Shown here: piece by piece, positions 1 through 64,000 of the stretch
Layout: every line of letters begins with the position of its first letter
How positions within the stretch are numbered: position 1 is the stretch's first letter
Assembly: GCF_900537075.1 (NCBI RefSeq)
Contig: NZ_UNRA01000001.1
Coordinates: forward strand, 1,078,191 to 1,142,190
Origin: Tropicibacter sp. Alg240-R139
GTDB taxonomy: Bacteria; Pseudomonadota; Alphaproteobacteria; Rhodobacterales; Rhodobacteraceae
Reading direction: 5' to 3'
Length of the DNA stretch: 64,000 nucleotides
The notes under the pieces: model-generated
Databases searched by the model: none
Told to the model about the DNA's origin: nothing
The model's input: the letters and a program-made list of their open reading frames with translations, nothing else
Translations under genes and position numbers: made by a program

Positions 1-678
1 GTCGATCATCTCGATCTTGGAGCGGTGCAACATGATCTCTTCGACGGTTCGGTCGCTCAGGTCCAGCGCGCCCAGGATGCGGTCGCGGTCTTCTTTTTCG
101 ACGACGCCTTCGGAGTGACCCAGTTGCAGGGCACCCGCGATTTCTTCGCGCACGGCCAGCATATGGCTGTCGGGATCCACTTTGACCCCAAACAGGGCCA
201 ACACACCGCGCACCAGCACACGCACAACCCCGACAATTGGTGAAAACAACGTTACAAGAACACTGATCACCGGGGCGACGGCTGCGGCGGCCTTTTCGGC
301 GTTGATGATGGCATAGGTCTTGGGCAGAACCTCGGCAAAGACCAGAACCAGCAAGGTCATGACCAAGGTTGCCAAAGCCACGCCGCTTTCTCCAAAGATT
401 CGGGTAAACAGCGCCGTCGCGAGCGACGCGGCCAAGATGTTGACCAGGTTGTTGCCCAGCAAGACCGAACCGATCAGGCGTTCGTTGTCCTCGGTGATGT
501 CCAACGCCTTTTGCGCCCCGCGCGAGCCCTTGTCGGCCTGCGCGCGCAGCTTCCCACGGGATGAGGCCGTCAATGCGGTCTCGGAGCCAGAGAAAAAGCC
601 AGAAAGAACAAGAAGTAAGAGGATCGAGCCTACGCTAATCCAGAAAGCGCTGTCAATCACAGTAGGGGTCGGGTCCAT
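1..678 (-). CDS. CNNM/HlyC-CorC family membrane protein, truncated by window edge
   Basis: The reading frame is open from ATG at 678 to the left window edge, giving 226 N-terminal residues and no stop. The N-terminus has a membrane segment followed by the DUF21/CNNM signature GFFSGSETALTASSR, then a motif resembling LLGNNLVNILAASLATAL and VFAEVLPKTYA, all hallmarks of the CNNM transmembrane domain. The last visible part (HMLAVREEIAGALQLGHSEG, then DRDRILGALDLSDRTVEEIM) is the linker that leads into the paired CBS domains, which lie outside the window. Family members are linked to Mg2+/Co2+ homeostasis or efflux; the exact substrate cannot be read here. It is co-oriented with xerD 64 bases upstream, and this gene order is familiar in Rhodobacteraceae. 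Confidence 0.88.
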   Translation of the reverse strand, partial: MDPTPTVIDSAFWISVGSILLLLVLSGFFSGSETALTASSRGKLRAQADKGSRGAQKALDITEDNERLIGSVLLGNNLVNILAASLATALFTRIFGESGVALATLVMTLLVLVFAEVLPKTYAIINAEKAAAAVAPVISVLVTLFSPIVGVVRVLVRGVLALFGVKVDPDSHMLAVREEIAGALQLGHSEGVVEKEDRDRILGALDLSDRTVEEIMLHRSKIEMID

Positions 679-742
679 TGGTCCTATATAAATCCTTGAT
701 GCTCATCCCGTTATGGGGATGGCTGAGTTCGCAATCAAGGGG

Positions 743-1702
743 TTACTCAATCTTCTTCTTGTCGCTGTCATTGGCCAGTGGATGGTGTTCCAGAACCAAT
801 TCGGCCAACCGCTCGTCCAGCACATGGGTGTAGATTTCGGTCGTGGCGACGTCCGCATGACCCAGTAGCGTCTGAATGGAACGCAAGTCGGCGCCGTTGG
901 CCAGAAGATGCGTGGCAAAGGCATGGCGCAGGGTATGGGGAGTGACTTTTTCAGGCGAAACACCGCCCTCAACGGCAAATTCTTTGATGAGCAGATAGAA
1001 CCGATGCCGTGTCAAATGCCCTAGCTTGCCACGCGAAGGGAACAGGAACTTGGATCGGCTGCCGCCTTTGGCGACGGCCTTGTCCTCGGTCTCGTCCCGT
1101 GCGGCCAACCACAGGGTCAGCGCGTTTCGGGCCGGGGGCGACAGCGGAACCATGCGTTCCTTGCCACCTTTGCCCAGGATTAGCAGCATGCGAGGATCAC
1201 CCCGCGCGGACGAGGCGGGCAGGGAAACCAGTTCGGTCACGCGCATACCGGTGGCATAGAGCAGTTCCATCAAGCAAACGTTGCGCAGCCGGTCGTGCAG
1301 GGTGCGGCCTGAATTGCGCGCAGCATCCAGCAGACGGTCGACCTCGACTACCTCAAGCGTCTTGGGCAGGCGCTTGTCCCGGCCCGGTCCCTTGATCTGA
1401 ATCGCAGGGTTGTCGGATCGCCAACCTTCTTCAAAAGCAAAGCGATAGATCTGTTTGATTGCCGACAACCGCCGCGCGCGGGTCGATTTGGCCAAGCCTT
1501 GCGCGTCGCAATTGATCAGATAAGCCTCGACCAGTTCCTGGTCTGCGGACGCGAAGTCGCGCTTACGGTGTTCGATCCAGCCCGCAAAGTCCTTGAGATC
1601 GCGGCCATAGGCCAACAACGTGTTTGTTGCAGCCCCCAATTCGGCAGCTTGCGCTTCGAGGAAGCTGGAAATCCATTGGTCGGATGTAGCAGGTGCAGGC
1701 AT
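743..1702 (-). CDS. xerD: tyrosine recombinase XerD
   Basis: This 319-residue protein is a tyrosine site-specific recombinase of the XerC/XerD type, which resolves chromosome dimers at dif with its partner and FtsK. The N-terminal SAM-like core-binding domain spans about residues 5-95 and the catalytic domain about 115-305. The full catalytic set is visible: Arg154 (TGMRVTEL), Lys178 (LGKGGKER), His256 and Arg259 (PHTLRH), His282 (LLGHAD) and nucleophile Tyr291 (EIYTHV). Length is normal for XerD. XerD rather than XerC is inferred from similarity and from its position next to aroK-aroB, as in other Rhodobacteraceae. It starts 4 bases after the stop of the secreted protein gene, so the two are probably co-transcribed. 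Confidence 0.9.
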   Translation of the reverse strand: MPAPATSDQWISSFLEAQAAELGAATNTLLAYGRDLKDFAGWIEHRKRDFASADQELVEAYLINCDAQGLAKSTRARRLSAIKQIYRFAFEEGWRSDNPAIQIKGPGRDKRLPKTLEVVEVDRLLDAARNSGRTLHDRLRNVCLMELLYATGMRVTELVSLPASSARGDPRMLLILGKGGKERMVPLSPPARNALTLWLAARDETEDKAVAKGGSRSKFLFPSRGKLGHLTRHRFYLLIKEFAVEGGVSPEKVTPHTLRHAFATHLLANGADLRSIQTLLGHADVATTEIYTHVLDERLAELVLEHHPLANDSDKKKIE

Positions 1703-1706
1703 GGTG

Positions 1707-3230
1707 CTATCCCCGGCCCAAGAGCATCAGTTGCAAAGCCGCCCGGCGCGCCGTGTCCTCCAACCCCACCGATCGGAACGTAGCCAGCGCCGACGTCAGG
1801 TCCGCCTGATTGCCACGAGCGCCGCGAATGAACAGGTCCATCGCCATCAAGATCCCTTCACCCAAATGACCGCTTTCGATGGTGCGTTGCACGTCCATTG
1901 GCAGTTCTGGATTATCGGCAAATCCGTCCGAAATCGCCTGCGACTGTTTGTTCGGCGCAAAGGCGCGCCCTGGGTCACCTTGCGCCAGGGCGGCCAGGAA
2001 GGTGTGCATCTGCGAGTTGCTGGGCGGATTGCGCGCAGCATCTTCATATGTGTCAGCCAGCAGGCGAATGCGCCAGGCCAGGCTTGCGGCGTCAGGATCG
2101 GATAGCCGCTGGGTCGCCAGTTGATCGGCGAACAGGTCGGCAAAGGCGACCTCGAGCTGTACATCCTTCATTGCCTTCCAAACAGTGCTGAGTGCCTTGC
2201 CAATGGCGACCTCATTGCCGGTGCTCAGCGCCGTTTCAAATCTCTGCACGGCGCGCACCCGGTCCCAAACACCACCCGAGGCGGCGGCCTGCCGGTCGGT
2301 ATAAAGCCCCAGCAGATGGTTGGGGGTCAAAGCACCTATGCGGGTCAACCGCTCAGCGGCCTCCAGCTGCGCCTTCCACCCAGCAATGTCACGCAAGTCG
2401 GCAGTGGCAAAGGCGCGTGGCAAAGACGCGGTTGGCAAACGCTCGCCAATCGTTTCGAACAGGCGAAAAGTCAGCGGGTCTGGCCTTTGTGGTTGTGGCA
2501 GGGGCGGGGCACCCTCAAAGATGTCAGGGCTTAGAAACCGATCAAGCAGCGCCAGCTCTTCGGGTGGTAACAGTTCCAGCGCATGGGCGGTTTCCAGTGT
2601 CAGCACAGCTGATTGCCAATCGCCCAGACGGGCCTTGCAAAAGATCTGGTGGCGGTAATCGTTGGACAAGTAGGGCGCCGCGATCAACGCCCCGCAAGCG
2701 CGATCTTCGTCTCCGGTAAGCAGCGTGGCGTCGAACCAGCGCTGAAACCGGTCCTTGGTGTCGGTGGGCCCCGCCAGTTGCACCAGGGCTTGTGTCGGAT
2801 CGACAGCACCCAATTGCATCAATCGATTCAGACGGGCCAACAGCATGGCCTCGCCCGCAGCGGCGCCTTGGGGAGCGCGCGTTTCGGATAGCAGTAGGGT
2901 AAAAAGAAGCGTCTGCATTGCCGGGCTACCGCGCACGTTGATGCGGTCGATCATCTCGGCCAGCCGTTCAGGATCACTGCCCGACCACAGATCAACTGGC
3001 AAGCCGGTCACGTTTGATGCAACAAGCCCCAAGGGGGGTGTCAGCGCCTCAAGCGGCGTGGTTTCGATTTCGGGACCAAGACCAGATTTGGATACCGGCG
3101 GCTCAAGCAATACAGTGCCCGGCAGGTTCACCGGGGCAGTTTGTTTCAACCAATCGATTGCGGAAAGCGGTTGCTGGGCCAAACCGACGGCTGGAACGCA
3201 AAACAGAAAAAGGAAAACGCTAGTCCGCAT
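1707..3230 (-). CDS. conserved secreted protein of unknown function
   Basis: This 507-residue protein begins with a typical Sec signal peptide (hydrophobic FLFLFCVPAVG, cleavage likely after GLAQ near residue 19), so it should be periplasmic. The rest is Ala/Leu-rich and mostly helical, with repeated short amphipathic segments such as AERLTRIGAL, LLARLNRLMQLGAV and DTARRAALQLMLLG. This suggests TPR- or Sel1-like helical repeats, but no canonical repeat could be counted. No catalytic motif was seen. It overlaps the upstream membrane microprotein by 11 bases and ends 4 bases before xerD, so the three form a tight unit. Function is unknown. Confidence 0.75.
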   Translation of the reverse strand: MRTSVFLFLFCVPAVGLAQQPLSAIDWLKQTAPVNLPGTVLLEPPVSKSGLGPEIETTPLEALTPPLGLVASNVTGLPVDLWSGSDPERLAEMIDRINVRGSPAMQTLLFTLLLSETRAPQGAAAGEAMLLARLNRLMQLGAVDPTQALVQLAGPTDTKDRFQRWFDATLLTGDEDRACGALIAAPYLSNDYRHQIFCKARLGDWQSAVLTLETAHALELLPPEELALLDRFLSPDIFEGAPPLPQPQRPDPLTFRLFETIGERLPTASLPRAFATADLRDIAGWKAQLEAAERLTRIGALTPNHLLGLYTDRQAAASGGVWDRVRAVQRFETALSTGNEVAIGKALSTVWKAMKDVQLEVAFADLFADQLATQRLSDPDAASLAWRIRLLADTYEDAARNPPSNSQMHTFLAALAQGDPGRAFAPNKQSQAISDGFADNPELPMDVQRTIESGHLGEGILMAMDLFIRGARGNQADLTSALATFRSVGLEDTARRAALQLMLLGRG

Positions 3231-3369
3231 TCAATATCACCGGTTGCGTTATCTCGGACTGTGGCGCCGAAAAGTCGACGCCAAAGAAGGGGCCAACGTA
3301 AGCATATCCTACCAATCCGATTACACACAGACACAGGACATACACCAGAAATTTGATCAAGCGACCCAT
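3220..3369 (-). CDS. single-span membrane microprotein (49 aa)
   Basis: A 49-residue frame opens with ATG at 3369 (MGRLIKFLVYVLC) and closes with TAG at 3220. It has a basic N-terminus and one strong membrane helix (about residues 5-25), followed by a short periplasmic tail ending in TQPVILNAD. Its last 11 bases overlap the start of the 507-residue secreted protein in another frame, which is a strong translational-coupling arrangement and the main argument that it is real. It lies divergent from aroK with about 80 bases between start codons. No domain is recognised; a small membrane partner of the secreted protein is an inference only. Confidence 0.6.
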   Translation of the reverse strand: MGRLIKFLVYVLCLCVIGLVGYAYVGPFFGVDFSAPQSEITQPVILNAD

Positions 3370-3448
3370 TACGCCTCGCAGCCTCAATTTGTTCTTTTGA
3401 CCAAGTTATAACTGGCCTTTTTCACAAGATCACGTCATTCACTGAAGA

Positions 3449-4048
3449 ATGAGTGAAATTGAGCATAACACGGCCCATAGCCCTGCAAATAACCTTGGGG
3501 ACAACGACCTTAAAGTCAGGAAAACCATAGTCATGGTGGGCATGATGGGTGCCGGCAAAACGGCAGTGGGGCGCGCTTTGGCCGTGCGGTTGGGGGTTCC
3601 TTTCCTTGATAGCGATGCCGAAATCGAATCAGCAGCCAACATGTCGATACCTGAGATTTTCGAGCGCGATGGAGAGCCATTCTTTCGCGCCAAGGAAAGT
3701 CAGGTGATCGGGCGGTTGCTGGAAGATACGTGTTGCGTGCTCTCGACTGGTGGTGGGGCGTTTTTGTCGCCCGAAAACCGCGCAATGATTTCCGAGCGTG
3801 GCGCGTCGGTCTGGCTTAAGGCCGATCTGGACGTGTTGTGGAACCGGGTCCGGCACAAGGACACGCGCCCGCTGCTGCGCACATCTGACCCGCGTGCGAC
3901 GTTGCGCGCCTTGTACGAGGCGCGCGTACCGCTTTATGCGCAGGCAGATCTGATTGCCGTTTCTGATGGCGAGGCGTCGATCGAGGAAATGGTGGATCGG
4001 GTGATCGAGGTTTTGAAAACCCGCCCGGATGTTGTCGAGCAAGGATAG
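3449..4048 (+). CDS. aroK: shikimate kinase
   Basis: This is a 199-residue P-loop kinase that phosphorylates shikimate at the 3-hydroxyl, step five of the chorismate pathway. The Walker A motif GMMGAGKT is at residues 31-38, the shikimate/Mg-binding FLDSD motif ends at Asp56, and the GGGAF motif (LSTGGGAFLSP) follows. The lid and adenine region RPLLRTSDP is also present. The N-terminal extension of about 25 residues before the first strand is polar and may be overcalled; a Met further in would also serve. It is followed 6 bases later by aroB, the usual pair. Confidence 0.93.
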   Translation: MSEIEHNTAHSPANNLGDNDLKVRKTIVMVGMMGAGKTAVGRALAVRLGVPFLDSDAEIESAANMSIPEIFERDGEPFFRAKESQVIGRLLEDTCCVLSTGGGAFLSPENRAMISERGASVWLKADLDVLWNRVRHKDTRPLLRTSDPRATLRALYEARVPLYAQADLIAVSDGEASIEEMVDRVIEVLKTRPDVVEQG

Positions 4049-4054
4049 AAGTTG

Positions 4055-5167
4055 ATGCAGCAAGTGGTACATGTCGATCTGGGTCAACGGTCTTATGATG
4101 TTCAGATCGGGCCAGGCCTGATTGATCAGGCGGGTGACTGGATCGCGCCGCTGCTAACGCGCCCGCGTGTTGCTGTGTTGACGGACGAAAACGTAGCGGA
4201 ACTGCATTTGGACGCCCTGCGTCAAGGTCTGGCCAAGGCCGGGGTTGAAATGGTGTCGCTTGCGTTGCCTGCGGGGGAAGGCACCAAGCGTTGGCCGCAA
4301 TTCACCCGAGCCGTCGAATGGCTGCTGGAACAAAAGATCGAACGCAACGACATCGTTGTCGCCTTTGGCGGCGGGGTCATTGGTGACTTGGCCGGGTTTG
4401 CAGCGGCTGTACTGCGGCGTGGGGTGCGGTTTGTGCAAATCCCAACTTCGCTGCTGGCTCAGGTCGACAGTTCGGTTGGCGGCAAGACCGGCATCAACGC
4501 GCCTGCGGGCAAGAACTTGATTGGTGCGTTTCACCAACCTTCTCTGGTGCTGGCCGACACGGCCGTTCTAGGTACGCTCACAGCGCGGGATTTCCTGGCC
4601 GGCTACGGCGAGGTTGTGAAATATGGCCTGCTGGAAGACGCTGATTTCTTTGACTGGTTGGAACATCAAGGCCCTGTGCTGGCTGCCGGTGATATGATCG
4701 CTCGGGTCGAGGCCGTCACACGCTCGGTCCAGATGAAGGCCGACATCGTCTCGCGTGACGAGACAGAGCAGGGCGAGCGTGCGCTGCTGAACCTTGGGCA
4801 CACCTTTTGTCACGCGCTTGAGGCGGCGACGGATTATTCCGACCGGCTGCTGCACGGCGAAGGCGTGGCCATCGGCTGTGCCCTTGCGTTTGAACTGTCG
4901 TCCCGTCTGGGCCTGTGCTCGCAAGAGGATCCAAGCCGCGTGCGTGCCCACCTAAAAGCGATGGGAATGAAGACCGATCTGGCCGACATTCCCGGAGAGC
5001 TGCCAAACGCCCAAGCATTGGTCGATCTGATGGGGCAGGACAAAAAGGTGGTTGATGGCCAGCTGCGCTTTATCCTGGCACGCGGGATTGGCGAGGCGTT
5101 TGTGACTGCGGATGTGCCGCCCGACGCGGTTGTTCAGGTGCTCGAGGATGCACTGGCGACTGCCTAA
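4055..5167 (+). CDS. aroB: 3-dehydroquinate synthase
   Basis: This 370-residue enzyme converts DAHP to 3-dehydroquinate, the second step of the chorismate pathway, using NAD+ and a divalent metal. The NAD-binding GGGVIGDLAGFAAA motif, the PTSLLAQVDSSVGGKTG active-site stretch and the metal ligands of GEVVKYGLL, NLGHTFCHALE and LLHGEGVAIG are all present. An in-frame TTG lies one codon upstream, but ATG at 4055 is preferred because AAGGA sits 9 bases upstream of it. It follows aroK on the same transcript and converges on the S2P gene with a 4-base gap. Confidence 0.95.
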   Translation: MQQVVHVDLGQRSYDVQIGPGLIDQAGDWIAPLLTRPRVAVLTDENVAELHLDALRQGLAKAGVEMVSLALPAGEGTKRWPQFTRAVEWLLEQKIERNDIVVAFGGGVIGDLAGFAAAVLRRGVRFVQIPTSLLAQVDSSVGGKTGINAPAGKNLIGAFHQPSLVLADTAVLGTLTARDFLAGYGEVVKYGLLEDADFFDWLEHQGPVLAAGDMIARVEAVTRSVQMKADIVSRDETEQGERALLNLGHTFCHALEAATDYSDRLLHGEGVAIGCALAFELSSRLGLCSQEDPSRVRAHLKAMGMKTDLADIPGELPNAQALVDLMGQDKKVVDGQLRFILARGIGEAFVTADVPPDAVVQVLEDALATA

Positions 5168-5171
5168 AAAG

Positions 5172-6242
5172 TTAGCGCCCTTTTATGATCATCAGCTCGC
5201 CAACATTCTCACGCGTGATATAGCCAATCAGCTGCCCGTCAGGGGTGCAGACGGCCACGGCGGCGGCACCTTCGTGCAGCGAGCCAAGTACAGCCTCCAA
5301 TCCGGTGGTCAGCGGCACACGCGGGATATTGGTGTCGATGATCTCACGCACGGATGTGTTGCGCGGGGTGTCCTCGGCCAGCACTTGAAACAGCCGCTCA
5401 CGAGTGACGAACCCCAACAGATAACCCTGATGGTCAACCACTGGAAACTCATGCTGGGTTGTGCGGATCACCGCATCTGCGGTGGTGGTCAGAGTGTCAT
5501 CCGGGCTTAGCCGCTCAAAGCTGGTGATCATGGCGTCGCGTGCCAGCAACCTGCGCGAGATCGAGCGCATGGCAACGTCCTGATTTTCGGCATTGGCCGC
5601 GACGAAAACAAAGACCGCAATCAGCACGAGCACTGGATTGCCGGTCATCAACCCGCTGAAACCCAACAGCACAGCCACTACCTGGCCCGCGATCGAGGCG
5701 ATGCGCGTGGCCCGCACCCTGTCCATTGTTAGACAAAGAAAGGCGCGAAACACCCGGCCACCGTCCATCGGAAAGGCGGGGATCATGTTGAAAATGGCCA
5801 AAAACAGGTTCACCACCGCCAGCCGCGACATGAAATCCGCAGCCGGGGTGTCAATGTTGTTGAGCGTGTCGAATTGAGGCCAGGCCCCCAGCAAGATCAA
5901 CACGCCCCAGATCACAACGTTCACCGCAGGACCGGCTAGCGCGACGGCGATTTCTTGCGCTGGTTTCTCAGGCATCCGTTCCAGCCGAGCCAGACCGCCG
6001 ATGGGCAGCAACGTGATGTCCGGTGTCTTGACCCCATAGCGCCGCGCCATCAGGGCATGGCCAAACTCATGCGCCAGAACACATGCAAAAAGGGCCAGCA
6101 CAAAAGCGATGTTTTCAATCGCCCCTGGCCAGCCCTGATTTGAATAGGCCCGCAGGCCAACCCATGCGAGCAAAAGGAAGAAGGTGACATGTATCCTGAG
6201 GTCCGAGCCCAAAAGGCGTCCCACAGAAAAGGACCATGTCAT
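5172..6242 (-). CDS. site-2 protease family membrane metalloprotease with CBS domains
   Basis: This 356-residue protein belongs to the S2P/M50 family of intramembrane zinc proteases with a C-terminal pair of CBS domains (MJ0392 type). The zinc motif HEFGH is at residues 58-62 in the second hydrophobic segment, and the third ligand lies in NMIPAFPMDGGR (Asp160). Four to six membrane segments fill residues 15-225. CBS motifs occupy about 240-350, with TAHEFPVVDH-like strands (TQHEFPVVDHQG) and AAVAVCTPDGQLIGYITREN. Substrate and role are unknown; CBS domains suggest control by adenine nucleotides. It sits 21 bases downstream of ssb, in the same direction. Confidence 0.87.
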   Translation of the reverse strand: MTWSFSVGRLLGSDLRIHVTFFLLLAWVGLRAYSNQGWPGAIENIAFVLALFACVLAHEFGHALMARRYGVKTPDITLLPIGGLARLERMPEKPAQEIAVALAGPAVNVVIWGVLILLGAWPQFDTLNNIDTPAADFMSRLAVVNLFLAIFNMIPAFPMDGGRVFRAFLCLTMDRVRATRIASIAGQVVAVLLGFSGLMTGNPVLVLIAVFVFVAANAENQDVAMRSISRRLLARDAMITSFERLSPDDTLTTTADAVIRTTQHEFPVVDHQGYLLGFVTRERLFQVLAEDTPRNTSVREIIDTNIPRVPLTTGLEAVLGSLHEGAAAVAVCTPDGQLIGYITRENVGELMIIKGR

Positions 6243-6263
6243 GCGCGTCCTCCTAGTGCGTCA

Positions 6264-6815
6264 TTAGAACGGGATCTCGTCGTCGTCGATGCTACCCGAT
6301 GCTGGTCCACGACCGCCGCCGCCACCTTGGCCACCTTGATTGCCGCCACCATAGGGATCGCCGCCACCCGCAGGGCCGCTGTCATAGCCGCCGCCACCGT
6401 AACCGCCACCTTGGCCGCCGCCGCCGCCATAGCCGCCGCCACCACCACCACCGCCGCCTTCGCCACGACCGTCCAGCATGGTCAGGGTCGAACCGAAGCC
6501 CTGCAACACAACCTCGGTCGAATAGCGGTCCTGACCCGATTGGTCCTGCCATTTGCGGGTTTGCAGCTGCCCTTCGACATAAACCTTTGACCCTTTTTTC
6601 AGATACTGCTCGGCGACGCGCACGAGACCCTCGTTGAAGATCGCGACCGAGTGCCACTCGGTCCGTTCACGGCGTTCGCCGGTGTTGCGGTCTTTCCAGT
6701 TTTCTGAGGTTGCGATGCGCAGATTGCACACCTTGCCGCCGTTCTGGAACGACCGCACCTCGGGGTCGCGGCCCAGGTTGCCGATGAGAATGACTTTGTT
6801 GACTGAGCCAGCCAT
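6264..6815 (-). CDS. ssb: single-stranded DNA-binding protein
   Basis: This 183-residue SSB has the OB-fold in residues 1-110, starting [20 protein letters not shown] and including [22 protein letters not shown]-type strands. A glycine-rich linker follows (about 118-168, runs of Gly with Tyr and Gln), then the acidic tip DDDEIPF that recruits replication and repair partners. The linker is long and almost pure Gly, which is usual in alphaproteobacteria. The gene starts well after a 215-base intergenic region and leads into the S2P gene. A dyad lies 30-50 bases upstream of its start. Confidence 0.96.
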
Positions 6816-6844
6816 GGTTTTCCCCGTGTTGTTTTTGTCTGCGT

Positions 6845-6865
6845 AAACCGAATCTGTTTCGGTTT
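6845..6865. promoter_or_regulatory. 8-bp inverted repeat upstream of ssb
   Basis: AAACCGAA and TTCGGTTT form a perfect 8-bp dyad with a 5-base spacer (TCTGT), 30 bases upstream of the ssb start. It could be an operator or a hairpin in the ssb leader. It does not match the GTTC-N7-GTTC LexA box. Function unassigned. Confidence 0.4.
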
Positions 6866-7030
6866 GGTCAACAGACCCTATACGGCCTGCAACGTGGTTA
6901 AAACATCCGATCCTGGGCTGAAGCCCCGCAGATTCCCGCCCACGGGTCGCTGCTACTAAGGCAATGCTTTCAATCGTGCTAAAATACCCTATATTCCCGG
7001 TCGAGGTTGAACGATCAGGACAACAACAAC

Positions 7031-7609
7031 ATGCGCAGGCTTGGCCTTGGGATTATGGTTGTTTCGATGGGACTGACATCAGTTCCCGTCCACGCCGACA
7101 TGTTTTCCAACAAGAACCGTCGCGACATTTTTCGCAATCAAGCCAAGCTGCTCGATACCCGCGGGGCCAGCCAGTACGAAAATTCCACACGGCTGAAACC
7201 GCCAAGTGCTTATGGCACCTTTGACAAACGCTATACCGGCAAATATCGCGGCGAATACATGGATATGGCGCGCAAAGCTGCACGCCGTCATAATGTCCCC
7301 GAAGAGCTGTTTCTGCGTCTGGTGCAGCAGGAAAGCAACTGGAACCCTCATGCGAAATCGCACAAGGGGGCCTTGGGGCTGGCGCAATTGATGCCTGCCA
7401 CGGCCCGGTCGCTGGGGGTGAACCCCAAGGACCCGTATGAGAACCTTGATGGCGGGGCGCGGTATTTGTCGCGCCAGTACCGCAAGTTTAAATCCTGGCG
7501 CCTGGCGCTGGCTGCTTACAATGCAGGCCCCGAGGCGGTTGAACGGCATGGCGGCGTGCCGCCTTACAAAGAAACAAAGAATTACGTTAAAAAGATCTGG
7601 GGCAGCTGA
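7031..7609 (+). CDS. lytic murein transglycosylase, SLT domain
   Basis: This 192-residue exported protein carries a single SLT lysozyme-like domain that cleaves peptidoglycan glycan strands. ATG at 7031 is chosen over an upstream in-frame TTG because it starts a clean signal peptide ([14 protein letters not shown], cleavage near VHA at 22). The SLT domain covers about residues 78-185: catalytic Glu101 in [11 protein letters not shown], then [13 protein letters not shown], the [10 protein letters not shown] helix and [10 protein letters not shown]. There is no LysM or membrane anchor. It stands alone between ssb (divergent) and the cytochrome c peroxidase gene. Confidence 0.88.
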
Positions 7610-7646
7610 GGCTGCGTGACTCTTTTCTGACAAAAACACATGGGAA

Positions 7647-7660
7647 TTGCGCTGGATCAA
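7647..7660 (+). promoter_or_regulatory. FNR/Anr-like site upstream of cytochrome c peroxidase
   Basis: TTGCG-CTGG-ATCAA matches the FNR-type consensus TTGAT-N4-ATCAA at 8 of 10 positions. Its centre is about 65 bases upstream of the peroxidase start. If it acts as a class II site at -41.5, the transcript would begin near 7695, leaving a 24-base leader, which is plausible. Cytochrome c peroxidases are commonly FnrL targets in related bacteria; binding here is inferred. Confidence 0.45.
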
Positions 7661-7718
7661 GTTCCGGCTTAAGGGCCTGGGGCTAATTGATCTGGCCTGA
7701 CCTATCGGAGCCCTCTGC

Positions 7719-8870
7719 ATGTCCCTGACCCGTTTCAGCTTTGCCACTGCTATATCCGTGGCTGTGTTCCCATTGCAGGGCGCAACCGCGCCGTTCGACA
7801 GCATCGAGGCCTTGGGCGAGGCGCTGTTTTTCGACACCAACCTTTCGGCCAATCGCACACAAAGTTGTGCCAGCTGCCATGACCCCGAGGCGGGGTTTGC
7901 AGACCCGCGCGATACGGACGCAGGACAGGCCGTTTCACGTGGGGATGATGGGGCGTCTTTAGGGGACCGAAATGCACCGACAGCAAGTTATGCCGCGTTG
8001 ACGCCTGCGTTTCACCTGAATGAAGAAGGTGAGTGGGTCGGTGGCATGTTCTGGGACGGGCGCGAGCCTGATCTGGCCGGGCAGGCGGGGGGGCCGCCCC
8101 TGAACCCGATCGAGATGGGAATGACGGACAAACCGGCAGTCGCCATGCGTCTGGCTGAAAATGCAGGGTACGTCTCCGCGTTTCAAAACCTGTTTGAGGT
8201 GGACATCATCACCCAGCCCGATCAGGCCTTTGGGGCTATGACACAGGCCATAGCGGCCTTTGAAGAAACCGAGCAGTTCGCGCCCTTTGACAGTAAATAT
8301 GATCGCTACCTGCGCGGAGAAGTGGACTTGAGCCGGGACGAAGAGTTGGGTCGCGTGCTCTTCTTCTCGGAACAGTTCACCAACTGCAATCAGTGCCACC
8401 AATTGAAGACCAGCCCGTTGGACCCGGCCGAGACCTTTACCGATTATACCTATCGCAACATCGGCGTGCCTTCGAACCTGACCGCACGGGCCGTGAACGG
8501 CACGGCAAAGGACACCCAGGATCTGGGGCTTCTGGCAAACCCCTTGGTGGATGACCCGGCGCAGGGTGGCAAGTTCAAGGTACCTACGCTGCGCAATGTG
8601 GCCGTCACAGGTCCCTACATGCACAACGGAGTGTTCACCGACCTACGCACGGTCATTCTGTTTTACAACAAATACAACACCAAGGCCAAAGCGCGCCAGA
8701 TCAACCCCGAGACCGGCGAACCCTGGCGCTGGCCCGAAGTGCCGCAGAACTTGGCGGTCAAGGAGTTGACCCAAGGGCCGGCCCTGGACGATCAACGCAT
8801 CGACGCCCTTGTGGCGTTCCTGAAAACGCTCACGGACGCACGCTACGAACCGCTGCTGGAAGCGCGCTAG
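7719..8870 (+). CDS. di-haem cytochrome c peroxidase
   Basis: This 383-residue periplasmic enzyme reduces hydrogen peroxide with electrons from a small cytochrome c or similar donor. It has a signal peptide (hydrophobic ATAISVAVFPLQG, residues 10-22) and two c-type haem sites: CASCH at 50-54 for the peroxidatic haem and CNQCH at 223-227 for the electron-transfer haem. The conserved VPTLRNVAVTGPYMHNGVF-like block (KVPTLRNVAVTGPYMHNG) carries the distal Met ligand region typical of BCCP/MauG relatives. MauG-type chemistry cannot be excluded, but no methylamine dehydrogenase genes are nearby. Probably monocistronic. Confidence 0.9.
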   Translation: MSLTRFSFATAISVAVFPLQGATAPFDSIEALGEALFFDTNLSANRTQSCASCHDPEAGFADPRDTDAGQAVSRGDDGASLGDRNAPTASYAALTPAFHLNEEGEWVGGMFWDGREPDLAGQAGGPPLNPIEMGMTDKPAVAMRLAENAGYVSAFQNLFEVDIITQPDQAFGAMTQAIAAFEETEQFAPFDSKYDRYLRGEVDLSRDEELGRVLFFSEQFTNCNQCHQLKTSPLDPAETFTDYTYRNIGVPSNLTARAVNGTAKDTQDLGLLANPLVDDPAQGGKFKVPTLRNVAVTGPYMHNGVFTDLRTVILFYNKYNTKAKARQINPETGEPWRWPEVPQNLAVKELTQGPALDDQRIDALVAFLKTLTDARYEPLLEAR

Positions 8871-9054
8871 GCCAAACCGCAGAACAGCATACACTTTGCG
8901 TGATTGCTGCTTTTGCGCGGGCCTAGGTTGGAGGAGTTAGAAAGCCTCAACGTTCACAGGTCCGGCAATGTCTCACGTTGTGCCGAGTAGTTCAGTCGAA
9001 CTGCTGAAGAATTGGCGGATGTCTCGGATTGCGAAGAGCCACGAGCACGGTTGA

Positions 9055-9094
9055 AATAAAAACAAACGGCTTGCCTAAGACAGACAAGCCGTTT
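9055..9094 (-). terminator. intrinsic terminator of the ABC importer operon
   Basis: On the minus strand AAACGGCTTG and CAAGCCGTTT form a perfect 10-bp stem with an 11-base loop, followed by GTTTTTATTT. It lies 24 bases after the stop of the ATPase gene. The remaining bases 8871-9054 hold no supported gene. Confidence 0.85.
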
Positions 9095-9117
9095 GCAGTT
9101 GGGTTGGAATTTGGGCG

Positions 9118-11205
9118 TTATTCTGCTGCGATCTTGATCACCGGTTGCATCTTTTCCAGCGTCTCGTCGCTCAGATGACATTTGACCTGATGCCCGTCGG
9201 CCAATGTCCGCACCGGTGGAACCTCTTTATCACACAGACCACCCCCCACTTCGGATTTCCAGCGGCACCGCGTCTGGAATGGGCAACCCGGAGGCGGGTT
9301 CATGGCCGACGGAATATCACCATCGAGAACGATATGCTCTTTCTCGATCGAGGTGTCGGCGATGGGCACGGCCGAAAGCAATGCTTCTGTATAGGGGTGA
9401 TAGGGCGGGCTGAACACCTGATCGGTGGTGCCCAGCTCGACGACATGGCCCAAATACATGACCATCACCCGATCCGACAGATAGCGCACAATCGACAGGT
9501 CGTGGCTGATAAACAGCAACGTCGTCTTGTGCTCGCGCTGGATTTCCATCAACAGGTCCGTCACGGCCGCCTGCACGGACACGTCCAGCGCCGAGACGGG
9601 TTCGTCCGCCACCACAATACGGGCGTCCCCGGCAAAGGCGCGGGCAATGCCAACACGCTGCTTTTGACCACCGGACAGCTGTCGCGGCATTCGGTCTGCA
9701 AAGGCGCGCGGCAGTTTCACCAGATCCAACAGTTCCAACATGCGCTGACGGCGCTCGGCTTCGGACTTTCCGATGCCAAAGATTTCCAGCGCACGGATGA
9801 TCTGCCGCCCGACGGTCATCGACGGATTCAGCGTGTCAAACGGGTTCTGGAACACCATCTGAACCTCGCCAACGGTCTTGGCGTCACGCTCTTCGATGGG
9901 CAGGCTTTCGATGTTGCGATTGTCCAGCAGGATCTGGCCATCGGTGGCCGTTTCAAGCCCCATTAGGACTTTGGCAAACGTCGACTTGCCACAACCGGAT
10001 TCGCCAACGATGGCAAGCGTCTCAGATTCGCGTGCCTCAAACGACAGGGTCTCGTTGGCTTTGACCACCTTCTTTTCCCCGCCTCCGAACAGGGCATTGG
10101 CTGCCACCTCATAATATTTCTTGAGGTTGTCCATCTTCAGGACGACCTTGCCGATCTCACCCTTCTTCTTCTGCTCGGCCAGTTCCAGCGGTGCGTTCCA
10201 ATCGATCTCCTGGAATTTCAGGCAGCGGGTGTGATGACGGTCATTGCCCGGTACAGGATCCATCGGGATATCCTGAGCATCGCAACGCCCCTCTTCAAAG
10301 TAGTCGCAGCGCGGGCCAAAGTTGCAGCCGGGTGGGCGCTCATGAGGCAGGGGGAAGTTGCCAGGAATGGCGATCAGCGGGCGTGCATTCTTGTCGGCCC
10401 CTGGCAGCGGGATCGAGCGGAACAGCGCCTGTGTATAGGGGTGTTGCATTTCGTCGAAAACATCCTTAATCGAGCCGCGCTCGACCGCCTCGCCGGAATA
10501 CATCACACACAGCCGGTCACAGGTTTCCAGGATAAGCCCCAAGTTGTGCGAAATGAACAGCATCGAGGTGCCGTATTTCTTGCCCAGATCCCTGACCAAT
10601 TCAACCACGGCGGCCTCGACCGTCACGTCCAAGGCGGTCGTGGGTTCATCCAGAATTAGCAGGGCCGGCTTAGACATCAGTGCCATGGCGATGACGATCC
10701 GCTGCTGTTGACCACCCGACAGCTGGTGCGGGAACGAATTCAACATCCTCTCGGGGTCGGGCAGACGCACATCCGTGACCACATCCAACGCGCGGGCGTA
10801 CGCCTCGTCCTTGCTCACGCCCTCGTGAATCATCGGCACTTCCATCAATTGCTGGCCGATCTTCATCGCGGGGTTCAGGGATGCCATCGGCTCCTGATAG
10901 ATCATCGCTATTTCGTTGCCGCGAATATCGCGCAACTCTTCGGCGCTCATTTCCGCCAGATCGCGGCCTTTGAACTTGATCGTGCCGCCAACGACACGGC
11001 CGTTCTTGCCAAGATCTTGCATCACACCAAGCGCCACAGTGGATTTGCCGCAACCTGATTCACCTACAAGACCGACGGCCTCGCCGGGTTGCACCGCGAC
11101 CGAGAAATCCATCACAGCGGGGATTTCCCGCAGGCGGGTGAAGAATGAGATGGACAGCTTGTCGATCTCCAGGATCGGGCCGTCGTAGTCCGCCATTTTG
11201 TTCAT
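9118..11205 (-). CDS. peptide/nickel-type ABC importer, two fused ATPase domains
   Basis: This 695-residue cytoplasmic protein fuses the two ATPases that are usually separate DppD and DppF subunits. The first nucleotide-binding domain (about 10-335) has Walker A GESGCGKST, LSGGQQQRI and Walker B LLILDEPTTALD; it ends with the oligopeptide-transporter C-terminal region PPGCNFGPRC. The second (about 355-690) has GESGCGKST, LSGGQKQRV, IVVADEPVSALD and another PPGCPFQTRC cysteine block. A good AGGAG lies 8 bases before the ATG. It is the last gene of the minus-strand importer operon and is followed by a terminator. Confidence 0.92.
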   Translation of the reverse strand: MNKMADYDGPILEIDKLSISFFTRLREIPAVMDFSVAVQPGEAVGLVGESGCGKSTVALGVMQDLGKNGRVVGGTIKFKGRDLAEMSAEELRDIRGNEIAMIYQEPMASLNPAMKIGQQLMEVPMIHEGVSKDEAYARALDVVTDVRLPDPERMLNSFPHQLSGGQQQRIVIAMALMSKPALLILDEPTTALDVTVEAAVVELVRDLGKKYGTSMLFISHNLGLILETCDRLCVMYSGEAVERGSIKDVFDEMQHPYTQALFRSIPLPGADKNARPLIAIPGNFPLPHERPPGCNFGPRCDYFEEGRCDAQDIPMDPVPGNDRHHTRCLKFQEIDWNAPLELAEQKKKGEIGKVVLKMDNLKKYYEVAANALFGGGEKKVVKANETLSFEARESETLAIVGESGCGKSTFAKVLMGLETATDGQILLDNRNIESLPIEERDAKTVGEVQMVFQNPFDTLNPSMTVGRQIIRALEIFGIGKSEAERRQRMLELLDLVKLPRAFADRMPRQLSGGQKQRVGIARAFAGDARIVVADEPVSALDVSVQAAVTDLLMEIQREHKTTLLFISHDLSIVRYLSDRVMVMYLGHVVELGTTDQVFSPPYHPYTEALLSAVPIADTSIEKEHIVLDGDIPSAMNPPPGCPFQTRCRWKSEVGGGLCDKEVPPVRTLADGHQVKCHLSDETLEKMQPVIKIAAE

Positions 11206-11267
11206 CTTGTATCTCCTCGCGAGAGTCCGGGAATCCCCTTCATCTGGCTAAAAATATCCCGGGGGGT

Positions 11268-11287
11268 CCGGGGGGCTGGCCCCCCGG
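11268..11287 (-). repeat. GC-rich intercistronic hairpin before the ATPase gene
   Basis: CCGGGGGG and CCCCCCGG pair perfectly around a 4-base loop (CTGG), between the second permease gene and the ATPase gene. There is no following T-run on the minus strand, so it looks like an mRNA-stabilising or attenuating hairpin rather than a full terminator. Confidence 0.6.
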
Positions 11288-11298
11288 CCTCGATCACA

Positions 11299-12765
11299 TC
11301 AGTCCTTAAGACTTTCTTCGCGCAGACCATCTGCCAGCAGGTTCAGGCCCAACACCAGGCTCAGCAACGCAAAGGCAGGTGGCAGAGCAGGGTGCAGGTA
11401 GATCGACAAGAGCTTGCGGCCCTCGTTGATCGTCGAGCCCCAGTCCGGGCTTTCCGGCGGCAGACCCAGGCCAAAGAAACCCAAGGTTCCCAGCAGGATC
11501 GTCGTGTACCCGATACGCAGACAGAAATCGACAATCAGCGGGCCGCGTGCGTTGGGCAGGATCTCCCACAGCATGATGTACCACGGACCTTCGCCCCGGG
11601 TCTGTGCGGCGGCCACATAGTCGCGGGTTTTGATGTCCAGCGCCAGACCGCGCACGATGCGGAACACCGTGGGCGAGTTGACGAAGACCACCGAAACAAA
11701 GACCACCAGAATACCGCCGGGAATGTCGAACGGATCAAGCACCGTTGGCAAGCCGGGAATGGTCGTCTGATCGTTGTTGATCACATAACCTTTGGTTGAA
11801 ATCAGCGCCAAGTACAGCCAGATCGCCAATCCAAGTACCCCGGTCAACAGCGGCGTGCGAAAATTGGGACGTGTGTAATAGCGCGAGTTCAGCAAAACCG
11901 CGATGAACACGATCGGGAAGATGAACAGCACGGCCGCCATATAGTTCGGCACACCGGTCGCGATGATTTCAGGCGTCACCAGAAGGTAGAACAGCAAGAT
12001 CACCGGGAAGGCCAGGATCAGGTTTGCCAGGAACGACAGGAACGTGTCCAGACGACCGCCATAGTATCCTGCAGGCAGGCCAAGAGTGATGCCAACCATA
12101 AACGCAAACAGGGTGGCCAGCGGTGCGATCTGCACCACGATCCAGGCGCCGCTGACCATGCGGCTAAAGACATCGCGCGCCAGGTTGTCGCCGCCCAGCA
12201 AGTACCAGGCATACTGCCCGTCCTCGATATTGCGCAGCGGTGTACCCGGTACCTTGTTCTTCATTCCTGACACCTGCGACAGAGGATCATGGGTGACGAT
12301 CATATCCATTGCGCCAAAGATGCCGACAAAAACCCAGAACATGACAATGCCAAAACCGATCATGCCAATGGGGCTGTCATAAAGTTTGCCATAAAGCCCA
12401 AGCCGACGTTTGAAGGCCATCGACAGTGCAAACAGCAGTATCAGAGCGACCCAAACGGACGAGAACTGATAGGAAATTGCACCAACGATGCCCGCGTTTG
12501 TACCCATCACCACGCCAAGCAGAAGGTATGCCAGAACAACCGCAACAAGGGCGTAAAAGACATACAGGATGCCCGTTTTGACAAGCTCATTGAACGCAGC
12601 AGGTCCGGATAACGTGGCTGTGTCGCCTTCGATGTTTATCACTGACACCGCGTCAAGAAGACCGATTGCGATCCAGACGGCAATTGCAACTGCCAGCGCT
12701 GCTATGATGATCATCAGGACGGGGTTGAGGAAACTGATCGAGCCAGTCCAGGTAAGTGGTTCCAT
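11299..12765 (-). CDS. ABC importer permease (DppC-like), enlarged
   Basis: This 488-residue permease carries the BPD_transp_1 fold in its C-terminal part, with the coupling-helix EAA region AAAQTRGEGPWYIMLWEILPNA and the closing LNLLADGLREESLKD typical of DppC/OppC. It is much longer than the usual ~300 residues. About 150 extra N-terminal residues add three to four membrane segments (for example MIIIAALAVAIAVWIAIGLL), and a further hydrophobic stretch is inserted in the core (LLTGVLGLAIWLYLALIS). GGGAGGG precedes the ATG. It lies between the other permease and the ATPase gene and forms one transporter with them. Confidence 0.88.
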   Translation of the reverse strand: MEPLTWTGSISFLNPVLMIIIAALAVAIAVWIAIGLLDAVSVINIEGDTATLSGPAAFNELVKTGILYVFYALVAVVLAYLLLGVVMGTNAGIVGAISYQFSSVWVALILLFALSMAFKRRLGLYGKLYDSPIGMIGFGIVMFWVFVGIFGAMDMIVTHDPLSQVSGMKNKVPGTPLRNIEDGQYAWYLLGGDNLARDVFSRMVSGAWIVVQIAPLATLFAFMVGITLGLPAGYYGGRLDTFLSFLANLILAFPVILLFYLLVTPEIIATGVPNYMAAVLFIFPIVFIAVLLNSRYYTRPNFRTPLLTGVLGLAIWLYLALISTKGYVINNDQTTIPGLPTVLDPFDIPGGILVVFVSVVFVNSPTVFRIVRGLALDIKTRDYVAAAQTRGEGPWYIMLWEILPNARGPLIVDFCLRIGYTTILLGTLGFFGLGLPPESPDWGSTINEGRKLLSIYLHPALPPAFALLSLVLGLNLLADGLREESLKD

Positions 12766-12779
12766 ATCTCGACCCTCCC

Positions 12780-13826
12780 TTATGAAATGCGAATGCGCGG
12801 GTTGAGGTAGACATAGCCGATGTCCGAGATGAGCTGCGTGAACAGCACCACAAAGACCGATACGACTGAAATCCCCAACAAGAGCTGGATGTCATTGTTG
12901 CCCGCGGCCTGAACCAGTGCCCAACCGAAACCTTTGTAGTTGAACAAGGTCTCTACGATCACCACGCCGTTCAGCAGCCATGGGAACTGCAGCATGATGA
13001 CGGTAAAGGGCGCGATCAGCGCGTTGCGCAGGGCGTGTTTCATCACGATGTTCGGGAATGAAACGCCTTTGAGCCGTGCGGTGCGGATGTATTGCGCGGT
13101 CATGACCTCGGTCATGGAGGCGCGGGTCATCCGGGCGATATAGCCCATGCCATAAAGCGAGATGGTCAGCACCGGTAGAAAGAAATTCTCAAACGTCGGG
13201 TTATCCATTGCCGAAGTCGCCGTGCCCTTGAACCATTTCAGGCCCACCGTGGACGAGGTGAAGATCGCAATGAAGATAACGCCCGAGACATATTCCGGTG
13301 TTGCGGTCGTGATGATCGAGAAGGTGGACAGCGAACGGTCCAGTATCGAACCTTCCTTCATCCCGGCCAACACGCCCACGATCAGGGCTGAAGGGACCAT
13401 AAGGACCAGAACCCAGAACATCAGGTAACCTGTGTTGCCCAAACGTTTTGAGACGATGGCGCCCACATCATCCTTGAAGACTGTGGATTGGCCCCATTCG
13501 CCTTGCAGCACCCCACAGAAATTGGGGGCATCTTCAGGCGCTATGCCGGGTCGGATACAGTTGCCAACCACTTGGCCGTCGCTCAGCGTGTTGGTAAAGC
13601 CGGGCGCAACACCCAGCCACTGGCCGTATTTTATCAGCAACGGCTGTGAATAACCCCTGTTTTCCAACCAGTTGGCGACTTGCTCGTCGCTCATGCGCTG
13701 GTTGCCTTGGGTCTTGGCCAGTTTTTCAAGGTTTGGATAAAGGTTGGTCAGAAAGAAGACCACGAAAGTAAGGCAAAGCGCTGTTAACAGCATAACGCCA
13801 AACCGTCGGAGTATGAACAGTCCCAT
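12780..13826 (-). CDS. ABC importer permease (DppB-like)
   Basis: This 348-residue inner-membrane permease has the N-terminal DppB/OppB signature (FILRRFGVMLLTALCLTF) and a BPD_transp_1 core with the EAA-type loop TARLKGVSFPNIVMKHALRNA. It has about six membrane helices, with a periplasmic loop between the first two (residues 35-120) longer than the family norm and containing CIRPGIAPEDAPNFCG. It starts about 150 bases downstream of the substrate-binding protein gene and is 14 bases from the second permease, so the three are one transcription unit. Confidence 0.9.
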   Translation of the reverse strand: MGLFILRRFGVMLLTALCLTFVVFFLTNLYPNLEKLAKTQGNQRMSDEQVANWLENRGYSQPLLIKYGQWLGVAPGFTNTLSDGQVVGNCIRPGIAPEDAPNFCGVLQGEWGQSTVFKDDVGAIVSKRLGNTGYLMFWVLVLMVPSALIVGVLAGMKEGSILDRSLSTFSIITTATPEYVSGVIFIAIFTSSTVGLKWFKGTATSAMDNPTFENFFLPVLTISLYGMGYIARMTRASMTEVMTAQYIRTARLKGVSFPNIVMKHALRNALIAPFTVIMLQFPWLLNGVVIVETLFNYKGFGWALVQAAGNNDIQLLLGISVVSVFVVLFTQLISDIGYVYLNPRIRIS

Positions 13827-13924
13827 GATGGCCCCTGTCGGTCAGGTCTATCCGCAGTACAGTTTTGGACCATTGTCTGGCCTCTGACACCGGTGCTTGG
13901 CACTCGGCTGTCTGCGGCTGGATA

Positions 13925-13947
13925 GGGGGGCCGAATGTCGGCCCCCC
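13925..13947 (-). repeat. intercistronic stem-loop after the substrate-binding protein gene
   Basis: GGGGGGCCGA and TCGGCCCCCC form a perfect 10-bp stem with a 3-base loop, 28 bases after the stop of the binding-protein gene. No T-run follows on the minus strand. This position is the classic place for an mRNA-stabilising hairpin that keeps the binding protein more abundant than the permeases. Confidence 0.65.
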
Positions 13948-13974
13948 AATTGGGAGATTTTTCAGGCGGTCAGC

Positions 13975-15639
13975 TTAGGCTGCCCAGCCGTATTGATAGA
14001 GGTGCATCTCGAACGAGACGTGCATGTCGGTGCCAACCAGACCCTCTTTCATGTGGCGATAGAGCGAACGCCAGTATGGCTGAACGGTCACGCCCTCTTC
14101 CTGGATCAGCGCCTGACCACGGGCCGAGACTTCGCGGCGCTTGTCTGCGTCCGCAATGGCCAACGCTTCGGTCAGGATGCCGTCGAACTCTTCGTTGGCC
14201 CAGCCAAATTCGTTCCAAGCTTCACCAGATTTATAGGCCAGCGCCCAGATCTGCACGCCCAACGGACGGTGGTTCCAGTTGGTCGAGCTGTAAGGATACT
14301 TGGCCCAGTCGTTCCAGAAAGTGTTGCCCGGTAGAACGGTCCGCTTGACCTTGATGCCTGCGTCACGCAGCTGCGCGGCGACGGCGTCGGTGGTGTTGCG
14401 GCGCCAGTCGTCGTCGATCGACAGCAGCTCGTGCTCGAAATCGGCCATACCGGCCTCTTCCATCAGCTTGCGCGCGCCTTCGGGATCGACCTTTTGGGGC
14501 GGCAGTTCGGCGTACTCGGGGTGAATTGGACCAACGTGGTGGTTTTCGGCCGGTTCGCCGCGGCCACCAAAACCCAGTTCCAGACAGATCGAGTTGTCGA
14601 CAGCCATCTGCAGAGCTTGACGAACGCGTTTGTCCGCGTAGGGCTTCATGCCATCCACTTCGGCCAATTGGTTCGGGCGGATCACGATCGAATTCATGGT
14701 GACAACTTCGGACTTCACATAGCCCAGGCCGTCCATCACGTCGACGAATTCGCCAACCGATTCATACAGCATGTCGACTTCGTCGGATTCCAGCGCTGCC
14801 AGCCATGCCGACGGGTCGGTGCCGTAGTCGATGAATTCGATCCGGTCGAGCGGCGGCTTGCCAAAGACATCGTTACCCCACCAGGTGTGGCCTTCATTGC
14901 GAACCAGTACCGATTTCACGCCAACTTCGAGCGATTCCATCGAATAGGGACCGGTGCCGACATTGTTCAGCAAGTCGTTCTCGCTAAAGCTATTGTGAAC
15001 GATGGCGGCCGGATAATCGGCCATGCCGGGGATCAGCGAGATGTCGGACGCGGGTAGGTTCAGCTTGACGGTGTGGCTGTCGACAACTTCGATGCCACCT
15101 TCGATGGCCTGACCGGTCTCGGTGTCGACGAGCGTCGCGAAACGACCGGCCATCGAGTTGGTTTCCGAACTCTTGTCACACCAGCGAGCAACGTTAAAGG
15201 CCACGTCTTCGGCGGTAAAGTCGTCACCGTTGTTCCACTTGACGCCCTTGCGCACGTTCAGCGTATAGACGGTCGCGTCTTCGTTGACTTCCCAGCTTTC
15301 CAGCAGCATGCCGTTGAACGTACCGTCCGAGTTGTATTGGACCAGGTACTCCAATGCGCCGCGGCTGAAGTTGGCGATTTGCGACCAGTCATAGGTCCGA
15401 GGATCCTTGAGCGCGCGCACTTCCATCTGGATGCGCAGCGTGCCGCCTTCTTTGGCTGCTCCGGCAGCTTCGGCAGGCGCAGACAACCCAATCAAGCCAT
15501 AGGCAGCGGCGGCAGTGACGCCAAGGCCGGTGGCACGGGTCAGGAACTCACGACGGTTGAGTTTACCGTCGCGAAATTCTTGTGCATGCATTTCGGCGGC
15601 CCAATGTACGGGTGCACCTGTGAGTGTTTTATGTGTCAT
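13975..15639 (-). CDS. family-5 substrate-binding protein of the ABC importer
   Basis: This 554-residue periplasmic protein binds the importer's substrate. The N-terminus has a long n-region with a twin-arginine motif [13 protein letters not shown] (about residues 28-40), a hydrophobic stretch and a cleavage region near SAPAEAA, so export is probably by Tat. The SBP_bac_5 body includes [20 protein letters not shown] and [13 protein letters not shown]-type segments. Substrate class (peptide, nickel or other) cannot be told from sequence. GGGAGAATTAG precedes the ATG, a clear ribosome binding site. It is the first gene of the operon, 225 bases downstream of the AraC gene. Confidence 0.9.
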
Positions 15640-15808
15640 CTAATTCTCCCTGTGACGCATTTTTGTTGTTGGAAGCTCACACGACGCGAACCGGCGAACG
15701 GCGCGGTTCTGCGTCGTGGATGTATCTGTCGTGGAAGTGGCAATTCCCCATGCACGTCATTCCGCACCAGATTTCGGGATACGTCAATGTTCTCTTTCGT
15801 CATTCCGA

Positions 15809-15844
15809 GGTAAAAAAACGACATTTGGTCGGTAAAAAAACGAC
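15809..15844. promoter_or_regulatory. two 14-bp direct repeats, candidate AraC-type operator
   Basis: GGTAAAAAAACGAC occurs twice (15809-15822 and 15831-15844), identical and with a 22-bp period, about two helical turns. Tandem half-sites on one DNA face are typical for AraC/XylS proteins. They lie just downstream of the AraC gene stop and about 165 bases upstream of the binding-protein start. Confidence 0.55.
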
Positions 15845-15864
15845 TTGTATTTTGCGGCGATTCC

Positions 15865-16683
15865 TTAACTGCACGCTGGGTCAATCTTGATCGTGCGTCG
15901 AAGTGCAGTTGGGGACTGGCCCGTGTGCTGCTGCACAAAGCGGGTGAAATACGCCGCACTGCCAAAGCCCAGATGCTGTGCGATGTCCTGCATCGAAACA
16001 TTCGTCGCCCCAAGCAGCTGATGGGCCGCATGTAGGATTCGCCCAGTCAACAGCGAGGCGGCGGTTTCGTCGGTTTCAGACTTGCAGACGCGAGTCAGAT
16101 GCGTGGGAGTCACCCCAAGGGCCGCTGCGTGATCAGCCATGGTGCGCCCTTCGGCAAAGGTGGTCACAAGCTGTGCGAAAAACCGGCGCGTCAATCGCCG
16201 CGATGCAGGTTCGCGTCTGGAGGTTGGGCTACTCTCGATGTTGCGGCGCAACCAAATGCCCACCAGATCACAAGACGCAAGCATAGCACTTTGTGACAAG
16301 GGCTTCTCAGAGGTCTGCTCGCGCATAATCGCTTCAAGCAGGCCGGTCATCTCTGCCTGCACAGTGCCGTCTCGCACCCGCAAATGCAGCGGTGTTTCTG
16401 GCAGTGTGAGCGTGTTGCCCGGCGGGATCAAGAGAACGTGGCCTAGGGCCTGCCGACCCGTCGAAACGCTCATCAGATTACGAGAGGGAACAAACAGGGC
16501 GTTGTGTGCGCCAAGCCCGACTTTGACCCCATCCAGCAGAGCAGTGCCCTGTCCCCGTGTGATCCAGACAAGCGTATGTTCGGACCGGTCGTGCGGCAGT
16601 TCAAGCTGCCAACGCCCGGCTTGTGTCATCTGCGCCAAGGATCGCAAACGGATCAACGGCGACTCGATCGGATCAAAAGTCAT
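15865..16683 (-). CDS. AraC family transcriptional regulator
   Basis: This 272-residue regulator has an N-terminal cupin-like sensing domain (AraC_binding_2 style, about 15-150, HDRSEHTLVWITRGQGTALL) and a C-terminal double helix-turn-helix (about 165-265). The second HTH is textbook: MQDIAQHLGFGSAAYFTRFV followed by HTGQSPTALRR. The longest frame adds a TTG codon; ATG at 16683 is used, though its ribosome binding site is weak. It lies immediately upstream of the ABC importer operon in the same direction, so it is the obvious candidate regulator of that operon. Confidence 0.88.
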   Translation of the reverse strand: MTFDPIESPLIRLRSLAQMTQAGRWQLELPHDRSEHTLVWITRGQGTALLDGVKVGLGAHNALFVPSRNLMSVSTGRQALGHVLLIPPGNTLTLPETPLHLRVRDGTVQAEMTGLLEAIMREQTSEKPLSQSAMLASCDLVGIWLRRNIESSPTSRREPASRRLTRRFFAQLVTTFAEGRTMADHAAALGVTPTHLTRVCKSETDETAASLLTGRILHAAHQLLGATNVSMQDIAQHLGFGSAAYFTRFVQQHTGQSPTALRRTIKIDPACS

Positions 16684-16780
16684 CAATTAGGAAATTCAGA
16701 AATCTGCCCCATTTATTGACCGTGAACTACAACATGGAAAATGTGAGGAATCAACGATTTCCGACGGTTGAGCGACGTGT

Positions 16781-17665
16781 TCACATCCGCGTGAGGCGCG
16801 GCGTGACCCGCATCCAATCTTTCATTCGGGCGCGAAACCAGGTTCGCTGACGCTTGGCGAACTGCCGTGTCGCGATGCTGGCGCGTTCCCGCGCCGCGCT
16901 TATTGTCATGTCGCCGTTCAAATACGCCATCAACTCGGGCACCCCGATTGCCTTGCAGGATGGTAGCACCGGGTCATAACGATCACGCATCGCTTCAACT
17001 TCATCCAAAGCGCCCATTTCAAGCATCAGGTCAAAGCGGCGGGCAATGCGATCATTCAGCCAGTTCTTGTCGACGTCAAAAACGATCGGCAGGGTCTGAT
17101 CCAACGGCAAAAGGGGCGGCGGCGTGTCATCCTGCCACGAGGCCAGCGGACGGCCCGTGGTTGTCAGAACCTCCCACGCGCGTTGAACCCGTGCCCGGTT
17201 GCGTATGTCGATGCGCGATGCCGTTTCCGGATCAAGCTCGGCCAGCAGTGCCTCACGCGTCATTTGGTCGGCGCATTGGCGGATTTCGGGCGGGGTGGCC
17301 GGGATATCGGCCATGCCTTGGGTCAACGTGTTAAAGTAAAGGCCGGTGCCGCCCACAATGATCGGGCGTTCGGGACCGGTCAGATAGGGTGTGACCTCGC
17401 GCATCCAATGCCCGGCAGAATAGGTCGCGTCATAGGGGATATGTCGATACAGGTGATGGGGGGTTTGTGCTTCTTCTTCTTTGGACGGGCAGGCGGTGAT
17501 TACGCGCCAGCAGTCATATATCTGGCTTGCATCGGCGTTGATGATGACGCCCCCGTGCCGTTCGGCAATTTCCAACGCCAGCGCCGACTTTCCAGAAGCC
17601 GTCGGACCCGCGATCAGGATGGGCCGGTTGTCCGTGATTGGGGGCAATTGAGCTAGCAGTGACAT
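16781..17665 (-). CDS. miaA: tRNA dimethylallyltransferase
   Basis: This 294-residue enzyme adds the isopentenyl group to A37 of tRNAs that read UNN codons. The P-loop GPTASGKS is at 20-27, NADASQIY at 43-50, and the substrate motifs [18 protein letters not shown] and [13 protein letters not shown] follow. The C-terminal [14 protein letters not shown] motif contacts the tRNA. The DSxQVY motif has Ala-Ser in place of the usual Ser-Met/Arg, an acceptable variation. It is divergent from pyrH. Confidence 0.95.
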
Positions 17666-17784
17666 GTGTTTTTCCGATGACCCATGAAATTCCTGCCCTG
17701 TCCTGTCTCATGCCGCATTGAACCTGACGGCCTTTTCCTTCATTTTGCGCGAGAAATTAACCCCGTGTGAGCCCGGAGCGCAAC

Positions 17785-18534
17785 ATGACCTCAAACTCCT
17801 CTTCCGAGATCGAGCAGACCGAAACAACTTATAATCGCGTTATGCTGAAAATATCGGGGGAGGCATTGATGGGAGACCAGGGCTTTGGTCTGCATCCGCC
17901 GACAGTCGAGCGCATCGCAAGAGAAGTGAAGACCGTGCACGATCTGGGTGTCGAAATCTGCATGGTTATCGGCGGGGGCAATATTTTCCGCGGTCTCAGC
18001 GGCTCGGCTCAGGGGATGGAACGGACCACGGCCGACTATATGGGGATGCTGGCCACGGTGATGAACGCGCTGGCGATGCAATCCGCCCTGGAAGGCGTAG
18101 GCGTCTTTACCCGTGTCATCAGCGCTATTCGCATGGATGAAGTGGCAGAACCTTACATCCGTCGCCGGGCGGTGCGTCACCTGGAAAAGAAACGGGTCTG
18201 CATCTTTGCCGCGGGCACCGGCAACCCTTATTTCACCACGGATACAGCAGCGACCCTGCGCGCCAATGAAATGGCGTGTGAGGCGATCTTTATGGGTAAG
18301 AACGGTGTGGATGGTGTCTATGACAAGGACCCGGCCACAAATGACGACGCTGTACGCTATGATGCGGTCAGCTATGACGACGTTCTGGCAAAGCGCCTGC
18401 GGGTCATGGATGCTTCGGCAATTGCGTTGGCGCGCGACAACAATTTGCCTTTGATCGTCTTTGGACTGGACGAACCGGGTGGGTTCCGTGGCATTCTGGC
18501 CGGCAGGGGCACCTATACAAAGGTATCCAGCTAG
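17785..18534 (+). CDS. pyrH: UMP kinase
   Basis: This 249-residue amino-acid-kinase-fold enzyme phosphorylates UMP to UDP. The motifs [43 protein letters not shown] and [16 protein letters not shown] are diagnostic. The longest frame starts at a GTG six codons upstream; ATG at 17785 is preferred because GGAG lies about 7 bases before it. It leads the pyrH-frr-uppS-cdsA-dxr-rseP run. The rpsB and tsf genes that usually precede pyrH are not here. Confidence 0.96.
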
Positions 18535-18582
18535 GGCTATAGCCTTTGGCAACCGATAATCCTGTTAAGGGGAGTGGGCAGC

Positions 18583-19149
18583 ATGTCTGACGAATTTATG
18601 CTTGATACAGATGACCTTGAGCGCCGCATGGATGGCGCGATGGCCAATCTGAAAACCGAATTTGCCTCGTTGCGGACAGGCCGCGCGTCTGGCTCGATGC
18701 TGGAACCGGTGATGGTCGACGCCTATGGCTCGATGACGCCGATCAACCAGGTGGGCACCGTGAACGTGCCCGAACCGCGCATGGTCACCATCAACGTTTG
18801 GGACAAATCGCTGGTGAACAAGGTCGAAAAGGCCATCCGCGAAAGCGGTTTGGGCATCAACCCTCAGCTCAACGGCACGATCATCATGCTGCCGATCCCC
18901 GAGCTGAACGAAGAACGCCGCCGTGAATTGACTAAGGTTGCCGGCAGCTACGCCGAAAACGCGCGCGTTTCCGTCCGCAATGTTCGTCGCGACGGCATGG
19001 ATCAGATCAAGAAAGCCAAATCCGACGGTGACGTGTCCGAGGACGATCAGAAGTTCTGGGAAACCGAAGTACAAGATCTGACTGACAAGCACATTGCGGC
19101 CGTGGACGCAGCGCTTGAGACGAAGCAAGCCGAAATTATGCAGGTCTGA
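18583..19149 (+). CDS. frr: ribosome recycling factor
   Basis: This 188-residue protein, with EF-G, splits post-termination ribosomes. The family motifs [42 protein letters not shown] and [20 protein letters not shown]-like segments are visible. ATG at 18583 is used rather than an in-frame GTG three codons earlier, because AAGGGGAG sits about 8 bases upstream. It lies 48 bases after pyrH and 12 bases before uppS. Confidence 0.96.
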
Positions 19150-19161
19150 GCGGTTCAATTG

Positions 19162-19893
19162 ATGCCCAAAGACCCGCATTCCGACCTTCCCGCAGGTCCA
19201 CGCCACGTTGCCATCATCATGGATGGCAACGGTCGTTGGGCCCAGGCGCGGGGTCGTCCCCGTTTGTTCGGCCATCACGCCGGTGCCAAACGTGTCCGCG
19301 AAGTGGTCGAGGCTTGCCCTGACTACGGCGTGAAATATTTGACCATTTTTGCCTTTTCGACAGAAAATTGGAAACGAACGCAGGTCGAAGTTGCCGGCCT
19401 AATGAGCTTGTTTCGCCGTTACATTACCAAAGAAGCGCGGGCGCTGGACGAAGAGGGCGTGCGCGTCCGTTTCATTGGTGACCGGGTGCGTTTGGATCCC
19501 AAGCTGATCAAGCTGATGGACAGCCTCGAAGAACTGACCGAAAACAACGATCGGGTTCACCTGACCATCGCGCTCAATTACGGCGGCCGGGATGAGGTGG
19601 CGCGCGCCACCAAACAATTGGCCCAAGACGTGGCCGACGGCAAACTGGACCCCGGTGAAGTGGACGAGGAAACGCTGCCCAAGTATCTGGATACACAGGT
19701 TTTACCTGATCCAGATCTGGTGATCCGAACCAGTGGCGAGGCGCGCATCTCGAACTTCCTTCTTTGGCAGTCGGCCTATTCTGAGTATGAATTTATCGAC
19801 ACGCTGTGGCCGGATTTTTCCGCCGAAGAGCTGGGTCGCCTGTGTCGTAGTTTTGGAAAACGTGATCGCCGGTTCGGGACCGTGAAGCCATGA
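19162..19893 (+). CDS. uppS: undecaprenyl diphosphate synthase
   Basis: This 243-residue cis-prenyltransferase makes the C55 lipid carrier for peptidoglycan and O-antigen. The catalytic HVAIIMDGNGRWA motif places Asp21 in the active site, and ALNYGGRDE, PDLVIRTSGEARISNFLLWQ and the C-terminal RDRRFG are conserved. ATG at 19162 is preferred to the TTG one codon earlier. Its last four bases overlap cdsA (ATGA). Confidence 0.96.
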   Translation: MPKDPHSDLPAGPRHVAIIMDGNGRWAQARGRPRLFGHHAGAKRVREVVEACPDYGVKYLTIFAFSTENWKRTQVEVAGLMSLFRRYITKEARALDEEGVRVRFIGDRVRLDPKLIKLMDSLEELTENNDRVHLTIALNYGGRDEVARATKQLAQDVADGKLDPGEVDEETLPKYLDTQVLPDPDLVIRTSGEARISNFLLWQSAYSEYEFIDTLWPDFSAEELGRLCRSFGKRDRRFGTVKP

Positions 19894-20672
19894 GCGACGG
19901 ACGGTGGGCAGACCTGTCGGCACGTGTTGGGTCGGCTGTCGTGTTGGTCGCCATTGGTGCGATCGAAGTTTGGCTGGGCGGATTGTGGTTCGAAGCCTTC
20001 ATCGCTGTGGCTTGCGGGATCATGATCTGGGAGCTGGTCCGGATGGTAGATCCCGACAAACGGCAGGTGGCCATTCAACTGGCGATCCTGACTGCTGCTG
20101 CGGTGTTGCTGAGCTTTCATATCCCGGCCATTTTTGTGCTGCCCGTGCTTCTGGCGCCTGCCTTGGTGGGCGTTGGGCAGATCGGGGCCCGCAAGGGGCT
20201 GTATGCGGTTTTTGCCATCTGGATCACTTGTGCAGGGCTCGGCTTTATCTCGATCCGCGAGAACATGGGCTTTGAATGGATGTTGTGGCTGATCGGCGTT
20301 GTGGTGGCGACAGACGTTGCCGGATACTTTGCCGGCAAAGCTATTGGCGGTCCCAAGTTCTGGCCCGCAGTTAGCCCCAAAAAGACTTGGTCCGGCACCG
20401 CAGGTGGCTGGATCGCTGCGGCGTTGGTCGGTGTGGCCTTTGCCGCTTATGGTGGCTATGGTGTTCGGCTGGTCATCATCTCGGTCCTGGCTTCGATGTT
20501 CTCACAAGCCGGCGATGTTGCCGAAAGCGCGCTCAAGCGGCGCGTGGGTATCAAGGACAGTTCGCACCTGATCCCTGGGCACGGTGGGTTTTTAGACCGG
20601 TTTGACGGGATGATGGGGGCCGCCTTGTTTGTCCTGTTGGCTGGGCTACTTTACGCACCCGGAGATATGTGA
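19890..20672 (+). CDS. cdsA: phosphatidate cytidylyltransferase
   Basis: This 260-residue integral membrane enzyme makes CDP-diacylglycerol from phosphatidate and CTP. It has about seven membrane helices, and the C-terminal signature ESALKRRVGIKDSSHLIPGH followed by GGFLDRFDGMMGA is diagnostic. It overlaps uppS by four bases and dxr by one base. Confidence 0.94.
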   Translation: MSDGRWADLSARVGSAVVLVAIGAIEVWLGGLWFEAFIAVACGIMIWELVRMVDPDKRQVAIQLAILTAAAVLLSFHIPAIFVLPVLLAPALVGVGQIGARKGLYAVFAIWITCAGLGFISIRENMGFEWMLWLIGVVVATDVAGYFAGKAIGGPKFWPAVSPKKTWSGTAGGWIAAALVGVAFAAYGGYGVRLVIISVLASMFSQAGDVAESALKRRVGIKDSSHLIPGHGGFLDRFDGMMGAALFVLLAGLLYAPGDM

Positions 20673-21847
20673 TGCGGAAAGTCTCGATTTTCGGGGCGAC
20701 AGGATCCATCGGACAAAACACCGTCGATCTGATCGCCCGCGATCCAGACAGTTATGATGTCGTGGCGCTCACCGGCGGGGCAAACATAGCGCTGTTGGCG
20801 CAGGACGCCAAACGTTTGAATGCTGACATTGCGATCACGGCATACGATTCCCGTCTGGGCGAACTGCGCGATGCTTTGTCCGGAACCGGGATCAAGGTTG
20901 CAGCGGGGCAGGCGGCCCTGATCGAGGCGGGCGCACGCCCTGCCGATTGGGTCATGTCGGCAATTGTTGGCGCGGTCGGGCTTGCACCGGGGCTAGAGGC
21001 TCTTAAACAAGGTGCGACGCTGGCACTGGCCAACAAGGAAACGCTGGTCTGTGCCGGGCAACTGGTTCTGGAAACGGCACGTCGTCACGGCGCCCGTCTG
21101 CTGCCCGTGGACAGCGAGCATTCAGCGATCTTTCAGGCCTTGGTGGGCGAAGACATAACCGCGGTCGAACGGATCATCATCACCGCCAGTGGTGGCGCGT
21201 TCCGCGAATGGCCCTTGGAAGCGCTCGCGCACGCGACTTTGTCTGAGGCGTCGAGTCACCCGAATTGGGACATGGGGCAGCGGATCACGATTGACAGCGC
21301 GTCGATGTTCAATAAGGCGCTCGAAGTTATTGAAACGCGGGAATTCTTTGGTGTCGACCCGTCTCAGATCGAGGTGATAATCCATCCTGAATCCATGGTG
21401 CATTCGCTTGTGGGGTTCCGCGATGGTGCCCTGATGGCGCATCTTGGTGCGCCAGACATGCGTCATGCCATCGGGTACGCACTGCATTGGCCCGAACGGC
21501 TGGATCTGCCGGTCGCGCGGCTGGATTTGGCACAGCTGGGGCAGCTCAATTTCAAGGCGCCGGATGACGCGCGCTATCCGGCTTTGCGTCTGGCGTATGA
21601 CGTGATGAATCGAGGTGGCTTGTCCGGCGCGGTGTTTAACGCCGCCAAGGAACGTGCGCTAGATGCATTCATTGCCGAGCGCATCGGATTTTTGGACATG
21701 GCGCGGGTGGTCGAGCAGGTGTTGGACCGATTTGAGGCCAATCCGGGTCTTATTGATGCCCAAATGACCCTTGATAACGTCACCCAAACAGACCATCTGG
21801 CCCGGAAATGGGCCGACGAAACAATGGCACAGCGAGCAGGTAGGTAA
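20672..21847 (+). CDS. dxr: 1-deoxy-D-xylulose 5-phosphate reductoisomerase
   Basis: This 391-residue NADPH-dependent enzyme makes MEP, the first committed step of non-mevalonate isoprenoid synthesis. The nucleotide-binding IFGATGSIGQNTVDL motif is at residues 6-20, LANKETLVCAG and PVDSEHSAIFQAL hold the metal ligands, and the GGAFREWP flexible loop follows. The start is ATG in the TGATG overlap with cdsA; the GTG one codon upstream is rejected. In supplying isoprenoid precursors it serves uppS in the same run. Confidence 0.95.
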   Translation: MRKVSIFGATGSIGQNTVDLIARDPDSYDVVALTGGANIALLAQDAKRLNADIAITAYDSRLGELRDALSGTGIKVAAGQAALIEAGARPADWVMSAIVGAVGLAPGLEALKQGATLALANKETLVCAGQLVLETARRHGARLLPVDSEHSAIFQALVGEDITAVERIIITASGGAFREWPLEALAHATLSEASSHPNWDMGQRITIDSASMFNKALEVIETREFFGVDPSQIEVIIHPESMVHSLVGFRDGALMAHLGAPDMRHAIGYALHWPERLDLPVARLDLAQLGQLNFKAPDDARYPALRLAYDVMNRGGLSGAVFNAAKERALDAFIAERIGFLDMARVVEQVLDRFEANPGLIDAQMTLDNVTQTDHLARKWADETMAQRAGR

Positions 21848-21848
21848 C

Positions 21849-23195
21849 GTGGATTTTCTTGGATTGATTCCCCAATTTGGCGGCGCGATGTATACCATTG
21901 CGGCCTTTGTCCTGGCGCTGTCGGTCATCGTGTTCGTACATGAATACGGCCACTACATCGTGGGTCGCTGGTCTGGCATTCACCCCGAGGTTTTTTCGCT
22001 TGGGTTTGGCCCGGTGATCTACAGCCGCGTGGACAAGCGTGGCACCCGCTGGCAGCTGGCACTGTTGCCTTTTGGCGGCTACGTCAAGTTCATGGGCGAT
22101 GCCAACGCGGCCTCGGGCAAGGATCCAGACGCGATGGAAGCCATCGAAGATCCCGAGACCCTGCGCCGCACTATGCATGGCGCGCCGCTTTGGGCCCGCT
22201 CTGCCACTGTTGCGGCGGGGCCGGTGTTTAACTTTATCATGTCGATTCTTGTGTTTGCGGCGATTTTCATGTTTCGGGGCGAGGCAACCGACCCGCTGAC
22301 CGTGGGCGACCTCAGGACGTTGCCCAGCTCGGTGCAAGAGCTGCGGATCGGTGATGAAATCACGTCGATCAACGGCGTGCCCACACCCAGCTTCGATGAA
22401 CCGCAACAATGGGATGCCTTTGTCGACGGGCTCGAGCCACAGCTTCAGCTGGACTATGGCATCATTCGCGATGGTCTAACGATGACCGTGACCGGCCCTT
22501 GGTTGTTCCCGCCGTATATTCAGCAGGTCGCACCGCGCAGCGCTGCCTTTGACATCGAGTTGAAGTCCGGCGACGTGATTACGGCCATCGAGGGCGAACC
22601 GATCTATGCCTTTTCGCAACTCAAAGAGCATGTGGAATCCTCGGACGGTCGAGTCCTGCTGCTGGATGTGTGGCGCGATGGTGCAATGCTGGAATTTGCC
22701 TTGGCTCCACGCCGCACGGATGAACCGCAGGCCGAAGGCGGATTCAAAACCCATTGGCGTATCGGTATCGTCGGGGGCATGGCGCTGGTTCCTGCGACTC
22801 AGACAGCCGGTCCCATCGACGCCTTGTCGGGCGGGGTGGCGCAGACCAAACGTATTATCGAAGGGTCGCTGTCAGGCGTTTGGCACATGATCACGGGGGC
22901 AATCAGCACCTGCAACATCTCGGGGCCTATCGGCATTGCAGAAACATCCGGAGCTTTGGCCAGCCAGGGCGCGCAAAGCTTCATCTGGTTCATTGCTGTG
23001 TTGTCGACGGCCGTCGGGTTGATCAACCTGTTCCCCGTGCCGGTTCTGGATGGTGGCCACCTGGTGTTTTATGCATACGAGGCTGTCTCGGGCAAACCTC
23101 CTAGCGATCGCGCGCTGCGTATTCTGATGTCAATTGGCATCACGCTGGTGTTGTCGTTGATGGTGTTTTCGGTCGGCAACGATCTTTTCTGCTGA
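21849..23195 (+). CDS. rseP: RIP metalloprotease RseP
   Basis: This 448-residue site-2 protease cleaves membrane anti-sigma factors and signal-peptide remnants. HEYGH lies at residues 31-35, the PVPVLDGGH motif near the C-terminus supplies the third ligand, and two PDZ domains lie between (about 130-310). The GTG at 21849, one base after the dxr stop, is the likely start, giving MDFLGLIPQFGG; an ATG 13 codons later is the alternative. Its place between dxr and bamA is the standard order. Confidence 0.92.
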   Translation: MDFLGLIPQFGGAMYTIAAFVLALSVIVFVHEYGHYIVGRWSGIHPEVFSLGFGPVIYSRVDKRGTRWQLALLPFGGYVKFMGDANAASGKDPDAMEAIEDPETLRRTMHGAPLWARSATVAAGPVFNFIMSILVFAAIFMFRGEATDPLTVGDLRTLPSSVQELRIGDEITSINGVPTPSFDEPQQWDAFVDGLEPQLQLDYGIIRDGLTMTVTGPWLFPPYIQQVAPRSAAFDIELKSGDVITAIEGEPIYAFSQLKEHVESSDGRVLLLDVWRDGAMLEFALAPRRTDEPQAEGGFKTHWRIGIVGGMALVPATQTAGPIDALSGGVAQTKRIIEGSLSGVWHMITGAISTCNISGPIGIAETSGALASQGAQSFIWFIAVLSTAVGLINLFPVPVLDGGHLVFYAYEAVSGKPPSDRALRILMSIGITLVLSLMVFSVGNDLFC

Positions 23196-23290
23196 TCAAG
23201 GAGGTCGCACGGCCGCCGCAGAGGTGCCCAAGTCTCGCCACATTCGCGGGGTAGTTTTCTGGGAAAGATGAACTCCAGAGGATCGGGACC

Positions 23291-23416
23291 ATGCAAACCT
23301 TGCAGCATTCGTATCGCGGATTGAGCCTATTGTTCGAGTTGAACTGGGACAGGTTGCTCTATCTCGGCACCATCGCTTTTGCGCTCATGCTCGGGGCGTA
23401 TCTGGGAAGCCTTTGA
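23291..23416 (+). CDS. single-span membrane microprotein (41 aa)
   Basis: ATG at 23291 opens a 41-residue frame (MQTLQHSYRGLSLLFELNWD) that ends in a membrane helix with AFALMLGAYLG and stops with TGA at 23416. AGAGGA lies about 9 bases upstream, and a strong terminator follows 25 bases after the stop, which fits a short independent gene. Similar short proteins seem familiar from Rhodobacteraceae, but no function is known to me. It lies between rseP and bamA. Confidence 0.65.
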   Translation: MQTLQHSYRGLSLLFELNWDRLLYLGTIAFALMLGAYLGSL

Positions 23417-23441
23417 TTCTCATAAAATTGGTATGACATTG

Positions 23442-23472
23442 ACACGCGGTCCTCTGGGCCGCGTGTCTTTTT
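23442..23472 (+). terminator. intrinsic terminator between microprotein and bamA
   Basis: ACACGCGG (23442-23449) and CCGCGTGT (23459-23466) form a perfect 8-bp stem followed by CTTTTTG. It implies that bamA has its own promoter in the 130 bases that follow. Confidence 0.85.
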
Positions 23473-23602
23473 GTGCTTTTGACATCGTGCTTCAATCCGG
23501 CTAGTGAACTGCGTAAGTCTGCTAAAAATTCGGGTTGATAAAAAGATGAATAACGGGAGAGACGCAGGAACATCCTGCGGTTATCAGATTTCAGGCTCCT
23601 AC

Positions 23603-25906
23603 ATGTTGTATCGGGTACTGTTTGTATTTTTCTTTGCTTTTGCAGCGACCTTGGCGGTTTTTCCGTCCCAGGCGGCAGCCCAGAATTACACGTTCAATTC
23701 CGTCCAGGTTGAGGGCAACCAACGTATCGAAACATCGACCATTGTGACGCGGGCGGGAATCGCTCGGGGGCAACAAGTTTCGGCGGGTCAGTTGAACGAT
23801 GCCTATAAGCGTATTCTTGACAGTGGCGTTTTTGAGACAGTCGAGATTATCCCGCGTGGTAGCACTCTTGTGATCAAGGTCAGTGAATATCCCACGATCA
23901 ACAAGATCAATTTCGAAGGCAACCGCCGGATCAAGGATGAAAACCTGATCGAGGCGGTGGGTTCGGAATCCCGTCGTGTGTTCACGCCCGAGCAGGCTGA
24001 ACGGGACGCTCAAACCATCGCCGAGATTTATTCGGCGCAGGGCCGAGTGGCCGCCACCGTTGTACCACGCATCATCCGACGTGATGGCAACCGTGTTGAT
24101 CTGGTGTTCGAGATCAGCGAAGGCGACACCATCGAGATCGAGCGCGTCAGCTTTGTTGGCAACCGTGCCTATTCGGATCGCCGCCTTCGCCGGGTGCTGG
24201 AAACAAAGCAGGCCGGCTTCCTGCGGGCCTTCATCCGGTCAGACACCTTTATCGCCGACCGGATCGAGTTCGACAAACAGGTACTGCGTGATTTTTACCT
24301 TTCTCGCGGCTACATCGATTTCCGCGTCAACAGCTCGAACGTTGAATTCACTCGTGAACGTGACGCCTTTTTCCTTGTTCTTGATGTGCAGGAAGGGCAG
24401 CAGTTCTCTTTTGGCCAGATCACCACAGTCAGCGAGATCAAGGGCGTGAACGCAGCCGAGTATCAGGACGCACTCAAGGTTAAGCCGGGGGTGGTCTATT
24501 CGCCGTCTCTGGTAGAAAATTCGATCGCCCGCCAGGAACGTCTGGGTCTGCGCAACGGCGTTGATTTCCTGCGGGTCGAACCGCGCATCACGCGCAATGA
24601 CCGTGATCTGACGCTGGATGTGGAATTTGCCTTGGTCAAAGGCCCGCGCATCTTTGTTGAACGCATCGACATCGAAGGCAACACCACCACGCTGGACCGA
24701 GTGATCCGTCAACAGTTCCGCTCGGTCGAAGGTGACCCGTTCAACCCGCGTGAGATTCGCGAAAGCGCCGAGCGTATTCGTGCTCTTGGGTTCTTTGTAG
24801 AATCGAACGTCGAAACCCGTGAAGGCTCGACCCCGGACCGCGTGTTTGTCGACGTGGACGTCGAAGAGCAGCCCACTGGCTCACTGAGCCTGGGCGGTAG
24901 TTACTCGGTAAACGACGGTTTCGGTATCGCTATTGGACTGAGCGAAAGTAACTTCCTTGGCCGGGGCCAGACTTTGGGCGTTACCCTATCGACTGCCCAA
25001 GACGCCGAGCAGTATATTCTGGGTTTTTCTGAACCTCATTTGCTTGGTCGCAATCTCAAGTTCGACCTGGATCTGGGATTGGCGGCGCGAAATTCGAGCT
25101 TTGCCAACTATGACACCTCGCGAAAGTTCTTTAATCCCGCGTTGACCTTTGCAACGGGTGAGCTCTCGACGTTGGCGTTGCGTTATCGCTGGGAAGCCAG
25201 CGAGATGCTGGCCCGTTCCAATACAACGACCGGTACTGTGATTACCTCGGAAATCGCACAAGGTGAGCGTTCGTCCAGCACGATTGGGGCGTCCTATGTT
25301 TATGACAGCCGCTTGGGTGGCTTGAACCCCAATGCCGGTGTTCGTTTTGAGGTTGGCCTGGATGCCGCCGGTCTTGGGGGCGACAACAAGTACTTCAAGA
25401 CGTCAGCGAAGACGATCGCTCAAACGCGTGTTTGGCACGAAGAGGTGACGTTGCGCGCAACATTGGAGGCGGGTGCGTTCAGCTGGCGCGGTACCGGTTC
25501 CAGCCGGACCATTGACCGCTTTATCTTTGGTCCCGATGTCTTCCGTGGGTTTGAGCCTGCTGGTATCGGTCCGCGCGACCTGTCAGGTGGTCAAGACGAC
25601 GCTTTGGGTGGCAACTATTATGCCGTAGCACGTTTTGAGGCCGAATTCCCGCTGGGTCTGCCCGAAGAACTGGGTATCCGTGGCGGTCTTTTCTATGATG
25701 TCGGTAACCTGTGGGACCTCAAGAACGTGAATACGACAGGTGGTACGATCGTGGGTGCAGGGGGATCGTTCCGCCAGGTGATCGGGTTCTCGGTGCTCTG
25801 GACTACGGCTTTTGGCCCGTTGCGCTTCAACTTTTCAAAGGCCTTGAAAAAGGAAACATTTGACAAGGAACAGAGCTTTGACCTGACCATTCAGGCCCGG
25901 TTCTGA
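23603..25906 (+). CDS. bamA: outer membrane protein assembly factor BamA
   Basis: This 767-residue outer-membrane protein inserts beta-barrel proteins into the outer membrane. A signal peptide (MLYRVLFVFFFAFAAT, cleavage near SQAAAQ) precedes five POTRA domains (about 25-420, for example VQVEGNQRIETSTI and INFEGNRRIKDENLI), then the 16-strand barrel. The barrel contains VFRGFEPAGIGPRD (the conserved VRGF-type motif, here FRGF) and ends with LTIQARF, a C-terminal aromatic signal. Two earlier in-frame starts exist (GTG at 23504 and ATG at 23546); the one chosen gives an ideal signal peptide, but ATG 23546 cannot be excluded. Confidence 0.93.
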   Translation: MLYRVLFVFFFAFAATLAVFPSQAAAQNYTFNSVQVEGNQRIETSTIVTRAGIARGQQVSAGQLNDAYKRILDSGVFETVEIIPRGSTLVIKVSEYPTINKINFEGNRRIKDENLIEAVGSESRRVFTPEQAERDAQTIAEIYSAQGRVAATVVPRIIRRDGNRVDLVFEISEGDTIEIERVSFVGNRAYSDRRLRRVLETKQAGFLRAFIRSDTFIADRIEFDKQVLRDFYLSRGYIDFRVNSSNVEFTRERDAFFLVLDVQEGQQFSFGQITTVSEIKGVNAAEYQDALKVKPGVVYSPSLVENSIARQERLGLRNGVDFLRVEPRITRNDRDLTLDVEFALVKGPRIFVERIDIEGNTTTLDRVIRQQFRSVEGDPFNPREIRESAERIRALGFFVESNVETREGSTPDRVFVDVDVEEQPTGSLSLGGSYSVNDGFGIAIGLSESNFLGRGQTLGVTLSTAQDAEQYILGFSEPHLLGRNLKFDLDLGLAARNSSFANYDTSRKFFNPALTFATGELSTLALRYRWEASEMLARSNTTTGTVITSEIAQGERSSSTIGASYVYDSRLGGLNPNAGVRFEVGLDAAGLGGDNKYFKTSAKTIAQTRVWHEEVTLRATLEAGAFSWRGTGSSRTIDRFIFGPDVFRGFEPAGIGPRDLSGGQDDALGGNYYAVARFEAEFPLGLPEELGIRGGLFYDVGNLWDLKNVNTTGGTIVGAGGSFRQVIGFSVLWTTAFGPLRFNFSKALKKETFDKEQSFDLTIQARF

Positions 25907-25913
25907 GCCTGGA

Positions 25914-26504
25914 ATGAAGCTGAGTTCCATTCTCACAATGACACGGGGCCGAGTTCTGGCCCTGTGTTTTCTTTTCGCGGGAACACTCTGGGTTCCGACC
26001 ATTCAGGCGCAGCAGTTGGGGGTGGCGCAAAGCCAGATCCTGACAATTTCGATAGAGCGCCTGTTTGCGGAATCCCAGTTCGGTCAGCGCATCGCCAACG
26101 AGATTGATGCTGAAAGTGCCGTACTTGCAGCAGAAAACCGACGGATCGAGGGTGAGCTGGAGCAGGAAGAGCAGGAGCTGACCGAGCGTCGCAAGACCTT
26201 GGACGCCAGTGCATTCCGGGTGCTGGCTGACGCCTTTGACCAAAAGGTGCAAACCCACCGGACCACGCAGAAACGCAAATATGAAGCGCTCAACCAAAAA
26301 GGCGACATCGCCCGCGCCGAGTTTTTGCAGGTCATTGTACCTATTCTTGAAGATCTGCGCCGCGAAGCGGGTGCGGCTGTACTGATCGAGCAATCGACGG
26401 TCATTCTGGCCGATCCAGCAGCTGATATCACGGCCATTGCCATATCCCGAGTGAACGTCGCCTTGGGTGACGGGGCGCGGATTGCGACGGACCCACAGCA
26501 ATAG
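25914..26504 (+). CDS. OmpH/Skp family periplasmic chaperone
   Basis: This 196-residue protein has a signal peptide ending near TIQAQQ and the OmpH/Skp arrangement: a short beta core (SQILTISIERLFAESQFG) and a long charged coiled coil (ELEQEEQELTERRKTLD) about residues 75-145. Skp-type proteins hold unfolded outer-membrane proteins for BamA. It lies 7 bases after bamA. In many relatives lpxD comes next; here it does not. Confidence 0.88.
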   Translation: MKLSSILTMTRGRVLALCFLFAGTLWVPTIQAQQLGVAQSQILTISIERLFAESQFGQRIANEIDAESAVLAAENRRIEGELEQEEQELTERRKTLDASAFRVLADAFDQKVQTHRTTQKRKYEALNQKGDIARAEFLQVIVPILEDLRREAGAAVLIEQSTVILADPAADITAIAISRVNVALGDGARIATDPQQ

Positions 26505-26575
26505 CAAAGCTTGCTCTGACTGGCTGGGGTTGTTAGTCAAACATCAACAAAAAGTTAAGACAGGACACCTGCGTC

Positions 26576-27040
26576 ATGACCACAGAAACTCAGAGCGCCG
26601 ACATCCAGCTGATCCAGCGCATCCTTCCGCATCGCTATCCGTTTCTATTGGTTGACCGGGTCGAGGATATTGATGGCTTCACATCGGCGCGTGGAATCAA
26701 GAATGTGACCATGAACGAGCCGCATTTCCAGGGTCATTTTCCTGGCGCTCCGATCATGCCCGGTGTCACCATTGTCGAGGCGATGGCGCAGACCGCGGGC
26801 GTGATGCTAGGTGTTGGCATGGACATGATCGACACTGAGATGTTGATCTATTTTATGAACATCGACAAATGCAAATTCCGTCGCAAGGTGGTACCGGGTG
26901 ACGTGCTGGAAATGCATGTGACAACGGTGCGCGGTAAACCGGGTGGAAAAATCTTCAAATTCCACGGCAAGGCCGTCGTCGGGGACGAGGTCGCGGCCGA
27001 GGCCGAGTTTACAGCCATGATCGACCGGCAAGAGGGCTGA
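26576..27040 (+). CDS. fabZ: 3-hydroxyacyl-[ACP] dehydratase FabZ
   Basis: This 154-residue hotdog-fold enzyme dehydrates 3-hydroxyacyl-ACP in fatty acid elongation. The catalytic [19 protein letters not shown] block has His54 and Glu68, and [10 protein letters not shown] precedes it. It lies between ompH and lpxA, where it competes for hydroxyacyl-ACP used by LpxA. Confidence 0.95.
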
Positions 27041-27043
27041 GGC

Positions 27044-27829
27044 ATGTCTCAGATACACCCAAGCGCGGTGATCGAAGAAGGCGCCCAGTTGGGCGCCGAC
27101 TGCATCGTTGGTCCGTTCTGCGTCATCGGCCCCAATGTCCGCCTTGGCGACCGGGTCGAGTTGAAGTCGCATGTGGTCGTGACCGGCGACACCGAGATCG
27201 GTGATGATTCCACCATCTTTTCCTTCGCAGTCGTCGGGGAAATCCCGCAAGACCTTAAATTCAAGGGCGAGAAATGCACGCTGGTGATCGGCAAGCGCAA
27301 TCGCGTTCGCGAACATGTCACTATGAACCCAGGCACCGAGGGCGGCGGTGGCATCACCAAGGTGGGCGACGACAATCTGTTTATGGCCGGGTGCCACATC
27401 GCCCATGATGTCCAGATCGGCAACAACGTGATTGTGGTTAATTCTGCGGCTGTTGCGGGCCACTGCATCATCGAAGACGATGTGATCATCGGGGGGCTCT
27501 CGGGCGTGCATCAGTTTGTGCGCATCGGCAAGGGTGCCATCGTCGGTGCCGTGACCATGGTAACAAATGATGTGATCCCCTACGGTCTGGTGCAAGCGCC
27601 ACGCGGCGAGCTGCACGGGCTGAACCTGGTGGGCCTGAAACGTCGCGGCGTGCCGCGGGCGGACATCACCGCGCTTAGGGCGGCCTTCCAGATGATGGCT
27701 CAGGGTGAGGGCACGTTCCAGAACCGCATTCAACGCATGAGCGACGAATTTGACAGCGACTACGTGCAAGAGATCGTCAATTTTGTTGTGGGCGATACAG
27801 ATCGGTCTTTCCTGACACCGGGGAGTTGA
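27044..27829 (+). CDS. lpxA: UDP-N-acetylglucosamine acyltransferase
   Basis: This 261-residue left-handed beta-helix enzyme adds the first acyl chain in lipid A synthesis. Hexapeptide repeats run from the N-terminus (HPSAVIEEGAQLGADCIVGP) to about residue 190, with catalytic His in GCHIAHDVQIGNN and the GGLSGVHQFVRIGKGA stretch. The C-terminal helical part follows. It lies 3 bases after fabZ. Confidence 0.95.
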   Translation: MSQIHPSAVIEEGAQLGADCIVGPFCVIGPNVRLGDRVELKSHVVVTGDTEIGDDSTIFSFAVVGEIPQDLKFKGEKCTLVIGKRNRVREHVTMNPGTEGGGGITKVGDDNLFMAGCHIAHDVQIGNNVIVVNSAAVAGHCIIEDDVIIGGLSGVHQFVRIGKGAIVGAVTMVTNDVIPYGLVQAPRGELHGLNLVGLKRRGVPRADITALRAAFQMMAQGEGTFQNRIQRMSDEFDSDYVQEIVNFVVGDTDRSFLTPGS

Positions 27830-27831
27830 GC

Positions 27832-28626
27832 ATGTTGGCATTGATTGCGGGCAGCGGTGATCTTCCGTTGGAACTGGTGGGACGTTTGGCGGATCGTCCA
27901 GTGATCTGTGCGCTCGACGGGTTCGGTCCAGACAAGCTTGAGGTGGACCTGCTGTTCCGCCTGGAAACTCTGGGCTCTTTGTTGATGACACTGAAAGAGC
28001 AGGGCGTGACACGGATCTGCATGGCTGGGTCCGTTGGTCGCCCAGCTGTTGATCCGGCTCGGATCGATGCGGCTACTCTGCCACTGGTTCCGATCCTGCA
28101 GCAGGCGTTGGTATCTGGCGATGACGGAGCCCTGCGGGCGGTTATCGGCATCTTTGAACAGGCGGGGCTGGAAGTTCTGGCCGCCCATGACCTTGCTCCT
28201 GATCTGTTGCCTCAAGTGGGCGTTTTGACGGATGCCAGTCCGTCCGAGGGCGAGAAAATGGACGCAGACCGCGGTGTTGGCGTTGTGCGTGCAATGGCGG
28301 CCACCGACATCGGTCAGGCCTGCGTCGTGCTCAAGGGGCAAGCGCTGGCAATCGAAGGGTCCTATGGCACCGACTGGATGCTGCAATCACTGACACAGCG
28401 CCCGGATGCAGGTGGTGGTGTGATGATCAAGCTGCCAAAACCCGGGCAGGATCGCCGGGTCGATCTGCCAACCATTGGCCCGGATACCGTGACGGCGGCC
28501 GTGGCCGCTGGCCTGTCAGGTATCGTGATAGAAAAGGGCGGCGTCTTGGTTTTGGACCGCGACGCGGTGGTTGCCGAATGCAACCGCCTGGGCCTGTTTC
28601 TATGGGTGCGGGAGCGCGCGTCCTGA
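27832..28626 (+). CDS. lpxI: UDP-2,3-diacylglucosamine diphosphatase LpxI
   Basis: This 264-residue protein is a DUF1009/LpxI enzyme, the alphaproteobacterial replacement for LpxH, hydrolysing UDP-diacylglucosamine to lipid X. It begins LALIAGSGDLPLELVGRL and contains AGSVGRPAVDPARID, FEQAGLEVLAAHDLAPDLL and VLKGQALAIEGSYGTDWML, all family features. ATG at 27832 is chosen because GGGAG lies 6 bases upstream; the overlapping TTG at 27826 is the alternative. Its stop overlaps the lpxB start by one base. Confidence 0.92.
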   Translation: MLALIAGSGDLPLELVGRLADRPVICALDGFGPDKLEVDLLFRLETLGSLLMTLKEQGVTRICMAGSVGRPAVDPARIDAATLPLVPILQQALVSGDDGALRAVIGIFEQAGLEVLAAHDLAPDLLPQVGVLTDASPSEGEKMDADRGVGVVRAMAATDIGQACVVLKGQALAIEGSYGTDWMLQSLTQRPDAGGGVMIKLPKPGQDRRVDLPTIGPDTVTAAVAAGLSGIVIEKGGVLVLDRDAVVAECNRLGLFLWVRERAS

Positions 28627-29786
28627 TGCGGGTCTTTATCCTTGCCGGTGAACCTTCGGGCGACCGGCTGGGTGGGGCCCTTATGGCGGGTCTGCGGCTG
28701 TTACGACCAGATGTGCAGTTCGACGGCATCGGTGGACCGCTGATGGTGGCGCAAGGCCTGAGCAGCCAGTTCCCGATGCAGGAACTCAGCGTCATGGGCC
28801 TGACCGAGGTCCTGCCCAAGTACTTTCACCTCAAACGCCGTATTACCGAGACAGCGCAGGCCATTGTGGACCTGCACCCGGATGTGGTGATCACTATTGA
28901 CAGCCCAGATTTCAGCCTGCGGGTGGCCAAGTTGGTGAAAGAGGCCAGCGACATCCGCACGGTGCACTACGTGGCCCCCAGTGTTTGGGCCTGGCGCCCC
29001 AAGCGGGCTGACAAGATGGCCAAAGTCATAGACCATGTGCTGGCGCTGTTGCCGTTCGAGCCGCCCTATATGGAACGTGCCGGGATGGAATGCGACTTTG
29101 TCGGTCACCCGGTTGTTGGCGAGCCAAAGGCGAGTGAGGCCGAGATCGCGCAACTGCGTGCCAAACATGGATTGGGTGACGCGCCAGTGCTGTTGGCCTT
29201 GCCGGGGTCGCGCCGCAGCGAAGTTGAGCGGCTCGCAGATGTATTTGGTGCGGCTTTGCAAGATTTCCTGAGTAAGCACCCGAACATGCGCATCGTCATC
29301 CCAACCGCGCCGCATGTGGCCGAGCTGGTGCGCCAGAAAACGGCACAGTGGCCCGGACAACCCGTGGTTCTGGCCTCGGACAAGCAGGATGCAGAAACCG
29401 CGGCAATCCACAAGCGCGCGGCTTTTGCCACAGCGGAACTGGCCCTTGCGGCCTCGGGGACCGTGTCCCTTGAACTGGCTGCGGCGCAAACACCGATGGT
29501 GATCGCCTATAAGTTCAGCTGGCTCACCTACAAGATCATGGAGAGTATGGCCCTGATCGACACCGTGACCCTGGTCAATCTGGTTAGCGAAACGCGGGTG
29601 ATCCCCGAATGTCTGGGCCCGGCCTGTTTGCCGGTCAACATCGCACAGGCTCTGTCTAATGTACGCGCCAATCCGCAGGCGCAGACCGAGGCTATGCACG
29701 TGACAATGCAGCGTCTGGGGCAGGGCGGAGAGGCCCCGGGCCTACGAGCTGCGCGTGCGGTGTTGAGCCGACTGCCCACAGCGTAA
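28626..29786 (+). CDS. lpxB: lipid-A-disaccharide synthase
   Basis: This 386-residue GT-B glycosyltransferase (GT19) joins lipid X with UDP-diacylglucosamine. The AGEPSGDRLGG start, MGLTEVLPKYF, YVAPSVWAWRPKRADKM and LALPGSRRSEVERL motifs are diagnostic, as is ALAASGTVSLELAAAQTPMV near the C-terminus. The ATG lies in a TGATG overlap with lpxI; a frame open 48 bases further upstream is rejected. It closes the lipid A block. Confidence 0.95.
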   Translation: MRVFILAGEPSGDRLGGALMAGLRLLRPDVQFDGIGGPLMVAQGLSSQFPMQELSVMGLTEVLPKYFHLKRRITETAQAIVDLHPDVVITIDSPDFSLRVAKLVKEASDIRTVHYVAPSVWAWRPKRADKMAKVIDHVLALLPFEPPYMERAGMECDFVGHPVVGEPKASEAEIAQLRAKHGLGDAPVLLALPGSRRSEVERLADVFGAALQDFLSKHPNMRIVIPTAPHVAELVRQKTAQWPGQPVVLASDKQDAETAAIHKRAAFATAELALAASGTVSLELAAAQTPMVIAYKFSWLTYKIMESMALIDTVTLVNLVSETRVIPECLGPACLPVNIAQALSNVRANPQAQTEAMHVTMQRLGQGGEAPGLRAARAVLSRLPTA

Positions 29787-29790
29787 TCCC

Positions 29791-30369
29791 ATGGAATTGA
29801 TCGCCTTTGGCCTCTCGGCCGCCGTTGCCCAGGTGTTGACCAACATCGACAATCTTGCCGCGCTTCTGGCCTTGTCGCTGGTGGTTGGTAAATGGCGAGC
29901 CATCTCAGGATACATCGCGGCACAAGTGGTGATATTGGCGCTTGCCTTGGCAGTTGCAGTCGGGTCCGATCAACTGGTGCCTGCCAATGTGGGGCTGTTG
30001 GGCTTGATACCCATCGGGTTGGGGCTGCGAGGGATTTGGCAGCAGCTGCGGAACGAAGACGGGGATCAGGTAATGGCTTTTTCGCGTAGCAGTTCTTTTG
30101 CGATGACCGGCTTTCTGTTTCTTAGTCTGTCGATGGACAGCCTGGCTGTCATGGCACCGCTCTTGGCGGATTCAACGCCGCTGTTCCGGGTCGCCGCGCT
30201 GGTCGGTGCTGTGGTGGCTGTTCTGGCTCTTGGGGTCATTGGTTTGATCTTTGCACTTACAACGCGTCCGACTGGCCTGTGGACCCTGCGTTTCGAACGC
30301 CTTGCCCCTTTTGTGATGATCGCCGCCGGGATTTACGTTTTGCTCGACAGCGGCACGGACTTGATTTGA
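29791..30369 (+). CDS. cadmium resistance (CadD)-like transporter family membrane protein
   Basis: This 192-residue protein has about six hydrophobic segments. The motif TNIDNLAALLALSL in the first helix region is typical of CadD-type proteins of the LysE superfamily, and GLGLRGIWQQL and LFLSLSMDSLAVMAPLL are compatible. Family members export cadmium or other cations, but no metal-binding cysteines or regulatory gene are seen here, so the substrate is open. It is 4 bases after lpxB and probably cotranscribed. Confidence 0.6.
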   Translation: MELIAFGLSAAVAQVLTNIDNLAALLALSLVVGKWRAISGYIAAQVVILALALAVAVGSDQLVPANVGLLGLIPIGLGLRGIWQQLRNEDGDQVMAFSRSSSFAMTGFLFLSLSMDSLAVMAPLLADSTPLFRVAALVGAVVAVLALGVIGLIFALTTRPTGLWTLRFERLAPFVMIAAGIYVLLDSGTDLI

Positions 30370-30451
30370 ATGCCATCTTGATCACACGGATCGCATCAAA
30401 AACAAGCGCTCCCGTCCGTCGTCGATGTTCCTGGCGGAACACCTCCTCCCG

Positions 30452-30526
30452 TTGGGCCGGGCGCCGGGCTGTGCCCGGCGCCCGGCCCAAAGCCGCGAGC
30501 GATGCCGACGCAGTCGGGATCGCTCG
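30452..30526. repeat. tandem perfect hairpins, 18-bp palindrome with 3-base loop
   Basis: TTGGGCCGGGCGCCGGGC (30452-30469) pairs perfectly with 30473-30490 around the loop TGT. Directly downstream CGAGCGAT (30496-30503) pairs with ATCGCTCG (30519-30526), with CCGAC/GTCGG nested inside. The pair lies between two convergent genes. It could be a REP-like element or a bidirectional transcription barrier. No T-run follows on either strand. Confidence 0.7.
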
Positions 30527-30615
30527 GGTGGGGGAGCCCCTTGTCCAGCCAACGCCTAAGGCAAGTGTACGTGCATTCGGTCAGCGAATAGTGATCGTTG
30601 CCTACACCAAGTATG

Positions 30616-31761
30616 TCAGTACCCGCGCCAGATCCAGCCGCCGCCATAGATGCGGCTGCCGTCAGTTTCGTAGAACACGCAGGCCTGACCAGGGGACACG
30701 CCTTCTTCGGGGCTGAGCAGTTCAACCTCTGCTGTGGTGTCGCTCAGCGGGCGGATGATCGCCTCGCGCGGGGGGCGGGTCGACCGCACCTTGACCGAGA
30801 CATGCCTTTCTTTTTGCGACATGAACGGTTCATCCCCCAGCCAGTTGATTTCACGCACTGGGATGGTTCGGGTCGACAGCATCTCTTTGGGACCGACGAT
30901 GACCTGTTTGGTGTCCACGTCCAGCTTGACCACAAAAATCGGCTCGCTCAGCCCGCCAATGCCCAGACCCCGACGCTGACCGATGGTGTAGTGGATGACC
31001 CCGTTGTGCTCACCCAGAACGCGGCCGTCGGCGTGCACGATCTGACCTGGCTCGGCTGCACCGGGGCGCAATTTTTCGATCACGCTGGCATAGTTGCCGT
31101 TGGGCACAAAGCAGATGTCCTGGCTGTCGGGCTTGTCGGCGACCGACAGGCCATATTCGGCCGCCATTTCGCGTGTGGCGTCCTTGGACGGCAGATGGCC
31201 CAATGGGAACCGCAGATAATCCAGCTGTTCTGGCGTGGTAGAGAACAGGAAATACGACTGATCGCGATTGGCATCCTCGGCCGAATGCAGTTCGGGACCA
31301 TTTTTGCCCATCATGCGCTGGATGTAGTGGCCGGTTGCCATGCAATCGGCCTCAAGGTCCTTGGCGGTTTCCAGCAGGTCTTTGAACTTCACTCGTTCAT
31401 TGCAGCGAATACAGGGCACCGGTGTAGCGCCTGCCAGGTAACTGTCGGCAAACTCGTCGATCACCGCATCCTTGAAGATGTTTTCGTAGTCCAGCACATA
31501 GTGTGGAAAACCGCGCTCTTCGGCCACGCGGCGGGCATCATGAATGTCGATGCCCGCGCAGCAAGCACCCTTCTTGGCCAGCGCCGCGCCGTGGTCATAC
31601 AACTGCAACGTAACACCAACCACGTCATAGCCCTGATCGGACAGGTAGGCGGCCACGACCGAGCTGTCGACCCCCCCCGACATGGCTACAACGACCCGTG
31701 TTTGTGACGGGGGTTTCGCAAATCCAAGCGAGTTCAGTGGTGCGTCGGTATCCAGCGCCAT
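30616..31761 (-). CDS. mnmA: tRNA-specific 2-thiouridylase MnmA
   Basis: This 381-residue enzyme thiolates U34 of tRNA-Lys, -Glu and -Gln. The PP-loop [15 protein letters not shown] is at 27-40, the catalytic cysteine pair lies in [13 protein letters not shown] (Cys116, Cys119) and the second in [10 protein letters not shown], and [13 protein letters not shown] starts the C-terminal region. The frame continues 21 codons upstream, but ATG at 31761 has a clear AGGAG 7 bases before it. It is divergent from sciP. Confidence 0.94.
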
Positions 31762-31891
31762 GGGGCGGCTCCTGTTCGAACGGGAAAGACCAGCGGAATA
31801 TAAGAAAATCCTACATACTCTCAAGGGGCGGTTTCACCACCCGTTAAGTAGCCTGTTCCAGAGTCCTTGTATCAGGAAAAAGGGACAGGTG

Positions 31892-32170
31892 ATGTTTTTG
31901 CGAAAAGTGGAAGGGCCCAGATCAGTAACTTTACCGGATGGCTCCATCATGACACGGGCCGATTTGCCGCCTCCGGACACACAACGGTGGGTTGCTTCCC
32001 GTAAAATTTCAGTGGTGCGAGGGGTGCTCTACGGGTTGATCACTTTGTCGGATGCGATGAAGCTCTATGGCCTTAGTGAAGAGGAGTTTAACTGTTGGGT
32101 GTCAGCAGTTGCAGACCATGGCACTGATGCATTGAAGGTGACCTCGCTAAAAAAATATAGACAACTTTAA
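31892..32170 (+). CDS. sciP: CtrA inhibitor SciP (DUF1153)
   Basis: This 92-residue protein belongs to the DUF1153/SciP family: KVEGPRSVTLPDGSIMTRADLPPPDTQRWV, shown here only in part, followed by a helix-turn-helix-like block YGLSEEEFNCWVSAVADHG. SciP in Caulobacter binds CtrA at promoters and blocks transcription. The start is ATG at 31892, right after an in-frame GTG. It lies 98 bases upstream of ctrA on the same strand. A GAGTC (GANTC, CcrM-type site) is at 31861-31865, about 27 bases before the start. Confidence 0.9.
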   Translation: MFLRKVEGPRSVTLPDGSIMTRADLPPPDTQRWVASRKISVVRGVLYGLITLSDAMKLYGLSEEEFNCWVSAVADHGTDALKVTSLKKYRQL

Positions 32171-32268
32171 GTTGATCTTCCATAACTGCATTAACGGTAA
32201 CGCGAGGTTAACCTTTATTCGTCACGGTTGATCACAATCACGGGACCTGACTTAGGCGGAGACATTCA

Positions 32269-32985
32269 ATGCGCGTACTTCTTGTTGAAGACGATCCAAC
32301 GACATCCAAGAGCATCGAGTTGATGCTGACGCATGCCAACTTGAACGTATATGCAACGGACCTTGGCGAAGAGGGGATCGATCTGGCCAAGTTGTACGAC
32401 TATGACCTGATCCTGCTGGACCTGAATCTGCCCGACATGAACGGGCATGAGGTGCTGCGCCAGTTGCGAATGGCCCGAATCGAAACTCCAATTTTGATCC
32501 TGTCAGGGGCCGACGATACCGAAAGCAAAATCAAGGGATTTGGCTTTGGGGCGGATGATTATCTGACCAAACCGTTCCATCGCGAGGAGTTGGTGGCGCG
32601 TATTCACGCGATCATCCGACGCTCCAAGGGGCATTCACAGTCGATCATCAGGACCGGCAAGATCTCGGTGAACCTGGATGCCAAAACCGTCGAGGTCGCA
32701 GGCCAGACCGTGCATCTGACCGGCAAGGAATACCAGATGCTCGAACTTTTGAGCCTGCGTAAGGGCACGACGCTTACCAAAGAGATGTTCCTGAATCACC
32801 TGTATGGCGGCATGGACGAGCCGGAACTCAAGATCATCGATGTGTTTATCTGCAAGTTGCGCAAAAAGCTCAGCAATGCGACCGACGGCGAAAACTATAT
32901 CGAGACAGTCTGGGGCCGTGGTTATGTTCTGCGCGATCCGCAACCCAATGAAATGGCCGATCCGCGCCTTGCCGTAGGTGCGTGA
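32269..32985 (+). CDS. ctrA: cell cycle response regulator CtrA
   Basis: This 238-residue OmpR-family regulator has a receiver domain (1-120) with acidic pocket Glu8/Asp9/Asp10-type residues (VEDD), phosphoacceptor Asp51 ([15 protein letters not shown]) and [10 protein letters not shown]. The winged-helix DNA-binding domain (about 130-230) has the CtrA-specific block [17 protein letters not shown] and [13 protein letters not shown]. It ends in VGA rather than the AA degron of Caulobacter. In Rhodobacteraceae CtrA controls motility and gene transfer agents, and is usually not essential. TTAA motifs are at 32167, 32191 and 32208, but none are spaced as TTAA-N7-TTAA. Confidence 0.96.
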
Positions 32986-33054
32986 TCGAAACAGGTAAGT
33001 CCAGCTGCTGGTCCAGGCAGCTACCACCACTCACGATGAAGCATCTGGACCTGA

Positions 33055-37445
<4,391 letters not shown>

Positions 37446-37500
37446 GATACTGTAATTAATTATTTTATTGTGGCGCCTCTCTCGTGCGCCCTCTTTGAAA

Positions 37501-37535
37501 GAACAAAAAAGTTCACAAATGTTCTCAAAAAGTTC
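37501..37535 (+). promoter_or_regulatory. GTTC repeat array, candidate LexA box
   Basis: GTTC-TCAAAAA-GTTC (37521-37535) is an exact match to the alphaproteobacterial GTTC-N7-GTTC LexA consensus. It is extended upstream by GTTC at 37511 and GAAC at 37501, each with a 6-base spacer. It lies 82-116 bases upstream of the 39-residue microprotein. Confidence 0.55.
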
Positions 37536-37616
37536 TTTACAGAATCAATTGGAAATGAGAACAAAAGGTCAACAAAGACTTAACGCTGACATTGACCATT
37601 AACTCGGAGACGCCAG

Positions 37617-37736
37617 ATGCTGAGCCAGATCAAAACCGCCTTGACCCGTTCCCAGAACACGTTGTTGCAAGATGCAGCAGGTGCGGCGTCTTTGGTTGTG
37701 ATGTTGGTGGTCGCTCTGCATCTCCCCAGCCTCTGA
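37617..37736 (+). CDS. single-span membrane microprotein (39 aa), possibly SOS-regulated
   Basis: ATG at 37617 opens a 39-residue frame beginning MLSQIKTALTRSQNTLLQDA with a hydrophobic stretch AASLVVMLVVALHLPSL reaching the C-terminus. TCGGAGACG gives a GGAG 9 bases upstream. The polar amphipathic N-terminus plus single membrane helix, and the GTTC repeats upstream, recall the SOS-induced divisome inhibitor SidA of Caulobacter in layout, though no sequence match is claimed. It lies after recG and a strong terminator follows about 150 bases later. Confidence 0.6.
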   Translation: MLSQIKTALTRSQNTLLQDAAGAASLVVMLVVALHLPSL

Positions 37737-37885
37737 TTCACGAATTTCTGCCTGCGATCTCATGCCCGGACACATTCGCATCCTGTCCCATTGATGAAAG
37801 GGTGACCTGCCTATCCTTACCCTACCAAGGGCCTTGCCTCGGCCCTGGAGTGTTTTCGGACCCTACATGAGACCCGCACTACCTG

Positions 37886-37927
37886 CCGCCGCTCTTTCTG
37901 TCCGAAAGAGCGGCGGATTTTTCTTTC
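37886..37927 (+). terminator. strong intrinsic terminator, probably bidirectional
   Basis: CCGCCGCTCTTTC (37886-37898) pairs perfectly with GAAAGAGCGGCGG (37904-37916) around a 5-base loop, followed by ATTTTTCTTTC. It ends transcription from the microprotein side and lies at the end of the convergent marC gene. Confidence 0.88.
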
Positions 37928-38558
37928 AAAGTTGACCAGTTTTCACAATCTCCAGGATCGCAGAAAGCACGGCATTTGCAGCGACCGAGGCCAGGATCAT
38001 CCCCATGACCCGACTGACAATTGCCGACCCCGAGTGCCCAATCAGCCGGATGATCGGGTCGGCAAAGAGCATCAGCACAAAGGCCGCTGCAATGACCAAC
38101 AGCATAACGCCACCAGTGATGGCCTGATCCACCACGCCAAAGCGGTTGTTGTCTGTGAGCATGACGATGGCCAACATCGCACCGGGCGAGGCCATCGAAG
38201 GCACGGCCAGTGGAAAGATCGCCGGATTGGGCTTTTCGATCTCTTGCGTGCCTTCGGCTTGTTTCTGTTCAGCTTCGGGTTTGCTTTCGCCAAAGATCAT
38301 AGTGAGCGCAAACAGGAACAGAACAATCCCACCCGCAACCTGGAACGAGTTCAAGCCAATGTCCAGCGCGTCAATCAACACCTGCCCGAAAAGCAGAAAA
38401 AACAGTAAAACTCCTGCACTGACCAGTGCAGCCTGAAACGCGGTCTTGCGGCGGGCGGCGGCATCAATGCCTGCGGTTACCGCGATGAACACCGGAACCG
38501 TGCCAATAGGGTCAATGACCACCCAAAGCGTGACAAATCGCTCGATAAAATCCTGCAA
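37926..38558 (-). CDS. MarC family membrane protein
   Basis: This 210-residue integral membrane protein belongs to the MarC/UPF0056 family: FVTLWVVIDPIGTVPVFIAVTAG in the first helix region, and FPLAVPSMASPGAMLAIVML. Six membrane segments are predicted with a charged loop (KPEAEQKQAEGTQEIEKPN) in the middle. Function of the family is unclear. The start is TTG at 38558, supported by GGGGAGAG about 6 bases upstream, and no in-frame ATG lies close. Confidence 0.85.
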   Translation of the reverse strand: MQDFIERFVTLWVVIDPIGTVPVFIAVTAGIDAAARRKTAFQAALVSAGVLLFFLLFGQVLIDALDIGLNSFQVAGGIVLFLFALTMIFGESKPEAEQKQAEGTQEIEKPNPAIFPLAVPSMASPGAMLAIVMLTDNNRFGVVDQAITGGVMLLVIAAAFVLMLFADPIIRLIGHSGSAIVSRVMGMILASVAANAVLSAILEIVKTGQL

Positions 38559-38617
38559 TGCAACTCTCCCCTGAAATCAGGGGCGAGCCTAGCGTCGTGA
38601 TTGCGCGATGACTAGCC

Positions 38618-39070
38618 TCAGGCGCAGTTGGCCTGTTCCGCTTGATCCATCGCTTCAAGCGTCGCTTCAAGCGCCAACAGGATCGAGGCATGGCGGTTCT
38701 TATAGTCACGGGCGGGGATCAAAACCTCGAGCCCGTCAAAGGGAGCATCGGGGGCGGGGCCATCGGTCTTGAGCATCGCCTTAAGCTGATCGCGCGCGGT
38801 TTCCACCTGCGCTCGGGTCGCACCAATGATGGCGCCGCCCACAATCGAGGCCGAGGCTTGCCCAAGTGCGCAGGCTTTCACATCCTGACCAAACTCGGCA
38901 ATCTTGCCATCCCTCATGGTCACATCCACGGTGACGGTTGAACCGCACAGGGGCGAGCGCCGTTTGACCGTGGCACCGGGGCTTTCCAGCCGGTCCAGAT
39001 GCGGAATATCGGCGGCCAGCGCCAGAATCTTTGCCGAATAAAGCTTGATCAGATCGGTTTCGCCGGACAT
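38618..39070 (-). CDS. iron-sulfur cluster scaffold-like protein (IscU/NifU N-terminal fold)
   Basis: This 150-residue protein resembles IscU/SufU/NifU_N scaffolds. The first two cluster cysteines are in SPLCGSTV (Cys42) and VKACALGQAS (Cys68). At the third position, where the family normally has Cys followed by LL, the sequence reads NRHASILLALEA with Ala-Ser. A cysteine at 149 near the C-terminus might replace it. ATG at 39070 is preferred to a frame open nine codons further upstream. No isc or suf genes are adjacent; it is divergent from hisI. Confidence 0.82.
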   Translation of the reverse strand: MSGETDLIKLYSAKILALAADIPHLDRLESPGATVKRRSPLCGSTVTVDVTMRDGKIAEFGQDVKACALGQASASIVGGAIIGATRAQVETARDQLKAMLKTDGPAPDAPFDGLEVLIPARDYKNRHASILLALEATLEAMDQAEQANCA

Positions 39071-39136
39071 GGCTTTCCCTCGTTGTTCGTTCCCCATACA
39101 TAGTCACCCAACGCTGCGATGCAAAAGGTTTTTGCC

Positions 39137-39496
39137 ATGACTTTCGATCCTTCGACTTTGACCTATAACGAGGCCGGTCTGATCCCGGCAATTGCGCAGG
39201 ACGCGACCTCGGGCGAGGTGTTGATGATGGCTTGGATGAACATCGAGGCTGTGAAAAAAACGTTGGAAACGGGGCGGGTGACCTATTGGTCGCGCTCGCG
39301 CCAGTCGTTTTGGATCAAGGGGGAAAGCTCGGGGCATGTGCAGGAGCTGGTAGACTTTCGCGTCGATTGTGACCGCGATTGCCTATTGGTGAGCGTGAAG
39401 CAGACCGGTGCGGCGTGCCACACCAATCGCCGGACGTGTTTCTACACAGCAGTGCGTCAGGGTGACGAAGTCGAGCTGATGAAGCCGATGGAGTGA
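39137..39496 (+). CDS. hisI: phosphoribosyl-AMP cyclohydrolase
   Basis: This 119-residue enzyme opens the purine ring of PR-AMP, the third step of histidine synthesis. The metal-binding VDCDRDCLL (Cys78, Cys82), [13 protein letters not shown] (Cys94, Cys101) and [10 protein letters not shown] blocks are present. It is the stand-alone cyclohydrolase without HisE. AAGG lies 8 bases before ATG 39137, so that start is preferred to ATG 39119. Confidence 0.95.
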
Positions 39497-39534
39497 ACGG
39501 CGATGACGCGCCCTGGCCTCCGGCGACCGTGTTT

Positions 39535-40398
39535 TTAGCAATAAGAATCAGGGGATTGCGGTAGGCCCACAAGGCTGCGCAAGTCTGCAACTGTGGTGCC
39601 TTCGTCGCGGTATTTGGCGATGGCCTTGGAATCGTCGCGCTTGGCCAAGCGCTTGCCTGCCTCATCGCGGATCAGCCGGTGGTGGTGATAGATCGGTGTC
39701 GGCAGATCCAGCAGGTGTTGCAGAAGCACCTGCAGGAAGGTGGTTTGATACAGGTCCTCGCCGCGCACAACATGGGTGATTTCTTGCGCCGCGTCGTCGA
39801 TGACGGCGGCCAGCACGTAGGATGGGGTTTCGATCTCTTTGCGGCCCAGAACCGGATCGCCGATTTCCTGGATGAGGTGCGCGGGGTTCACCGTGTGGGT
39901 GCCCGCGTGTTTCAGCCCGGTTTCGATCAGGCGAATCTCGGGCATTTGTTCCAAAGCCTTGGCCAAGTCCATGCGCAGCGCGTCACCAGGTTGGCGGCTG
40001 TCCATGTCGCGCATACGGCAGGTGCCGGGATAGACACCGGGGGCCAACGGCGCGCCTTCTTGTGGGGCGGAAAGGGCGGCGCGGATGTCGCTGCGGCGAC
40101 AGGAGCAGGGGTAGATAAAGCCGCGATCGGCCAGTTGCATCAGGGATAGATTGTATCGCTGCAGATGCTCGGACTGTCGCAAGACAGGTGTTTCCCAACT
40201 CAGACCCAACCAGTGGAGGTCGTCGTAGATCTGGCTTTCCCAATAATCGCGGGCTCTGGCGGTATCGGTGTCTTCGATCCTGAGCAGGAACTGGCCGTGT
40301 TCGGCCTTGGCCATGTCGAACGCCACTAGCGCCGAATATGCATGCCCAAGGTGCAGCGGTCCGGTCGGAGATGGGGCAAAACGCGTTCTGAATGTCAC
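39535..40398 (-). CDS. gluQ: glutamyl-Q tRNA(Asp) synthetase
   Basis: This 287-residue paralog of the GluRS catalytic core charges glutamate onto queuosine of tRNA-Asp. TRFAPSPTGPLHLGH contains the HIGH-like motif (16-19), the KMSKS region is AKRDDSK, and PCSCRRSDIRAA is the zinc-ligand region. No anticodon-binding domain is present, as expected. The start is GTG at 40398, overlapping the methyltransferase stop by four bases (GTGA). Confidence 0.92.
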   Translation of the reverse strand: MTFRTRFAPSPTGPLHLGHAYSALVAFDMAKAEHGQFLLRIEDTDTARARDYWESQIYDDLHWLGLSWETPVLRQSEHLQRYNLSLMQLADRGFIYPCSCRRSDIRAALSAPQEGAPLAPGVYPGTCRMRDMDSRQPGDALRMDLAKALEQMPEIRLIETGLKHAGTHTVNPAHLIQEIGDPVLGRKEIETPSYVLAAVIDDAAQEITHVVRGEDLYQTTFLQVLLQHLLDLPTPIYHHHRLIRDEAGKRLAKRDDSKAIAKYRDEGTTVADLRSLVGLPQSPDSYC

Positions 40399-41009
40399 GC
40401 TTTTTCAACAACGTAAACGTTTGATTTCATATCCATGCCGGGCAGGTGATCGCCGTACTCCTTGCTGAGCAATCGCGCCGCTCCCATATCCAGCCAATCA
40501 TTCAGGCGCCCCTCAAAAGCTGGATCGCTGAGCGCGTGATCGTTGAAGGAAAATGCCAGCAAACCGCCACGTGGCAAGGCATGCATCAGTAGGTCAAAGG
40601 TTGCAGGTGGCGCCGCGCCGATACCGATGACGCCGGTTGCTGTAATGGCAGAGTAGGCGTTTTGGGCGACCGGGGCGGGGTCTGCGATGTCGAACCCCGT
40701 CAGGGTGCGATAGGCCTTTTTGCTGCGTGCGCCGTCGAGCATTTCGGATGATGGGTCCATTCCATCCACCGTCGAGAATCCCGCGCGTCGTAGTGCCAAA
40801 CCCGACAGCCCGGTGCCACATCCGAAATCCAACACGGGCGTGCTCAGATCCGTGATCTGTGCTTTTAGCGCCTCGGCCACGCGCCCCGGCGTGGCATAGC
40901 CGTTTTCAGCGATCTCGGCATCATAAGACGCGGCCCATTTGTCGTAATGGTCACGGGTCGCTTCGGGGCTCTCAAGGCTATAGGCGTCGGTCAGGAACTT
41001 CTCACTCAT
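40395..41009 (-). CDS. class I SAM-dependent methyltransferase
   Basis: This 204-residue protein has a Rossmann methyltransferase core: motif I VLDFGCGTGLSGLAL (about residues 60-75), acidic motif II VDGMDPSSEMLDGA, and DLLMHALPRGGLLAFSF as post-I strands. The DHYDKWAASYDAEI N-terminus is typical of Methyltransf_11-type enzymes. The substrate is unknown. Two in-frame starts lie upstream (ATG 41018 and a TTG at 41036 that overlaps the trmFO stop); ATG 41009 is chosen on similarity, not on a clear ribosome binding site. Confidence 0.8.
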   Translation of the reverse strand: MSEKFLTDAYSLESPEATRDHYDKWAASYDAEIAENGYATPGRVAEALKAQITDLSTPVLDFGCGTGLSGLALRRAGFSTVDGMDPSSEMLDGARSKKAYRTLTGFDIADPAPVAQNAYSAITATGVIGIGAAPPATFDLLMHALPRGGLLAFSFNDHALSDPAFEGRLNDWLDMGAARLLSKEYGDHLPGMDMKSNVYVVEKA

Positions 41010-41032
41010 GGCCTGCATGTTACGCGTGGGTG

Positions 41033-42388
41033 TCAAGCGGCGTCCAGAGTGGAATGACCCAACCAGTCACTCCAGGCGGTCTTGGCGCGGTCGGTGTAGG
41101 CCTTGTAGCGGTTCTTGCGTCCGCGACGCCCGCCTTTCAGGCCATCGACCGGGCGGAACAGACCAAAATTGACGTTCATCGGCTGGAATGTCTTGGCCTC
41201 GGCCCCGCCGGTGATGTGATGGATCAAGGCACCCATAGCGCTGTCTTGCGGCACCTGGGGCAGTTCAATGCCAAGGATTTCTGCCGCCGCCATCCGGCCC
41301 GCCAGTAGCCCCATGGCCGCGCTTTCGACATATCCTTCGACACCGGTGATCTGCCCGGCGAAACGCACATTGGGGCGCGATTTCAGGCGCATCTGGTCGT
41401 CCAGCAGGGTGGGTGAATTCAAGAATGTGTTGCGGTGGATGCCACCCAGGCGGGCAAAGCTGGCGTTTTCCAGTCCCGGAATCATGCGCAATACTTCGGC
41501 CTGGGCGCCGTATTTCATCTTGGTTTGAAAGCCCACGATGTTGAACAATGTGCCAAGCGCATTGTCTCGGCGCAGCTGCACCACAGCGTACGCTTTGATG
41601 TCTGGTTGGTGCGGGTTGGTCAGACCTACGGGTTTCATCGGGCCAAAACGCAAAGTCTCGCGACCTCGATCGGCCATCACTTCGATCGGCAGGCAGCCGT
41701 CAAAGTATCCGGCGGTTTCGCCTTCGTGGAACTCGGTCTTGTCGGCCGCCAGCAGCGCGTCGATGAAGGCCTCGTACTGGTCTTTGTCCATCGGGCAGTT
41801 CAGATAGGCGGTGCGCTCTTCCTCGGTTTCGCCCTTGTCATAGCGTGACTGCATCCACGCTTTGGACATGTCGATGCTTTCGGCATAGATGATCGGCGCG
41901 ATGGCATCAAAAAACGCCAACGCCTCCGCGCCGGTCTCGGCCTGGATTGCGGCACCCAGATCGGGCGAGGTCAGCGGACCGGTCGCAAAGATCCAATTGC
42001 CGTCGTCGGGCAGGGTTGTGATCTCGTCATAAGACACAGTGACATGCGGATGCGACTTGAGCCGCTTGGTAATTGTCTCGGCAAAGGGCTCGCGGTCCAC
42101 AGCCAGCGCGCCACCCGCAGGCAGGCGATGGTGATCCGCGGTTGTCATGATCAACCCATTTGCCGCGCGCATTTCCCAATGCAGCAGGCCAACGGCGTTC
42201 TGTTCATCGTCGTCCGAGCGGAAAGAGTTCGAGCACACCATCTCTCCCAGGTTGCCGGTCTGGTGGGCAAAGGTTTCGACCTTGGGGCGCATTTCGTGGA
42301 TGACCACATCAACGCCCATTTCCGCCGCCTGCCAGGCGGCCTCGGACCCGGCCATGCCGCCGCCCACGATATGCAAAACTTGTGTCAT
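41033..42388 (-). CDS. trmFO: methylenetetrahydrofolate-tRNA (uracil-54-C5) methyltransferase TrmFO
   Basis: This 451-residue FAD enzyme uses methylene-THF to make T54 in tRNA. The FAD motif [17 protein letters not shown] (Rossmann Gly9-Gly14), [15 protein letters not shown]-like [10 protein letters not shown], and [17 protein letters not shown] are diagnostic. ATG at 42388 is chosen; the frame is open 12 codons further but has no better start. The gene follows the structured intergenic element. Confidence 0.94.
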
Positions 42389-42492
42389 GGGGTGCCATTT
42401 AGGGCAGGGCGGCCAATCACGCAACGCCCGACATCATCTGCCAAGAGAGCGAAACCGCCCTTTGTGCCATGTGCCCAGATCGTGAGGGGGTG

Positions 42493-42574
42493 TTTTTGGG
42501 GTCGCCGCTGCGGGAATGTCGGTGTCAGAGAGAGGCTGACAAGGAGGGACCTTCCGCCCACGGCGACCCAAAAA
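42493..42574. ncRNA. highly structured intergenic element, candidate small RNA or regulatory hairpin
   Basis: TTTTTGGGGTCGCCG (42493-42507) pairs with CGGCGACCCAAAAA (42561-42574) with one bulged G. Nested inside are GGAA/TTCC (42513-42516/42552-42555) and TGTCAG/CTGACA (42523-42528/42536-42541) closing a 7-base loop. The outer arms are flanked by T- or A-runs on both strands. It lies in the 298-base gap between trmFO and the enoyl-CoA hydratase gene. It lacks the conserved SRP RNA GGAAGCAGC loop and does not resemble 6S RNA. Confidence 0.4.
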
Positions 42575-42686
42575 TCGCTTAAGTGTCCAGCCGTTACCGG
42601 ACCCTTGCCCAATGTTTGCCACAGTGTTGCCCAGATTGATAGTTCAAATTTGGAAACAATTTTACAAGTTTCGGGAAACGATCAAC

Positions 42687-43472
42687 TCACTGCGTCCAAT
42701 TGGGGTCTCGTTTCTCGATAAAGGCCGCGATTCCCTCTTCGGTGTCGCGATAGAGCATGTTTTCGACCATGACATCGCCGGTATAGGCATACGCCTGATC
42801 CAACGGCATCTGAACTTGCTGATAGAATGCCTGCTTGCCGGTCTTTACAGCAGCCCCCAATTTCCCTGCCAGAGTTTCAGCCAGCGCCGCTGTCTCATCA
42901 ACAAGGTTGTCAAGCGGCACGGCGCGGTTGATCAAACCCAGTTCGGCGGCGCGCGCGGCGTTGATGAATTGCCCGGTGGTCAACATCTCGAAAGCATGTT
43001 TGCGTGGGATGTTGCGCGACAGGGCTACCATCGGGGTCGAACAGAAGAGGCCAATGTTCACGCCATTTACCCCAAATCGCGTGCCCTCTGCCGCGATGGC
43101 AAGATCACAGGTGGCAACCAGCTGGCACCCGGCTGCGGTGGCAATTCCGTGCACCTGCGCGATGACAGGCTGTGGCAATTGCTGCACGGTCATCATCATC
43201 CGGGCGCAGCGATCAAAGAGGTCCTTGAAATAGGCCTTGCCGCCATCTTCGGCTTGGCGCCCGGCGGTCATCTGTTTCAGGTCATGGCCAGCACAGAACG
43301 CCTTGCCAGACCCCGACAGGATCACGGCGCGAATTGACCGGTCACCCTTCAGCCTTTCGAACTCGTCCTGGAGCGCTCCCAACATCTCGTCGCTCAGCGC
43401 ATTCAGCCGCTCGGGCGCGTTCATGTTCAGATGCGCGACCGCCCCTGTGTCGCTACGTTCCAGAATTGCCAT
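42687..43472 (-). CDS. enoyl-CoA hydratase/isomerase family protein
   Basis: This 261-residue crotonase-fold enzyme has the oxyanion-hole segments SGSGKAFCAGHDLKQM and QVHGIATAAGCQLVATCD, and FGVNGVNIGLFCSTPMV. It probably hydrates enoyl-CoA or acts on a related acyl-CoA; Glu residues of a standard hydratase are not clearly placed (IGLFCSTPM replaces the usual PE stretch), so isomerase or hydrolase activity is possible. ATG at 43472 has GGAG 6 bases before it. It is divergent from the thioesterase gene. Confidence 0.85.
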   Translation of the reverse strand: MAILERSDTGAVAHLNMNAPERLNALSDEMLGALQDEFERLKGDRSIRAVILSGSGKAFCAGHDLKQMTAGRQAEDGGKAYFKDLFDRCARMMMTVQQLPQPVIAQVHGIATAAGCQLVATCDLAIAAEGTRFGVNGVNIGLFCSTPMVALSRNIPRKHAFEMLTTGQFINAARAAELGLINRAVPLDNLVDETAALAETLAGKLGAAVKTGKQAFYQQVQMPLDQAYAYTGDVMVENMLYRDTEEGIAAFIEKRDPNWTQ

Positions 43473-43533
43473 CTTGCTCTCCACCCAAATCTGGGGGCAA
43501 CTCTAGGGGCAAGTCGGGAAGAGGGAAAGAAGC

Positions 43534-43977
43534 ATGTCATTGGCACTGAATATCGAAGACCTAATGGAATATTTAGCCAGTGTTTTCCCACAGGTATCTG
43601 ATGACTTCGCCATCGAAGAGCTGAGTGAGGATCATCTGATCATGCGCCTGAAGGTGGCGCATCGGCATCTGCGACCCGGCGGCACGGTGTCGGGTCCGTC
43701 AATGTTTGCCCTGGCTGATTGCGGCGTTTACGCGATGGTACTGGCGCGGGTTGGTCGGCAGGGGCTGGCCGTGACGTCCGGTTGTTCGATGGATTTCCTG
43801 CGCAAACCCGAGGGCGACGTCGATATGCTGGCCGAGGTGCGCTTGCTGAAACTGGGCAAGCTGCTGGCCGTTGGTGATGTGCTAATGCGTTCTGAAGGGT
43901 CGGAAAAGATCGTGGCGCGTGCAACCATGACCTATTCTATCCCGCCTGCGGGGTCTGCGGCTGCGACGGCCGGATAA
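43534..43977 (+). CDS. PaaI-type hotdog thioesterase
   Basis: This 147-residue hotdog protein has the PaaI-family block GGTVSGPSMFALADCGVYAM and SGCSMDFLRKPEGDVDMLAEV. It should hydrolyse acyl-CoA thioesters in the cytoplasm; its neighbour is a crotonase-type enzyme on the other strand, which fits acyl-CoA metabolism. Substrate unknown. Confidence 0.82.
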   Translation: MSLALNIEDLMEYLASVFPQVSDDFAIEELSEDHLIMRLKVAHRHLRPGGTVSGPSMFALADCGVYAMVLARVGRQGLAVTSGCSMDFLRKPEGDVDMLAEVRLLKLGKLLAVGDVLMRSEGSEKIVARATMTYSIPPAGSAAATAG

Positions 43978-43978
43978 C

Positions 43979-44004
43979 AAAAAAGGCCGGAGCAAGCTCC
44001 GGCC
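43979..44004 (-). terminator. intrinsic terminator of the DUF1127 gene
   Basis: GGCCGGAGC (43985-43993) and GCTCCGGCC (43996-44004) form a perfect 9-bp stem with a 2-base loop. On the minus strand the stem is followed by TTTTTT, so it ends transcription of the DUF1127 gene. It also lies just past the thioesterase stop. Confidence 0.85.
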
Positions 44005-44046
44005 AGTGAAGAGGTCCCAAACGAAAAATGGGACGGGGATAACCTC

Positions 44047-44274
44047 TTAGATTTGCCAGAACCGGCGTTTGGCCTCGCGCGTGCGCTGTTTCGGGGTCAA
44101 GCCGACGTCAGCCAGCAAATGATCGTCCAAATAACTCAGGTTGACGCGGGTTCGGCGCCGTTGCTCCCATGTTGTGACCTTCGCTGCAAAGCGTACGGCC
44201 AGATCCGCGATCAGCGGCAGCCGTGGGCTCGCGTTCAGCAGGTTCAGGGCGGGGCTATGCATCAGACGTGTCAT
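44047..44274 (-). CDS. DUF1127 small protein
   Basis: This 75-residue protein has the DUF1127 motif near its C-terminus: YLDDHLLADVGLTPKQRTREAKRRFW, preceded by VTTWEQRRRTRVNLS. DUF1127 proteins in alphaproteobacteria take part in phosphate/carbon homeostasis and small-RNA turnover. ATG at 44274 is used with AAAGGA 8 bases upstream; ten more codons are open upstream. It is divergent from the MocR gene and shares a repeat-rich intergenic region with it. Confidence 0.85.
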   Translation of the reverse strand: MTRLMHSPALNLLNASPRLPLIADLAVRFAAKVTTWEQRRRTRVNLSYLDDHLLADVGLTPKQRTREAKRRFWQI

Positions 44275-44288
44275 GACTGGGTCCTTTT

Positions 44289-44385
44289 CGAATTGTATTG
44301 ACACAATTGTACGTCACTTGGCACATTGATTTGATACATTCCGAATTGTGTCTAATCAAAGAAAGAATTGTAATGGGTACAATTT
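44289..44385. promoter_or_regulatory. five ATTGT/ACAATT motifs in the MocR-DUF1127 divergent region
   Basis: Copies are GAATTGT (44290-44296), the palindrome ACAATTGT (44303-44310), GAATTGTG (44343-44350), GAATTGTA (44365-44372) and ACAATT (44379-44384), the last overlapping the MocR start codon region. Repeated, partly inverted motifs of this kind are typical of MocR-type operators and would allow control of both divergent genes. Confidence 0.55.
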
Positions 44386-45785
44386 GGCCAACGTCACTGC
44401 CTGACGCCAAGGGACCAAAATACAAAATGGTGGCAGATACGATCCGAAACGCCATCGAAAACAAGGACCTGCAGGCCGGGGCAAAGTTACCCCCTGTACG
44501 CGAGCTTGCCTATACTTTGTCTATTACGCCTGGCACGGTGGCGCGGGCCTATACGATCTTAACCGACGAAGGGTTGCTCGAAGCTGGGGTGGGACGAGGG
44601 ACATTCGTGGCCGATCCACAAACCCAACACCAAGGATTCGCCCCGATTGAGGTGGACGTGATCGCCCACAACAGCCATGCGCAGGATGGTTATGCGGTCA
44701 ATATGTTTTCTCCACACTTGCCCAGTGTCGGGCAAGCGCAGCTGATCCGGCAACTTTTGGCACAGATTGCCCAAGACCCCCCTTCAGGCTTGATGCATTA
44801 TCCCAGCCGTGCAGGCGCGTTGCCAGCGCGGCAGGCAGCGCTCAAATGGCTATCGCAGGCCCCCTTGGGGCGGCTGAGCGAAAATGAAATCGTGCTGACC
44901 AATGGTGGGCAAAACGCAATCTCGATGATCTTGCAGGCTGTTTTGCGCGGCCGCCGCCCCGTGATTTTGGTCGAAGAGTTGTCTTATCCCGGCTTCCGCC
45001 GCGCTGCTGAATTGCTCCGGGCCGAGGTTGTGCCGGTGCCCATGGACGAACATGGTGTCATCCCCGAGGCTCTGGACGCTCTGGCGCGCCAGCATGAGGC
45101 TCAGGTCTTTTGCACGTCACCCGAAGTACACAACCCGACAACTGTGTTCACACCCCTGGATCGACGCGAGGCTGTGGTGGCCATCGCCCGTAAGCGGGGC
45201 TTTTTTCTGATCGAAGACGATTGTTATCGTCACATGCCTGCACAAGCGCCGGGATATCGGATGTTGGCGCCGGACCGTACGTGGTTTGTCACGTCCATCT
45301 CCAAATCCATCACGCCCGCGCTGCGCATCGGCATCGCGGTTGCGCCCGAAGGGCAGGTGGCCGACCTGCGGCGGGCGGTTGAACACGGGTTCTTTGGTCT
45401 CGCGACACCGATGTTGGATCTGAGCGCCGCGTTGCTTGGCCACCCGCAGTTGCCCCAGATGCTGGATGCGCTGCAAAGGGTGACCGGGGACTATATCAAG
45501 GCAGCTGTGAACATTCTTGGATCCTATTCTCTCAGATGGCGTCATCCGGTTCCATTTCTGTGGCTGACCCTGCCATCGGGCTGGCGCTCGGCGTCCTTTT
45601 GCCAGGCGGCTGAGGCGCAGGGTATTCAGATCCGTTCCGCCGAGGAATACGCCTGCCGTACGTCACGCACGCCCCATGCGGTACGGTTGGCGATCAACGC
45701 AGGCGTCAGCTTGCCAACCTACGAGGCTGCGCTGATGCGCCTACGCCATCTGCTGGATAACCCACCCGAGCGACTTAGCGTTTGA
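44373..45785 (+). CDS. MocR-type PLP-dependent transcriptional regulator
   Basis: This 470-residue regulator fuses a GntR winged helix (about 15-85, KMVADTIRNAIENKDLQAG and TLSITPGTVARAYTIL) to a fold-type I aminotransferase domain (about 115-460). The PLP lysine lies in TSISKSITPALRIG, with FLIEDDCYRHM and TSPEVHNPTTVFT before it. MocR proteins sense amines or PLP derivatives. The frame is open 25 codons upstream, but ATG 44373 fits the GntR start. Its target is unknown apart from likely autoregulation and the divergent DUF1127 gene. Confidence 0.92.
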   Translation: MGTIWPTSLPDAKGPKYKMVADTIRNAIENKDLQAGAKLPPVRELAYTLSITPGTVARAYTILTDEGLLEAGVGRGTFVADPQTQHQGFAPIEVDVIAHNSHAQDGYAVNMFSPHLPSVGQAQLIRQLLAQIAQDPPSGLMHYPSRAGALPARQAALKWLSQAPLGRLSENEIVLTNGGQNAISMILQAVLRGRRPVILVEELSYPGFRRAAELLRAEVVPVPMDEHGVIPEALDALARQHEAQVFCTSPEVHNPTTVFTPLDRREAVVAIARKRGFFLIEDDCYRHMPAQAPGYRMLAPDRTWFVTSISKSITPALRIGIAVAPEGQVADLRRAVEHGFFGLATPMLDLSAALLGHPQLPQMLDALQRVTGDYIKAAVNILGSYSLRWRHPVPFLWLTLPSGWRSASFCQAAEAQGIQIRSAEEYACRTSRTPHAVRLAINAGVSLPTYEAALMRLRHLLDNPPERLSV

Positions 45786-46275
45786 ACCTGCCCAAAAGTC
45801 AGTTTTTACCAGTAGTCGGTACAGGGTCACCAAAGAACCCAACCAACTGCTTGATGTGCCCATCAGCGTGCGGCGTGCCAAAGCCGTGCCGTTTGAGCAA
45901 GACGATGCCGCCGAAAACCCTAATTTCCAAGTAATTGAGCCATCTCACGAATCTGGACTGCGGTGCCTGTCACCACGAATTGCGACAACTTCATCCAATG
46001 AGGCCGTGTCGCCCGAACCTCATGGCGCTTTGCCTATTTTCTGGCACAGCTCGGTGGTTTCGATCCCTGGGTATAATGTCGGAAGTGATTGAGAAGAGAT
46101 TTTGAGTCGGAATTCGTGGGGTAAAATAATACCTATTTTGTATGTCTTTGATTTTATTGAGTAAAATAAGATTTGCAGTGCTTGACGCGACTATCAGGTG
46201 CACATAGAACCCATCCATCGAATTCGGAGCGGCTCGATTGGGTCGCTCTTTCACATCAAACAGGACTATCCTGCC
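45786..46275. other. 490-base intergenic region upstream of rplM
   Basis: No convincing gene is present. A minus-strand frame of about 48 codons reads HGFGTPHADGHIKQLV and ends near 45790, and a plus-strand frame of 78 codons spans 45856-46092, but neither has a recognised domain or a good ribosome binding site. The right end is AT-rich with two dyads, AAAATA/TATTTT (46123-46139) and ATTTTA/TAAAAT (46151-46167), just before the predicted rplM promoter. Confidence 0.5.
46182..46210 (+). promoter_or_regulatory. predicted housekeeping promoter of rplM-rpsI
   Basis: TTGACG (46182-46187) and TAGAAC (46205-46210) are spaced by 17 bases, 66 bases upstream of the rplM start. The -35 is strong, the -10 weaker. 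Confidence 0.45.
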
Positions 46276-46734
46276 ATGAAAACCTTTTCTGCAACACCTG
46301 CAGACATCGACAAGAAATGGATCCTGATCGACGCCGAGGGCGTTGTTCTGGGCCGTCTTGCTTCGATCATTGCCATGCGTCTGCGTGGCAAGCACAAAGC
46401 GTCGTTCACCCCGAACATGGACATGGGCGACAATGTCATCGTGATCAACGCTGACAAGATCCAGATGACCGGCAAGAAGCGCGAAGAAAACTTCTACTGG
46501 CACACTGGGCACCCGGGCGGCATCAAGTCGCGCACCAAGCAGCAGATCCTCGAGGGTGCACACCCCGAGCGCGTCGTGACCCAAGCGGTCAAGCGCATGC
46601 TGCCGGGCAACCGTCTGGCCCGTACCCAGATGACCAACCTGCGCGTTTATGCTGGTGCTGAGCACCCGCACGAAGCCCAGTCGCCCGAAGTTCTGGATGT
46701 TGCATCCATGAACAAGAAAAACACCCGGAGCTAA
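46276..46734 (+). CDS. rplM: 50S ribosomal protein L13
   Basis: This 152-residue protein has the L13 fold: [40 protein letters not shown] and [23 protein letters not shown] at 46276 is chosen; a longer frame open upstream has no support. It precedes rpsI by 6 bases, the standard pair. Confidence 0.97.
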
Positions 46735-46740
46735 TGACCG

Positions 46741-47226
46741 ATGGCTGATCAGATCAATACTCTCGAAGAGTTGAGCGCCGTTGCAGGCGTTGAAACCGTG
46801 GCCGAAGAAATCGTCCTGCGCGAACCCGTGCGTGACGAACTGGGCCGCTCGTATGCCACCGGCAAGCGTAAAGACGCTGTTGCGCGCGTTTGGATCAAAC
46901 CGGGTTCCGGCAAGGTCACCGTGAACGGCAAAGACCAGGACATTTATTTTGCACGTCCCGTTCTGCAGCTGATCCTGCGCCAGCCGTTCCAGGTTGCCGG
47001 CGTTGAAGGTGAATTCGACGTTGTTGCGACCGTCAAAGGCGGCGGCCTGACCGGTCAGGCCGGTGCGGTCAAGCACGGCATCTCGAAAGCACTGCAACTG
47101 TACAACCCCGCTCTGCGTGGTGCTCTGAAAGCCGCTGGCTTCCTGACCCGCGACAGCCGCGTTGTGGAACGTAAGAAATACGGTAAGCGCAAAGCGCGTC
47201 GCTCGTTCCAGTTCTCCAAGCGTTAA
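46741..47226 (+). CDS. rpsI: 30S ribosomal protein S9
   Basis: This 161-residue protein includes [21 protein letters not shown], the [19 protein letters not shown] block and the basic tail [15 protein letters not shown] whose last residues reach the P site. An acidic N-terminal extension of about 30 residues precedes the core and is usual in alphaproteobacteria. A terminator follows. Confidence 0.97.
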
Positions 47227-47250
47227 GCTTCGGATTTATCGAACAGAAAA

Positions 47251-47277
47251 GGGCCACGCAATCGCGTGGCCCTTTTT
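47251..47277 (+). terminator. intrinsic terminator after rpsI
   Basis: GGGCCACGC (47251-47259) pairs with GCGTGGCCC (47264-47272) around a 4-base loop, followed by TTTTT. It ends the rplM-rpsI transcript. Confidence 0.92.
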
Positions 47278-47336
47278 CGTTTGGGCGTCACATTTGGTCT
47301 CAATTTGATTTAAGTGCCTCTTCTGGCTTAATGTGC

Positions 47337-47349
47337 ATGCATATTGCAT
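47337..47349 (+). promoter_or_regulatory. ATGCA/TGCAT dyad upstream of truncated haemoglobin gene
   Basis: ATGCATATTGCAT is a perfect 5-bp dyad with a 3-base centre, 21 bases upstream of the haemoglobin start; TGCATG-type steps flank it. Position suggests an operator or leader element. It only loosely resembles NsrR half-sites. Confidence 0.35.
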
Positions 47350-47369
47350 GAATATTGGCGGAATTTGTT

Positions 47370-47738
47370 ATGGGCACCACGGTGTACGAAAAGTACGGCG
47401 GTTTCAAAACCATCAGCCGCATCGTTATGAACTTCTACGAAATGGCGCTGGATTCCGACCAGATCGGGGACTATTTTGCGGATGTAGACATGCCGCGTCT
47501 GATGGATCATCAAACCAAGTTCATTTCCTCGCTGGTGGGGGGGCCGGTGTCCTTTTCCGATGACAGATTGCGCGTTGTGCACGCCCAGCTGAACATCTCG
47601 CACGCGGATTTTGATGAAATGGGGCGGCTTCTGTCTGCGGCGCTGAGCGATCACGGAATGAAGCCGTCGGATGTGGATTTCGTGCTACACGAGATTGAAA
47701 GCAAACGCGCGATCATAGTGACGGCGGACGAGGGATGA
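47370..47738 (+). CDS. group 1 truncated haemoglobin
   Basis: This 122-residue haem protein has the trHbN layout: VYEKYGGFKTISRIVMNFYE with Tyr23 at the likely B10 position, FADVDMPRLMDHQTKFISSL, GGPVSF and the proximal histidine His71 in RVVHAQLNISHADFDEM. Such proteins bind oxygen or nitric oxide. ATG 47370 is preferred to an upstream TTG; GGCGGAA lies about 8 bases before it. It overlaps the adenylate cyclase gene by 4 bases (ATGA), implying a shared signal. Confidence 0.87.
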   Translation: MGTTVYEKYGGFKTISRIVMNFYEMALDSDQIGDYFADVDMPRLMDHQTKFISSLVGGPVSFSDDRLRVVHAQLNISHADFDEMGRLLSAALSDHGMKPSDVDFVLHEIESKRAIIVTADEG

Positions 47739-48784
47739 GTATCACGGCCATCAACGAGCAATTGCTGCGCTCCATCGGGGTGGGTGTGGCCATTGTCGAC
47801 GGGGTCAGTCACGAATTTGTCTTTGCCAACAAACCCTTTTGCGAATGGTTTGGAACCCCGGACGATAAGACCAGACTGAGTGAGTTGATCGAAGGGTTGT
47901 CGCCCGTCGACCTGGGCGAGGGCGATGCCGAAGGGCGCATGTTCACCGGAGAAGTGGAACTCAAGCGAAAGCGCAGAACGCTGGTCATCGCGGTTTCGAT
48001 CTCGGCCACGCGGTCCGGCGATCAACGGTTGTTGGTGGTCGAATGTCAAAACATCACTCGCATCCGCGAGCTGGAATCGATGATCGACAGCTATTCGACC
48101 ATGGTCGAACGCAACACGCGCGAGCTGGAGCGTGAAAAAGAGCGGGTGGAAAAGCTGTTGCTGAACCTGATGCCGCGTTCGGTCTATGAAGAATTCAAGA
48201 CCTTTGGCGTGGTCACGCCACAACTGTACGATCAGGTTTCAGTCGTGATGTTGGATTTTGTCGATTTCACCGCGTTTGCGACCAAAACCGATCCGACGGT
48301 AACGTTGTCAGAACTGAACGACATCTTCACCGCCTTTGATCGCATCGTCGAGCAATACGGCTGCGAGCGGATCAAGACCATTGGCGACGCGTATCTGGCC
48401 GTCAGTGGTATGCCTGATCCGGCACCAGAACATGCCTCTGCCGTGGCCCATTGTGCCGTGCGATTCCTGAGGTATCTGGAACGGCGCAACGAAAGCCATC
48501 AGCACACATGGCGCGCGCGGATCGGATTGGGGACGGGCGCTGCGGTCGGGTCTGTCGTGGGCATTCAGAAATACGTCTATGACGTCTTTGGCCCGGCGGT
48601 GAACATGGCCTCACGGCTTCAGATGATGGCCGATCCGATGGGCATCGTTGCCCCCGAAGAGATGAAGTTCGACCTGATCGACGAGTTCCAGATCGGTGAT
48701 TTTGGTGCCCATCAGATCAAGGGCCTGGGCGCGATGGACCTGATCACGGTCGAGGCGAACCTGAGGCCTGCCCATGTACGCTAA
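47735..48784 (+). CDS. class III adenylate cyclase with PAS-like sensor
   Basis: This 349-residue protein has a PAS-like domain (about 1-110, GVGVAIVDGVSHEFVFANKP), a coiled signalling helix (110-155, ELEREKERVEKLLLNLMP) and a class III cyclase domain (165-340). Metal-binding Asp174 and Asp218, purine-specifying Lys214 and Asp283, and Asn290/Arg294 are all present, which predicts cAMP rather than cGMP. No membrane segment is seen. It is translationally coupled to a haemoglobin gene, so gas or redox sensing is plausible. Confidence 0.9.
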   Translation: MSITAINEQLLRSIGVGVAIVDGVSHEFVFANKPFCEWFGTPDDKTRLSELIEGLSPVDLGEGDAEGRMFTGEVELKRKRRTLVIAVSISATRSGDQRLLVVECQNITRIRELESMIDSYSTMVERNTRELEREKERVEKLLLNLMPRSVYEEFKTFGVVTPQLYDQVSVVMLDFVDFTAFATKTDPTVTLSELNDIFTAFDRIVEQYGCERIKTIGDAYLAVSGMPDPAPEHASAVAHCAVRFLRYLERRNESHQHTWRARIGLGTGAAVGSVVGIQKYVYDVFGPAVNMASRLQMMADPMGIVAPEEMKFDLIDEFQIGDFGAHQIKGLGAMDLITVEANLRPAHVR

Positions 48785-48786
48785 GC

Positions 48787-49623
48787 TCAGCGTTTGAATG
48801 GGGGCAGGTCGCCGCTCAGCGGGACTTCTCCGATAAACCCACCAGATGCCAGCAGCCGTTTGTCGCCACCGCGTTTCTGGTCGATCTTGCGGGCGGTGCG
48901 TTTGATCTCTTTCATCGCGCGATAGGTGAATGGCCCGCGCCCGTCGTCGGGGGCCGCTTTGCCGAAATCGGTGCGCTCGCTGCCAATGACACTGGCGGGA
49001 ATGTCTACTCGGTTGGACAGGTCCGAAAACATGCCTTGAACGGCAACGGCGGGGTCCAGTTGATAGGCGCGAAAGCCGGGCCAAGGACGGGTGATGAAAT
49101 CATCCAGATGGTCGCAATAACTTTGCGATTGCTCCAACAGCTGCGCGGCGCCGCTTGGGCTGAGCAGGTAAGCGGCGGCACTGGGAAGAACGCCGACAAC
49201 CCGGCGCAGGTTTTGCCCCCCCAGAACGCGCATGGGACCAAATCGATAGCGCCCGCCAACCGCGTCCAGTTTGACCAGATCGAATTGCGCTTGTTCGGAT
49301 CCCAAGGCGGTGATCACTGCACCAGCGGTGGACGACAACAAAATGTCGTCCTCAAAAATCGCACCGGGCCGGTCGGTTTCAACGATGGTTTCCCAGGTCT
49401 TGCGGTGGCTTTCGAACACCGCGACCTCGGTCTTTGTCATGCTCCAATAAGGCCCCCAACTGTGCGGCCTGTATCGGGGCGATGTGTAATCACGCGTGGC
49501 TGAGGCATCAGTGGCAGAAACACGAATGGGGGCGGTGATGCCCCCATGCGCGCATTGGTCTGTCATGAAAACGGCGCGGTCCGGGACGCGATCGAGGTTC
49601 AGGAAATAAACCTCTGTTTTCAT
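48787..49623 (-). CDS. glycosyltransferase family 25
   Basis: This 278-residue protein resembles LPS-type GT25 enzymes: VYFLNLDRVPDRAVFMTDQ at the N-terminus, KTEVAVFESHRKTWETIVE, and the acidic metal motif AIFEDDILLS. YLLSPSGAAQLLEQS is the conserved later block. The ATG at 49623 overlaps the stop of the upstream 745-residue gene by 4 bases, so the two are coupled and probably act on one glycan. Donor and acceptor are unknown. Confidence 0.85.
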   Translation of the reverse strand: MKTEVYFLNLDRVPDRAVFMTDQCAHGGITAPIRVSATDASATRDYTSPRYRPHSWGPYWSMTKTEVAVFESHRKTWETIVETDRPGAIFEDDILLSSTAGAVITALGSEQAQFDLVKLDAVGGRYRFGPMRVLGGQNLRRVVGVLPSAAAYLLSPSGAAQLLEQSQSYCDHLDDFITRPWPGFRAYQLDPAVAVQGMFSDLSNRVDIPASVIGSERTDFGKAAPDDGRGPFTYRAMKEIKRTARKIDQKRGGDKRLLASGGFIGEVPLSGDLPPFKR

Positions 49624-51857
49624 TTGAAAATCTTGCGCACCTTGCGCCACTTGTACTTGGATCGGCCTTTGGCTTTTTCGCTCATGAACGCTTCGCCTGC
49701 ATCTTCTGCCTCGACCTTGCGCAGCAAGACGGGTGCGTTCCAGGGATCATAATCGATCAGTTTTTCCTGGGTCAGGTCAGGCCGCATGAATGTCTGCGCG
49801 GTCTGGTTCAGCATGGACGCCGCAAACGAGAACGAACTGTTTGAAATCGCCAGATGATCTCCCATCGTCATCGCTGCAAAGTCAGTAAAGAACCCATGCT
49901 CCAGATCGCTCTCGGGCAGATCTTTTTCGGTGATCACGTTGAAGTCCTTGAACGCAGGCAGCACTGCCTCGGGCTCATCCGATGCAATATACAGCGTCAG
50001 ATCCGGGTGCTGTTCGCGCAAGCCTTGCAGCCAATCCAGATACCAGGCCTCGGGCGCGATAAAGAACACGCCAGTGCCAAAGTCACCGCGCCGCAGGTGC
50101 AGCGGCACTACGGGTCCGGGCTGCGCATCAAACAGCGCCTTCAGCTGGGCTGCACGCTCGGCATAGGCGCCCTTGAACGCAAAATGCTCCTGCATCAGCT
50201 CTTTGTACGGTTTGTAGTAGCGTGTGTGATACTGAAAGAACCCGGCGAAATCGGTGGCGGGCCGCACTTCGGGGTCATTGGCGACCGTGCTGTTGGACAG
50301 CTCATAGCCTTGTTCTTCGATCTTGAACGGCAGTTCGGGCATCTCGGTCAGGCCGGGGGCCACGTTGAAAATGTCATCGCCAGCCCAGGTCGAGTTAACG
50401 GGGGTATAGTCATATTCGCGCGCATAGGTCTGGATGAACAGATATTGGAACACCTGATTGGCGAACCGCCCCATCGAACCCACGACCGAACAGCCCACCA
50501 ACGGGCGACGAACATAAAGCGCATCGCCCCATTCCTCGCTGTAAGGCGTATTGGTCATCACGCGAATGAACCCGTGCTCTTCCAGAAATGCGTCGATCTC
50601 GTGGATCAGCGGGCAACCGCTGTAAAGCTCTGAGTAATTAACTTCGATCTGCAACGCTTTGATATTCTTTAGAAGTCCGGTCGCGCCTTTCAGCGCTTTC
50701 AGCTCGGCCCCTTGAATATCCATAGCGATGAAATCAAGGCTGGCTGGGTCAATCCCGGCTTCCTCCAGCAAAGTGTCGATCAGTGCCGTGCGCACGGTGA
50801 TCTGCTTTTCAACGCCGATCTTGGGGTACAGCTTGGCGTGATCCTTAAGCTCGAGCAGCGAGCTGGATTGATTCATGGACGTGATGTTGAAGGTGGCTTG
50901 GCCTTCTTCTTCGGCGGCGGCGGATTCGATGACGCTCACATCACCGTCCGAGGTAAACCGATCACGCAGGCCACCGGCCAGATCGGGGTTTGCCTCAACA
51001 AACACAACAGGGCTGATACCCTTGGCGCGATAGGTCGTGATTTCGTTGCCCTCGTGACCACCCACATGCAGGACGCCTGTGGGTTTGATCCCGAAATGCG
51101 CCATTCGGTCGAAATCCAGCTCGATTTCGCCGCCCTCTTTCAGAAACGGTTTCATTAACCGTTCGTGCAGGGCCAAGTAGTTGGAATAGCTGTAATCTTC
51201 GGTCTTATCGGTGAACTTCTTCACCTCGGAAAACTTGCCGTTCTGCACCCGCAGCACGCGATAGCCGAAACGGCGCAAGTAAGACCAAACATTGCGCAAG
51301 GACGTGCCCGCGTCCAGGAAGGTGCCGCCGTATTCGAATTGCAAGAAGTCTACCTGACCGCGGCGCAAAAGCTCTCGGGTGCCGCGCAGTACGTCATATT
51401 CCGCCCCTTCGACATCAACTTTCAGGAACCGGATCTGTTCGGTTCGACCAGCCCAATAAGTGTCCATTGTGGTGCCGGGCACGGTGATGGCGTCAAAACC
51501 TGCAGTTAGCAGCTCGTCCTCGACACTGGTGCGCCGGTGCAGCGAGCTGAGCCGTGCGTCATCGCGATAGACGTGAAACGTCAGATCCTCGTCGCGGTTC
51601 GACACCGCATTCCAGTTTAGCGTGACCTTGTCGGCGATGGTGCCCTGCAGCACCTGATGAGCGTCCTTGGAGGCCTCAAAGGCGTGAATTTTAGCATCCG
51701 CCATCTTCAACACGCTTTCGGACCATTTGCCGTGGTGGGCGCCGACGTCGAACACGATATCCCCGGGGCGGATGCAATTCTTGATAATCATCCGCTCTTC
51801 GTCGGTGATTGGGTCATCCTTGTGGCTTTTGCCGCGGAGCTTTTTCAGGAACTTCAT
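49620..51857 (-). CDS. FkbM-FkbM-GT11 fusion: two methyltransferase domains and a fucosyltransferase-like domain
   Basis: This 745-residue protein carries three enzyme domains. The first FkbM methyltransferase (about 30-210) has VFDVGAHHGKWS and KVDVEGAEYDVLRG. The second (about 255-440) has VLHVGGHEGNEIT and MDIQGAELKALKG. The third (about 455-715) is GT11/alpha-1,2-fucosyltransferase-like: GRFANQVFQYLF, HLRRGDF and ISNSSFSFAASML match the three family motifs, with Ala replacing the usual Gly of GNQxFQY. A lysine-rich tail KGRSKYKWRKVRKIFK ends the protein. It is followed, with a 4-base overlap, by a GT25 gene. Product is probably a methylated, possibly fucosylated surface glycan. Confidence 0.85.
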   Translation of the reverse strand: MKFLKKLRGKSHKDDPITDEERMIIKNCIRPGDIVFDVGAHHGKWSESVLKMADAKIHAFEASKDAHQVLQGTIADKVTLNWNAVSNRDEDLTFHVYRDDARLSSLHRRTSVEDELLTAGFDAITVPGTTMDTYWAGRTEQIRFLKVDVEGAEYDVLRGTRELLRRGQVDFLQFEYGGTFLDAGTSLRNVWSYLRRFGYRVLRVQNGKFSEVKKFTDKTEDYSYSNYLALHERLMKPFLKEGGEIELDFDRMAHFGIKPTGVLHVGGHEGNEITTYRAKGISPVVFVEANPDLAGGLRDRFTSDGDVSVIESAAAEEEGQATFNITSMNQSSSLLELKDHAKLYPKIGVEKQITVRTALIDTLLEEAGIDPASLDFIAMDIQGAELKALKGATGLLKNIKALQIEVNYSELYSGCPLIHEIDAFLEEHGFIRVMTNTPYSEEWGDALYVRRPLVGCSVVGSMGRFANQVFQYLFIQTYAREYDYTPVNSTWAGDDIFNVAPGLTEMPELPFKIEEQGYELSNSTVANDPEVRPATDFAGFFQYHTRYYKPYKELMQEHFAFKGAYAERAAQLKALFDAQPGPVVPLHLRRGDFGTGVFFIAPEAWYLDWLQGLREQHPDLTLYIASDEPEAVLPAFKDFNVITEKDLPESDLEHGFFTDFAAMTMGDHLAISNSSFSFAASMLNQTAQTFMRPDLTQEKLIDYDPWNAPVLLRKVEAEDAGEAFMSEKAKGRSKYKWRKVRKIFK

Positions 51858-52127
51858 TCAAGCGCTTCCATGGTCTGCAGCGTTCGAAAACGCGCATGTT
51901 TGGGGTTGATCCGCACAAAGGCCAGATGAGGGGCCAAATGGCTGTGTGAACGGGGTTTGCGTTGCATCTGGTTTGGCAGAAACTCCCAGAGTTGTAAACG
52001 CTGCGACGACCCCAGACGCTGGGATTGGCCCAACGTGGGCCGACCTAAATGTGGATTGTTCGCAATTTGGTTTTCCCTCAGGATGAACTGCGATAGGGAG
52101 CTTGCTTATCGAAGGGCAGGAGGCATC

Positions 52128-52739
52128 ATGAGCATCAAGAACACGGCGCTGTATCGTCGCATGCGGTATCGCAAGGGTTTGGAAGAATGGCTGGAAACGG
52201 GCTTTGACGTGCCTGCGCCCGCGATTGCGAAACGCTCGGTTCTCAAGCGCTATAGCTTGTCGGCATCCACTTGGGTCGAAACGGGCACCAACATGGGCAA
52301 CACCACTGCCTATCTGGGTCAACTTGCCGACCGGGTGATAACGATCGAGCCCGAGCCGAATCTCTTTGCCAGCGCCAACGCGCGCTTTGGTAATGACCCT
52401 TCGATCGAGGTGATCAAGGACGTCAGCGAAAACGTTTTTCCCGCGCTCCTGCCGGACCTGACCGGCAATGTGTGCTTTTGGCTTGATGGGCATTATTCCG
52501 GCGACGGTACCTTTCAGGGCGAACTGGAATGCCCGATCCGCGAAGAATTGCAGGCGATTTCGGACAACATGGACAAATGGGACGGCGTTTCGATCATGAT
52601 CGACGACATGCGATGCTTTGATCCCGAAAAACCCGGCTTCTCGCAGTATCCAACCAAGGAATTCCTGGTCGATTGGGCCGTGTCGCGCGGTTTGCGGTGG
52701 GACATCGAACACGATATTTTTATCGCGCGCTCGAAGTGA
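52128..52739 (+). CDS. methyltransferase-like small protein
   Basis: This 203-residue protein looks like a class I SAM fold lacking a tight motif I: TWVETGTNMGNTTAYLGQLA and VITIEPEPNLFASANARF would be motifs I and II, and CFWLDGHYSGDGT resembles the acidic post-motif. GGCAGGAGGCATC gives a perfect ribosome binding site before ATG 52128. Close to the glycan genes but on the opposite strand. Substrate unknown. Confidence 0.7.
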   Translation: MSIKNTALYRRMRYRKGLEEWLETGFDVPAPAIAKRSVLKRYSLSASTWVETGTNMGNTTAYLGQLADRVITIEPEPNLFASANARFGNDPSIEVIKDVSENVFPALLPDLTGNVCFWLDGHYSGDGTFQGELECPIREELQAISDNMDKWDGVSIMIDDMRCFDPEKPGFSQYPTKEFLVDWAVSRGLRWDIEHDIFIARSK

Positions 52740-52746
52740 TCCGGGC

Positions 52747-53361
52747 TTACTTGTCCGCTTCGATCAACCCCAACCCCCGCAGATAAATCCCGATCCCGGT
52801 TTCCAACAGATCCTCGGGCGGGAAGGGGGACGCAGTGCCCGTGTTGCGCGCATAAAGTTCAACCACACCATGGCTCATCGCCCAAATGTGGGCGCTGAAC
52901 ATGGACGCAGGTGGGCGTTTTTCCGCCGGAATATGCTCCGACAGTTCGCCTGCGGCACGTTCCAGAACCGCTTTGGCACGGTTGGCAGCCGCGGCCAGCT
53001 CGGGTGTTCGGTTCACCGAAATGCCGCTTTCGAACATGGAAATATAGTGTCCCGGGTGTCGCCGGGCAAAGGCCAGATAGGCACGTCCCGTTGCCTCGAA
53101 CGCGGCCAGCGCGGACGGCTGCCCAGTGTCATAGGCGTATTGCATCAGGTCGGCGAACATGTCGAAGCCCTGACGCGCGGCTTCGGCGATCAGGTCTTCG
53201 CGTCCTGCGAAATGGCGATAGACGGCTGCCGGGGTGACGCCGGCCGTCTTGGCCGCTTCGGAAAGCGTGAACCCGGTTGGGCCCTTTTCTTCGATCAGCT
53301 TCAGGGCCGCCTCGATCAGGGCTTGGCGCAGATTGCCGTGATGATAACCGCGTTTAGGCAT
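52747..53361 (-). CDS. TetR family transcriptional regulator
   Basis: This 204-residue regulator has a clear N-terminal [24 protein letters not shown], and a ligand-binding C-terminal domain of the TetR_C_33/WHG type ([15 protein letters not shown]). Its start codon overlaps the last 8 bases of ppk2. It may regulate ppk2 or other genes; no operator was identified. Confidence 0.88.
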
Positions 53362-54223
53362 CCCAGATGTCCGGTCCACCGCAAATGTTGAGGTCAGGTT
53401 TGCCTACGGCCTTGGCGTCCTTGCCGTCATAATCCAGCTGGCTTAGCACCGTCTGAATTGCTGCAATGCGCGCGCGTTTCTTGTCGTCCGAACGCACAAT
53501 GGTCCAAGGGTTTATATCTGAATGCGACCGCAGCAGAGTTTCTTGGATCGCAGCTGTATAATCATCCCACTTGTGCAGACCCTTGACGTCGATGGGGCTG
53601 AGCTTCCACTGTTTCAGGGGATCACCTTCGCGGTCGCGAAACCGACGCAGCTGCTCGGCGCGGCCAACATTCAGCCAGAACTTGAACGTGCGAATGCCGT
53701 CCTCGACAAATCCTTGCTCAAGGGGCAGAACCTGGCGGAAAAAGCGCTCACGCTCTTCGTCGGTGCAAAAGCCAAACACCTTTTCGACCACGCCGCGATT
53801 GTACCAACTGCGATCATAAAACACGATTTCCCCGGCCGAGGGCAGATGTTCGACGTAGCGCTGAAAATACCACTGACTGCGTTCGGACTCTGACGGTTTG
53901 GCCAGCGCCACGACGCGCGCACCACGGGGGTTCAGGTTTTCGCGGAACCGTTTGATCGTGCCGCCCTTGCCAGCCGCATCACGCCCTTCGAACAAGATAG
54001 CAATACGCTCGCCGGTCTGTTTGGTCCAGGCCTGCAACTTGACCAGCTCGATTTGCAGCGCCTCCATCCGCTTTTCATAATCCTTGCGTCCCATGCGTTC
54101 GTCATAGGGGTAGGTTGGGTTCAGGATGTCACCCTTGTCGGACTTCAAAACCCGCTCGCGGATATCCTGCGGCGCATCATCGTTGAGGTAGCTGGTGATC
54201 TCACCGTGCGTTGGGCGGGCCAT
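53354..54223 (-). CDS. ppk2: polyphosphate kinase 2
   Basis: This 289-residue PPK2 transfers phosphate between polyphosphate and nucleoside diphosphates. Walker A is [15 protein letters not shown] (80-93), Walker B includes [17 protein letters not shown], and the lid region [11 protein letters not shown] follows. Length and the single domain indicate class I, mostly nucleoside-diphosphate phosphorylation. It ends inside the TetR gene. Confidence 0.92.
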
Positions 54224-54281
54224 CGGGGGTGCCTCCGGGATTATTGCTTTTGTTTCCGCCCACTATGTAATGTTAATCGTC

Positions 54282-55235
54282 TTAACGCAAACCCGCGCGC
54301 GCGGCGGCACGGTCAATGGCAGCAGTGACGTCGGGTACAGCAACGTGTTGTGGCATGTGGCCAATACCCGGCAAGAGAGTCAGCACAGCACCAGGAATGC
54401 GTTTCACCAAGTTTTCGGAATGCAAAGAATGGCTTACGATGTCATCCGCGTCCCCATGGATGATTTCGGTCGGTACCGATATTTCAGGGTATCGCGGATG
54501 AAGCGCGGCGATTTCGTCGAGCAGATTTGCCCTCTGTCTGGCATTCGCTCGGGCAGCCGACCGGCGCAGGCTTAGACGCGGATTGAAATACGCCAGATAC
54601 CCCTCGGGCACGGCCTGAGGTGCAAAAACTTCGTTCATTGTACCCTCAATCCGGCTGTCGGGCACAAAGGCGGTGATCAATGGCACCACGAGCAAATTGC
54701 CAAAGGTTGATGTTATCAGCTGATAATATGGGTCCAGCGGGGTGGTCCATGGCGTCGACGGGGTCGACACGGGCACAAGTGCAGACAGCCGGTTCGGGAA
54801 GAGCACAGCCCACGCCAGTGCGACGGCGCCGCCATAGCTTTGGCCCATCACAATTGGTTTCTCAGCACCCAATCTTGCGGCTGCGGCGCTTAGGAACAGG
54901 GCTTGATCGCCAATGGTTTCATGACCTTTGGGCAGGGGGTCGGAATACCCATGTCCTGGCCGATCAAGCAAAATCACCCGGTAGCGGTCTGTCAGAGCAG
55001 GCGCGAGAGTAAAGCTCGTGTCGCGGGTTGATCCGCTAGAGCCGTGGATCAGCACCAGATCGGGACCTTCGCCCGAGACAACGGCGTGAATCTTGATTCC
55101 ATCGACATCAACGAACTGACCGGGGGGCGGATGGCTGGCCTCGGCCTGACCCTCTTTCTGGCTCGCCTTCCATTGGGTGATCGCGACGCCCGCAACACCC
55201 AAAATCAAAAGCGATATCAGTGCCTTAACAACCAA
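54282..55235 (-). CDS. alpha/beta hydrolase, membrane-anchored
   Basis: This 317-residue protein starts with a membrane anchor ([16 protein letters not shown]) and has an alpha/beta hydrolase fold: oxyanion HGSSGSTRD, nucleophile Ser in [14 protein letters not shown], and catalytic His in GIGHMPQH. The start is inferred as TTG at 55235, because AGGA lies 5-6 bases upstream inside the end of metA; an ATG at 55289 would overlap metA by 65 bases. Substrate unknown. Confidence 0.82.
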
Positions 55236-56142
55236 TTTTTGTCCTGTCGAACGGGGTCGACTGATAGATTTGATTGATCCAATTGCCATAAAGCAAATGC
55301 GCGTGGCTGCGCCAGCGGTTCTGCGGATCGCGGTTGGGATCATCATCGGGGTAGTAATTCATCGGCACGTTGATCGGATTACCATTGGCAACGTCGCGAT
55401 CATATTCCTGCTTCAGCGTATCGCTGTCATATTCGAAATGGTTAAAGATATAGAGCGCGCGATGGCCGGTGTCTTCGACCAGACAGGGGCCGACCTCATC
55501 ACTGCCCAAAAGCGTTTTCAAACCAGGAGCATCGTCGATCTCACCTTGTTTCATCTCGGTCCAGCGGCTGACCGGAATCACGCAGTCATCGGAAAACCCG
55601 CGCAAGAAAGGCGACGCAGGATCAAGGTTTTGATGCCGGAAACAGCCGAACGCCTTGGCGTCCAGCATGTGTTTCTTCACCCCGTGGAAATGGTTGATCA
55701 TCGCCATCCCCCCCCAGCAGACGCCAAAGGTGGAATGCACGTTGGTCTGGGTCCAATCCATGACCTCACGCAGCTCTTTCCAATAAGTGACGTCGTCAAA
55801 TTCCAGATGTTCGATCGGCGCGCCGGTGATGATCAGCCCGTCGAACTTCTGATCCTTGATCTCCTGGAAGGGGTGGTAGAACTCGACCATATGTTCCGCA
55901 GCCGTATTGCGGGTGCGGTGTTCGGACATCCGGATCAGGCTCAGGTCAATCTGCAGCGGCGTCGCACCGATAAGACGTGCGAACTGGTTCTCGGTCTGGA
56001 TCTTCTTTGGCATCAGGTTCAACAGACCGATGCGCAAAGGGCGGATGTCCTGACGCGCCGCCTGATCCGGCGACATGACCATGACGCCCTCATCGGTGAG
56101 GACATCGTAGGCGGGCAGGTCGGAGGGGATCTTAATAGGCAT
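55225..56142 (-). CDS. metA: homoserine O-acyltransferase (MetA family)
   Basis: This 305-residue enzyme activates homoserine for methionine synthesis. The nucleophile Cys142 is in [18 protein letters not shown], with Lys46/47 ([12 protein letters not shown]) and the His/Glu dyad region IFNHFEYD. MetA-family members use succinyl- or acetyl-CoA; the choice cannot be made safely here. There is no SAM riboswitch in the 36 bases upstream. It overlaps the hydrolase gene downstream. Confidence 0.92.
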
Positions 56143-56178
56143 CAGGTCAGCTTTTTCGTTGCGAATGAATGGGGCAAC

Positions 56179-57051
56179 CTAGGTGGTCTGGCTTTTGGTC
56201 TCAAGGGCTTGCGCAATCACATCCTCGAAATCGGATGCATCGCGCACGGCGCTGATCTGGTCAGCGGTTATTGTCACGCCCCAGTTGCGCGCCATCGCCT
56301 CGTAGCGGGGCTGACGATGCGCCAGAGCTTGTGCATAGGTCCAGCGGATAAAGGCGTCCGGGTCAACCTCGTCGGGGTCACAGTCTTGCTGTGTCAGATA
56401 TTGATCCCAGACGCGGGTTAGAAACGCGGGCTGGTACGACATCGGTTTGGGCGCTTTGTCGAACCGGCGGATCAGCTGCTCGGTGTGCGCCTCATCCCCC
56501 TTGATCCAGATCATCAGCGTGTGTTTGGACAGTTCTGACAGCAACGGATCGTCAGGGTTCTCGGCATCGACCCACTCACAGATCGAACCACCAGTGTCGC
56601 AGATGAAATTCGGATAACCATAAAGCCGTTGCGCCCGATCGCTGAAGTATTCGGTGTCCAGCAACGCATGGGTTTCGGCCAGTCGGAACTGTTCCTGGCG
56701 GCGATGATATTCGCCGATTTCCAGCCCGCTCTTGGTCGGATCACCCGGCTTGCCCAGATAGGTCGCCACAGGCGTCAGGTTCTCGAACGAGATGTTCGAG
56801 CCGATGTAGATCGAATCCGACAGCAGCAGGTCGCGCAGAAACGGCACCTTCATCGCCTCGGCCTTGGCGTTGTCAGTGATGTATTCGCCCATATAGCGGG
56901 TGCCGATGCGATAATCGATGGAGTAGTGGAACCAATCGCCCGTATCGCGCAGGATGTTGCTGACATAGGTCTTGCCCAGCCCCGACATGCCAAAAAACAG
57001 CACCTTTTTGCGCGCCGCTGCGCGCCAGTCCTGAGCCGAGCCGTAAATCAT
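56179..57051 (-). CDS. P-loop ATPase/kinase-like protein of unknown function
   Basis: This 290-residue protein begins KVLFFGMSGLGKTYVSNIL, a P-loop near residues 20-28. It has HYSIDYRIGTRYMGEY, DTGGSICEWV (Walker B-like) and AAFLTRVWDQY-like helices (QPAFLTRVWDQYL). It resembles a nucleoside-kinase or adenylate-kinase-type fold but I cannot name it. It lies 36 bases upstream of metA in the same direction. Confidence 0.6.
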   Translation of the reverse strand: MIYGSAQDWRAAARKKVLFFGMSGLGKTYVSNILRDTGDWFHYSIDYRIGTRYMGEYITDNAKAEAMKVPFLRDLLLSDSIYIGSNISFENLTPVATYLGKPGDPTKSGLEIGEYHRRQEQFRLAETHALLDTEYFSDRAQRLYGYPNFICDTGGSICEWVDAENPDDPLLSELSKHTLMIWIKGDEAHTEQLIRRFDKAPKPMSYQPAFLTRVWDQYLTQQDCDPDEVDPDAFIRWTYAQALAHRQPRYEAMARNWGVTITADQISAVRDASDFEDVIAQALETKSQTT

Positions 57052-57112
57052 GTCCCGCCGTCCATTAAGCCAAAAGTCGTTTGGCCCTTGCTAGAGTGCA
57101 GGGCAGGCGGGG

Positions 57113-58015
57113 TCAATTGCGCCGACGCCCAATCGTGCCATTCAGGATCAACAGACCCACCGCCAGCAGGGTAAACCCCACAAAGGCTTGTGGCATCAGC
57201 GTCTCATCGCGCACAAAAGCGCCCAAAACGATGGCCACCGGCGGGATTAGCAGCGTCACCAGCATCAGGTTACCACTGCCCGCCATCGCCAGCACGCGGT
57301 AATACAGCAGATAGGCCCCAGCCGTTGCGATGACGGCGTAATAGCCAATCGCGAGCCAGGTGTCCGCTTGCAGCGACATCGACACCGGACCGTCAACAAG
57401 CAGAGCAAGAGGCAACAAAACAACGGTTGACCCCGTCAACATGCCCGCTGCTGCCACGTACGGGGACAGATGGCTTAGCTTGGCACGACCCCAGGCACTG
57501 GCCAGCGCATAGAAGAATGTCCCTGCAATAATAGCCAGTTGAGCGAGGCTTTGAATGTTGAAGGTGGTGAAGTTCTGCAATCCTATGGCCACGGCCACGC
57601 CCAGAAACCCCAACCCCACACCGATGATCTTACGCGCGGTCAAACTCTCGTCAGCAAAAACTACGGCGGCCACCAGAACACCAAAGATCGCCGTTGCTGC
57701 GTTCAGAATCGAAGTCAAACCAGTTTCAATATACAGCTGTCCCCAGGCCATCAGGCCAAAGGGGATCACGTTGTTCAGCAGTCCCATGACCAGAAACGCG
57801 CCCCAGACGCGCGGTTCTCGCGGGATGGGCAGGCGCATGGCCAGGATCACCAGCCACAGCGCGATCATCGCCCATCCGGTGCGGTGCAGCACAGACGTGA
57901 TCACCGGCACCTCGTCCAATGCGACGCGGATAGCCAGAAAAGAACCGCCCCAGATCAGGGCCAGCAGGAACAATTCGGCCCAGGCGCGGGCGGACATGGT
58001 TTTTTGATCGCTCAT
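57113..58015 (-). CDS. DMT family (EamA) transporter
   Basis: This 300-residue exporter has ten predicted helices in two EamA repeats; FLLALIWGGSFLAIRVALDE opens the first and ATAGAYLLYYRVLAMAG lies in the second. DMT proteins export metabolites or amino acids; the substrate is unknown. ATG at 58015 is used over an in-frame TTG at 58042. Confidence 0.85.
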   Translation of the reverse strand: MSDQKTMSARAWAELFLLALIWGGSFLAIRVALDEVPVITSVLHRTGWAMIALWLVILAMRLPIPREPRVWGAFLVMGLLNNVIPFGLMAWGQLYIETGLTSILNAATAIFGVLVAAVVFADESLTARKIIGVGLGFLGVAVAIGLQNFTTFNIQSLAQLAIIAGTFFYALASAWGRAKLSHLSPYVAAAGMLTGSTVVLLPLALLVDGPVSMSLQADTWLAIGYYAVIATAGAYLLYYRVLAMAGSGNLMLVTLLIPPVAIVLGAFVRDETLMPQAFVGFTLLAVGLLILNGTIGRRRN

Positions 58016-58073
58016 GTCAGCAGCTTTGCCGGGTCGCGCCAAAAACTTCGACCCGAAACCTGCGCATTGTGTG

Positions 58074-58952
58074 TCATGCCGGGCGAGTTCGGGTTTCGCC
58101 GTAGATATTTAGATAATTTCCGCCAAAGATCACCGCGGCTCCCACCAGCACCCACATATCCAACGGCTCGCCGTACATCAGCATCCCAATGATCGCGATG
58201 AACGGCAGACGCACGAAATCAAACGGAACAACCACAGTAGCAGGCGCAATCGCAAGTGCATTGGTGATGCAAAAATGCGCCAGCAATCCGGCAAGACCGA
58301 TCACAACCAGCCAGGGGGCAGTTTGGGCATCGGGCAATGCAATGTCGCCGTCAAAACCTGATGCCAAAAGGCCCAGACCCAACTGCATCACTGTCAGCCA
58401 GAACAGGATGCAGCCAATGGCCTCGGTCTTGGTCAGGTGTTTGGTGGTCATGATCGTGAAAGCAAAAAAGATGGCCGAGCTTGCAGCAGCGATCAGGCCG
58501 GGGCTGACGGTGTCGGGGCTGGGACGCGCAACAATCAGGATGCCCGCAAAACCCAGGATCGCGGCCCAAACCCGGATCTGCGTCAGCCGCTCGCCCAATA
58601 CCAGCGGTGACAATACAATGACCCAGAGCGGCGTGGTGAATTCCAACGCGAAAACCTGCGCCAAAGGGATCACCGTCACCGCATAAAACCACAAGTTCTG
58701 CCCGGTGAAATGCGCCGCATTGCGAAACAGCTGCAACCCCATCGATCGCGTGGTGACCTGCGCCCATTTGCGCGTGATGGTCAGCACAAGGCAGACGATC
58801 ACCAACCCCACAAGGCTGCGGTACATCATCGTTTCGAATGTATCGAGAGCGACGGACACTTCGCGCCCGGCAACGGCCATGGCCGAAAACGAACCGATGG
58901 CGCCAGTCATCCAAAGGGCGGCCTTGGCGATGTGATTGGGGGGCTGATCCAT
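58074..58952 (-). CDS. DMT family (EamA) transporter
   Basis: This 292-residue protein is a second EamA exporter, with MTGAIGSFSAMAVAGREVSV at the start and ALEFTTPLWVIVLSPLVLGERLT closing the first repeat. It is clearly a different branch from the neighbouring transporter. ATG at 58952 is chosen; 19 further codons are open upstream. Substrate unknown. Confidence 0.85.
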   Translation of the reverse strand: MDQPPNHIAKAALWMTGAIGSFSAMAVAGREVSVALDTFETMMYRSLVGLVIVCLVLTITRKWAQVTTRSMGLQLFRNAAHFTGQNLWFYAVTVIPLAQVFALEFTTPLWVIVLSPLVLGERLTQIRVWAAILGFAGILIVARPSPDTVSPGLIAAASSAIFFAFTIMTTKHLTKTEAIGCILFWLTVMQLGLGLLASGFDGDIALPDAQTAPWLVVIGLAGLLAHFCITNALAIAPATVVVPFDFVRLPFIAIIGMLMYGEPLDMWVLVGAAVIFGGNYLNIYGETRTRPA

Positions 58953-59187
58953 GGGGTACACGAACGCCGAATGCGTCTGCCGCGTCAACCCGCATTGTTC
59001 ACTTAGCAACCACTTGTGTCGACTTGCGGCTTAGGTGCGAACCTGACGCGGGGACGATTCATCTGTTGCAGGTAAGATGATCAATATTTTGATTGGCGCG
59101 TCCGTATTGCGTGTTCTGGCCGCCTGAGTGGCAGCTAAAAAATCACTCGCTTGGGCAGGGCTCAAGCTCTTCGCCGCAGCAACGGCC

Positions 59188-59367
59188 TTATACTGGGGGA
59201 ACACCACTCGTTATCAGCATGAATACAAGACCTGCCATCAGCATCAACACCGGGATCGCCCACCACCGATTCAGAGCTGACGTAGGTGCAAAGCAGTAAC
59301 TGCAAGTGCCTCGTCCATAACGGTTTTTATAATTGCAGCTTTTACAAGAAATCAGTCGTGGTGTCAT
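59188..59367 (-). CDS. zinc-ribbon membrane microprotein (59 aa)
   Basis: ATG at 59367 opens a 59-residue frame beginning MTPRLISCKSCNYKNRYGRG. Two CxxC pairs (Cys8/Cys11 and CSYC, Cys22/Cys25) form a likely zinc ribbon and a membrane helix WAIPVLMLMAGLVFMLI follows. No strong ribosome binding site was seen, so the gene is tentative. The flanking stretches 59010-59187 and 59368-59518 contain nothing else supportable. Confidence 0.5.
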   Translation of the reverse strand: MTPRLISCKSCNYKNRYGRGTCSYCFAPTSALNRWWAIPVLMLMAGLVFMLITSGVPPV

Positions 59368-59518
59368 GAGCAGCCCGCGGTCCGGTTTTTCTGTTCAGCG
59401 GTGATGAATTTCCTGCGCTCAAGATCCAAATCAAAAACGAAGAAAGGGATCGCGGGGAAAAACTTGTCACCGCGCTCAGAAATTCGCGCTGTCAATCTGG
59501 CTGTATCGAGCCAAGACA

Positions 59519-59586
59519 TGCGCGCGCCAGACTGGCGCGCGCAGGGAAACTATTACCAATAACCTAGGACGCAGTAAACCTGCGTC
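59519..59586. repeat. two hairpins downstream of guaA
   Basis: TGCGCGCGCC (59519-59528) pairs perfectly with GGCGCGCGCA (59534-59543), and GACGCAG (59568-59574) pairs with CTGCGTC (59580-59586), the latter taking in the guaA stop codon. Neither is followed by a T-run on the minus strand, so they are weak terminators or RNA-end protectors. Confidence 0.55.
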
Positions 59587-61144
59587 ATTCCCACTCGATC
59601 GTTCCCGGAGGCTTCGAGGTGATGTCATAGGTGCATCGGTTGATGCCTTTGACCTCGTTGATGATCCGTGTGGCAGTTTCGCCCAGGAACTCGTGACTGA
59701 AGGGATAGTAATCCGCCGTCATGCCATCAACCGACGTGACCGCGCGCAAAGCGCAGGCAAAGTCATACGTCCGGCCGTCGCCCATTACGCCGACAGTTCG
59801 CACGGGCAGGATCGCAACAAAAGCCTGCCAAATGTCGTCATACAGACCATGTTTGCGGATTTGGTCGATGTAAACCGCGTCCGCCTCGCGCAGTATCTCC
59901 AGCTTTTCGCGGGTGATCTCGCCGGGGCAGCGAATTGCCAGACCCGGTCCGGGGAAAGGGTGGCGGCCAATGAAGCTTTGCGGCAGACCCAGCTCGCGAC
60001 CAAGTGCGCGCACCTCGTCCTTGAACAACTCGCGCAACGGCTCGACCAGTTTCAGGCCCATCTTTTCTGGCAAACCGCCCACGTTGTGGTGCGATTTGAT
60101 AGTAACCGACGGCCCGCCTGAAAAGCTGACCGATTCGATCACATCCGGGTACAAAGTCCCTTGGGCCAGGAATTCGGCGCCGTCGATGGTGTCGGCGTGT
60201 TTCTGGAACACGTCGATGAACAGCTTGCCGATGATCTTGCGCTTGGTTTCAGGGTCGGATTGCCCGTCAAGCTCGCCCAGGAACAGATCTGATTCATCGG
60301 CATGGATAAGCTGGATGTTGTAATTGTCGCGGAACATGCCGACGACTTCTTCGGCCTCGTTCTTGCGCAGCAGGCCGTGGTCGACAAACACGCACGTCAG
60401 CTGATCGCCGATCGCCTCGTGGATCAGCATGGCTGCAACCGAACTGTCGACGCCGCCTGACAGACCACAGATAACCTTCTTGTCGCCCACCTGATCGCGG
60501 ATTGCCTGAATCATTTGCTCGCGGTACGCGCCCATGGTCCAGTCGCCGTTGAACCCCGCCAGTTTCACAAAGTTCTCGTATAGTTTCGCGCCATTGGGCG
60601 TGTGGTGCACCTCGGGGTGGAACTGCACCGCATAGAAATGGCGGCTGGGATCAGCGGTGATCGCAAAAGGAGCATTGGGCGAGGTGCCATAAACCTCAAA
60701 ACCCGGTGCGATTTCAGATACATGATCGCCGTGGCTCATCCAGACTTGCTCGTCACCGTCGCCAAACCAACCGTCCAGAATATCCAAGCTGTCCTTGGGC
60801 GTGACATAGGCGCGGCCAAACTCGGCGGTGCCATGGCCGCTTTCAACCTTGCCGCCCAGCTGGGTCATCATCGTCTGCTGACCATAACAGATGCCAAGGA
60901 TCGGCACACCATAGTCAAAGATTTCCTGCGGCGCGCGCGGCGACCCCTCGCGGGTCACGCTGTCGGGCCCACCGGAAAAGATCACGGCCTTGGGCGCCAT
61001 CTCGCGCACAAAGTCCATCGTGACATTCTGATAGGGGTGGATTTCGCAATAGACGTTCAGCTCGCGCAGGCGGCGCGCAATAAGCTGCGTAACCTGGCTG
61101 CCAAAGTCGATGATCAAAAGGCGGTCGTGGGATGTCTGGCTCAT
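59585..61144 (-). CDS. guaA: GMP synthase (glutamine-hydrolysing)
   Basis: This 519-residue enzyme converts XMP to GMP. The glutaminase domain (about 8-200) has nucleophile Cys86 in [11 protein letters not shown] and the His/Glu pair in [10 protein letters not shown]. The ATP pyrophosphatase domain has [14 protein letters not shown], and the C-terminal dimerisation domain ends [12 protein letters not shown] 61144 is used; 12 codons more are open upstream. It is divergent from the GNAT gene. Confidence 0.97.
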
Positions 61145-61231
61145 GCGATGGCTCTTAGGTTGCAGCGGTGTTTTGTGCAAGGGTATTCAGGGAACCGAGG
61201 TTTGAAATGAACAGCACAGAAGGGTTCGGAC

Positions 61232-61663
61232 ATGATCGCCTTACGCCCCGCGAAGTCAGATGATGTGACGGCAATCGAATCCTGTCTGACCGCCGCCTAT
61301 GCCCAAGCGCGGGCGCAGCTACCGGATTTACCGGACGTAACTGGTGGCATCGCTGGGGATGTTGCGGACAACCTTGTCTTTGTCGCTGAAAAGGGCACTG
61401 CGCTGGTTGGGGTCATCATTCTGGTGGTGCGCAGGGATGTCCTGCTGATCGCAAACCTGGGGGTTGATCCAGCCTATGCGGGGCAGGGCATCGGTGGCCG
61501 GTTGCTGAGCCTTGCCCGAAACGAAGCCGGCAAGATGCATTGTCGCGAAATGCATTTGCGCACGCATGCGGGCCTGACGGCGACGCGTGCGATGTATCTG
61601 CACCTGGGCTGGCAAGAAACCCAGCAAACGGGAAACGTGGTTTCGATGGTCAAACCGCTCTGA
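61232..61663 (+). CDS. GNAT family N-acetyltransferase
   Basis: This 143-residue protein is a GNAT fold enzyme with acetyl-CoA loop VDPAYAGQGIGGRLL and the later REMHLRTHAGLTATRAMYLH. It could acetylate an amine or a small molecule; the partner is unknown. It lies between guaA and the MttB-type gene. Confidence 0.85.
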   Translation: MIALRPAKSDDVTAIESCLTAAYAQARAQLPDLPDVTGGIAGDVADNLVFVAEKGTALVGVIILVVRRDVLLIANLGVDPAYAGQGIGGRLLSLARNEAGKMHCREMHLRTHAGLTATRAMYLHLGWQETQQTGNVVSMVKPL

Positions 61664-61799
61664 TCAATCCGGCCTGTCGCTTTGGCGTTTAGAACATGTC
61701 GCTTTTACCTCTTAAGCGCCGTTCCAGACAATCGCGCGACAGGTCAGGTGGGGTAACAAGTGTACCAACGTGAACACTATCTATCCCGGGGACACTCCT

Positions 61800-63344
61800 A
61801 TGGCAGAGGCAAACACACGGCGCAGATCTCGTGGGGGCGGTGGCGCCGCCCGTCGCGCCGAGCGTACAGCGGTCAAAATCGAAACCGCCAAATACATCGA
61901 GCGCAACATCCCGAACTTCGAGGTTCTGTCCGAAGAGGCTCTGGATATCATCGAGGCCAACGCCGAAACCATCCTCGAAGAGGTAGGCGTCAACTTTGTT
62001 GACAACCCTGCAGCACTGGAACGTTGGCGCGCAGCCGGTGCGAATATCGACGGCGAGCGCGTACGCATCCCGCGTGGCCTGGCCCGCGAGCTGATCAAGA
62101 CCGCCCCCAGCCAGTTCACCCAGCACGCCCGCAACCCCGAAAAATCGGTGGTCATCGGCGGCAAGAACATGGTGCTGGCGCCGGTCTACGGCCCGCCGTT
62201 TGTACGCGATGCCGAGGGTGGTCGCCGGTATGCGACTATGGATGACTTCCAGAAGTTCGTGAAACTGGGCTACATGTCCAAATGGCTGCACCATTCAGGC
62301 GGTACCGTGTGCGAACCCACGGATGTGCCGGTGAACAAGCGTCACCTGGACATGCTGCTGGCCCACATGACCCTGTCGGACAAGCCTTTCATGGGCTCGG
62401 TCACTGAACCAAGCCGTGCACAAGATTCGGTCGAGATGTGCGAGATCCTGTTCGGCAAAGAGTTCGTGCAGGAAAACACGGTGATGACTTCGCTGATCAA
62501 CATCAACTCGCCGATGACGTTTGACGACGTGATGATGGGCGCGATGGAGATTTACGCCAAGAACAATCAGGCTTGCATTGTCTCGCCCTTTATTGTGGGC
62601 GGCGCCATGGCGCCGGTTTCAGTCGCAGGCACCCTGACGCAGGTGATGGCCGAATGTCTGGCCGGAATCGCATACAATCAACTGTGCCGCCCCGGTGCGC
62701 CGGTGATCATGGGCGCTATGGTGACCTCGATCGACATGAATTCGGGCGCGCCGACCTTTGGCACACCTGAGGCGTCGCACATCACCTATGGTGCGGGCCA
62801 GTTGGCCCGCCGTCTGGGGCTGCCATACCGCTCGGCAGGGTCGTTCTGCGGATCGAAACTGCCCGATGCGCAGGCCGCTTATGAGACATCCAATTCGCTC
62901 AACATGGGCCTGCTGTCTGGTGTAAACTTCATGCTGCACTCATGTGGCTGGCTTGAGGGTGGTCTTGTGTCAGACTTCGAGAAGTTCGTGATGGATGCGG
63001 ACCAGTTGGGCGTGCTGCACGGGTTGGCCAAAGGCGTTCAGATCGACGAGAACGCACAAGCCATGGACGCCATTCGCGAAGTTGGTCCCGGCGGTCACTA
63101 TCTGGGATGCGCCCATACTCAAGCCAACTTCAAGGAAGCCTTCTGGAAAACCGAGGTTTTGGACTACAAACCGTTCGAAACCTGGGAAGAAGAGGGCGCG
63201 CGTGACACCCGCTCTTTGGCGACCAACCGCGTCGAATATCTGCTGGGCAATTACCAGCAGCCGCACCTCGATCCAGAAGTTGCGGACAAGCTGGCGGCTT
63301 ATGTGGCCGAGAAAAAGGCGTCGATGCCGGATGCCTTTGTCTAA
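61800..63344 (+). CDS. trimethylamine methyltransferase (MttB) superfamily protein, non-pyrrolysine
   Basis: This 514-residue protein belongs to the MttB/COG5598 superfamily, whose members demethylate quaternary amines such as glycine betaine with a corrinoid protein. The frame contains no internal TAG, so no pyrrolysine is used. An Arg-rich N-terminus (TRRRSRGGGGAARRAE) precedes the TIM-barrel, with GGRRYATMDDFQKFVKLGYM and SGGTVCEPTDVPVN. No corrinoid-protein gene is visible in the window. ATG 61800 has GGGGA about 8 bases upstream; a GTG ten codons earlier is the alternative. Confidence 0.87.
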   Translation: MAEANTRRRSRGGGGAARRAERTAVKIETAKYIERNIPNFEVLSEEALDIIEANAETILEEVGVNFVDNPAALERWRAAGANIDGERVRIPRGLARELIKTAPSQFTQHARNPEKSVVIGGKNMVLAPVYGPPFVRDAEGGRRYATMDDFQKFVKLGYMSKWLHHSGGTVCEPTDVPVNKRHLDMLLAHMTLSDKPFMGSVTEPSRAQDSVEMCEILFGKEFVQENTVMTSLININSPMTFDDVMMGAMEIYAKNNQACIVSPFIVGGAMAPVSVAGTLTQVMAECLAGIAYNQLCRPGAPVIMGAMVTSIDMNSGAPTFGTPEASHITYGAGQLARRLGLPYRSAGSFCGSKLPDAQAAYETSNSLNMGLLSGVNFMLHSCGWLEGGLVSDFEKFVMDADQLGVLHGLAKGVQIDENAQAMDAIREVGPGGHYLGCAHTQANFKEAFWKTEVLDYKPFETWEEEGARDTRSLATNRVEYLLGNYQQPHLDPEVADKLAAYVAEKKASMPDAFV

Positions 63345-63377
63345 GACCAAAGCGTGGGGCTCAGCAGGCCCCGAACT

Positions 63378-63677
63378 TTAGGCAACAGGCGATGCGCGGT
63401 TGGCTTGAACCAGCTGCGCCTCGCCCATCATCGCAATCAGCACATCCAGATGTCGTGTCAGGGAATACCCGGCGTCATCGTCGCGCCGCTGATCGTCCAA
63501 CACCCGTTCCACTTCCATCAATCGCATCAGCGCAGCCGCTGGACGAGGTAGGGCACCATAGCCCAGGACACGCTGGAGGTGGCGGTCTCGGTTGTATTCC
63601 TGCGCGCCAAAGCGGGCAGCCCGGATCAACAGGCGGGGGCGGCGGATGGTCGAAATCATCGTCATCAAGTCTTGCAT
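63378..63677 (-). CDS. DUF6477 family protein
   Basis: This 99-residue protein starts MQDLMTMISTIRRPRLLIRA and includes YGALPRPAAALMRLMEVE and SLTRHLDVLIAMMGEA. I recognise the family as a small conserved protein of Rhodobacteraceae (DUF6477), function unknown. The longer frame extends 32 codons upstream but the ATG at 63677 fits the family start. It is divergent from the partial gene at 63920. Confidence 0.75.
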   Translation of the reverse strand: MQDLMTMISTIRRPRLLIRAARFGAQEYNRDRHLQRVLGYGALPRPAAALMRLMEVERVLDDQRRDDDAGYSLTRHLDVLIAMMGEAQLVQANRASPVA

Positions 63678-63826
63678 AATCGTCCTCACGGGTTCGGATT
63701 GTTTCCGCCACATTGTTGCCACAACTTTAGCGGGTGTTGCTTTGCTGCAAGTTCGACCGTGCGTTGGGTTCATGAGTGTTTATCATTTGGAAACAATATT
63801 GATGGACGAAGCGGATTTTAACGAAC

Positions 63827-63884
63827 GAGTAACCAATGCAGCCATAGGTTGTGTGGGTAACTCGTAGGATAACCGTTGGATAAC
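63827..63884 (+). promoter_or_regulatory. four GRNTAAC-type repeats before the HTH gene
   Basis: GAGTAAC (63827), GGGTAAC (63855), GGATAAC (63867) and GGATAAC (63878) are repeated in the same orientation, the last three at 12 and 11 bp steps. They lie 36-93 bases upstream of the start of the partial gene and look like operator iterons. Confidence 0.4.
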
Positions 63885-63919
63885 AAGGTCAGCGATTTTG
63901 CCATTGAGGATGCAGTGAG

Positions 63920-64000
63920 ATGAACAATACCTCTGCTTTACCGGTTCCGCGCTGGGTTCCCGAGGGTGCTCGGCGATACCTTGCGCACACCGAGGCGGGG
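63920..64000 (+). CDS. partial gene, probable DUF6456/HTH protein
   Basis: ATG at 63920 opens a frame that runs to the right edge of the window: MNNTSALPVPRWVPEGARRY then LAHTEAG. The RWVPEGARRYLAHTEAG start resembles the N-terminus of DUF6456-type HTH proteins found next to DUF6477 in Rhodobacteraceae. GATGCAGTGAG lies upstream with only weak purine content. Only 27 codons are visible, so the assignment is tentative. Confidence 0.55.
   Translation, partial: MNNTSALPVPRWVPEGARRYLAHTEAG

Follow-up and report, generated by a model that had tools for sequence, protein, structure and literature searches.

The window, the whole 64,000-nucleotide stretch of Tropicibacter sp. Alg240-R139 DNA that was analysed, contains a gene that joins two FkbM methyltransferase domains to a glycosyltransferase domain. 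It is coupled to a gene for a second glycosyltransferase, and a divergent methyltransferase gene lies nearby. The features of the locus are the following.

49620..51857, minus strand: FkbM-FkbM-GT11-like fusion gene, 745 aa, a single open reading frame; same architecture in loci L004, L006 and L033-L036.
51255..51749, minus strand: FkbM methyltransferase domain 1 (FkbM1, aa 37-201), with DVGAHHG and DVEGAE; PF05050 E 2.5e-20; branch of D-x-E-G members.
50565..51065, minus strand: FkbM methyltransferase domain 2 (FkbM2, aa 265-431), with HVGGHEG and DIQGAE; PF05050 E 3.4e-17; BLASTP to NoeI E 3e-14; placed by the tree on the NoeI branch.
49797..50495, minus strand: predicted GT11-like glycosyltransferase domain (aa 455-687); PHROG 2644 E 4.4e-17; model pLDDT 86.6; assigned by fold and by a FUT8 profile match.
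50082..50099, minus strand: HLRRGD (aa 587-592), the motif through which enzymes of the fucosyltransferase superfamily bind the GDP-sugar; its H, R and D do not vary among 37 relatives.
48787..49623, minus strand: GT25 glycosyltransferase gene; PF01755 E 5.6e-15; it follows the fusion gene immediately in each of the seven triple-domain loci.
52128..52739, plus strand: class I methyltransferase gene (VETGT...FWLDGHY type), the divergent neighbour; 95% in L004; homologous to the methyltransferases of L081-L083.

The first-pass annotation had described 49620-51857 as one reading frame without naming its strand, and this description holds on the minus strand. The frame runs from an ATG at 51857 to a stop at 49620 with zero internal stops, and the plus strand of the same interval is interrupted by stops. 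The motifs quoted in that annotation (VFDVGAHHGKWS, VLHVGGHEGNEIT, GRFANQVFQYLF, HLRRGDF, and ISNSSFSFAASML) are all found in the fusion protein. The overlap of four bases with a GT25 gene was also confirmed: the GT25 ATG at 49623 and the fusion-gene stop share ATGA (...TTCAAATGAAAACA...; overlap sequence AAATGAAA), and the GT25 product scores 56.2 bits with PF01755 against a cut-off of 24. The best known role of GT25 enzymes is in LPS synthesis.

Both methyltransferase domains belong to the FkbM family, and they are not recent copies of each other. Searched apart with Methyltransf_21 (PF05050), FkbM1 scores 73.8 bits and FkbM2 63.6 bits against a cut-off of 22.7, and two stretches of the protein match TIGR01444 (146.8 bits, cut-off 37.7). 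In addition to the profile match, each domain retains the SAM loop, the acidic residue after strand 2, and the D-x-E/Q-G-A-E block (D-x-E/Q-G-x-E in the family). FkbM1 and FkbM2 share 24% identity, and in a tree of 46 FkbM domains FkbM1 groups with D-x-E-G-x-E members and FkbM2 with D-x-Q-G-x-E members, which rules out a recent tandem duplication. The two blocks had been distinguished in the first-pass annotation as EGAE and GAEL; the real contrast is between D-V-E-G-A-E and D-I-Q-G-A-E. The Q form is that of one whole FkbM branch and of NoeI from Sinorhizobium fredii NGR234, a PF05050 member (E 2.6e-20) with a DVQGAE block. In the tree NoeI shares the branch of FkbM2, to which it is about 24% identical, and its BLASTP match to FkbM1 is at 2e-9. 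In Nod factor synthesis NodZ adds fucose and NoeI methylates that fucose at the 2-O position (PMC6275314, PMC4881576). From their sequences, the FkbM domains are predicted to O-methylate sugars.

Judged from its modelled fold, the third domain belongs to the fucosyltransferase superfamily as a divergent, GT11-like member, GT11 being the nearest sequence family. In the separate domain searches this was the one segment below its Pfam threshold, scoring 19.2 bits with the GT11 profile PF01531 against a cut-off of 23.9. Because the cut-off was tested and missed, the domain is filed in the superfamily and not as plain GT11. The earlier assignment to GT11 needs correcting on this point. A viral relative, L081, does pass PF01531 with 42 bits, and hhalign links the subfamily to phage enzymes of the GT11 alpha-1,2-fucosyltransferase kind at 98.6%. 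The PHROG 2644 match, annotated as glycosyltransferase, covers the whole domain. The GT11 motifs HxRRxD and GNQ...NSS are present and are invariant or nearly so in an alignment of 37 sequences, where H, R, and D of HxRRxD, N20, Q24, and NS of NSS (domain numbering) do not vary.

A structure of the domain alone was predicted by AlphaFold with the 37-relative alignment, and its top Foldseek matches are human FUT8, NodZ, Arabidopsis FUT1, and POFUT1. With VIA-align 2 the model superimposes on FUT1 with Z 16.3 (rmsd 3.6, 250 residues aligned), on NodZ with Z 15.9 (rmsd 3.2, 229 residues), and on POFUT1/2 and FUT8 with Z 13-15, so that the fucosyltransferase set as a whole spans Z 13.3-16.3 over 213-253 residues. 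The first unrelated structure below them is a GT9 enzyme at Z 8.8. The model therefore shares the GT-B-like fold of solved fucosyltransferases (GT11/GT23/GT37/GT65/GT68), at a sequence identity to the closest of just 10-18%. The subfamily profile finds FUT8 by sequence as well (E 5.9e-4). With phmmer the full-length protein had only chance matches in the PDB, and a full-length AlphaFold model built with five close sequences was poor (pLDDT 54) and was set aside.

The fusion is conserved but rare. A search for the same architecture across genomes, which the first-pass annotation had proposed, turned up six further loci with the three domains in the same order and GT25 directly behind, at 49-96% identity. 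The orthologues come from a congeneric species (L004, 96%), from Pseudodonghicola flavimaris (L033/L005) and P. xiamenensis (L036) at 71-72%, from two MAGs (L034 and L035, 65%), and from G213 (L006, about 50%). The gene is present in 4 of 295 genomes of a family sample with mainly one genome per genus, and the order-level and class-level genome samples contained zero additional full-length matches. The order that had been called unusual is therefore rare, but it is not unique. In three orthologue pairs dN/dS is 0.01-0.24 for each domain, showing that all three are kept by purifying selection in the pairs tested.

The interval between rpsI and the tetR-ppk2 backbone is a variable insertion site in Rhodobacteraceae. 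In the window the fusion and GT25 genes lie between these flanks (46741-53379 from rpsI to tetR, with an optional cyclase gene), and the triple-domain gene with GT25 occupies the same site in L033 and L036. Six fetched genomes (L061, L065, L070, L071, L079, and L080) have a short interval without a gene module. A lone fkbM is found in L063 and L074, an acyltransferase with fkbM in L072, and a sulfotransferase in L073. CDP-sugar clusters are present in L055, L056, L062, and L075, two of which are species of the same genus; these clusters encode an NTP transferase, a dehydratase, an epimerase, a C-methyltransferase, a CmcI-type methyltransferase, and a GT2 enzyme, and some include fkbM. Since L066, L076, and L078 carry genes without an evident glycan role there, the site often but not exclusively holds glycan modules. 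In the window itself, the genes next to the pair do not form a polysaccharide cluster. G213 has the pair at a different location, where it adjoins two group-1 glycosyltransferases, a GT28-like gene, and a UDP-glucose/GDP-mannose dehydrogenase. The other modules at the rpsI site and the G213 neighbourhood support the role in surface-glycan modification that had been proposed from the window.

Enzymes that combine a methyltransferase with glycosyltransferases are known from other bacteria. WsaE of the Geobacillus stearothermophilus S-layer glycan has a methyltransferase and two rhamnosyltransferase domains in one chain and 2-O-methylates rhamnose (PMC2943079). The window protein resembles it in having a sugar O-methyltransferase and a glycosyltransferase in one polypeptide and in the start/stop overlap with a neighbouring gene. 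It differs in having two FkbM domains and one fucosyltransferase-fold domain in place of one methyltransferase and two rhamnosyltransferase domains, and its second glycosyltransferase sits on a separate gene. ORF6 of Klebsiella pneumoniae O7 is a methyltransferase-kinase with a coiled coil and two GT2 modules (PMC11231755). There too the methyltransferase is N-terminal to the glycosyltransferase modules in one chain, but the kinase and GT2 modules are not found in the window protein and the glycosyltransferase fold family differs. NodZ and NoeI likewise pair an FkbM-family methyltransferase, on the branch of FkbM2, with a fucosyltransferase of the same superfamily. However, they are encoded by separate genes and act on a lipo-chitooligosaccharide, there is no second FkbM, and the glycosyltransferase is GT23 instead of GT11-like. 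The principle of a single-chain methyltransferase-glycosyltransferase is thus already known from WsaE and O7 ORF6, and the FkbM-FkbM-GT11-like order is a new variant of it. In a literature search that had most subscription papers outside it, no description was found of this order (FkbM-FkbM-fucosyltransferase-like), of FkbM with GT11 or another fucosyltransferase, or of an FkbM-glycosyltransferase fusion. The fusion is a joining of known parts, real and conserved but not revolutionary.

The divergent gene at 52128..52739 is probably associated with the pair. It is missing from L033 and L036 and is therefore not essential to the fusion and GT25 genes. A second METHYLTRANSFERASE link is that its product resembles the methyltransferase tied to GT11-like domains in viral contigs, which hold the nearest relatives of the GT11-like domain. 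In these contigs the domain is fused to the methyltransferase (L081) or adjacent to it (L082, L083), and the viral methyltransferases are about 30% identical to the 52128..52739 product (3e-16 to 3e-19). The fusion in the IMG/VR contig L081 (2455-3762, 435 aa) is an independent union. As in the window protein, the methyltransferase is N-terminal to the GT11-like relative, which is 36% identical, but it is of the other type, that of 52128..52739. A methyltransferase has therefore joined this glycosyltransferase subfamily at least twice.

From sequence comparison, the methyltransferase pair appears to be older than its union with the glycosyltransferase. The nearest outgroup in both FkbM branches is an FkbM-FkbM protein of Azospirillum ramasamyi (WP_111070811; support 96/88 and 96/93), which has domains of the same two branches in the same order. 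A glycosyltransferase of the same subfamily is encoded two genes away, unfused to the methyltransferases and preceded by a TPR part (WP_111070809); GT25 was not found in the fetched locus. The FkbM pair is thus already fused in Azospirillum, with the glycosyltransferase still separate. Azospirillaceae loci (L059 5155-7902; L060 around 6008-6778 and 8602-10425) encode TPR proteins that have a GT11-like domain at the C-terminus, one of them adjoining a 2602-codon repetitive open frame, and these may possibly be protein glycosylation systems. In the cyanophage S-SRM01 of Synechococcus (L053 3189-7876), a glycan cluster encodes FkbM, two GT11, and GT25 enzymes on separate adjacent genes. An FkbM2-like gene stands immediately before a GT11 gene, with GT25 three genes further on, so the same parts occur there unfused. 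A phage origin of the full-length gene is unsupported: each phage record spans at most one domain, and GC content is flat along the fusion gene.

Some related copies are degenerate. In Neorhizobium sp. EC2-8 (L037 5839-8885) the FkbM1 part lacks the SAM loop, and a frame break, either real or a sequencing error, interrupts the glycosyltransferase part; another FkbM gene lies just upstream, as if replacing the lost FkbM1. In the G213 orthologue (L057 7619-9826) FkbM2 is missing a conserved segment and its WGDAL motif is changed or lost, suggesting that this protein possibly has a single active methyltransferase. Each of the two methyltransferases can therefore degenerate in a protein whose other parts are still recognisable, and not every copy has both methyltransferase activities.

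The fusion protein is very probably a glycan-modifying methyltransferase-glycosyltransferase, and most likely a compact enzyme that decorates a cell-surface sugar. What the data show is the domains, fold, coupling, conservation, selection, and site; knowledge of the protein families suggests the donor, the acceptor, the order of reactions, and the identity of the glycan as follows. The product would be a soluble cytoplasmic enzyme that carries out two chemistries on a surface-glycan intermediate. Its C-terminal domain would use the HxRRxD (HLRRGD) site to attach a single sugar to the glycan, with a GDP-sugar, most likely GDP-L-fucose, as donor. FkbM2 is proposed to O-methylate the sugar just added, because NoeI lies on its side of the tree and NodZ is among the best glycosyltransferase folds. 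FkbM1 may methylate another hydroxyl or an adjacent residue, and the translationally coupled GT25 enzyme would extend or branch the same glycan by a further sugar. The fusion would hold transfer and capping together at a fixed ratio, and the pair would be an exchangeable cassette in the glycan-gene insertion site adjoining rpsI. This chain from GDP-sugar transfer through O-methylation and GT25 extension to an exchangeable cassette is, taken whole, slightly better than an even prospect. Its most specific form, a trifunctional enzyme that transfers fucose or a comparable GDP-sugar and places O-methyl groups on two of its positions to give a di-O-methyl sugar cap, exchangeable together with GT25, is put forward tentatively.

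The choice of donor is where an alternative survives best. GDP-mannose 4,6-dehydratase (gmd) is the first enzyme towards GDP-fucose, and its presence in the window's own genome makes GDP-fucose a plausible donor, being permissive and no proof. Full-length gmd was not found in the carriers G138 and G073, where the search returned short pieces or a weaker homologue only. An enzyme of the same class could use a different donor such as GDP-rhamnose, GDP-mannose, or GDP-colitose, with FkbM methylating that sugar or a backbone residue. The fold and HxRRxD define the superfamily and not the sugar, the identity to the nearest solved folds is low, the gmd-like gene of G073 (298 bits, under the gmd cut-off) could be a different GDP-sugar enzyme, and WsaE offers a precedent with rhamnose. 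However, the nearest solved relatives all use GDP-fucose, and FkbM2 shares both its branch and DxQGAE with the fucose methyltransferase NoeI, so that another donor is possible but doubtful.

It is rather unlikely that one FkbM domain is a non-catalytic scaffold and that a single methylation takes place. The losses of conserved motifs from FkbM2 in G213 and FkbM1 in Neorhizobium, with the remaining protein persisting, point in that direction. They are countered by the intact SAM loops, acidic residues, and D-x-E/Q-G-A-E blocks of both domains in the window protein and by strong purifying selection on both. Modification of a surface protein (a giant adhesin, S-layer, or flagellin) instead of a polysaccharide is improbable. 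It would fit the TPR context of the closest Azospirillaceae relatives, with the repetitive frame beside one of them, and the presence of POFUT1 and POFUT2 among the fold matches, but the rhodobacterial fusion proteins have no TPR part, the rpsI site and the G213 neighbourhood are of polysaccharide type, and GT25 is associated with LPS. Finally, misassembly, raised in the first-pass annotation as grounds for rejecting the fusion, or chance joining of separate genes is refuted by the dN/dS values and by the recurrence of the architecture in the six other loci, which come from several assemblies of both isolates and MAGs; no evidence for either was found.

O-methylated sugars on bacterial surfaces influence phage and host recognition, and to our knowledge most of the enzymes responsible for this methylation are unassigned. 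Here two FkbM domains are tied to a well-understood glycosyltransferase fold, giving a concrete hypothesis for their substrate, namely the sugar that the glycosyltransferase adds. The rpsI-tetR site in turn is a place where related strains exchange glycan modules.
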